This document shows, one piece after another, positions 1-38,867 of a stretch of DNA of 38,867 nt. Under the pieces are notes generated by a model. It searched no databases and had not been told where the DNA came from. It saw only the letters and a list, made by a program, of their open reading frames with translations. The number at the start of each line of letters is the position of its first letter. The first letter of the stretch is position 1. The position numbers were made by a program, and so were the translations under genes. Source of the stretch: Patescibacteria group bacterium (GTDB taxonomy: Bacteria; Patescibacteriota; 4484-211). The stretch is from assembly GCA_018824115.1 (NCBI GenBank), contig JAHJGY010000008.1, positions 1 to 38,867 on the forward strand. The letters are read 5' to 3'.

Positions 1-479
1 TCCTACCCTGTCTTTAAAGAGTATATTTGAAGATAGAGTAGGCAGTTTAAAGCGTTGCTTTAAACTGAGCTTATACAGTAAGGATATTGTAATAATTACG
101 AAACGCCTGTTCACCGACGCGGAATAAATTCCGCTACTACGGCAACTCTAATTAAGAGTGTCGAAGATTGCGGAAAGACGGTCGATAATGGTATACTTCG
201 GGACAGTTTCGAGAGAAGGAGATTAGATTCGGAAATTAGAGATCAAGAAATCGTTAATCTTGACCATTAATTCCTGATTCTTAAGGGCTAGTCTAAAGCG
301 TTGCTTTAGACTGGCCTGATATAGCAACGAATCAAGCACATTACCAAACAAAGGGTAAGCCCTTGTTGAGGGCGTAGTAAAAGGAATACTTACACGTGTT
401 TTGCGCAGGCGTCTGCGGCTTGCGTTTATTCTATTGGTAGGGCTTAGGCCCCATAACATAGACGGAAAAGGAGGTTCGT

Positions 480-1073
480 ATGACACGCTTAGGACAACCT
501 GATGAACAAAACTCTGTACTGGATTTTCTCTGGTGGCTACTGGCCGACAGGAGCCAAGCTCAACTGTTGATTTCCGACCTGCTTGACGGATACAACATAG
601 CCGGCCTCATCGGAACGCGAATCCCGGAAATCATGGGGCTCCTCACCGAGAAACTCGAGGCGGGCAATGCGGAGCCATTGATGGCCGCCTGCCGGCGGTT
701 CATTACCGTCCAGGATGGAAAACTATTCCTGCGGGACCTGATCAAAACCCTGTTGGAACAGAAACTTGCTGCGAGCCGCCAACAGCTCATCACGGCGGCT
801 ACGTCTGCCACCAAAGCAATTAGAGCACTCAAGCTCGACGCCGGCTACGAGGAGACGCACGCTAATCTCTCGATGCTAATCAGCGATATGGTCACCCTAC
901 GCCGGAATATAGACAACATCTCCGCCGCGCTAGAGCAGATTGGAGATGACACTTGGCAGACCTGCGCCAAATGCGGCGGCGAGATTTCCCTGACACGCTT
1001 GTGCATAAACCCAGTCACCACCGTCTGCAGCAACGTGAATTGCCGCAGACAGGTACCTGGGGGTGGCGCGTGA
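480..1073 (+). CDS. DksA/TraR-like C4 zinc-finger protein
   Basis: ORF with GGAGG upstream; C-terminal CAKCGG-x(n)-CINPVTTVCSNVNC four-Cys finger after a helical region, the DksA/TraR layout. Confidence 0.6.
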   Translation: MTRLGQPDEQNSVLDFLWWLLADRSQAQLLISDLLDGYNIAGLIGTRIPEIMGLLTEKLEAGNAEPLMAACRRFITVQDGKLFLRDLIKTLLEQKLAASRQQLITAATSATKAIRALKLDAGYEETHANLSMLISDMVTLRRNIDNISAALEQIGDDTWQTCAKCGGEISLTRLCINPVTTVCSNVNCRRQVPGGGA

Positions 1074-1699
1074 ATACTCTAGAACTCCAAGAGATTCTCG
1101 GTAAGATCGCCGTGGTCCGGCCCGTGGAGGGGGAAGGCGACCCGGTTGTCGTCAACTATCTCCTACCGCAAAACTTTTACACCACCTCTTGCTGGGCGAC
1201 CAAATCGGACCGGAAACCACACGGACCGTGTCCGAAGCTCTGTCCTCACAGCGGCCGCTGCGTCCCGCAGTTACGCCGCCGGATGGTGCAAGCCACACCA
1301 GGTGTGTGGGAAATTCGTCACATTAGCCCCACTGGGGAAAGTGGTCGTTCCAAGCAAGTTATCACGCCGACGACAGACCAACCTCGCAGTGCTTGGTGCA
1401 CGATTTGCCCGTTGACAACGTGCGATGTCAGGCCAGACATCTGTCCACCCGTTTGCCCGTACCGCGGGCAGTGTGTGCCATATACCGGCCGGTATATGGT
1501 TAGAAACGGCCGATTCATTCACGTGTTTGAGAGACAAATACACAACGGCCCGCGTGACTTTGAACCTGTTGTTGCTTGCGGCAGTTGGGTTCTCGTTTGC
1601 CCGCTCACACAGTGCAGAAAGCCACCGAGGGAATGCCCATCCATTTGCCCACATCTGCCAGCCAACAATGGACTGTGCAACGTAAGGGGGGACAAATGA
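1070..1699 (+). CDS. Cys-rich protein with three repeated CP-x-x-C-P-x(3-6)-C modules
   Basis: In-frame GTG at 1070 overlaps the upstream TGA (GTGA); repeats CPKLCPHSGRCVP, CPPVCPYRGQCVP, CPSICPHLPANNGLC. The listed ORF start at 953 is probably too far upstream. Confidence 0.6.
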   Translation: MNTLELQEILGKIAVVRPVEGEGDPVVVNYLLPQNFYTTSCWATKSDRKPHGPCPKLCPHSGRCVPQLRRRMVQATPGVWEIRHISPTGESGRSKQVITPTTDQPRSAWCTICPLTTCDVRPDICPPVCPYRGQCVPYTGRYMVRNGRFIHVFERQIHNGPRDFEPVVACGSWVLVCPLTQCRKPPRECPSICPHLPANNGLCNVRGDK

Positions 1700-2049
1700 G
1701 TAGCGGAAATACTAATCTCTCATACGGTGCTTTGAGGCTGCTGGCTACAGTGTGGTTTAACAATGGAATGTGGCAGATGATCCGCCGCACTGACACTGTT
1801 GACACACTAGAGCAAGCAAGATTTGTGAGAGTAACTCCAACTACGGGGAGCAAACTCTCTGTAAAGCTCACCCCGCAGGCCGCTGCAATTCTTGACAAGG
1901 ATGGAGGAGCGGGATTGCTGAAGGCGGTGGTTCTGCGCTACGCGACATTTCTTAGCGATGACGTCCCAGTTGATTGCATTGGGGACCCGCTAATCATTGA
2001 GTGCGCCAAGCAACTCAATCTTATAACTCTCAGTCCCGCCGCAAACTAA
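1696..2049 (+). CDS. hypothetical protein, third gene of an overlapping operon
   Basis: ATG at 1696 overlaps the upstream TGA (ATGA); in frame with listed ORF 1576..2049; preceded by AAGGGGGGAC. Confidence 0.6.
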   Translation: MSSGNTNLSYGALRLLATVWFNNGMWQMIRRTDTVDTLEQARFVRVTPTTGSKLSVKLTPQAAAILDKDGGAGLLKAVVLRYATFLSDDVPVDCIGDPLIIECAKQLNLITLSPAAN

Positions 2050-2136
2050 GCGGGGCTGATCATTACTGTCAACGGTTGGGTTTTTCTCTATATGGCAACG
2101 ATATATAGAGCCGTTCTCTATATAGGAAATATCGAT

Positions 2137-2172
2137 GTAAGATGGGCCCGAGACTACTCGGGCCCATCTTAC
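2137..2172. terminator. perfect 16-bp inverted repeat, loop ACTA, downstream of the 480-2049 operon
   Basis: GTAAGATGGGCCCGAG-ACTA-CTCGGGCCCATCTTAC; no T-tract follows, so terminator function is inferred. Confidence 0.55.
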
Positions 2173-2577
2173 CAACACCACTTCTCCCAACGTAACATCG
2201 GGAGTTTGAGTTTACTATAATTTGCCGCGCGGTAACAAAATGTGTACTATGAAACCCTTGGTTTCTTTTACACCGCACAATTACCGCGGCACTACTTATC
2301 GCGAAATGAGAAAACCTCGTAATCTAGCGACAATTCTATTATCGCGAAATAAATTTCGCTATTACATTACAAAATTAACAATAAATACCTAGCTAAGCGA
2401 TAGCTTTCTGTTTATAATTCATTGTAAATAGAAAATTGCCGCTTCGCGGTCGACACGTTTATTGGTATGGGGCACACAGGCCCCACAAGTAACGAAAGGA
2501 GGTAACTATCGCACATTTAACTTTCTAATAACCTGTCTCTCGGGTCCCGAGAGACCATATATCTAAGGGAGGTAAAC

Positions 2578-2982
2578 GTGGCTACACCATTTCCAGTTCC
2601 AGTACCACAGATCCTTGACATCCCATCTGAGAGCGCCCGGACACTGCTACTCAACTACTTGCGGCCGGTCGCGCTAAAAAAAGCGGAACAACTGCTCACA
2701 CTGCTCGATCGGCTCGGAGCTGAACACGCCGCCAATCTATCCTCACTAGCTAGCACAGATGACCGTCCAACCATCGCGGCGACCGCACACAATTCGGCAG
2801 CCATTGCGGTGATCCTGCGCAACGCTCTTGCTGCAACCCAGCAAGCACTCGCGAATATGGAAACCGACAGATGGGGGTTCTGCGTAAAGTGTGAGTCGTA
2901 TATCGAGCCTGAGCGGCTCCTTGCCGCTCTCACTGTCGACACATGCTGTACCTGCGCGGGCTGCAGGCCTCAGGTCGACTAG
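2578..2982 (+). CDS. DksA/TraR-like C4 zinc-finger protein
   Basis: GTG start after AAGGGAGGTAAAC; C-terminal WGFCVKCESYIEPERLLAALTVDTCCTCAGC finger; same layout as 480-1073. Confidence 0.65.
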   Translation: MATPFPVPVPQILDIPSESARTLLLNYLRPVALKKAEQLLTLLDRLGAEHAANLSSLASTDDRPTIAATAHNSAAIAVILRNALAATQQALANMETDRWGFCVKCESYIEPERLLAALTVDTCCTCAGCRPQVD

Positions 2983-3067
2983 GGGGCAAGCACCTCGAGG
3001 GTCTCCTAGTCAAGCTTGGTGGGGAAAGGTCCCATATACCCACCTAACCGAACAAGGGAGGACTATT

Positions 3068-3247
3068 ATGACTTGCGTCACCGAACCTTGCCCGAAAGAC
3101 GGTGGCCGTTGCGTTCACCGGCCGATGGCGGTAACTTCACGACCCTGCCAGGGGTGTCCCGGCTCCAACCGCGTTCGCCGCGGGTGGTACCTGGCGCTCC
3201 AGCGGCTAGTAAAGCTCCGCCTCGGCCACATGGCCGACGGTTACTAA
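3068..3247 (+). CDS. small (59 aa) Cys-rich protein
   Basis: ATG at 3068 after AAGGGAGG; MTCVTEPCPKDGGRCVHRPMAV resembles the repeat of the 1070-1699 product; internal start of listed ORF 2891..3247. Confidence 0.5.
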   Translation: MTCVTEPCPKDGGRCVHRPMAVTSRPCQGCPGSNRVRRGWYLALQRLVKLRLGHMADGY

Positions 3248-3251
3248 ATCT

Positions 3252-3480
3252 GGGCAGCAAAGCTGCCGCCCCTTCCGCGAGGAGGGGGCGGCACGCTCCC
3301 TCTCGCGGAACACAGCACCCTGCTTCGCTCTACGAGCTACCGCAGGGCAGGCCACCAGAAACAGACAGGCCTTCCCGGGGCAGGCTGGGCTACACGGCGT
3401 TCGAGCCGCCACGTTTCCTACTGGCCGGAGTTCTTTTATACAGGCACCTCCCTGCTGGTATAAGAGTGGGACCCTCCGGC
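3252..3480 (+). ncRNA. candidate structured RNA of unknown family
   Basis: Dense nested and alternative stems: 3253-3258/3262-3267, 3264-3272/3285-3293, 3273-3281/3102+200-3110+200 (i.e. 3302-3310), 3318-3323/3342-3347, 3424-3430/3474-3480 with 3433-3441/3458-3466; no convincing ORF. Confidence 0.4.
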
Positions 3481-3486
3481 ACAACT

Positions 3487-3552
3487 GACCTACCTCGCCC
3501 GTAATAAGTGCAGCCCAGTACGTGGGCGAGGTAGGTCCGCCGATTCGGCGGA
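3487..3552 (+). terminator. tandem hairpins (14-bp+ stem, then TCCGCCG-ATT-CGGCGGA) followed by a T-rich stretch
   Basis: GACCTACCTCGCCC...GGGCGAGGTAGGTC, then TCCGCCGATTCGGCGGA; CTTTTT shortly after. Confidence 0.5.
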
Positions 3553-3722
3553 TCAATCAGCCTTTTTAGCGACATTATTAACTACCAAGCGGTTACAAAA
3601 AGGATTTGATTCACGTCTAGTGTATCTTCTCCTCGCACCCTAACCGCTACTCACAACCTACGTAGAATTAACTGTCCCAAATTAAAAAGCAATTACAAAC
3701 CCAAAACGACACACCTATAGCA

Positions 3723-3751
3723 TTGCATCGATTGGTAATAAATGGTAGAAT
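3723..3751 (+). promoter_or_regulatory. sigma70-like promoter for the 3824 gene
   Basis: TTGCAT - 17 nt - TAGAAT. Confidence 0.45.
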
Positions 3752-3823
3752 ACTGCTCGCACTTTGATTTTTCTGTTGAACGGGAGAAAGCTCCCCCATA
3801 TCACTCTAGAGGAGGAAACAAAA

Positions 3824-4498
3824 ATGATTTTACCCCGATTTGAAGAATTGGCTGGGGCATTTAGGCCTCTGACCCTGAGCACAGGCGCGCTCTGCCTGTT
3901 CGCGGACATTGTCCGTAATGGAGGTGTCTTGGCGCTACGGCAGGTCGACGATGACACAATGCCTTTCATAAGCGAACTAGTCCAAGCCGGCTGCATTGTC
4001 TTCAGCAACGACCGCTGGGTATTAATCAGCACCTATTGGTCCCAAGCGGCCAAAGACTTTTTCCTTGAAATCGTTGGCCTGGGCGGCACCATGGATGTTC
4101 AGGACCTCGAGACAAGGCAAGTCCCCGGGCTGAGCGAGCTCCTCAAATACGACATCGTTACCTATGATGAGAGAATGGAGAGCTACGTGCTCACTGATTA
4201 TGGACGGGCCAGCGACATCCTCGACCAGATGATGGGGATTACACCAAACTTGGATCTAACGCTGCTCAAGGCCGCGATCGACGAATTGTGCCTGGACCTC
4301 AGCGAGAGGGCATTCGCGCTCCTCGCGATTATCTATGAGAGTGGGTCTATTCCTGACCTGGCTACTCGCCCAGAAGATCAATCTACTATCGTGACCGAAC
4401 TAGAGGCCAACGATCTCGTAATTCTGACCTCCGACTATCGCTGGGTGCTGGCGGCCGATTTAGCCGCAATCGTGTCAGACTTTGAGGAAAGCGCGTAA
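3824..4498 (+). CDS. hypothetical protein with apparent three-fold winged-helix-like repeats
   Basis: ATG after GAGGAGG; repeated pattern of helices followed by a two-strand wing (CIVFSNDRWVLI, DIVTYDERMESYVLT, DLVILTSDYRWVLA). Confidence 0.55.
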   Translation: MILPRFEELAGAFRPLTLSTGALCLFADIVRNGGVLALRQVDDDTMPFISELVQAGCIVFSNDRWVLISTYWSQAAKDFFLEIVGLGGTMDVQDLETRQVPGLSELLKYDIVTYDERMESYVLTDYGRASDILDQMMGITPNLDLTLLKAAIDELCLDLSERAFALLAIIYESGSIPDLATRPEDQSTIVTELEANDLVILTSDYRWVLAADLAAIVSDFEESA

Positions 4499-4531
4499 CC
4501 CGGCACAGAGAATTGGGTCAGCCCCTTTCAC

Positions 4532-4571
4532 AAACAGGCAGGGGTGGGTTGAACTTAACCCGCCCCTGTTT
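4532..4571. terminator. bidirectional hairpin between convergent genes
   Basis: AAACAGGcagGGGTGGGTT-gaactt-AACCCGCCCCTGTTT. Confidence 0.5.
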
Positions 4572-5407
4572 CACTTTGCAGTCTGCAGAACATTCTTCAA
4601 CAAATAGGCCACCGTTAGCGGACCTACACCACCAGGAACCGGGGTTATCCAACTAGCCTTATCTTTTACTTCTTGGAAACAAACATCCCCAGTAATTTTA
4701 TTCTTAATCCAATTAAATCCAACATCAATCACGACCGCACCTTCTTTTACATGACGATCCGAAATTAGACCCGGCACACCCGCGGCGGCAACCAAAATAT
4801 CCGCTTGCTTGGTTTCCGCGGCAAGATCTTTTGTTTTGGAATGACACACGGTAACCGTTGCATTTTCTAGCAATAATAATTGGGCTACTGGTTTACCAAC
4901 CATTTGACTACGACCAACAACCACTGCTTTTTTCCCTTCGAGGCTCACCTTTGTTTCACGTATTAATCGCATGACTGCTTGGGCAGTCGCGGGAAGAAAA
5001 ATTTCCGAAGATAATAAAGCAGTACTTATTTGGTTCAACCCATCAACATCTTTATGGGAACTAATTAACCGCGTAAAGCGTAAAATCGGGGTAGGGGAGT
5101 CTTCACCTGCAAGAACCGGGAGGGGGAGTTGAAGAATCAAGCCATCCACATCAACCTGCTGATTTAACCTGCAAAGCTCTTCCTTAACCTTAATCGCATT
5201 AACACCCGCTGGCAATCTAACTACTTGAAAACCGATTCCAACTTCCCGGCAGGCCCCCCTTTTGTAGTCCACATACCTTTGCGAGGCCTGATCTTCTCCA
5301 ACCAATAATACTGCTAATTTTGGAGGTCGATCTAGTTTTGCAACTTCTTGCTTGATTTCTTGGGTAATCTCCGCAGCTATTTTTTTCCCGTTAAGAACAA
5401 CTGCCAT
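4571..5407 (-). CDS. folD: bifunctional methylenetetrahydrofolate dehydrogenase/cyclohydrolase
   Basis: GRSxMVGKPVAQLL, ITPVPGGVGPLTVAYL, DVDGLILQLPLP motifs. Confidence 0.95.
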   Translation of the reverse strand: MAVVLNGKKIAAEITQEIKQEVAKLDRPPKLAVLLVGEDQASQRYVDYKRGACREVGIGFQVVRLPAGVNAIKVKEELCRLNQQVDVDGLILQLPLPVLAGEDSPTPILRFTRLISSHKDVDGLNQISTALLSSEIFLPATAQAVMRLIRETKVSLEGKKAVVVGRSQMVGKPVAQLLLLENATVTVCHSKTKDLAAETKQADILVAAAGVPGLISDRHVKEGAVVIDVGFNWIKNKITGDVCFQEVKDKASWITPVPGGVGPLTVAYLLKNVLQTAK

Positions 5408-5457
5408 AAAGCCAATTCTACCACGCTCCTTGCCCTCCGTGATATACTAAGTTTGTT

Positions 5458-5973
5458 ATGGCAAGTTTAAAAGATCTACCCGCCGGCAAGAACGCACCGG
5501 ACGAAGTTAACGTTGTAATAGAAATCCCCCAAGAAAGCAATATTAAATACGAGATTGATGAGGAAACTGGCGCCATGTTCGTTGACCGGTTTTTACATAC
5601 AGCGATGAACTACCCCTTTAACTACGGGTTCATCCCCAGTACAAAAGCCGACGATGGCGATCCTGTAGATGTCCTTGTTATTTCAAAATTCCCGGTAGCT
5701 CCCGGAACAGTAATTATTGCTCAACCAATAGGAATGTTAAACATGGAGGACGAAGCTGGTCAGGACGAAAAAATTGTCGCTGTTCCTCGGAAAAAGGTTG
5801 ATCCAGAATACGGAGCACTTTCCGATATCAGCGAGCTTCCTGAATCGATTAAGAATAAGATTAAGCACTTTTTCGAACATTATAAGGATCTAGAAGAAGG
5901 CAAATGGGTAAAAGTTAGAGAATGGGAAAGTAAAGAAAAAGCTTTAGAAGTAATTACGAAAAGCCTTACTTAA
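5458..5973 (+). CDS. ppa: inorganic pyrophosphatase
   Basis: [23 protein letters not shown], Family I PPase motifs. Confidence 0.95.
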
Positions 5974-6032
5974 TTACCTACGCAACTCCAATTTTTTTTC
6001 TTAACATACCATTAAAGCTCAGTCTGCGTTAC

Positions 6033-6108
6033 TTTCACCTGTTAGGGACTCTCTCTGCGCACCGCTAACTAGCCGGAAGATCAGAGAGTCCTCCCTAACC
6101 AGCTGAAA
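6033..6108. other. long imperfect inverted repeat (about 20 bp stem), intergenic
   Basis: TTTCAcCTGTTAGGGACTCTCT ... AGAGAGTCctCCCTAACcAGcTGAAA. Confidence 0.5.
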
Positions 6109-6147
6109 ACAACTCCTTCGAGGAATCTACTCAACTTCTCCTGATGG

Positions 6148-6357
6148 TTATTCTTCTACTTCAGTAGTTACTCCATCTGAATCCCAGTCATCACCCTCGA
6201 GATCATCATCAGTCCAATCTTCATCACCTAAGTCTAGGCCTTCCACTTCAGTATCTTCTTCCTCGTCTTCATCCACCTCTGGCGTAACTACTTGTTCCTC
6301 TTCCACAACATCATCATCTACTAAAGGATTAACATCTTTTATTTGATCATCCTGCAT
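6148..6357 (-). CDS. short, extremely acidic protein
   Basis: 69 aa, Asp/Glu-dominated; AGGGGGTG upstream on the minus strand. Confidence 0.5.
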   Translation of the reverse strand: MQDDQIKDVNPLVDDDVVEEEQVVTPEVDEDEEEDTEVEGLDLGDEDWTDDDLEGDDWDSDGVTTEVEE

Positions 6358-6375
6358 TAAAATTCACCCCCTTCT

Positions 6376-6452
6376 CAATGAGGCTCTAAAATTTTGAGCC
6401 CTAGCGCAAAATTTTTAGCTAGTCGAATCAGTCCGCCTCTGGCGGATCCGTT
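6376..6452 (-). repeat. palindromic element copy D
   Basis: minus strand: ATCCGCCAGAGGCGGACTGATTCG ... GGGCTCAAAATTTTAGAGCCTCATTGAG. Confidence 0.5.
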
Positions 6453-6589
6453 CTTGGAATTAAGCCTCACACCCTGTGTAGTACAGGGTAATTAGATTCT
6501 TTTCACTCTCTTCAATTAATCTGCCTCATTATGGCATAGCTTGTCAAGAAGCAGCAATTAGTCTACAATTGGGTTTATAATAGCTTACA

Positions 6590-7138
6590 ATGAAAAGCAA
6601 TACGCAGGGTTGTGTTACTGTTCTAGGTATTGATCCAGGGCTAGCTACCACTGGGTGGGGAATAATTGAAACTCAAAACTCCCCGATGGGCAAGCCTACG
6701 GGGCAGGCGCCACTCAAAACTCAAAACTATGGTGTTATTAAAACAGCATCCAAAAACAACCTGGGACTGCGATTGGAAAAAATTTACTCAGAACTTAATC
6801 AACTTATTAAGAGGTACGGACCTGACATCGTTGCTGTTGAAAAACTCTTCTTCGGTAAAAACGCCAAAACGGCAATGCTTGTTGGCGAAGCAAGAGGAGT
6901 AATTATTCTCGTCAGTCAGAAACACAAATTAGATATCCTTGAATATACTCCTTTACAAATTAAATTAGCGACCTGTGGGTACGGCCAAGCAGGAAAGCAG
7001 CAAGTTCAGAAAATGGTTAAACAGTTATTAAATTTGCAAGAGATCCCACGCCCTGATGACGCGGCAGATGCCCTCGCCGTAGCATATACGGCTATTGTTA
7101 ACGCAAAATTTAAAATATACACTGAGCATGGGACATAA
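6590..7138 (+). CDS. ruvC: Holliday junction resolvase RuvC
   Basis: GIDPGLATTGWGIIE, AVEKLFFGKNAKTA, RPDDAADALAVAYT. Confidence 0.93.
   Translation: MKSNTQGCVTVLGIDPGLATTGWGIIETQNSPMGKPTGQAPLKTQNYGVIKTASKNNLGLRLEKIYSELNQLIKRYGPDIVAVEKLFFGKNAKTAMLVGEARGVIILVSQKHKLDILEYTPLQIKLATCGYGQAGKQQVQKMVKQLLNLQEIPRPDDAADALAVAYTAIVNAKFKIYTEHGT
6671..6728 (+). repeat. in-frame palindromic insertion flanked by ACTCAAAACT direct repeats within ruvC
   Basis: ACTCAAAACT-CCCCGATGGGCAAGCCTACGGGGCAGGCGCC-ACTCAAAACTCAAAACT. Confidence 0.6.
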
Positions 7139-7148
7139 ACACTAGACT

Positions 7149-7727
7149 ATGATCTTTAAGCTTAAAGGTACTATTGAATACAAACACCAACAATCATTAA
7201 TTGTTAACACGGGGCCAGTAGCTCTAGAAACACTAGTCCCTACTTCCTTGCTCACCGAAACCAAACAAGGCGAGACTATTGATCTTTTTACCTATCTTCA
7301 CGTTAGAGAAAACCAGCTCGTTCTTTTCGGCTTTAAACAATTAAACCAACGAACGTTATTTACATCTCTAATTGATATCTCAGGCATCGGTCCTAAAGGA
7401 GCTTTGGGTATCCTGTCTCAGGCCAGCGTGGAAGAAATTACCAAGGCGGTTAACAACAACAACACCCTCCTATTCACGTCTGTGCCCGGTATCGGCAAGA
7501 AAAACGCCAACCGCATTATTCTGGAGTTAAAATCTAAACTGGGAGAGGATACCGATCTAGACCTTTCACAATTAGTCATGGATAAAGGATCTAAGCAGGT
7601 GGTCAGCGCCCTACATACTCTGGGTTATACTAAACAAGAGGCATTAACTGCTCTCCAAAAAATTGATCCGGGTTTGTCGTTAGAACAGAGGATCAAGGAA
7701 TGTCTTAAAGTAATAGGGAGCCATTAG
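7149..7727 (+). CDS. ruvA: Holliday junction branch migration protein RuvA
   Basis: DISGIGPKGALGIL, VPGIGKKNANRIILELK. Confidence 0.93.
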   Translation: MIFKLKGTIEYKHQQSLIVNTGPVALETLVPTSLLTETKQGETIDLFTYLHVRENQLVLFGFKQLNQRTLFTSLIDISGIGPKGALGILSQASVEEITKAVNNNNTLLFTSVPGIGKKNANRIILELKSKLGEDTDLDLSQLVMDKGSKQVVSALHTLGYTKQEALTALQKIDPGLSLEQRIKECLKVIGSH

Positions 7728-7751
7728 TTCCTTGATTACTAAACTTTTACC

Positions 7752-8777
7752 ATGCCGCAGGACAATAACAATATCGACAACAACAGCCAGCGCCCCGATG
7801 AAGAATTTAACCATTCTCTCCGGCCAACAACTCTTAATGATTATTTTTTTAAAGGCACAATTAAGGAAAGTCTGTTCTCGGCACTAAAAATTTTCTTGCA
7901 AGCAGCACAAGAGCGCAATGAAGCCCTAGATCACGTACTTTTCTATGGCCCACCCGGTTTAGGGAAAACAACGCTTGCTCATATTCTTGCCTCCGAGATG
8001 AACAGTGGAATTAAGGTAACTTCTGGACCAGCAATCGAACGCACAGGAGATCTGGCATCAATTCTTACTAACCTCAATGAGGGGAGCATTTTATTTATTG
8101 ACGAAATCCACCGTCTAAATAAAGCTGTCGAAGAAACATTATATCCCGCTATGGAAGATTTTTTTTTAGATATTGTTTTGGGTAAAGGACCATCGGCACA
8201 GACGATAAGGCTAGATTTGCCGCGGTTTACAATTGTCGGCGCAACCACACGGTTCGGACTTTTGAGCGCCCCAATGAGGAATCGGTTTGGTGTAACCCAC
8301 CGCTTAGAGTTTTTTAACGAGAATGACTTAACAAAAGTTGTTGTAAGATCTTCCAGGCTGCTCAATATCCCAATTACACCTGATAGCTGTAAAGAGGTCG
8401 CCAAAAGATCGCGCGGCACACCACGAATTGCCAATCACCTGATCAGGAGAATTCGTGACTTCTGCCAAGTACAACGAGCAAATGAAATTACCACTGAATT
8501 AGTTAAGGAAGCACTGCAGTTACTGGAGGTTGACGAAATTGGCCTTGACAAAGGCGACCAGCAATATCTGAATGTTCTAGTTAATAAATTTAGAGGTGGA
8601 CCTGTTGGCATATCTACCCTCGCTTCAGCAATGTCCGAACATCCAGGAACAATAGAAGATGTTATCGAACCTTTCTTGCTCCAAAAAGGCTTTATTAAAA
8701 GAACAACTCAAGGAAGAGTGGCAACAGAGAAAGCTTTCGAACATCTCGGTCTTGAGATCAAAGGCAAATTACTGTAG
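7752..8777 (+). CDS. ruvB: Holliday junction branch migration helicase RuvB
   Basis: LFYGPPGLGKTTLAHI Walker A, ILFIDEIHRL Walker B, RGTPRIANHLIRR. Confidence 0.96.
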   Translation: MPQDNNNIDNNSQRPDEEFNHSLRPTTLNDYFFKGTIKESLFSALKIFLQAAQERNEALDHVLFYGPPGLGKTTLAHILASEMNSGIKVTSGPAIERTGDLASILTNLNEGSILFIDEIHRLNKAVEETLYPAMEDFFLDIVLGKGPSAQTIRLDLPRFTIVGATTRFGLLSAPMRNRFGVTHRLEFFNENDLTKVVVRSSRLLNIPITPDSCKEVAKRSRGTPRIANHLIRRIRDFCQVQRANEITTELVKEALQLLEVDEIGLDKGDQQYLNVLVNKFRGGPVGISTLASAMSEHPGTIEDVIEPFLLQKGFIKRTTQGRVATEKAFEHLGLEIKGKLL

Positions 8778-8792
8778 AATTGTAAATTACCC

Positions 8793-9500
8793 ATGGTTAT
8801 CGATATCTTAACTCTTTTCCCAAAAATGTTTAAAGGTCCTTTCGATGACTCGATTATTAAACATGCGATCGAGAATAAATTAGTTACCATTAATATCCAC
8901 AACTTGAGAGATTGGGCCGAAGGCAAGCACAAGCAGGCCGATGATAGTCCCTATGGTGGCGGGGTAGGCATGGTTCTAAAGTTTGAACCTGTCTATCGTG
9001 CAATAGAAGCCCTTAAGAAAGAATTTGAAAGGAAAAAAATGAAGAAGAGTAAACGCTCGCACGTTATTTTAACCACGCCCGCTGGCCGCGTATTTAACTA
9101 CCGAATTGCTCGTAAACTTGGCGATCTCCATCATGTTATTATCGTTTGTGGTCATTACGAAGGTGTTGACCACCGAATATTTACCTATCTTGCCGACGAG
9201 CATTTATCCATTGGAGATTACATTTTAACAGGAGGCGAGCTCCCGGCAATGGTCATCACCGACGCCGTTACTCGCTTGATCCCAGGCGTTCTCGGTAAGG
9301 AACAATCACAAGAAAATGAGTCTTTTAGTTTTGAACAAGGTCTCCTAAAATACCCTCAATATACGAGACCCGAGGAGTTTGAAGGTTATAAAGTCCCAGG
9401 GATTCTCCTTTCGGGAAATCATCAGGAAATAGAGAATTGGCGCAAGGAGAAGGCCCTGAAATTAACACATAAGATGAGGCCAGATCTGCTAGAGGAATAA
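8793..9500 (+). CDS. trmD: tRNA (guanine-N1)-methyltransferase
   Basis: MVIDILTLFPKMF, CGHYEGVDHRI, IGDYILTGGELPAMVITDAVTRLIPGVL. Confidence 0.95.
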   Translation: MVIDILTLFPKMFKGPFDDSIIKHAIENKLVTINIHNLRDWAEGKHKQADDSPYGGGVGMVLKFEPVYRAIEALKKEFERKKMKKSKRSHVILTTPAGRVFNYRIARKLGDLHHVIIVCGHYEGVDHRIFTYLADEHLSIGDYILTGGELPAMVITDAVTRLIPGVLGKEQSQENESFSFEQGLLKYPQYTRPEEFEGYKVPGILLSGNHQEIENWRKEKALKLTHKMRPDLLEE

Positions 9501-9551
9501 AGAGCTTTAGTAATGCCTCACGATCAATCCCATATACGGGTAATCTTGTTT

Positions 9552-9636
9552 AACCCACCCAAAATCACCTCTGGCGATATTGTGGCGGGTTAATTCGGCT
9601 AACCCCGATGTAACATCGGGGAGCCTCATTGAATGA
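9552..9636 (+). repeat. palindromic element copy A, ending on the start codon of the 9633 gene
   Basis: AACCCACC...GGCGGGTTAATTCGGCTAACCCCGATGTAACATCGGGGAGCCTCATTGAATGA. Confidence 0.6.
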
Positions 9637-11054
9637 ACCCAAATATTTTCCGAGCTTACGATATTCGCGGTATAGTTGGCAAAGATTTCCAAGTCCAAGA
9701 TGCAGGGTTAGTTGGTAAAGCCTTCGGTTCCTACATTCGTAACCAGGGCGGCGAATCTGTTGTTGTTGGTCACGATAATCGATTTACTTCCGACGAACTA
9801 AATGCTTATTTAGTCGAAGGGTTACTGTCAACCGGTTGCCACATCATCGATTTAGGACTAAGCCTGACCCCTCTAGTCCACTACGCGGTAATTAAATACC
9901 TTGCCGATGGCGGCATTATTATCACTGGCTCACACAACCCGAAAGAATTTAACGGTTTCCGCTTCGACCTCAAAAATGCTGTCCCGTTTTTCAACCAAGA
10001 CCTACAAAACCTCTACCAGTTGATATTGGGAAAAGATTTTGTTTCCGGTCAAGGAAGTATTGATTACGATGATGGTCAGCTTTTTAATCACTATATCAAC
10101 GATATCAAGGGGAGAATCTTTCTTAAGCGTCCTATAAATGCGGTCATTGATTGCGGCAATGGCACAACTTCTGCCTTTGCAGTCAGGTTGTTCCAAGAGC
10201 TAGGCTGTCAAGTTACCCAGCTCTATTGTAATTTACACGGAGATTATCCTTATCACCAACCTAACCCAGAAGAAATAATTACCATGCAAGACCTGCAAAA
10301 AACCGTGCTCGATAAAAATGCAGATTTAGGTATTGCCTTTGACACAGATGGAGATCGTTCTGGTTTCGTCGATGAAAAGGGGAAAACCTATGAAACCGAC
10401 AAAATACTAATTATGTTCGCCCAGGACATCCTTGCCCGGCATCCGGGGTCAAAAGTTCTGTACGATGTTAAAGCTTCCTATGTTCTAGGAGAAGAAATTA
10501 AGAAGCTTGGCGGCATTCCACAAATGATGCGTACCGGTCACACATATTTTAGAAAAGCGATCACTGAAAGTGACAACATCTTCCTGGCCGGGGAATTATC
10601 ATCGCACACTTTCATTAAAGATAACTACTATGGCTTTGATGACGGTTTATACGCTGCCGCCAGATTAATCGAAATACTGTCTAAATCGGATCGCACATTC
10701 TCGGATCACTTTAAAGGCGTAAAAGAAACTACTCATACTCAGGAATTAAAAGCACCTTGCCCCGATGAAGATAAATTCCGTATTGTCGACCAAATAAAAG
10801 AGAATTTCCGCCAACGGTGGGAAATTATCGACATTGACGGAGCCAGAGTTATCTTTTCTCCTACTGCCTGGGCCCTCGTTCGTGCCTCTAATACATCTCC
10901 AAGTATTTCTCTCCGCTTCGAAGCTAGTAACCAGCAAGAACTCTACGAAATTGTAGAAATCGTTAAATCTCGACTATCAGCATACCCCGTGATAGACTTA
11001 AGTTGTTTAGAAGAACTACAAGGAAATGGGAAAAAGTCACCGAAGCACGAATAA
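9633..11054 (+). CDS. manB: phosphomannomutase/phosphoglucomutase-like
   Basis: FRAYDIRGIVG, GGIIITGSHNPKEFNGFR, AFDTDGDRSGFVDEKG, GELSSHTFIKDNYYGFDDGLYAA. Confidence 0.9.
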   Translation: MNPNIFRAYDIRGIVGKDFQVQDAGLVGKAFGSYIRNQGGESVVVGHDNRFTSDELNAYLVEGLLSTGCHIIDLGLSLTPLVHYAVIKYLADGGIIITGSHNPKEFNGFRFDLKNAVPFFNQDLQNLYQLILGKDFVSGQGSIDYDDGQLFNHYINDIKGRIFLKRPINAVIDCGNGTTSAFAVRLFQELGCQVTQLYCNLHGDYPYHQPNPEEIITMQDLQKTVLDKNADLGIAFDTDGDRSGFVDEKGKTYETDKILIMFAQDILARHPGSKVLYDVKASYVLGEEIKKLGGIPQMMRTGHTYFRKAITESDNIFLAGELSSHTFIKDNYYGFDDGLYAAARLIEILSKSDRTFSDHFKGVKETTHTQELKAPCPDEDKFRIVDQIKENFRQRWEIIDIDGARVIFSPTAWALVRASNTSPSISLRFEASNQQELYEIVEIVKSRLSAYPVIDLSCLEELQGNGKKSPKHE

Positions 11055-13314
11055 AAACCTTTATATTAAATGGTTCAAAGATACCAATAAAGATGACCTC
11101 GCGGAAGTCGGCGGAAAAACTGCCAACCTCGGTGAGATGACCCAAGCAGGTTTCCCTGTACCTGATGGATTCTGCGTTACTTCTCACGCTTATCTTGACT
11201 TCCTTAAGAAAAATAGCCTTACCAATAAAATCAAGGCCTGCTTGAAATCATTGGATTCCGAAGACTCTACGGCTTTACAAAGTTCTTCTGATGATATCCG
11301 TTCTTTGTTTAAAATCTCTTCAATGCCCAAGGCTACCCAAAAAGAAATTACTCTTGCCTACCAGCAATTAAGTAAAAAGAGGAACCCCTTAGTAGCAGTA
11401 CGTTCGTCCGCCACTGCCGAGGATTTACCAGAGGCCTCATTTGCTGGCCAACAAGAAACCTTTCTCAACGTTTCCGGAACAGATCAACTCCTGGAATCGG
11501 TCAGGGCTTGCTGGGCGTCTCTATTCACCGCTCGCGCAATATATTACCGCGAACAAAAAGGTTTCGATCATTTCCAAGTTGCTGTCGCCGTCCCCGTCCA
11601 GTTAATGGTCCAGTCAGATATATCGGGTATTATGTTCACGGTTGATCCAATCACAAATAATGAAGATGTCGTTACTATTGAGGCCGTATTTGGACTTGGA
11701 GAAGGAATTGTCTCCGGAAGTATTACCCCGGATCATTATTTATTAAACAAAGAAAGCTTGAAAATAGTCGAGAAAAAAATTGTTCCTCAAAAGAAAATGA
11801 TTAGTTTAAAAGGGGAAACAACCGTTTCCCCAGCCTGGCAGAAAAAACAGAAGCTTCCTGATCAACTTGTTAAAAAACTCGCTAAGATCGGCATTGCTTT
11901 AGAAAAGCATTACCAATTTCCTCAAGATATTGAGTGGGCAGTAGAAAACAAAAAGATTGCCATCGTCCAAACCCGCCCGGTCACAACATTAAATATTCAC
12001 CAATCAGCGCCTGAGGACATAACAACTGAGATTAATGAATTCGATGATAAAACTCTACTCCGCGGACGCGGAGCTAGTCCTGGAATTGCTAGCGGTAAAG
12101 TAAATAAGATCAATGGCCCTAAAGAAATCTCTAAAATTAAACAGGACGAAATACTGGTTGCAACAATGACCACCCCGGATTATGTCCCCGCCATGAAAAG
12201 AGCTGCCGCTATCGTCACTGATGAGGGCGGAGCTACTTGTCACGCGGCGATTGTGTCGCGCGAATTAGGCATCCCTTGTGTCGTCGGTACCGAAATAGCA
12301 ACAAACACTCTACGTAGCGGAGAAGTTATTACTGTTGATGGTAGCAGTGGAAATATTTATGCCGGGAATATAACTGAGAAACTTAAAAGCCAAAAACCAA
12401 CTCTCATTAAAGAGCAAGTAAATCGAGAAACAGCGACCAAAATCTATGTCAACCTTGCTGACCCCGAAAGAGCAGAAGAAATTGCCGCCCTTGAAGTTGA
12501 CGGCGTTGGGTTGCTTCGGGCAGAGTTCATGATCGCCGAGATTGGACAGCACCCAGAATATCTAATAGGCCAAGGGAAAAGCAAAATCTTTGTTGACAAA
12601 TTAGCGAACGGGTTACGACAGTTTACTAAAGCATTTAATCCTCGGCCAGTTATCTATCGAACTACTGACTTTAAAACTAATGAATATCGAAATTTAAAAG
12701 GCGGCGAAAAATACGAACCGGAAGAGGCAAATCCTATGCTTGGTGTCCGTGGAGCTTTTAGATATATCCAAAACCCGGCTGTTTTTGAACTTGAACTGGA
12801 AGCTATAAAGAAGGTCCGCCAATACTATAAGAACCTCTGGATAATGATTCCTTTCATCCGCACTTTAGGAGAACTCGTGGAAGTGAAAAAGATTCTTTCG
12901 GCTAACAACCTCCATCGTTCACCTTCCCTCAAGCTATTTATTATGGTGGAAACACCAGCAAGTATTATTTCGTTAAAAAAACTGATCGGGTTGGGGATAG
13001 ATGGTGTCTCCATTGGTTCCAATGATCTCACGCAATTTATTTTAGCCGCCGATCGAGATAACCCACTGCTTGGAGATACATTTAACGAAATGGATCCCTC
13101 TGTTTTGTGGGCAATAGAAGAAACAATCAAGATTTGCAAAGCCCACCAGGTTTTTTGTTCGATCTGCGGCCAAGCACCAAGCGTATATCCCGAATTAACA
13201 ACCAAGCTGGTCGAGTGGGGGATCACTTCAATTTCGGTAAGTCCCGACGTCATCAATGAAACCAGACAACTAGTTGCCAAAGCCGAGGTAAGTATGGTAC
13301 AAAATAGAGTGTAA
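11026..13314 (+). CDS. ppsA: phosphoenolpyruvate synthase
   Basis: VAVRSSATAEDLPEASFAGQQETFLN, GGATCHAAIVSRELGIPCVVGT, GVSIGSNDLTQFILAADRDN. Confidence 0.95.
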   Translation: MGKSHRSTNKNLYIKWFKDTNKDDLAEVGGKTANLGEMTQAGFPVPDGFCVTSHAYLDFLKKNSLTNKIKACLKSLDSEDSTALQSSSDDIRSLFKISSMPKATQKEITLAYQQLSKKRNPLVAVRSSATAEDLPEASFAGQQETFLNVSGTDQLLESVRACWASLFTARAIYYREQKGFDHFQVAVAVPVQLMVQSDISGIMFTVDPITNNEDVVTIEAVFGLGEGIVSGSITPDHYLLNKESLKIVEKKIVPQKKMISLKGETTVSPAWQKKQKLPDQLVKKLAKIGIALEKHYQFPQDIEWAVENKKIAIVQTRPVTTLNIHQSAPEDITTEINEFDDKTLLRGRGASPGIASGKVNKINGPKEISKIKQDEILVATMTTPDYVPAMKRAAAIVTDEGGATCHAAIVSRELGIPCVVGTEIATNTLRSGEVITVDGSSGNIYAGNITEKLKSQKPTLIKEQVNRETATKIYVNLADPERAEEIAALEVDGVGLLRAEFMIAEIGQHPEYLIGQGKSKIFVDKLANGLRQFTKAFNPRPVIYRTTDFKTNEYRNLKGGEKYEPEEANPMLGVRGAFRYIQNPAVFELELEAIKKVRQYYKNLWIMIPFIRTLGELVEVKKILSANNLHRSPSLKLFIMVETPASIISLKKLIGLGIDGVSIGSNDLTQFILAADRDNPLLGDTFNEMDPSVLWAIEETIKICKAHQVFCSICGQAPSVYPELTTKLVEWGITSISVSPDVINETRQLVAKAEVSMVQNRV

Positions 13315-13326
13315 CGCTAATCAGCT

Positions 13327-13725
13327 ATGTCCGAAAATCAACCAAAATGTATTCTCCTAGTTGAAGATGATTTGTTTATTAAGGAGTTATATCAACGTCA
13401 GCTTACAAAAGCCGGTTTTGAGGTTGATACTGCCGAAGATGGCCCAGCAGGATTAGTGAAGGCAACCCAAAAGCAATGGTCGTTAATTCTTCTTGACATT
13501 ATGCTCCCTGAAGTAAACGGCCTTGATTTACTGAGGACTCTAAAGACGAAACCGGAAACCCAGAAGATCCCTGTAATCCTCCTTACTAACCTTGGACAAG
13601 ACTCATTAATTAAAGAAGCTTTCGATATTGGAGCAGAAGCCTATTTAATTAAATCAGCCTACACCCCCAAACAGATTGTCGAGGAGGTGAAAGAGTTCTT
13701 CAATAAGAAACAGGACGGGGACTAA
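13327..13725 (+). CDS. CheY-like single-domain response regulator
   Basis: ILLVEDD, LILLDIMLPEVNGLDLL, VILLTNLG, AEAYLIKSAY. Confidence 0.9.
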   Translation: MSENQPKCILLVEDDLFIKELYQRQLTKAGFEVDTAEDGPAGLVKATQKQWSLILLDIMLPEVNGLDLLRTLKTKPETQKIPVILLTNLGQDSLIKEAFDIGAEAYLIKSAYTPKQIVEEVKEFFNKKQDGD

Positions 13726-13787
13726 ACTCAGCACGATGTGTTCTAAGCTCCATCCCGCTTTCTATATCTCTAGACACGTAGATTGTT

Positions 13788-15059
13788 ATGGCCTTAATAA
13801 GAAAAATTAACGCAAGGCAAATACTTAATTCACGCGGCCTGCCAACCGTTGAAGCAGTCGTTTTACTGGAAAATGATCAGCAATTCACAGCTTCGTGCCC
13901 CACTGGCATTTCTCGAGGAACAAGGGAAGCAATCGAGTTAACCGATAAAGATTTCGCTAGATTCCGCGGTAGAGAAGTCAACACTGCTATTCGAAAAATT
14001 AATGAAATTATCTTTCCCGTACTTAGAGGTACCAACCCCATCGAACAAGGATTAATTGACCGGAAAATTATTGATCTCGACGGCACCCCTAACTTAGCTA
14101 ATCTCGGAGTTAATGCTGTCCTGCCGGTTTCTACTGCAGTAGCAAAGGCAGGGGCCAGTGTTGCAAAGCAACATTTCTTCGCTTATCTCAATCACTACTT
14201 TAATGAGCTTATTGTTGAACTCGATGATTACAAAATTGATACCACTGAATATAAACACCATATTCCCCGGCCAGCTTTTGTTCTTATCGAAGGAGGACAA
14301 CACACTGAATCCAATCAGCCCTTCCAAGAATTTCTTCTTATCCCCAAGGTTAGTGATAATCAATCATTCTGGGAGCAGCTTCGGATTGGATCGGAAACAT
14401 TCTACAACCTAAAAGATATCCTTATCGAAAGGGGTCTTCCTTGCTCTTATGGAGAAGAAGGAGGCTTTTCTTCCCCTGTTAACACGCCAGAAGAAGCCCT
14501 CGATTTAATTCTCTCAGCCGCTGAGAAAACAGGGTTTACCCCTTATACAGATTTTACATTAGGGATAGATGCCGCTGGAGCTAAACCTTCTGATTCCCTT
14601 TCCTCCCATGAGGAAATCATTAATTACTACACTGCACTGAAGGATAAATATCCAATCGAATTGATTGAAGACCCTTTCCCAGAACAAGACTGGGCGAGCT
14701 GGATCGATTTCGTTGAGATGGCACCTGAAGGCGCTTTGATCGTTGGTGACGATTTCACCGTTACTAACCCAGAGCTCGTCGAACAAGCAATTTCTCGCAG
14801 TGCAATTAGCGGCCTGATTATTAAACCGAACCAAGTAGGAACTATTACCGATACTTTACGGGTCGCTAAAATCGCAAATTACAGGGAGGTAAAAACCGTT
14901 GTTTCTCACCGTGGTGGAGACACAAACGATAATTTCATTGCTGACCTAGCGGTCGGAGTCAGCGCTAATTTTATCAAATGCGGCCTCACACGAGGGGAAC
15001 GCGTAGCTAAATATAATCGGCTCTTAGAAATCGATGCTATCATCGGGCAGGCCTCCTGA
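13788..15059 (+). CDS. eno: enolase (divergent, catalytic residues apparently kept)
   Basis: SRGLPTVE, GEEGGFSSP, GIDAAG, LIEDPFPEQDW, VGDDFTVTN, LIIKPNQVGT, SHRGGDTND, IKCG. Confidence 0.9.
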   Translation: MALIRKINARQILNSRGLPTVEAVVLLENDQQFTASCPTGISRGTREAIELTDKDFARFRGREVNTAIRKINEIIFPVLRGTNPIEQGLIDRKIIDLDGTPNLANLGVNAVLPVSTAVAKAGASVAKQHFFAYLNHYFNELIVELDDYKIDTTEYKHHIPRPAFVLIEGGQHTESNQPFQEFLLIPKVSDNQSFWEQLRIGSETFYNLKDILIERGLPCSYGEEGGFSSPVNTPEEALDLILSAAEKTGFTPYTDFTLGIDAAGAKPSDSLSSHEEIINYYTALKDKYPIELIEDPFPEQDWASWIDFVEMAPEGALIVGDDFTVTNPELVEQAISRSAISGLIIKPNQVGTITDTLRVAKIANYREVKTVVSHRGGDTNDNFIADLAVGVSANFIKCGLTRGERVAKYNRLLEIDAIIGQAS

Positions 15060-15062
15060 ATA

Positions 15063-16511
15063 ATGGTTACTTATAAAATCTCTGTTCTCGTCATTCTTGA
15101 TAGTTGGAGTATTAATACCAAAACCCCGGTTTACTCCTCATTGAGTAAAAGGTACCCTGCATCAACTCTAGTTACTTCTGCAGAAACAGTTGGGTTACCC
15201 AAGGGACAAATATGCACCAGCGAGGCCTGTCATTACAACCTCGGATCTGGCTCCATTGTTCCGCAAGACATAACCAGGGTCGACCAGTCAATCACGGACG
15301 GCTCTTTCTTCCAGATTCCCACACTAGACAATCTTTGCGAATATGTAAAAAAACATAACTCGTCTGTACATCTTGTATCTTTACTTAGCGACTCACTCAC
15401 CAATGTTTCTCTCAACCATCTTTTCGCTACCCTCCAAAGCCTTAAAAATCACCGCCTGGAAAATGCCTATTTACACTTAATCACTGATGGCTGTGACACA
15501 CCGCCGACTTCGGCTCAAACTTACCTTACAAACATTTCCAACTTTATCAAGGAGAAGAATTTCGGCCAAATTAATTCCATAATTGGCCGCTTCTACGCTA
15601 TGGATAAAGACAGAAACTGGCTACGTACTCAACAAGCTTACGAACTTCTGGTTTCGGGTAAAGGCCGTCAATCCCCGAACCCACTTGACGCCATCTCGAA
15701 CGCCTACAAAAACAAGGAAACTGATGAATTTATCGCCCCAAGCATTATCTCATCACCCGATAGCCCATTCCAGCCCCTTTCCGATAACGACGGAATCATC
15801 TTCGTAAACTTCCGCGGTGAACTCATGTACCAACTTGTTTCAGCCCTCACCCAAATGACATTCCGATCATTTACTAGAGAAAACTTTCCCCATGACCTTT
15901 ATACTGTTACCATGCTTCCCTACACCCAAGAACTCCCTGTTACAGACACCTTGTTCCCCAGTATTCAAACAGACGAACCTCTCTCTAAAGTGATATCCGG
16001 CTCAGGCTTAGCTCAGTTACACTTATCCGAATCACTCACTTTCCGGCAAGTCACTCAGGTTTTCAACGGTGGGGCCGACAATCCGATTGAAGGAGAAGAT
16101 TGGATCGAAGTCCCATCACACAAAGCACCTGCTTTAAATCAACCACCAGAAATGCGCGCCCGGGAAGTAACTGAAATTCTAGTGGAAAGAATTCACTCGG
16201 ATAAATATAACTTTATTGTCGCCAATTACCCCAATAACAAGGTCCATCAAAAGGCGAAGATCATTATTGACCAGTGTTTAGGTAAAGTTGTACCCGCTGT
16301 TATCAGAGAAGGGGGTCTACTTCTTATCACTTCTTGCAGTGGAGGAGAAAATACACTGGTTCCGTTTCTTGCAGTTGCCAAAGACTTAGAAAATAACCAA
16401 CAAATTAAACTGCAAAATGGAATTATGGCCGATGTCGCGCCAAGTGTTCTAGCATCATTAGGTATTCATAAGCCAAATAACATGACCGGCAAAAACTTGC
16501 TTGGTGCTTGA
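15063..16511 (+). CDS. iPGM (2,3-BPG-independent phosphoglycerate mutase) homologue with degenerate active site
   Basis: VLVILDSWS, TSEACHYNLGSGSIVPQDITRVDQSI, HLITDGCDTPP, IIGRFYAMDKDRNW, PEMRAREVTEILVE align to iPGM; metal-site motifs altered. Confidence 0.75.
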   Translation: MVTYKISVLVILDSWSINTKTPVYSSLSKRYPASTLVTSAETVGLPKGQICTSEACHYNLGSGSIVPQDITRVDQSITDGSFFQIPTLDNLCEYVKKHNSSVHLVSLLSDSLTNVSLNHLFATLQSLKNHRLENAYLHLITDGCDTPPTSAQTYLTNISNFIKEKNFGQINSIIGRFYAMDKDRNWLRTQQAYELLVSGKGRQSPNPLDAISNAYKNKETDEFIAPSIISSPDSPFQPLSDNDGIIFVNFRGELMYQLVSALTQMTFRSFTRENFPHDLYTVTMLPYTQELPVTDTLFPSIQTDEPLSKVISGSGLAQLHLSESLTFRQVTQVFNGGADNPIEGEDWIEVPSHKAPALNQPPEMRAREVTEILVERIHSDKYNFIVANYPNNKVHQKAKIIIDQCLGKVVPAVIREGGLLLITSCSGGENTLVPFLAVAKDLENNQQIKLQNGIMADVAPSVLASLGIHKPNNMTGKNLLGA

Positions 16512-16555
16512 ACCACAAAACGCAGACGTGTTAGAATGAAGAAATTATCCACCAG

Positions 16556-16662
16556 ACCCCGCTCAGCGGGGCAGAGGCGAGTTTGCAGGAGCATCACTAA
16601 ACCCGCACATCACATTGGGTGCGGGGTTAATTCCCCCGAAGTGATATCGGGGTCATTGAATG
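16556..16662 (+). repeat. palindromic element copy B plus an adjacent CCCCGC-TCA-GCGGGG hairpin, ending on the acs-like start codon
   Basis: CCCGCAC...GTGCGGGGTTAATTCCCCCGAAGTGATATCGGGGTCATTGAATG. Confidence 0.6.
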
Positions 16663-18390
16663 AAAAATGAAGTAATAGAGAAAGACATTAAGAAGCTTTC
16701 AAAAGAACCAAACTTAAAAGATTACGCCGCTACCTACAAACTGTTCAACTGGAAGGCGGCTTATCAGCATATTGACTGGTTTCCAAAGGGTAAAATTAAT
16801 GCCGCTCACAACGCCATTGATCGAAATGCCAGAGGAGACCGGAAAAGTAAGGTTGCCTTATTCTGGGAAGGTTCGGACGGAGAAAAAAGAAAATACACCT
16901 TCTTAGAACTAATGGAACTGAGTAATAAGTTTGCTAATGTTCTTAAAACTCTTGGAATCGAGCGAGGTGATCGTGTTTTCTTTTTTTTACCGCGGATTCC
17001 CGAACTATACTACGGTTTCCTCGGCACCCTGAAGACCGGCGCAATTGCCGGCACTCTCTTCGCTGCCTTTGGCGAACAAGCCTTATTAGATAGACTGCAA
17101 AACAGCGCGGCTCGCATTCTAATCACCAATAAAGATCTAAAAGAGCGTGTCGACAAAGTAAAAGACAAACTCCCCCGCTTGGAAAAAATCATCCTTGTCG
17201 ACTCCGACAAAAACACGGACTACGTTCTCAGCTTAACCAAATTAATGGAGAAAGCTCCCGAGGATTACAAAGTAGCCCATATGGATCCCTCTGACCCTGC
17301 TTTCATGCTTTACACGTCTGGTACAACAGGTAAGCCCAAAGGCGTCATTCACCAGCACCTAGCTATCCTCCATGAACATATGAGCGCAAAATGGGTGTTG
17401 GACCTACGAGAAGATGACATCTACTGGTGTACCGCTGATCCGGGCTGGGTAACTGGAATCGCTTACGAAATTTTGGGTACTTGGTCGAATGGTGCAGCAA
17501 CCCTTGTCTACGAAGGTCGTTTTGACCCAGAAAAATGGTACGATCTTCTTCAAGAGTACGATGTTACTGTTTGGTACACAGCCCCTACCGCAGTACGATT
17601 ACTGATGGCAGCTGGGAATGATCTGCCTGAAAAGTACGACCTTCATCAACTACGGCATATCTGCAGTGTAGGTGAACCTCTAAACCCAGAAGGAGTAAAG
17701 TGGGGTAAAAAAGTCTTTGGCATTCCATTCCACGATACCTGGTGGCAAACCGAAACTGGGGGCATTTTAATCGCTAATTATCCATGCATGGACGTTAAAC
17801 CCGGTTCTATGGGCAAACCCATCCCGGGAGTCGTGGCCGCTATAGTCAATGACAAAGGTAAAGTTTTGCCCCCCAACAACGAAGGTAACTTGGCAATTAA
17901 ACCCGGCTGGCCTTCGATGATGCAACAAATCTGGCGACGCCCGCAAAAATACGAAAGTTATTTTGTCGGTGGCTGGTATATCTCTGGTGACCGTGCCCTG
18001 CAAGATAAGGATGGATATTTCTGGTTTATTGGCCGCGCTGATGATGTTATTAAAACAGCTGGGGAGCGAGTAGGCCCGTTCGAAGTAGAATCGGCTCTTA
18101 TAGAACACCCCTCTATTGTTGAGGCCGGAGTTATTGGTAAACCAGACCCCTTACGGGGTGAAATTATTAAAGCGTTTGTGATCTTGAAACCAGGAGAAAA
18201 GGGGAGTGATAAACTTCTGGAAGATATCCAAAAATACGTGAAAAAACATCTCGCTGGCTACGCATACCCCCGCGAAATTGAGTTTGTCGAGACTTTACCA
18301 AAAACCAGAAGCGGGAAAATTGTCAGAAGATTCCTGAAAGCGCAGGAAATGGGATTACCGATAGGGGATACATCAACATTGGAGGAATAA
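16660..18390 (+). CDS. acsA: acetyl-CoA synthetase-type AMP-forming acyl-CoA ligase
   Basis: FMLYTSGTTGKPKGVIHQH, DTWWQTETGG, YISGDRALQDKDGYFWFIGRADDVIKTAGERVGPFEVESAL, KTRSGKIVRRFLK. Confidence 0.9.
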   Translation: MKNEVIEKDIKKLSKEPNLKDYAATYKLFNWKAAYQHIDWFPKGKINAAHNAIDRNARGDRKSKVALFWEGSDGEKRKYTFLELMELSNKFANVLKTLGIERGDRVFFFLPRIPELYYGFLGTLKTGAIAGTLFAAFGEQALLDRLQNSAARILITNKDLKERVDKVKDKLPRLEKIILVDSDKNTDYVLSLTKLMEKAPEDYKVAHMDPSDPAFMLYTSGTTGKPKGVIHQHLAILHEHMSAKWVLDLREDDIYWCTADPGWVTGIAYEILGTWSNGAATLVYEGRFDPEKWYDLLQEYDVTVWYTAPTAVRLLMAAGNDLPEKYDLHQLRHICSVGEPLNPEGVKWGKKVFGIPFHDTWWQTETGGILIANYPCMDVKPGSMGKPIPGVVAAIVNDKGKVLPPNNEGNLAIKPGWPSMMQQIWRRPQKYESYFVGGWYISGDRALQDKDGYFWFIGRADDVIKTAGERVGPFEVESALIEHPSIVEAGVIGKPDPLRGEIIKAFVILKPGEKGSDKLLEDIQKYVKKHLAGYAYPREIEFVETLPKTRSGKIVRRFLKAQEMGLPIGDTSTLEE

Positions 18391-18487
18391 GAAGCAAGCC
18401 CTAGAGCCCTAGAGCCCTCAATCCTCAACTTTAAGATTTGAAGTGTGGGTTTGCATTTGGGCATTGGAATTTGATATTTACTCAACT

Positions 18488-19132
18488 ATGTTAGCCTCGC
18501 TACTTTCTTCTCTTTCTCAATTCGCCTTAGATATTATCTCCTCTCTAGGTTACGGGGGTATCGTCGCCGTCATGGCCATTGAGAACGTGTTTCCACCAAT
18601 ACCCTCCGAGGTGGTAATGCCTTTTGCCGGCTATTTAGTCGCCCAGGGGCAATTTAATTTGGTTATAGCTATCTTGATGGGGACCCTGGGTTCAGTTATC
18701 GGCGCCATCTTCTGGTATCTTTTTGGTCTTTGGGGTAACGAATTAATCATTAGGAACTTCTTCCGAAAATTCGGTAAATATCTCTTTGTCTCGGAAAACG
18801 ATCTTGATAAGTCCTTAGAATACTTCAAGGGGCGGGGAGAATTGATTATATTCACTGGCCGCCTTATTCCAATCATTCGCAGCCTTATTTCCATTCCCGC
18901 CGGGTTAGCTAAAATGAGCTGGAGTAAATTTCTATTATTCACCACTCTGGGCACCAGCATCTGGACAGTTATTCTGACAATAGCTGGAAAAATCCTTGGC
19001 GAAAACTGGGAAATAGTCGGGGGATGGCTAAAAAAGTATGAATACTTTGTCCTCACTGTCCTAACAATCGCTGGCCTCTTATTAATCTACACCAAATACC
19101 GAACTTCCCGAAAGGACAATTTGCCTTCCTAA
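18488..19132 (+). CDS. DedA-family membrane protein
   Basis: ENVFPPIPSEVVMPFAGYLVAQGQ, FTGRLIPIIRSLISIPAGLAKM; ATG at 18488 in frame with listed ORF. Confidence 0.9.
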   Translation: MLASLLSSLSQFALDIISSLGYGGIVAVMAIENVFPPIPSEVVMPFAGYLVAQGQFNLVIAILMGTLGSVIGAIFWYLFGLWGNELIIRNFFRKFGKYLFVSENDLDKSLEYFKGRGELIIFTGRLIPIIRSLISIPAGLAKMSWSKFLLFTTLGTSIWTVILTIAGKILGENWEIVGGWLKKYEYFVLTVLTIAGLLLIYTKYRTSRKDNLPS

Positions 19133-19148
19133 CAACCCCACCCAGGGC

Positions 19149-20906
19149 TTAGCTCTGGACCCGTTCTTCCTGAAGCCATTTCTGCATTAAACTTTTTTCC
19201 GGGTTATTTCCGTGTTCCTCGAAATAATCATACCACCGGTCTTCCAGTCTTCCCAACAATTCGCCTACCTGCGGCCCTTCTGGCACCCCGGCTTGCATAA
19301 CATCATGTCCAGAAATGGGCATCCGGTCACCGCCCGACTCCCTCATCGCCATCTTGACAGCCACATGCTTCTCCACTGCCGCTAACAAACCCTCTATCTG
19401 CTTAACATTATCCTTTGATTGGGACGGGAAATTTCCTAACCGATCCACAATTCCCAACATAACTAAAGTCGGAAAGGACTCATTGTTATAAAGTTCATCC
19501 TTTTTCCGCAATCCCATCTGGGCAAACTCCCTAACCCGAACATGCTGCTCCACAACCCAACTCAAACTGTCACGCTCCTGATTTTTCATTCGCAATCCCT
19601 CGGCCACCCGATAAGCATCCCTGGCCGAGACTTCGGCATGGCCGGTAAAAACTATCTTTTCTCCTTTTTTCTTGCGCGTCACTGCCTTGCCAGTATCATG
19701 AAGCAATACACTCCAAGGCATTTCGTAACCTAAAAGATCAAGCACCTGCTGATACCGCCGGCCCCGGCTCTCCACTGCCAACGGTATTTCCGCTAAATCC
19801 TCCACTACTTTCCCAAAATGGGGAAATCTTTCTTCGTCCTTGCTTAAAACACTACACAACCGCTCGAAATGTTGTAAAAGGGGAGCAGATTGCAGAGCCC
19901 GCAATGCCTCCAGGGTGTGACGATAAACATTACCCTCTTGGTGATAAGACAGCCCCGGGACATGATCTGCCTCTTTGAGATCTACAAAAGATCTTCCTTC
20001 CAGATACTCTGGTTTAACCACCTGATCCATTAATCCTAACCGGGCCAGATTATTTATTGACGAAAAGAGACGAGGTTCACGAAAAATCGTTTCCATTTCC
20101 TTACGAACCCGCTCACGGGAAACCCGCTCCAAGGCTGAAGCATTTTCCCCAATAACCTCTCTGATCTCACGAGAATACGTCATTTGGTAACGTGATAAAA
20201 ATCTCACATAACGCAGCATCCGTACTGGATCCTCGGCAAATCGCTCTCGTGCATCTCCCACTGGCCGCAATATTCCGTCCCGGATATCCTCCACGCCACC
20301 AAAATAGTCAACTAGCTCCCTCTTAAGTGGGTTAAAATACATGGCGTTGATAGTAAAATCACGCCGGGAGGCATCTTCGCGCAGGGAAGTGCTATGCCAG
20401 ACCTCTTCGGGATGATGTCCAATTGAACCTTTTTCGCCGCGGAAGGAGGTAATCTCGAACTCGATACACCGATCTCCGTCCACGGGATATCTTATCCTGT
20501 GTGTTTGATATTTCTGTTCGTTAACCAAATTTCCCCCTACTGATAAATCGCGAATTCCCTTGCCCTTCAGAAATTCATTTACCTGATCCCAGCTAAGCGG
20601 GGTGGCAATATCCACATCTTTTGGTCCGAACCCACGGTCCGTCAGATTATGAAACATCAAATCCCTCGGATACCCTCCGACAAAAAAGACAGCCGATTCT
20701 TCCCCTCCAACCCAGCCTTTCTGCCATGCGAATTCGGTCATCTCTTCGACCAACTTAACTGCAGTCAACTCCAGTTCACTCTGCGGCGTCCAATCTTCAA
20801 AATCATAAATTTTCGCCCCAGCTCTTTCTGTATATGGTAGAATCAACGCCTGTTCCTCACACGGCTGCCCAGTGTGTTTGAGAATTAAAGATTCACCCTT
20901 CATCAC
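19149..20906 (-). CDS. CCA tRNA nucleotidyltransferase / poly(A) polymerase family with HD domain
   Basis: FFVGGYPRDLMF, KDVDIAT, SLREDASRRDFTINAMYFNP, VLLHDTGKAVTRKKKGEKIVFTGHAEVSA. Confidence 0.9.
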   Translation of the reverse strand: MMKGESLILKHTGQPCEEQALILPYTERAGAKIYDFEDWTPQSELELTAVKLVEEMTEFAWQKGWVGGEESAVFFVGGYPRDLMFHNLTDRGFGPKDVDIATPLSWDQVNEFLKGKGIRDLSVGGNLVNEQKYQTHRIRYPVDGDRCIEFEITSFRGEKGSIGHHPEEVWHSTSLREDASRRDFTINAMYFNPLKRELVDYFGGVEDIRDGILRPVGDARERFAEDPVRMLRYVRFLSRYQMTYSREIREVIGENASALERVSRERVRKEMETIFREPRLFSSINNLARLGLMDQVVKPEYLEGRSFVDLKEADHVPGLSYHQEGNVYRHTLEALRALQSAPLLQHFERLCSVLSKDEERFPHFGKVVEDLAEIPLAVESRGRRYQQVLDLLGYEMPWSVLLHDTGKAVTRKKKGEKIVFTGHAEVSARDAYRVAEGLRMKNQERDSLSWVVEQHVRVREFAQMGLRKKDELYNNESFPTLVMLGIVDRLGNFPSQSKDNVKQIEGLLAAVEKHVAVKMAMRESGGDRMPISGHDVMQAGVPEGPQVGELLGRLEDRWYDYFEEHGNNPEKSLMQKWLQEERVQS

Positions 20907-20965
20907 CTAAAGTATACTTTGAATCAGGTCCCTCTTCAATATCGGTGATAGAATAAAATTGCATT

Positions 20966-23044
20966 ATGCCCAAATTTAAGCTTGTCTCCGATTTCTCCCC
21001 AACCGGAGACCAACCACAAGCAATAGAACAACTCACGCAAGGAACAAAAACCGGATTAAAACACCAAGTTTTACTTGGAACGACTGGCAGTGGGAAAACA
21101 TTTACTATCGCCAACGTGATCCAAAATATTCAGAAACCAGTGCTCGTGATCTCACACAATAAAACCCTGGCAGCCCAACTTTATCAAGAATACCGGGATT
21201 TCTTCCCGGAAAATGCAGTTGAGTACTTTGTATCCTACTACGATTATTATCAGCCCGAAGCATACATCCCTCAAACTGATACCTATATATCCAAAGACGC
21301 TAATATTAATGAATTCATTGACAAATTACGTCTTTCGACCACAACTTCTCTAATGACACGCAACGATGTGATAGTTATTGCCTCCGTGTCCTGCATCTAC
21401 AATTTAGGGTCGCCAATCGAGTATGCAGCCCGTATTATCGAAATCGCCCAAGGAATGAAACTACGCCGCGAAGATATTATTAAACGTCTGACCAACCTCC
21501 ATTATCAACGAAATGATTACGACTTCCGACGCGCTACTTTCCGCACTCGAGGTAACGTTCTAGATATTTGGCCCGCTTACGCAGATTTCGCTCTACGACT
21601 AGAAATAATGGAAAACAAACTGCTCAATCTCAGCAAGTTTGATCCGCTGACCGGGCAAACTATCGAGAACTTGAAAACTTCCAGCATTTACCCAGCCAAG
21701 CATTATTTAACTGCTGACGAACGTCGGGAAACGGCTATTCTGAATATCCGAACTGATCTTACTAAAAGAGTCAGTAAGCTCCGAAAAGAGAACCGGGAAC
21801 TGGAGGCTTACCGACTAGAACAGCGAACTAACTATGACCTCGAATTAATTTCCGAAATTGGTTATTGTACTGGTATCGAAAACTATTCACGTTACTTTGA
21901 CGGGAGAACGCCCGGAGAGCCACCTTATACCCTTTTGAACTTCTTCACTGCTGAACACAAGGACTTTCTTGTTATCATCGATGAATCTCACATGACCATT
22001 CCACAAGTTAGAGGCATGTATCTGGGAGATAAAGCGCGAAAAGAAACGTTGATTGATTACGGGTTTCGATTACCGTCAGCTCTAGACAACCGACCACTAC
22101 AATTTGAAGAATTTTTAAAACATGTTCCTCAAATCATCCATACAACTGCCACCCCCGGCGAATGGGAGATTGAACAATCTCGTAATAGCGCACTTCAATG
22201 CGCTATTAAAAACCACGCGACTAAACCGGATTCTAAAAATTCGCGACCTAAAGTTCGCTACTACAAACAAACTACCGGCATAGTAGAGCAACTTATCCGA
22301 CCAACAGGCCTACTTGATCCAAAAATTGAAGTGCGCGGAACCAAAACTCAAATAGAGAACCTCGTTGATGAAATCATACAAACCACCAAATCCAGTGAAC
22401 GAACGCTTGTAACTACTCTCACGAAACGGTTAGCAGAAGATCTTTCTCATTATCTGGTGGAGCAAGGAGTAAAAGCCTGTTACTTACACTCGGACATAGA
22501 CACTCTAGATCGAAGCGATATTCTTGAAGATCTTAGAAAAGGCAAGTACGACGTCATTGTAGGAATCAACCTCTTACGGGAAGGCCTAGATCTCCCCGAG
22601 GTTTCATTGGTCGCTATTCTAGATGCCGACAAAGAAGGCTTTCTACGATCACCAACCTCACTAATCCAAGTAATGGGCCGCGCCGCCAGACATGTGAATG
22701 GTAGAGTAATCATGTATGCTGACTCCGTCACAAACTCGATGCAAATAGCCATTGATGAAGTTCGCCGACGCCGCAAAATACAGGATGACTACAATAGGGA
22801 ACATAACATCGTACCGCAGACAATTATAAAACCTATTCGGGAGAAGTTAATAAAACGTGATCCTTCGACAAGCTCAGGGCAAAACCCGACGGCGGTTTCA
22901 GACGAAACATTAGCAGCATTCCTCCTGAAAGACAAAGAGGCCGCCGTTGTTGAACTAGAACAACAAATGCTCGACGCGGCTCGCAACCTAGAGTTCGAAA
23001 AAGCAGCCTTCCTGAGAGACAAAATTCAATCCTTTGACCATTAG
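20966..23044 (+). CDS. uvrB: excinuclease ABC subunit B
   Basis: GTTGSGKTFTIANVI, SYYDYYQPEAYIPQTDTYISKDANIN, IDESHMTIPQ, GINLLREGLDLPEVSLVAILDADKEGFLRS, UVR motif at C-term. Confidence 0.97.
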   Translation: MPKFKLVSDFSPTGDQPQAIEQLTQGTKTGLKHQVLLGTTGSGKTFTIANVIQNIQKPVLVISHNKTLAAQLYQEYRDFFPENAVEYFVSYYDYYQPEAYIPQTDTYISKDANINEFIDKLRLSTTTSLMTRNDVIVIASVSCIYNLGSPIEYAARIIEIAQGMKLRREDIIKRLTNLHYQRNDYDFRRATFRTRGNVLDIWPAYADFALRLEIMENKLLNLSKFDPLTGQTIENLKTSSIYPAKHYLTADERRETAILNIRTDLTKRVSKLRKENRELEAYRLEQRTNYDLELISEIGYCTGIENYSRYFDGRTPGEPPYTLLNFFTAEHKDFLVIIDESHMTIPQVRGMYLGDKARKETLIDYGFRLPSALDNRPLQFEEFLKHVPQIIHTTATPGEWEIEQSRNSALQCAIKNHATKPDSKNSRPKVRYYKQTTGIVEQLIRPTGLLDPKIEVRGTKTQIENLVDEIIQTTKSSERTLVTTLTKRLAEDLSHYLVEQGVKACYLHSDIDTLDRSDILEDLRKGKYDVIVGINLLREGLDLPEVSLVAILDADKEGFLRSPTSLIQVMGRAARHVNGRVIMYADSVTNSMQIAIDEVRRRRKIQDDYNREHNIVPQTIIKPIREKLIKRDPSTSSGQNPTAVSDETLAAFLLKDKEAAVVELEQQMLDAARNLEFEKAAFLRDKIQSFDH
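22862..22880 (+). repeat. CCTTCGACAAGCTCAGGGC dispersed-type repeat in frame inside uvrB
   Basis: Encodes PSTSSGQ in the uvrB frame; the reverse strand reads PELVEG. Both are familiar from intergenic and genic repeats in many bacterial genomes. Confidence 0.65.
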
Positions 23045-23062
23045 GAATCCCTGTGCTACACT
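23034..23062 (+). promoter_or_regulatory. sigma70-like promoter overlapping the uvrB 3' end
   Basis: TTGACC - 17 nt - TACACT. Confidence 0.5.
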
Positions 23063-23081
23063 AGGAAAGAATTTCACCTGC

Positions 23082-23483
23082 ATGAAAAAGCTCATTGTAA
23101 GAACAATTGTCAACGCTATTGCCGTCGCCGCAGCAGCTAGGCTTGTTCCAGGAATAAACTACTCTGGTGGAATTATCGGTCTTTTAGCAATAACTCTCTT
23201 CTTTGGAGTAATAAATCTCTCAGTTAAACCAATCATTTCCTTTTTCGCTTTACCAATTAAACTTATAACCTTAGGCCTATTCAGCTTTGCCATTAACGGA
23301 GCAATGCTTTATCTTACAGCCTTCCTGCTAGGGAACTTTATTATTGAAGGATTCTGGTTTGTGGGAATTGAGTTAGGTCCCATAATTATTAACCCATTTT
23401 TCATCCCTGCTTGGGGAACCGCTCTGATCGGAGCTGTTTTTATTAGCCTAATCTCATCATTCTTGAACTGGCTTATAGAGTAA
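23082..23483 (+). CDS. phage holin family 4 (superfamily IV)-like small membrane protein
   Basis: Start at internal ATG 23082; INLSVKPIISFFALPIKLITLGLFSFAINGAMLYL pattern. Confidence 0.8.
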   Translation: MKKLIVRTIVNAIAVAAAARLVPGINYSGGIIGLLAITLFFGVINLSVKPIISFFALPIKLITLGLFSFAINGAMLYLTAFLLGNFIIEGFWFVGIELGPIIINPFFIPAWGTALIGAVFISLISSFLNWLIE

Positions 23484-23577
23484 ATCTAAATTTCCGGACT
23501 TTCAATTTTCGAATTTTCAAAAATAAGATCTTTCCTTTATTTGTAAATTGGACCTGGAAATTGTAAAATTAACTACT

Positions 23578-23802
23578 ATGTCTTGGCTATTAATCCTACA
23601 AATATCTCATATCATCTTCTCAATTCTCTTAATTGTCTTGGTCCTGCTCCAAGCACCAGAGAAAGGGCTGTCCGGTCTTTTTGGGGGTGGTGGAGAAATT
23701 TTCCACACCAAACGCGGCGCCGAGAAGCTGTTTTTTATTCTAACCATTGTTATTACGACCCTATTCGGTATTACCTCCATTCTTAATTTTTTTCTTACCT
23801 AA
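23578..23802 (+). CDS. secG: preprotein translocase subunit SecG
   Basis: LIVLVLLQAPEKGLSGLFGGGGE between two TM helices; ATG at 23578. Confidence 0.85.
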   Translation: MSWLLILQISHIIFSILLIVLVLLQAPEKGLSGLFGGGGEIFHTKRGAEKLFFILTIVITTLFGITSILNFFLT

Positions 23803-23808
23803 ATTCCG

Positions 23809-25368
23809 ATGCAACTTAAAAAACATAGATCTCTCTTCACGTTATTTACACTTGTTGTTTTCGGAGTAACCATTACACTGGGTTTATACTGGCATTCAAA
23901 ACTCCCTAAATTCCCAACAAACGGGGGATCCATTTGTGAGGGAATGGTTGGCCAACCCCACCTACTAAACCCTTTATACTCCGATCTAAATCCCGTTGAT
24001 CGCGAGTTATCCAGCTTAATATTCCGCGGCTTAATAATATTTAACAGTCGCAACCAACCAGAAGGGGACCTGGCTGAGAAATGGACAATTAAAAACGGTA
24101 ACAAGACTTACGAGATAGAACTCAAAAAGAACCAATTCTGGCATGATGGGGAAAGAATAACCAGCGATGACGTTATTTTCACTTACCGGTTAACGCAAGA
24201 AGAAAACTACCAGGGTCCGAAAAACAACACTTTCAAGGAAGTAAACATTGAAAGAATTAATGACTACCAGCTGAAATTTATACTCAAAGAACCGTTTTCA
24301 CCATTCCTAGAGAACCTAACCATGGGTATACTGCCCGAACACCTGTGGAAAGACGTACCATTCGACAAATTAAGAACCCACTCACTTAACCTCCAGCCGA
24401 TTGGCAGCGGGCTAGCGAAATTTTTACAGATACAGTTTAGTAATCGAATCGAAAATTGGGTTGAACTGATTGAATTCGAGTTAACAGATGCTTATCTCAA
24501 CACTATTCGTTTCAAGTTCTACCCTTCACACACCGATTTAATTACCGGACTCAAACTCGCCGAATTTGATACCACAACTCTCGTTACCCAAGAAGATCTA
24601 AACACATTCAAGAGTTGGCCCAACTATACCAAATTTATGCAGCCAATCTGGGGAAGAAGCATGGTTCTGATTTTCAATACCCGTAATAATAAGTTTAAGG
24701 ACAACGATGTCCGAGAAACGCTAGCCGCGGCTATATATAATAGTGAACTAAGCCAGGCTGCTTTCTCCAATAAAGTACGAACTTACTCACCAATCCCTCA
24801 AACCTCCTGGGGATACAAACTAATCAGTAAGGATTTCCAAAGAAATGACGTGTCCCTACCCACTACAATAACACTAAAAACGCCCCATGATCCTGATTAT
24901 TTAACCACTGCAAACTTTATAAAAGAGAGTTTGGAAAATGTGGGGGTAGAAACCGAGATAATCGCTCAGGACCAAATTGGATTAACGGAAACAATCCAAA
25001 ACCGCAGTTTTGAGGTTCTTTTAATTACCACAGAAAGTGGACACGATCCCGATCAATATATCTACTGGCATTCAACACAGAAAGAAAGCCCCTTACTAAA
25101 CCTGTCTGGTATTTCCCACCCAAAAATTGATAAATCGTTAGAAGATGGCCGGCAAAAGAATAGCCTTGAGGAAAGGAAAAACGCCTATGAGGACTTCCAG
25201 GATCAATTTCATCGCAATGTTCCCGCTATCTTCCTATACCACCCCAATCTGTACTACCTAGCTTCCACAAAAATAAAAAGCCTGAACTTACATAACTTAT
25301 GGACTCCTGGCAATCGATTCTCTAACATTGGCAGTTGGTATATAAAAGAAAGACGTCCTATGTTCTGA
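23809..25368 (+). CDS. ABC transporter substrate-binding protein, oligopeptide/SBP_bac_5 family
   Basis: N-terminal TM/signal, LNPLYSD, FWHDGERITSDDVIFTYRL, LNLQPIGSG. Confidence 0.88.
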   Translation: MQLKKHRSLFTLFTLVVFGVTITLGLYWHSKLPKFPTNGGSICEGMVGQPHLLNPLYSDLNPVDRELSSLIFRGLIIFNSRNQPEGDLAEKWTIKNGNKTYEIELKKNQFWHDGERITSDDVIFTYRLTQEENYQGPKNNTFKEVNIERINDYQLKFILKEPFSPFLENLTMGILPEHLWKDVPFDKLRTHSLNLQPIGSGLAKFLQIQFSNRIENWVELIEFELTDAYLNTIRFKFYPSHTDLITGLKLAEFDTTTLVTQEDLNTFKSWPNYTKFMQPIWGRSMVLIFNTRNNKFKDNDVRETLAAAIYNSELSQAAFSNKVRTYSPIPQTSWGYKLISKDFQRNDVSLPTTITLKTPHDPDYLTTANFIKESLENVGVETEIIAQDQIGLTETIQNRSFEVLLITTESGHDPDQYIYWHSTQKESPLLNLSGISHPKIDKSLEDGRQKNSLEERKNAYEDFQDQFHRNVPAIFLYHPNLYYLASTKIKSLNLHNLWTPGNRFSNIGSWYIKERRPMF

Positions 25369-25376
25369 GGCGTGGT

Positions 25377-25646
25377 TTAAGCAATAACCTGAGAATAATA
25401 AACTTCGGCTTGGTTTCTGAGCCAAGCTGAGAACTTTTTACGATTAGATTTTTCCTCTGCTGCAGTCTCACATAGAAAGTTAAAAAACTTTTCTATTAAA
25501 GAACCGCTAATTATAATATCTTTCTCTTTCTGGGAAAAGAAATCACTAAGGAACTTGGAGTAGAAATACATATCACGGACCGCTAAATTGCAAGGTAGAT
25601 ATAATTCTGAATTTATACTCATATTAATCATTTGGCTCCCTACCAA
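25377..25646 (-). CDS. small hypothetical protein, divergent from 25778 gene
   Basis: 89-aa ORF, no recognised domain. Confidence 0.4.
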   Translation of the reverse strand: MVGSQMINMSINSELYLPCNLAVRDMYFYSKFLSDFFSQKEKDIIISGSLIEKFFNFLCETAAEEKSNRKKFSAWLRNQAEVYYSQVIA

Positions 25647-25680
25647 ATACTATATAATTCAAAGCAAGCCCTGCGAAAAT

Positions 25681-25717
25681 GTGTATGCGATACACACGCG
25701 AGTATGATTGTAATCAT
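25681..25717. promoter_or_regulatory. two palindromes (candidate operators) in divergent intergenic region
   Basis: GTGTAT-GCG-ATACAC (25681-25695) and ATGATT-GT-AATCAT (25704-25717). Confidence 0.45.
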
Positions 25718-25728
25718 TTTCTCCCGCT

Positions 25729-25757
25729 TTGTCAAGAATCAAAACCTGTGCTATAAT
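25729..25757 (+). promoter_or_regulatory. strong sigma70-like promoter
   Basis: TTGTCA - 17 nt - TATAAT. Confidence 0.65.
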
Positions 25758-25777
25758 ACGGCCGTTGTTATTACTCT

Positions 25778-26365
25778 ATGAAAGTCTTTTTTAGCTGTAC
25801 GACAAAGGGCATCATTGAACACAAGGATTCTTATTTATCCATTAGGGATTCTATTAAGCAGCAGGGTCATACTTTAACCCGCGACTGGCTCGACACGTCA
25901 ATTGAATACGTTAACAAAAATCAGTCCGATACTCCCAGTTCAGAGTTATACTCCGATGTAATTGCGGCTATTCTCTCCGCTGACGCTGTTGTCTTGGAAG
26001 GCACTGTGCCAAGTATGAGCATTGGCCACCAGTTAAGCGTTGCTCTACATAAGGGGAAACACGTACTTCTTCTTACAAAACGTTCTTCTAAGAAATTAAA
26101 GGATTTCTTTATTGTTGGCGCAGAATCACCTCTTTTAACAGTAAAAACTTATAACATTGATAGTCTCACTCTAATTCTAACAGACTTTTTTGCTGATATT
26201 AATGGGGGAACTAAGGCGAGATTTAACCTAGTGATGAATAAACATCAAGACAATTATGTTGAGTGGGCAGCTTTTACCTATAAGAAAAGCAAAACCGAGA
26301 TAATCAAAGATTCGATCAATAAACAAATTAGCCACGATACTCGCTACCAGGAATACAAAACCTAG
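25778..26365 (+). CDS. nucleoside 2-deoxyribosyltransferase-like N-domain with C-terminal ribbon-helix-helix-like domain
   Basis: MKVFFSCTTKGI..., AILSADAVVLEGTVPSMSIGHQLSVALHKGKHVLLL; C-term KARFNLVMNKHQDNYVEWAAFTYKKSKTEIIKDSINKQI fits strand-helix-helix RHH pattern. Confidence 0.5.
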   Translation: MKVFFSCTTKGIIEHKDSYLSIRDSIKQQGHTLTRDWLDTSIEYVNKNQSDTPSSELYSDVIAAILSADAVVLEGTVPSMSIGHQLSVALHKGKHVLLLTKRSSKKLKDFFIVGAESPLLTVKTYNIDSLTLILTDFFADINGGTKARFNLVMNKHQDNYVEWAAFTYKKSKTEIIKDSINKQISHDTRYQEYKT

Positions 26366-26387
26366 CCCAGAGCTCACCAAATTCTGG

Positions 26388-27383
26388 CTAGCCGCCTCGA
26401 TATTTTTCCGAAGAAACACTGCGAATTGTTTTGTTAATCTCAAGTTGCCTCAGGTACCCATTGTCCATCCCGTGACCCATCCAGACTGTTGGAGCACACG
26501 GTATTTGCGATGCTGTTAACCCATGCGCCGATAATAATGTCTGGCGAACCTCTGTACCAAACTTTCGCTGGCAAGATCGGCGTGTAATATAATTCCCCTC
26601 ACTATACAATGGTTCAAAAACCACGGTTGCAAATGGGTGAAAGTTAGATGCCTTAAACGCAGATCCAATAAAAAAAACGTTCGGGTTCACCGCCGTAAGC
26701 AATCCAGTATACTGCACAGTGCTTTCCTTGTTCTTAATATGCGCAACGCTAAGTGAAAGCAAAAGCGACAAGGCATTGTGCGGACAGCTGTTCACAGCGT
26801 ACATTCTTGTAAGCACAAGCAAATCACTTATCTGCGCCTCGAAAGGCAGAGCTTCTAAAAGATATTTCCGGTTAAGATGGGAAATCGCCAAATAGGCAAT
26901 GGGATACGAACAATCTTCCCGATAAAATCCATATTCAAAAATTGTATCTCTCCGCGAACAACCAATGTAATGCAGGTTTTCCTGAATAAGCTTACCTGTC
27001 TTAGAATCTACCTCGCCGAAACGCAGCTTTGTTTGCTGCCCGTTGCTGTCTACCTCGTAAACTTCCCCGTATGCATGAACAACTTTTGTCTCACGCTCTT
27101 CACCTTGAACAAGTTTCTTAAAACTTGCCGGTAAAGAATCAATCCTAACCCTCAGCCACTTTGCCAATCTCTCGGCTTCCTCCAAAACCATCTTCCTATT
27201 AACAACATTCTTCTCGAGGTAAAGCCGCTCCCGTGAAAATTTTGGTAGATGTAAGGCCAATATCACCCTCAGATACCGAGCAGGTAATGAGTACGAATTG
27301 TTAAGAACAGCTAAGTCTTCCTCAATTTCATGTACTACATCAGCCGTAATCTTATTCGGCGCAAATAGATTTTTATTAGTCAT
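26388..27383 (-). CDS. uncharacterised protein, possibly Mom/GNAT-like acyltransferase fold in C-terminal half
   Basis: LTRMYAVNSCPHNALSLLLSLSVAHIKNK...LLTAVNPNVFFIGSAFKASNFHPFA pattern. Confidence 0.35.
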   Translation of the reverse strand: MTNKNLFAPNKITADVVHEIEEDLAVLNNSYSLPARYLRVILALHLPKFSRERLYLEKNVVNRKMVLEEAERLAKWLRVRIDSLPASFKKLVQGEERETKVVHAYGEVYEVDSNGQQTKLRFGEVDSKTGKLIQENLHYIGCSRRDTIFEYGFYREDCSYPIAYLAISHLNRKYLLEALPFEAQISDLLVLTRMYAVNSCPHNALSLLLSLSVAHIKNKESTVQYTGLLTAVNPNVFFIGSAFKASNFHPFATVVFEPLYSEGNYITRRSCQRKFGTEVRQTLLSAHGLTASQIPCAPTVWMGHGMDNGYLRQLEINKTIRSVSSEKYRGG

Positions 27384-27397
27384 TTTATCGAAAACTT

Positions 27398-27473
27398 TGG
27401 AGCGGCGGAGGGGTCTCGAACCCCCGACCTCCTACTTGGCAAGCAGGTGTTCTGCCAGCTGAACTACCGCCGC
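27398..27473 (-). tRNA. tRNA-Gly(GCC), CCA encoded
   Basis: Cloverleaf readable: GCGGCGG acceptor, CTTGCCAAG anticodon loop, GGGGGTTCGAGACCCCT T-arm, TCCA 3' end. Confidence 0.93.
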
Positions 27474-27559
27474 TCAATGTAAATTCTATCAAGAATAGCT
27501 AAAAATTACCAATCCCAAATACACCGAACCAATAATAACTTGATATAATTACACCAACT

Positions 27560-28144
27560 ATGTCGCCAGTATATTTCGCCACAACAAATAAAAAGAAATT
27601 TACTACCATCAGTAACACTCTATTGGAATATGGAATTAAAGTAATCCACCACAATCTCCAATTACCAGAACCCAGAGGTGATAACCTAAGAGAAATTACT
27701 AACGAAAAAATTCAATTTGCCTATCACAACATCCAAAAACCTTGCCTTGCCCTGGATTCGGGCTTCTTTATCCATTCGCTTAATGGCTTTCCCAAGACGT
27801 ACGTTAACTTCGCCCTTGAGACAATTGGGATCGAAGGGTTATTGAAATTAGTCGAGGGAAAAAGCCGAGACTGCGAATTTAGAAGCTGTCTTGCGTACCT
27901 AGATAATCCCTCACTTGAACCAACCTACTTTGAAACCACCATATCCGGGACCCTAACCGAAAAACCTCAGGGTTTAATGGATAATTATTGCTGGAGTAAA
28001 CTTTTTTTGATTTTTAAGCCTACAACCATGAATACCACCCTAGCTGAAATGGGGCTTGAAGAATACCAAGAATGGAGAAGTCTTGGACTCGAAGATTCTT
28101 TCACGACAAAATTCGCAAAGTGGTTTTCCTCCTCCAAAAAATGA
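27560..28144 (+). CDS. Ham1/RdgB-like non-canonical purine NTP pyrophosphatase
   Basis: YFATTNKKKFTTI, LALDSGFFIHSLNGFPKTYVNF, EF-RSCLAYLDN, EEYQEWRS. Confidence 0.75.
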   Translation: MSPVYFATTNKKKFTTISNTLLEYGIKVIHHNLQLPEPRGDNLREITNEKIQFAYHNIQKPCLALDSGFFIHSLNGFPKTYVNFALETIGIEGLLKLVEGKSRDCEFRSCLAYLDNPSLEPTYFETTISGTLTEKPQGLMDNYCWSKLFLIFKPTTMNTTLAEMGLEEYQEWRSLGLEDSFTTKFAKWFSSSKK

Positions 28145-28162
28145 GGCTCTGCCTAAGGAAAT

Positions 28163-28759
28163 TCATAAACCGGATTGACTATCTTCGATCGGATTTTCTT
28201 TCATCTTCTGCAAAACAATGTTTTTCAGTGTTTCCGCATTTTGTTTTGTGAGTCCAGGGATATTAACCTTGTTTCCAGAAAACCCTACCATCTCAACCTG
28301 CCGTTTCTGTTGTGTGCCAATTGGTATACCAAAGACTTTTTGCTGCCGAGGAACTGCTAAATATCCCGCGCCTTGAGCTGCATTTTCGATCGTTAAAGAA
28401 GCAAGTCCGAAAACCCTATCAAACAGGTCTTGTTTTACAAGAAGGGTCTGAATAACTCCATACGGAATATGCCGCTGTTGTTTTGATAGAATACCTTGTT
28501 TTGAGGTTAAAAAATTCTCCTCAATAGAATAGTGAAAATTTGCTCTTCTCAAGATCGTAACGATGAAATGAAAAATTGCAAAGCCAGCAATTATTACAAT
28601 ATAGAAAATTGTTACTGTGTACTTACTAGTTTCACTCGAACGAGTAGAAGCAAGAGAATAAGGCACGAAGAAAATCAAGAGCAGCAAGAAACCAAGCATG
28701 GATTTAAAAATCCACAATCCCTGAACGGGATAATTTTTTTCTGTAATAATTCCGTTCAT
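28163..28759 (-). CDS. bacterial PH (bPH2, YdbS-like) membrane protein
   Basis: Two TM helices then FLTSKQGILSKQQRHIPYGVIQTLLVKQDLFDRVFGLASLTIENAAQG. Confidence 0.75.
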   Translation of the reverse strand: MNGIITEKNYPVQGLWIFKSMLGFLLLLIFFVPYSLASTRSSETSKYTVTIFYIVIIAGFAIFHFIVTILRRANFHYSIEENFLTSKQGILSKQQRHIPYGVIQTLLVKQDLFDRVFGLASLTIENAAQGAGYLAVPRQQKVFGIPIGTQQKRQVEMVGFSGNKVNIPGLTKQNAETLKNIVLQKMKENPIEDSQSGL

Positions 28760-28765
28760 AGACTT

Positions 28766-29326
28766 TTAACTTATTGGACTATTACTTGCAGGAACATCCG
28801 CACTTTTATTTTTACTGATTTTTTGTTGAACCGTTTGAAGAAGAACATCACGCAGTCCCTCCGCAGCTTCCTTTTCAACACCGTCAATGTGCGCCTCTAT
28901 TCCAGACGAAATTGTGGCACTCGACAGGTGAACATCGTACAAACCAAAAATTCTATCTAACAAATCCTGATCAACATAAATATCTTGGACACGCTCGTAC
29001 GGAATGGTGATTTCGCGCGGCGTTATTGGCCCTTTCTTAATTTGAATAAAATCGGAGCTCAACTCATAAAAATAGACCGCGAAGTACCAACGTTGATAAA
29101 AGTAGGTTAGTAAAATCGTGACAAACAGAAATCCGGAAATCCCTAATGTCGCGGTTCCCAACCATGCAATTGCCGCTTGGCCAGTCGAGCCTAGCATAAA
29201 AACTAAAATTCCCCAGATAATAAGCAACAAGATTGTAACAACGATCGTACTAGCTATCGTCTTCTTAATAATCTTTTTGAAACTCAACGGGTATTGTTCT
29301 CGTGTTTTGCTTTGCGCGATTTGCAT
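28766..29326 (-). CDS. bacterial PH (bPH2, YdbS-like) membrane protein, paralogue of neighbour
   Basis: Two TM helices then FIQIKKGPITPREITIPYERVQDIYVDQDLLDRIFGLYDVHLSSAT. Confidence 0.75.
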   Translation of the reverse strand: MQIAQSKTREQYPLSFKKIIKKTIASTIVVTILLLIIWGILVFMLGSTGQAAIAWLGTATLGISGFLFVTILLTYFYQRWYFAVYFYELSSDFIQIKKGPITPREITIPYERVQDIYVDQDLLDRIFGLYDVHLSSATISSGIEAHIDGVEKEAAEGLRDVLLQTVQQKISKNKSADVPASNSPIS

Positions 29327-29441
29327 ATTTTGTAATTACGACCTTACCCACAGTTTACCCTCCCTCAACACTTTTCGCAACAATCACGTCTAAAATTGTA
29401 CCACGCGTTAAACTCGCTTTAGTTTCTGTTTTAGTGGCTGT

Positions 29442-29478
29442 ACCACGTTAAACTCGCTTTAGCGAGTTTTTACGTGGT
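29442..29478 (-). terminator. extended hairpin abutting the tRNA-Val 3' end
   Basis: ACCACGT-T-AAACTCGC-TTTA-GCGAGTTT-TT-ACGTGGT; part of the outer arm is the tRNA CCA end. Confidence 0.5.
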
Positions 29479-29551
29479 GGGTTCGGCAGGGCTCGAACCT
29501 GCGACCTTCTGGGTGTAAACCAGACGCTCTAGCCAACTGAGCTACGAACCC
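29475..29551 (-). tRNA. tRNA-Val(TAC), CCA encoded
   Basis: GGGTTCG...TCTGGTTTACACCCAGA...CAGGTTCGAGCCCTG...CGAACCCACCA. Confidence 0.95.
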
Positions 29552-29678
29552 CCGTTGAAACAGTATTCTAACAGAAAAGAGCTTAATGGTAAAACACCTC
29601 TCCGGCGTGGTAAAATACGTTTGTGACTGCAACTCCCGCCAAACCTGCCGGCTGTCAGGGGACGAGTTTCAATTACAA

Positions 29679-29755
29679 GCTCCGTTAGCTCAGCGCTCAA
29701 TGAGGTCCCCCGCTGCGGGGCTGACCGAATTAGTCCGCCTCTGGCGGGGTAGAGC
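29679..29755 (+). pseudogene. tRNA-Lys-like 5' half interrupted in the D-loop by palindromic element
   Basis: GCTCCGTTAGCTCAGC(G) at 29679-29695 and GGTAGAGC at 29748-29755 equal the start of the intact tRNA-Lys at 29813; 52 nt between them. Confidence 0.6.
29696..29747 (-). repeat. palindromic element copy C
   Basis: minus strand: CCGCCAGAGGCGGACTAATTCGGTCAGCCCCGCAGCGGGGGACCTCATTGAG. Confidence 0.6.
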
Positions 29756-29812
29756 TCCCGAAGGGCACTCAGTCGCCCGTCAGTCGCAATAAGAATAATC
29801 GAATATCGTATT

Positions 29813-29887
29813 GCTCCGTTAGCTCAGCGGTAGAGCAGTGGCCTCTTAAGCCATTGGCCGGAGGTTCAAATCCTCCACGGAGCACCA
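29813..29887 (+). tRNA. tRNA-Lys(CTT), CCA encoded
   Basis: GCTCCGT...GTGGCCTCTTAAGCCAT...GGAGGTTCAAATCCTCC...ACGGAGCACCA. Confidence 0.95.
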
Positions 29888-29947
29888 TTGATCATTCTCC
29901 CAACACCCCTTCCAAACTGGCTGCAAACATTCTGTTAGGAAAAGCTC

Positions 29948-30862
29948 CTAAGTGGCCTGCACAATATATTTGTTTAGTAACCCGCAGGGCTGAAGATGCT
30001 GCTTAAATTTACGTAAACCCGCATACCCCAGATCCTGTTCAAAATTAACGAAACTTTGTTTACCCCTAAACTCACTGCAAATTGCCCAAAACATAAACTC
30101 ACTTAAGCCAGTCAGCGCATGATCAACAGCCCAGTGATGCAAAAGGATAGTACTCCCCGGAATCACTTCAATGATCGCATAAGCCACAATCACATTCTTG
30201 ATCTTCACTCCGTACACACCCAATTCTAATTGATCCCAGAAATGAATTGTCTTCGCGAGCCCTCTCAAGTCTCTCCGGCGACTGAGTATTATTTCATCAC
30301 CTTGACTCGTAATCTCTACACTCGATGCCCTTGCTGCAAATTGCCAGCATGTCTCCAAACTCTCCGGTGTTAACCGGACGAGTTCAGGCTCCAACTCTCG
30401 TTGGCAAAGATTAACTTTTCTGCGCATATTTGCAAACTTCTTTCCTTCCATTACCACAACTTCGTTTACATCATACAAATAATCACAATTATCTCGATCT
30501 AGGCGAATATCATAGTCTCCACTTTTATTCAGGTTGCGAACGGTCAACTCGGGAACAGAAGTCAGGTAGTTAATTTTAAGTTCTTTCTGTACAAACCCTA
30601 GCAACTGCTCCAAAGACGAGTTAATTTCCTTAATACCCAACAAGCTGACTACCTCCTCGCCACTCACTGAATCCACAAAAACAACCACTAAATTCCCGTT
30701 TATATCGGAAACACGTAAGGTATTATTGTCATCCAAGCTAAACAGGCAGTTGAATTGAAAATCCGAGTAGTTGCTTTCTAAGTCCTTATTGAATCTACCA
30801 ATCAGCACTCGATGCACTATAGTCAAGTATTCGAATTTGGGAAATTTAGAAATTTCTATCAC
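29948..30862 (-). CDS. DUF2156 / phosphatidylglycerol lysyltransferase C-terminal-like (GNAT-type) protein
   Basis: C-term FVNFEQDLGYAGLRKFKQHLQPCGLLNKYIV. Confidence 0.7.
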   Translation of the reverse strand: MIEISKFPKFEYLTIVHRVLIGRFNKDLESNYSDFQFNCLFSLDDNNTLRVSDINGNLVVVFVDSVSGEEVVSLLGIKEINSSLEQLLGFVQKELKINYLTSVPELTVRNLNKSGDYDIRLDRDNCDYLYDVNEVVVMEGKKFANMRRKVNLCQRELEPELVRLTPESLETCWQFAARASSVEITSQGDEIILSRRRDLRGLAKTIHFWDQLELGVYGVKIKNVIVAYAIIEVIPGSTILLHHWAVDHALTGLSEFMFWAICSEFRGKQSFVNFEQDLGYAGLRKFKQHLQPCGLLNKYIVQAT

Positions 30863-30966
30863 CTCAATATCACCTCAAAGATTGTAACGCCCCTAACCCA
30901 TTCTTGTCCTCCCAGAAACTTATCAATGGCTTAGCCATTGATATTGTTGCTACAACAACATATTCT

Positions 30967-32358
30967 CTATTGTCCCAGCCCTTTCGGGCACTTAGCTTGT
31001 TTTTCTTGTACCGAAATTTTCTCTTTTAGTTTATCCATCCATTCCTTTATCTTCGCCTCCTGCCCCTGCAAAGTAGGGGAGTAGTATTTTCTTCCCCTGA
31101 GCTTTTCGGGTAGATATTCTTCGTCCTGGACATAATGACCCTCATAATTATGCGCGTATTTATAATCCTTCCCATACCCTAAGTTCTTCATTAGCTTGGT
31201 TGGTGCGTTCCTTAGATGAAGGGGAATGGGGAGGTTGCCGTGCTGTTTGACATCGGCTCGAGCCTTGGATATACCGGCTGTCGTCGAGTTGGACTTGGGC
31301 GCAGTAGCCAGATAGACTGTGCCGTGGGCTAAGTTCAAAGCACATTCGGGATAACCAATTGTTTCGCAAGCTCTAAAAACCTCATTAGCGACCACCAATG
31401 CGGTAGGTAAAGCCATACCAATATCCTCTGAAGCGAAAATAACCATTCTCCTGGCGATAAACAGCGCGTCTTCACCCGCCTCGATCATCCTTGCCAGATA
31501 GTACAGAGCACCATCGGGGTCAGACCCGCGCATGGACTTTATAAATGCAGAAATAGTGTTATAGTGCTCTTCGCCAGCACGGTCATAACGGAGTGCCTGC
31601 TTCTGCAAAACATCCTCTATTAATTCCAGGTTAATTTCCCCTTCCGAAATAACCTCTGCTGCTGCTTCTAGCGTGTTAAGCACCGTACGGGCATCCCCAT
31701 TAGAGTAATCAACTAAAAAATCCAGTGCCTCCTGATTAATTGCCAGGTTTCTTCCCCCAAGCCCTTTCTCCTTATCCTCCAAAGCAATCTCGGAGACTTT
31801 TTTAAGTTCATCTTGATTTAAACGGTTGAGTGTATAAACTTGGCAACGGGACAGTAGGGGACTAATTACACGAAAAGAGGGGTTCTCGGTCGTTGCCCCA
31901 ATTAAAATGATTTCCCCACGCTCCACATGGGGTAGAAAAGCATCCTGCTGTGCCTTATTAAAACGATGGATTTCATCAATAAACAGGATCGCTTTTTGCC
32001 CGTACGCTTTTCTATACTCCCTGGCTTCCGCCATTACCTTGCGCACATCGGCTAACTTACTAGTTACCGCCGATAGTTCCACAAAATGAGCCCCGGTCTC
32101 GTTAGCTAATATGCGAGCTAAAGTTGTTTTCCCACTACCTGGAGGTCCCCAAAAAATAATGGAGTAGAGTTTTCCCTTTTCCGCCGCCACCCGCAAGGGC
32201 TTACCCTTTGCAACTAGGTGTTCTTGCCCCACAAAATCAGTTAAACTTAGCGGCCGAATACGATCGGCTAAAGGCGATCTATGAGCATCAATTGAAGTGA
32301 AGGGGGGTTTTCCCATAGCACCAACAAAAAGATTATTGCTGTTGACGGAGCTGGGCAA
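30967..32358 (-). CDS. rarA: replication-associated recombination protein RarA (MgsA-type AAA+ ATPase); start may be 32316
   Basis: PLADRIRPLSLTDFVGQEHL, IIFWGPPGSGKTTLARILA, ILFIDEIHRFNKAQQDAFLPHVE, GATTENPSFRV. Confidence 0.93.
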   Translation of the reverse strand: MPSSVNSNNLFVGAMGKPPFTSIDAHRSPLADRIRPLSLTDFVGQEHLVAKGKPLRVAAEKGKLYSIIFWGPPGSGKTTLARILANETGAHFVELSAVTSKLADVRKVMAEAREYRKAYGQKAILFIDEIHRFNKAQQDAFLPHVERGEIILIGATTENPSFRVISPLLSRCQVYTLNRLNQDELKKVSEIALEDKEKGLGGRNLAINQEALDFLVDYSNGDARTVLNTLEAAAEVISEGEINLELIEDVLQKQALRYDRAGEEHYNTISAFIKSMRGSDPDGALYYLARMIEAGEDALFIARRMVIFASEDIGMALPTALVVANEVFRACETIGYPECALNLAHGTVYLATAPKSNSTTAGISKARADVKQHGNLPIPLHLRNAPTKLMKNLGYGKDYKYAHNYEGHYVQDEEYLPEKLRGRKYYSPTLQGQEAKIKEWMDKLKEKISVQEKQAKCPKGLGQ

Positions 32359-32839
32359 CTATTCCATGGATCTCATCTACATCCATGGTTTGTTCTCCCG
32401 CTTGTCGAAGAAATGTTTGTTCATCGGTTGATGGTTGATCTGGAAATCCACCGGGAAGAACAAATCGATCAAGCCCCATATTCTCGCTAGCCATAGCAAT
32501 TAGAAGCTCCGCCTTCGTCTCGATAACATCAGCCGCGGCTAACCGCGCTTCCTCCGAATCATCGCCCTCTAACCACGCCAGCGCCGCCTGCTGAGTAACT
32601 AGCAAGTCCCGTTCTTCCTGTCGTTTTCTTCTCCCCGCATCGCTCACTGGCTCTCTCGCACTTAACGCTCTCCCCATTAACTCATTCGTCCTTTCAAGAC
32701 CAGGTTTAAGAGCTAACAAATACTGCCTTGACCTTTCTTCCACTGTAATTTTCTCCACCTGGGTCTGTCTGTACTCCACTAACTTCCTTTTAGCAGCTGG
32801 TGATAGTAAATCTGAGATTGGGCCGTACTTTTCATACAT
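32333..32839 (-). CDS. hypothetical protein overlapping rarA 5' end
   Basis: 168-aa ORF, same strand, contiguous with rarA. Confidence 0.6.
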   Translation of the reverse strand: MYEKYGPISDLLSPAAKRKLVEYRQTQVEKITVEERSRQYLLALKPGLERTNELMGRALSAREPVSDAGRRKRQEERDLLVTQQAALAWLEGDDSEEARLAAADVIETKAELLIAMASENMGLDRFVLPGGFPDQPSTDEQTFLRQAGEQTMDVDEIHGIVAQLRQQQ

Positions 32840-32942
32840 AAGAATTCACCTTTCTTGCCGCTACTATTCTATCACCAAAACTACCATTGACACCAATTGA
32901 AAATTAAAATAGTATGAAAGTATTGGAGGAGGTGATATTAAG

Positions 32943-33356
32943 ATGCCAGAAGAAAATCAGGGAGAAATGGTTTCGGGGCAAATGCCTGTTGAAACACCCA
33001 CTGAACAAGCTGAACAACCTAGTACACCAGTGAAAAGCGGTCTTGAGTCCAATATGGCGGGAGCATTAAGTTATGTTCTAGGCCCAATTACTGGTATTTA
33101 TTTCTGGGTTACAGAAAAGGAAGATAATTTTGTCCGCTTCCACGCCATGCAATCGATTTTATTCAGTGTTGCCTGCGTTATTATCGCCACAATTCTAGGT
33201 TTCTTACCATATCTTGGTTGGGGTTTTGCACAGTTGATCAACCTCGGTATTCTAATTATCTGGATCTTCCTTATGTATCAGGCCTACAATAATAAAGAAT
33301 GGGAACTTCCAGTTATCGGCCAAATGGCGCGGGATCAGATCAATAAACCAAAGTAA
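32943..33356 (+). CDS. DUF4870 / Tic20-like small membrane protein
   Basis: NMAGALSYVLGPITGIYFWVTEKEDNFVRFHAMQSILF; GGAGGTG upstream. Confidence 0.8.
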   Translation: MPEENQGEMVSGQMPVETPTEQAEQPSTPVKSGLESNMAGALSYVLGPITGIYFWVTEKEDNFVRFHAMQSILFSVACVIIATILGFLPYLGWGFAQLINLGILIIWIFLMYQAYNNKEWELPVIGQMARDQINKPK

Positions 33357-33467
33357 TGGTTGTTTGACCTTAGCGGAAGATAGATAGCAACATCGTTATT
33401 GGTGTTGGAGTAGGTTAGTGTTGCCGATTGATGCTGTTTTTCTAACGGATAACTCTTAATTAATAAC

Positions 33468-34706
33468 GTGATTAAACGATTCCTCGCAACAACATTAATA
33501 GCTCTTTCACTCGCTCAATGCGGTTGTGTCCGTATTCCTGCACCGCACACAGCACAAGCTGTATCACTTTTTGAAACCAATCAGACGCTAATCAACGAAT
33601 ACCTAGTAAAACAACAGGAATATCAACAAAAAGTCAGCAGCTATACCGATCTTAAAAATGCGTTTACCACGCTACGCGATCGGTTCCAGAGTAACCAAAA
33701 TGTGGTCACCAAAAGTTTACTTCTAGAGCAAGTTAGATCCTATTTCCCGGCGACCTTGGACGCAATGATCGCTTACTTAGAAGCCGCAAAGGCAAAAATC
33801 GAAAGCTCAAGTAGTCTCCCCGACAGCCAAAAAACCACTATTCTCAACGAGATAGATCAAGACATCAACTACCTAACCCAGCAAATGACAGTAGTCGAGA
33901 ATGCTGACGATTTAAGTTCGGCAAGAGGAGCCGCTCAAGCAATCAGAACATACTGGCTCGGAGTTCAAGTACGCGTAAAACAATGGACTGGAAGATTATT
34001 GTGGGCTAAAGTAAACTATCTACTAACTCGCCTGGAAGACACAGCAAACAAACTAGAAGAAGATATTAACGAGCTTAAAGACGAGGGACAAGACGTTTCC
34101 GAACTGGAGGACTTGCTCGCCGATTTTCGGGAACACCTATCCACCGCTTTAGAAAAACTGGAACTGGCCAAGGAAAAACTTGAAGCCATAACTAACCTCA
34201 CCGAAGCCAACCAACTATTTGGCACCATTCATCAATATGTTAAAGATGCCAACCAATACCTGCGTCAAGCTCATCAAGATCTTAAAAAATTAATCGCCGA
34301 ACTGAAAGGTTACCAACATAGAATTAAAAGAATCAGTGGGACTGGCACCTTATACTCCCAGGGCGACGGGAAAATTGCTCTTGTTGGGAACGGAACAATT
34401 AAAGGAGCCGTTGATTCTCAACTGGGAGGAACGGTAGTTATCGCCGACCAGGGAGGGGATTCGCAAATCAATACCAATGACCAGGGAACAAAAGAAACCC
34501 TAGCCGAAAACAAATGGCGTTATACTGCTATCGGCACCATTGAAATTACCGGAAGAGATGTTATTGCGGTAATCACTGGGTCCGAATTGGATATCCAAGC
34601 TGTTGGAACCGGAACTGTTTTACTACAGGGTACTGGTCAGTATAAAATCGATCAGGCCGACTGGCAGGATATCCCTGCTGGCGGCTTAGAAGCAAGTCTG
34701 CAGTAA
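33468..34706 (+). CDS. secreted/lipoprotein-like coiled-coil protein with C-terminal Gly/Thr-rich beta region
   Basis: Signal-like N-term with Cys (LSLAQCGC), long helices, then GTGTLYSQGDGKIALVGNGTIKG... Confidence 0.65.
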   Translation: MIKRFLATTLIALSLAQCGCVRIPAPHTAQAVSLFETNQTLINEYLVKQQEYQQKVSSYTDLKNAFTTLRDRFQSNQNVVTKSLLLEQVRSYFPATLDAMIAYLEAAKAKIESSSSLPDSQKTTILNEIDQDINYLTQQMTVVENADDLSSARGAAQAIRTYWLGVQVRVKQWTGRLLWAKVNYLLTRLEDTANKLEEDINELKDEGQDVSELEDLLADFREHLSTALEKLELAKEKLEAITNLTEANQLFGTIHQYVKDANQYLRQAHQDLKKLIAELKGYQHRIKRISGTGTLYSQGDGKIALVGNGTIKGAVDSQLGGTVVIADQGGDSQINTNDQGTKETLAENKWRYTAIGTIEITGRDVIAVITGSELDIQAVGTGTVLLQGTGQYKIDQADWQDIPAGGLEASLQ

Positions 34707-34710
34707 AAAC

Positions 34711-35103
34711 ATGGAAGAACAGAGAGAAACCAACACAACCGAACAGGGCCAAAAGACAGCCGCCCCTGCTTTAAAACAAAAGAAACGGGTTAACCTAGTC
34801 AAAACTCTTTTCATTACCTTTCTTCTGACTGTCATTATTGCCTCAATCATTTTTGTTTACCGACCATTCAAACAACAGCAAGCCCCGGATCAAGCAGGTC
34901 AATTTGCGCCTACCTTAACTCCTACCAGCACAATCACACCAACTGCAAAACCTACCGTCAGCGCTGAAGTTTCTGAATTCTACGAAGAGAGCAATGTGGA
35001 CACCGCTGATAGCGAGAGCTCAGCTGATTCTATCGAAAACTCATTCGGTGATGCTGAAAACTCTGGCCTCGATGAACCACAGGATTTCGATTTGGAACTC
35101 TAA
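34711..35103 (+). CDS. single-TM protein with disordered acidic tail
   Basis: TLFITFLLTVIIASIIFVY TM; Thr/Pro and Asp/Glu/Ser-rich C-term. Confidence 0.6.
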   Translation: MEEQRETNTTEQGQKTAAPALKQKKRVNLVKTLFITFLLTVIIASIIFVYRPFKQQQAPDQAGQFAPTLTPTSTITPTAKPTVSAEVSEFYEESNVDTADSESSADSIENSFGDAENSGLDEPQDFDLEL

Positions 35104-35195
35104 TCCCAATTTTCAGCCAGCTGTTTTTTTCTAAAAGCACTTGACGAACAAGCGCCGGTTATGATGTGTTGGGCAATCTTCTGAAATACGTTTAC

Positions 35196-35339
35196 ATGAA
35201 AGGAAAAAGTGCCGCTACAAACAAAAGTCTTAGCCAGTATCGTACCTCCCCCAAGAGTAGACAAGTTTTTTGCCCTCTTTACCATTACTATGCTCTGTGT
35301 ATGGAGCATTTAAGTAGGACGGGAGGCAGTTTAAGTTAA
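35196..35339 (+). CDS. possible 47-codon leader ORF inside attenuator region
   Basis: MKGKSAATNKSLSQYRTSPKSRQVFCPLYHYYALCMEHLSRTGGSLS*; no clear SD. Confidence 0.2.
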   Translation: MKGKSAATNKSLSQYRTSPKSRQVFCPLYHYYALCMEHLSRTGGSLS

Positions 35340-35390
35340 AATCAAAAAAATAATACCAAGAAAGCAGCCTCCCTAACCGGGAGGTTTTTT
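35245..35390 (+). promoter_or_regulatory. candidate transcription attenuator (terminator/antiterminator) of the C26 amidotransferase gene
   Basis: Segments CCTCCC(35245-35250), GGGAGGC(35321-35327), GCCTCCC(35367-35373), GGGAGG(35379-35384)+T6. Confidence 0.6.
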
Positions 35391-35391
35391 A

Positions 35392-36108
35392 ATGCAGACT
35401 GTCAAATTAACCCTGCACCGACTGGTGCAGGGTAATGCAGAACGCCAGAATAAAGCTATTGAAGAAGCTAGTGGGGCAGTTATTCTCATGAAATACTGCC
35501 AGAATACAAAAATTATCGACCGTATTTATAATCTACTAGATGGACTACTAATCCCTGGAGGTTCTGATCTTCATCCTAAGTACTATGGCGAAAAGCTGAA
35601 CAAGAAGCTGATTAGTGCGGTGAACCAGGAAAGAGATAAACTCGAAGTTTACGTGCTTAAAAAAGCTATACAGGACAAAAAACCTATCCTCGGAATCTGT
35701 CGAGGCATACAAATTATCAACACCATAGAAGGCGGGACTCTATATCAAGACATCGTCCAACAATTAAAAAACCCCGCTCATACAGCGAAAAGATATCCCT
35801 GCTACCCCGATAGTCCCCGAACACACATCACGCTCGTAAAAAAATCTAAATTAGGCCAAATTCTAGGTGTAAAAAGATTTGTTTGCAACTGCGCTCATCA
35901 TCGGGCAATAAAAGATCTAGCTAGGGGATACAAAGTAGTTGGAGAATCTAAAGACGGAATGATTGAAGCTATTGAGAAAGATTCAGACGATCATTGGATA
36001 ATCGCAGTCCAGGGACACCCGGAAGCAACTTTGGATAAAAGACCACTATTTAAAAAACTTTTCGGGGAGTTTGTTCGGCAGTGCCGATTATACAGCAAGA
36101 AGAAATAA
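35392..36108 (+). CDS. class I glutamine amidotransferase, peptidase C26 (gamma-Glu-GABA hydrolase-like)
   Basis: GLLIPGGSDLHPKYYGE, PILGICRGIQIINTIEGGTLYQDI, NCAHHRAIKDL, AVQGHPEA. Confidence 0.9.
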   Translation: MQTVKLTLHRLVQGNAERQNKAIEEASGAVILMKYCQNTKIIDRIYNLLDGLLIPGGSDLHPKYYGEKLNKKLISAVNQERDKLEVYVLKKAIQDKKPILGICRGIQIINTIEGGTLYQDIVQQLKNPAHTAKRYPCYPDSPRTHITLVKKSKLGQILGVKRFVCNCAHHRAIKDLARGYKVVGESKDGMIEAIEKDSDDHWIIAVQGHPEATLDKRPLFKKLFGEFVRQCRLYSKKK

Positions 36109-36112
36109 GTGG

Positions 36113-36159
36113 CCATGGGCCACAAGAACGATTGGTATGATTGTCCCTGTGGCCCATGG
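36113..36159. terminator. perfect 12-bp inverted repeat between convergent genes
   Basis: CCATGGGCCACA ... TGTGGCCCATGG. Confidence 0.5.
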
Positions 36160-36168
36160 TTTACTTGT

Positions 36169-37479
36169 TCAGAAACCGTGATGTCCGCCCTGGTCAGACG
36201 GCGCTTCAGGTTCGTCCTGCTCGATCTCCGACGGGATCAGCAGTTCGGTGAGGAGCCGCTTCATCGCCGCTGTCCGGTCAGGCTGCTGCCGCAACCAGGC
36301 CCGGTAGATACTCAACGCATAGGGATAAACCCAGATGTAGCTGCGCACCGCCTCCACAAATCCGTGCCAGCTGTCCAGCCGGCCGGGGGAATAGAGGGCA
36401 CGTTGGACCAGGTATTCATCCACCTCGGTCCGTTTATAACCTTGATCGACCATCAACGCCGCATTGTCACGGACAACCGATAGTTGCTCGAACAATCTTT
36501 TAAGCTGCATAAAGGCACTCAGCTCATGCCGGTCCAGGTCGACGTCCGCCATACCATAGAGCTGCATCGTTAGGTCAACTGCCTGCTCGTGCGGCCAGAA
36601 GAACTCCTGGGCCAACTCGGCCGTTCCCTCGAGCAAGGCCAAGGTGGGATCAAAGGTTAACCAGGCGGTCAGCTCGGACCAGCCACGCTGACATGCTAGG
36701 CGGTACCACAACCACGCATGAACCACGTGCAACAGCTCGTGAGGCACGGTGTCCAACAGCCCGGCTAGGATCGGTGGGGCCTGGGTGTGGCGGGCAATGG
36801 CATAGCTGGCGTAACTGCCCCACATCTTCAGCTCCCCGCTAAAATAGGGATTAAGCGGGAATTGCAACCGCAGAAAGTCAGCCGGTGGCAAAACATCCTC
36901 TCCCAGCATTCCCAGGGCCCGCTGGCGGGTCGCGGCAATCGCGCGCTCGACGATGAGGCGGAAGAGGGGTTCGTCTTGAACTAATGCCGGTACACGCAGC
37001 GAATCGCGCCAAAGATTAATCCGCTCCGGCACAGAGTCGCCGCCGAGGTGTATGGGGATCAGATCCTCGATCTGCCGGTGGGCTAGGTCCACACCATCTT
37101 CAGCCTGCCATTCCATGGGAACGCCATAAATCTGGCCCCACTCATCGACCATCGTCATCGGTGGTCGGCCGGCGGCGAGAGCTTCCAGAACCTCAAGACG
37201 GGTAGACAAGCCGTTTACCCGCGCCGCCAGAACGCGGCCGCGCCGGGACTCCACGCCACTAGCAGTCCCGAAAAGGACCGTCAAACGATCCTTGAGAACC
37301 GCTAGGGGCAACATTTGGGGTCGCTGGGCACGCAGACCATCCAAGCCCGAGTACCAAATGCAGTCAATGGTGACATCGGCCTGGGAATCGAGAGCATCGA
37401 CCATTAAGGCCAACCTGAGATACTCTTGCCCTAACTCGTCACCGGCAAAAAGCAAGTTCGCTAATACACTGTCGTTCAT
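36169..37479 (-). CDS. gluzincin-like HExxH metalloprotease-type protein
   Basis: TVPHELLHVVHAWLWYRL (HELLH codons at 36727-36741) followed by LLEGTAELAQEFF; GAGGAGG upstream. Confidence 0.6.
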   Translation of the reverse strand: MNDSVLANLLFAGDELGQEYLRLALMVDALDSQADVTIDCIWYSGLDGLRAQRPQMLPLAVLKDRLTVLFGTASGVESRRGRVLAARVNGLSTRLEVLEALAAGRPPMTMVDEWGQIYGVPMEWQAEDGVDLAHRQIEDLIPIHLGGDSVPERINLWRDSLRVPALVQDEPLFRLIVERAIAATRQRALGMLGEDVLPPADFLRLQFPLNPYFSGELKMWGSYASYAIARHTQAPPILAGLLDTVPHELLHVVHAWLWYRLACQRGWSELTAWLTFDPTLALLEGTAELAQEFFWPHEQAVDLTMQLYGMADVDLDRHELSAFMQLKRLFEQLSVVRDNAALMVDQGYKRTEVDEYLVQRALYSPGRLDSWHGFVEAVRSYIWVYPYALSIYRAWLRQQPDRTAAMKRLLTELLIPSEIEQDEPEAPSDQGGHHGF

Positions 37480-37548
37480 TACTAACCTCCTCTTAATTAT
37501 GATCGGCCGTTCCGGCCGAAACTAATAAGGTGCCAAACACTAGGGGAT

Positions 37549-37577
37549 ATTCTAGCAAAAATACGCGAGTTTGTCAG
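37549..37577 (-). promoter_or_regulatory. sigma70-like promoter of the metalloprotease gene
   Basis: minus strand CTGACA - 17 nt - TAGAAT. Confidence 0.5.
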
Positions 37578-37601
37578 ATTTGCTATTTTATCAGAAGCGG
37601 G

Positions 37602-37629
37602 TAAGTGGGTTCTGCGAAGAACCCACTTA
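37602..37629. other. perfect 12-bp hairpin, GCGA loop on + strand
   Basis: TAAGTGGGTTCT-GCGA-AGAACCCACTTA. Confidence 0.55.
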
Positions 37630-37896
37630 GGGCTGTTAACGTGCTCATTTTACCTCCTCAGGTTGTATACGTTTCGCCACTAACCACTAACTCAGATAGC
37701 TACCTCATCCACTTTGTACACTATGCACCAATTTTGGAAAAACGAACTTTATCCTATCATCTTGCATTAAACTTGTCTACTGTAAACTTAACGCCCTGAT
37801 TAACAAAATACCTACAACCCAGCTGGTAAACCTTATAAATACTTCCTTAATGTGTTATAGTGCGAATTACCAGCTGTACCCGGTCTTGTAACGTTG

Positions 37897-38250
37897 TTAG
37901 GAGGGGGAAATTAGACTTAGTAATATAAGTACGCCTATTGGAATAAGAAGCGAAAGCCAAAATAATTTCTTTGGATTATCTACTGCAACACCCCACTTTT
38001 TCTCTATCCATTCGGCGAGTTTTAAGGAGAGTTTGTAAGAGGGGAGGAGGGAGAGGGGTGTTGAGAGAATGCCAATAATCCCCGCCAACCCAGCTATTAC
38101 CAGGCTTTCTTCCGCGAACCCACCCGTTATTAACAATCTTCCGACCAGAACAACCGAGAATGACGAAACCGCAAACCAGCCTATTGCGACTAACAGAACT
38201 AACAACAAATTGATTATTACTACCAATGTGTGCATGTGAATTCTACTCAT
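37897..38250 (-). CDS. hypothetical membrane protein
   Basis: Three hydrophobic TM-like segments; overlaps the upstream gene stop. Confidence 0.5.
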   Translation of the reverse strand: MSRIHMHTLVVIINLLLVLLVAIGWFAVSSFSVVLVGRLLITGGFAEESLVIAGLAGIIGILSTPLSLLPSYKLSLKLAEWIEKKWGVAVDNPKKLFWLSLLIPIGVLILLSLISPS

Positions 38251-38867
38251 TTTGCAACTTATACATTATCGAATCTATCACCTCAGCTTGCCTTACCAAC
38301 TGACTATGGTAATAGCGTATATCATCTGGCCTAAAAAAATCAAGGGTGTATGCATAACCATGATTCGGGATAAAACCATTAATAACATTTGCCGTAAGAG
38401 AATTTGCATCTGAGAATGTAATCTCTGATGACTCTGAACAGGGGAGCCCATGAGCGCTTGTAGTACTCATACAAACATCTCCCACAGAAAACTTCTTCGA
38501 CAGCTCCCAGAAAAAAACCTTCTGTTTAAGCTCAAAATCAATATCACCAGCTATAACTGAACAATTAACGTCCGAATATGGATCATCATTAAGACCCAAC
38601 AGGAACCCACTAGACGGTCTCACCTGCTGAGCCGCTGGACTCTCAAGGTCTAACCCATTCAATCCAGCAATTTCTACAAATTCCGACAATAACTCATTTA
38701 CTATGACACGAATATATTCTCCAATAACAGGAAATCCTTCTACCCAATCCTGATAATTCAATAACTCCGCCCCCAAATGCGGGCTTCCGATGGTCACCAG
38801 ATCATCAACTTTCTCCTCCCCATGCTGGTTAAGGTAGTAACGCGCAATGATACCCCCAAGCGAGAAA
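38243..38867 (-). CDS. alpha/beta hydrolase (lipase-like), 5' end truncated by window edge
   Basis: Reading open to the window edge gives FSLGGIIARYYLNQHGEEKVDDLVTIGSPHLGAELL; S-x-G-G nucleophile elbow and TIGSPHLG. Confidence 0.7.
   Translation of the reverse strand, partial: FSLGGIIARYYLNQHGEEKVDDLVTIGSPHLGAELLNYQDWVEGFPVIGEYIRVIVNELLSEFVEIAGLNGLDLESPAAQQVRPSSGFLLGLNDDPYSDVNCSVIAGDIDFELKQKVFFWELSKKFSVGDVCMSTTSAHGLPCSESSEITFSDANSLTANVINGFIPNHGYAYTLDFFRPDDIRYYHSQLVRQAEVIDSIMYKLQNE

Follow-up and report, generated by a model that had tools for sequence, protein, structure and literature searches.

We found that a cassette of six genes at the start of a contig from a Patescibacteria group bacterium belongs, as one cluster among others, to a class of GC-rich, SD-led genes spread over the genome, and we found no support for a dedicated module. 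Our data moderately favor a reading in which the cassette consists of lineage-specific accessory genes at a variable junction past folD, probably acquired as moron-like units. An earlier note on this DNA had regarded the six genes as one co-inherited regulatory module acting on transcription, possibly of plasmid or phage origin.

Layout and composition of the cassette

The window analyzed here, a contig of 38,867 nucleotides, is one of the 86 contigs of a 1.01-Mb genome. The best hits of the UvrB of this genome were at 56% or less and came from several phyla. As the earlier note had claimed, six plus-strand ORFs (P1-P6) are present at 480-4498 (Table 1) and their codons are GC-richer than those of the backbone. 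GC3 of P1 to P6 is 0.66, 0.60, 0.52, 0.59, 0.72, and 0.64, respectively, compared to approximately 0.34-0.50 in nearly all non-cassette genes of the window. The lone exception outside the cassette is a seventh gene of the class on the minus strand, whose protein matched no Pfam family. A GGAGG-type SD had been ascribed to every ORF of the cassette; P1, P4, P5, and P6 are indeed preceded by one, while P2 and P3 have G-rich SDs instead (GGGGGTGG and GGGGGG, respectively).

Since P1/P2 and P2/P3 overlap by 4 bp (GTGA and ATGA, respectively), P1-P2-P3 probably form a single coupled operon. P4, P5, and P6 lie downstream, each with its own SD, and the right edge of the cassette meets the convergent folD gene at 4571-5407. 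Because the contig begins at base 1, the left edge, the left junction, and any empty site are out of view, and we counted the hidden left junction against acquisition as units.

Table 1. Features of the cassette and of the remainder of the window.
Feature	Position	Strand	Remarks
REP-B-like palindrome GTTTAAAGCGTTGCTTTAAAC	48..67	+	Second copy at 294, compensatory change
P1, divergent DksA-like, 197 aa	480..1073	+	TIGR02420, Foldseek, GC3 0.66, SD AAAAGGAGG
P2, Cys-rich ORFan, 209 aa	1070..1699	+	Repeated CxxCPLTxC...CPxxCP motifs
P3, ORFan, 117 aa	1696..2049	+	Weak similarity to P6 repeat 1
16-bp perfect inverted repeat past P1-P3 operon	2137..2172	+	Candidate terminator or palindrome
REP-A-like palindrome GCGAAATAAATTTCGCTATTAC	2344..2367	+	Another copy at 119-141
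Upstream SD-like sequence AAGGAGGTAACTATCG, P4 leader	2496..2511	+	About 80 nt before P4 start codon
P4, divergent DksA/YteA-like, 134 aa	2578..2982	+	NF033459, TIGR02890, similarity to P1
P5, small Cys-rich ORF, 59 aa	3068..3247	+	SD GGGAGG
GC-rich, strongly folded non-coding stretch	3248..3560	.	Nested hairpins
P6, ORFan with three internal repeats, 224 aa	3824..4498	+	Repeat statistics
Seventh GC-rich, SD-led class gene, 436 aa, HELLH motif	36169..37479	-	GC3 0.69, SD GAGGAGG

A GC-rich, SD-led gene class across the genome

The GC-rich composition that the earlier note proposed to scan for is present in the cassette together with the SDs, but this pattern is not confined to 480-4498. Within the 553 kb sampled of the 1009-kb genome, we found approximately 22 GC-rich, SD-led, mostly ORFan genes, which occur singly or in small clusters amid housekeeping genes. 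Genes with high GC3 (class thresholds of GC3 0.53 and median + 0.10, set after viewing the distribution) comprise 22 with and 10 without an SD, compared to 53 and 359 among the other genes (p=1e-11). GGAGG precedes 21 of 25 class genes and 34 of 288 others; genes were called with a simple ORF script favoring SD-preceded starts for all genes, and these SD rates are comparative rather than absolute. Most class proteins matched no Pfam family, the exceptions in the genome being a Band-7 protein and a borderline SIR2-like protein. We found no report of such a gene class in a literature search of mainly non-subscription papers.

Backbone genes are mostly without an SD. Upstream of SD-less genes, -10 boxes (TANRAT) peak at a distance of 12 nt between box start and start codon (23 genes, with 10 or fewer at any other distance), and since this is the position expected for leaderless mRNAs, backbone genes often look leaderless. 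The genome resembles leaderless-dominated genomes in that an SD is missing from most genes and the -10 box is placed as for a leaderless transcript. It differs from them in that SDs are concentrated in a single accessory class of distinct composition. The 3' end of the 16S rRNA retains an intact anti-SD (stretch L011, 6734).

Class genes are also enriched for a second SD-like sequence in their leaders. AGGAGGT occurs at -170..-30 of 7 of 23 class genes and 4 of 422 others (p=1e-7); in those seven its distance from the start codon is 76-126 nt, and a predicted hairpin often adjoins it. An extended leader consensus, AAGGAGGTNNCTANCG, was dropped (15 occurrences vs 34 in a reversed control), and because this longer consensus was not above the control we retained the enrichment of upstream AGGAGGT alone.

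Candidate -10-like boxes, leaders, and strong 3' hairpins are visible by eye at many class units. A sigma-70 scan of the cassette gave promoters not above shuffles (2 vs 3.4), which we counted against the acquired-unit reading. The same applies to the flanks of class genes, where no common sequence was found as a sign of cassette mobility.

The likeliest origin of these genes would be horizontal transfer, in the form of self-contained transcription units resembling morons. Since such units carry their own SD and, judged by sequence, a candidate promoter and terminator, they should be expressible at any landing site, as the host 16S rRNA keeps the anti-SD that their SD would use. Like phage morons, they are single genes or small clusters between conserved genes, with deviant GC and their own leader, SD, and downstream hairpin. 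Unlike morons, they are scattered in a cellular chromosome and not a prophage, number about 20 or more per genome, and have promoters that are candidates. If confirmed, this would show how foreign genes remain expressible in a genome whose genes are mostly SD-less. Accessory genes of a lineage with small genomes could then be recognized by the way their translation starts, with perhaps 40 unknown gene units per genome, by extrapolation, as candidates.

Comparison with related genomes

The earlier note had proposed synteny of the cassette across related genomes as a check, and what we found past folD is a different set of genes in each of three genera. The manB-trmD-ruvBAC-ppa-folD block is conserved in genus G001, where a REP-like palindrome comes next, along with a nucleotidyltransferase-like gene; the genes of G002 at this site are different ones, and the source genome has the cassette. 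The cassette is absent from the same site in both G001 and G002.

The coupling of GC3 and SD recurs in the related genera G002 (p=0.002) and G004 (p=2e-8), and is marginal in G006 (2 genes, p=0.013). G001 lacks it, as do four distant genomes of the phylum. The -10 peak is present in most of the sampled genomes. The GC3 offset of the class tracks the host, with class values of approximately 0.41-0.52 vs a backbone of 0.30 in G004, and 0.53-0.76 vs 0.40 in the source genome. Because class GC3 is offset from each host and is not constant, it could also point to a host-specific gene class under selection. Such a class would be a vertically inherited second expression class with SD-dependent translation, its GC-rich codons arising from a different selection regime and not from recent import. 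Consistent with this are the GC3/SD coupling in several genera of the order, the variation of class GC3 with the host, the recurrence of the two-SD leader layout, and the GC content of DNA upstream of class genes (0.47), which is nearer than that of class coding sequence (0.56) to the value upstream of backbone genes (0.42). However, the cassette proteins were not found in sister genera and the three genera differ past folD; we consider this host-evolved origin unlikely.

In a bolder reading, the order may maintain a second expression class of GC-rich, self-contained units with a two-SD, structured leader, spread by mobility through a largely leaderless genome. We hold this to be doubtful. If true, initiation mode would mark accessory genes and could permit their separate control, for example by their own DksA-like proteins.

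P1 and P4 are divergent members of the DksA superfamily

The two DksA/TraR-like C4 fingers described in the earlier note were borne out by profile matches that fall under every curated cut-off. P1 matched NCBIfam TIGR02420 (5e-10; 39.7 bits vs a curated cut-off of 115.5) and is also under the Pfam cut-off. P4 matched NF033459 (7e-7) and TIGR02890 (8e-7), with a score of 29.6 bits vs a curated cut-off of 105, and the two proteins resemble each other (E 8e-5). The C4 finger reads CxxC-x17-CxxC in P4 and, with wider spacing of the last pair, CxxC-x17-Cx4C in P1. An alignment of both proteins with DksA-like proteins from their phylum shows this finger to be conserved, and like the fingers of those proteins it contains RL. 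P1 is organized as a unique helical N-terminus, a coiled-coil hairpin, and the C4 finger. Its single-sequence model (mean pLDDT 61; hairpin approximately 80) contains a predicted two-helix coiled coil (helices 80-118 and 123-153) before the finger, as in the DksA/TraR/YteA superfamily. The top Foldseek matches of this low-confidence model were E. coli DksA (1tjl, prob 1.00) and P. aeruginosa DksA2 (4ijj, prob 0.99), with E-values above 0.1.

The DxxDxA motif of the coil tip is essential for activity (PMC9239242). In the alignment with DksA-like proteins of the phylum this motif is absent from both P1 and P4, whose tip residues are KLDAGYEE and STDDRPT, respectively. Since the finger is kept and the DxxDxA tip is missing, we refer to P1 and P4 as divergent members of the DksA superfamily and not as DksA or TraR. 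They further differ from known members of the superfamily in the N-terminus of P1, where an additional domain some 80 residues long has no known relatives, and in that two divergent copies lie within one cluster. Besides the P1/P4 cluster, no PF01258 finger above cut-off was found in the genome. Matches to P1 in other genomes of the phylum are weak and mostly at the level of the zinc finger (24 genomes).

The homology suggests that P1 and P4 likely act on RNA polymerase as transcription modulators. Because the DxxDxA tip residues are missing, their binding may bring no DksA-type activity, or they may compete with other channel-binding factors. If confirmed, tip-less DksA-like proteins would extend to this group the TraR theme of mobile genes acting on the host RNA polymerase.

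The remaining cassette proteins

P2 and P5 had been said to share a Cys motif; both are Cys-rich, and their similarity is marginal (E 0.08; z 2.7). P2 matched no family in Pfam, NCBIfam, or PHROGs (best E in PHROGs, 0.04). Seven further genomes of its taxonomic class were searched without finding it, as were 85,462 species genomes by peptide pattern. The wing-like repeats described for P6 proved to be three internal repeats, with z of 7.4 and 8.4 on comparison with repeat 1 and none of 500 shuffles as good. These are possibly winged-helix; the AlphaFold model, made with no alignment, has a pLDDT of 39.6, too low to bear out the wing part of the claim. P6 had no sequence match in the PDB, and a search of 380 genomes of the phylum returned no relatives. 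P3 weakly resembles P6 repeat 1 (z 3.3, 3 of 500 shuffles as good; BLASTP E 0.1). P6 might be a nucleic-acid- or metal-binding partner, as might the Cys-rich P2 and P5 and perhaps P3.

Origin of the cassette

We asked whether the cassette could have come as a single inherited block from one plasmid or phage and serve as a dedicated regulatory module, with DksA-like proteins that reprogram the host RNA polymerase. Plasmid and phage homologs of TraR do so (PMC9239242), two DksA-like proteins lie in proximity here, and P1-P2-P3 form a probable coupled operon. However, searches for phage, plasmid, or viral-contig relatives returned none: P1 had no matches in 50,697 phage records, P2 had none in 72,556 plasmids, and P1, P2, and P6 had no IMG/VR match by peptide pattern. 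An unsampled element is compatible with these results. The cassette contains no phage or conjugation gene, P1 and P4 both lack DxxDxA, and the same composition and SD mark about 20 unrelated genes scattered elsewhere, which argues against a dedicated module. The foreign-like composition and SD noted earlier stand. Co-inheritance fared no better: since P2 and P6 have no relatives in our searches and P1 has finger-level matches elsewhere, co-conservation of the cassette cannot be demonstrated. We regard a single dedicated module as improbable. For acquisition as separate accessory units, we counted against it that neither a donor nor an adjoining mobility gene was found.

An assembly or binning artefact, in which GC-rich pieces of another organism were joined to this MAG, is very unlikely: the cassette is located at a contig start and class genes are somewhat nearer to contig ends than others (median 2.6 vs 3.9 kb, p=0.016), but the 1-3 kb next to contig ends are not significantly enriched in them, many class genes are interior to contigs with housekeeping genes on both sides (L030, L031, and L021), related genomes have the same GC3/SD coupling, and estimated contamination of the genome is 1%.

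Structured non-coding DNA

The claim of strongly structured DNA between the cassette genes was correct as to folding (z of -6.8, -6.5, and -6.0 against shuffles for 1-479, 2050-2577, and 3248-3823, respectively) but not as a feature special to the cassette, as other intergenic regions of the genome fold comparably (z of -6 to about -8, down to -7.9). No riboswitch or other Rfam family reached its cut-off in the cassette, the one match being a sub-threshold SAM_alpha (E 0.48), and inspection by eye recognized no integron-like attC sites. The inverted repeat past P3 has related pieces elsewhere in the genome. Dispersed REP-like palindromes account for part of the folding signal. They form two families, GCGNAATAAATTNCGCTAYTAC, which is also present in other genera, and GTYTAAAGCGTTGCTTTARAC; the REP-A-like palindrome has six copies in this genome and two more in other genera. 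Unlike REP/BIME elements with their RAYT, the palindromes here do not flank transposase genes, none being found within the 3-kb loci of Y1 transposase genes. The likeness to such systems lies in the two dispersed intergenic palindrome families and in four Y1_Tnp (RAYT-like transposase) genes in the genome, three of which are over cut-off.

GC-rich genes outside the cassette and their possible source

GC-rich genes led by Shine-Dalgarno sequences (SDs), mostly ORFans, are scattered among backbone genes across the source genome (G000). The largest such group seen lies on contig C21, where the ORFan genes are interleaved with a block of ABC-2 transporter genes whose composition is that of the backbone. 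We found a Cys-rich protein on contig C47 that may be similar in type to P2 and P5, the Cys-rich ORFs of the window cassette. Near the right end of the window, genes of 41-43% GC flank a solitary gene whose product has no Pfam match; judged by eye, its HELLH motif makes it metallopeptidase-like. The ATPase-bearing contig of a related genus (G004) is possibly a mobile element, and provides a lead to where these genes came from.

Features of the window and of sampled stretches (L) from G000 and related genomes
Feature	Location	Strand	Description
Folded stretch	window 3248-3560		GC-rich, strongly folded, nested hairpins
Lone gene	window 36169-37479	-	GC-rich, SD-led, 436 aa, HELLH
Gene group	L030 2507-12079 (G000 C21)		GC-rich, SD-led; 6-8 ORFan proteins, mostly membrane-like
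Cys-rich ORF	L191 4717-5559 (G000 C47)	-	GC-rich; CNQCPGSICP...CGRNCGARC
Three genes	L065 144-4452 (G004 C6)		SD-led, one encoding 765-aa ATPase; 5-kb contig
Palindrome GCGNAATAAATTNCGCTAYTAC	window 119-141, 2344-2367; L033, L039, L041, L049; other genera: L058, L079		REP-like
Palindrome family GTYTAAAGCGTTGCTTTARAC	window 48, 294; L023 8551; L035 8747; L039 1164		Second family

Folded leaders and dispersed palindromes

The folded stretch within the cassette matches no Rfam family, and ORFs overlap it in other frames. A second SD occurs upstream in long folded leaders of some of the GC-rich genes (L014, L015, L030, L031, L032, L184 and window 2496). The dispersed REP-like palindrome recurs across genera, with a copy directly beyond folD in G001 (L180). 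Stems of the second family differ by compensatory changes.
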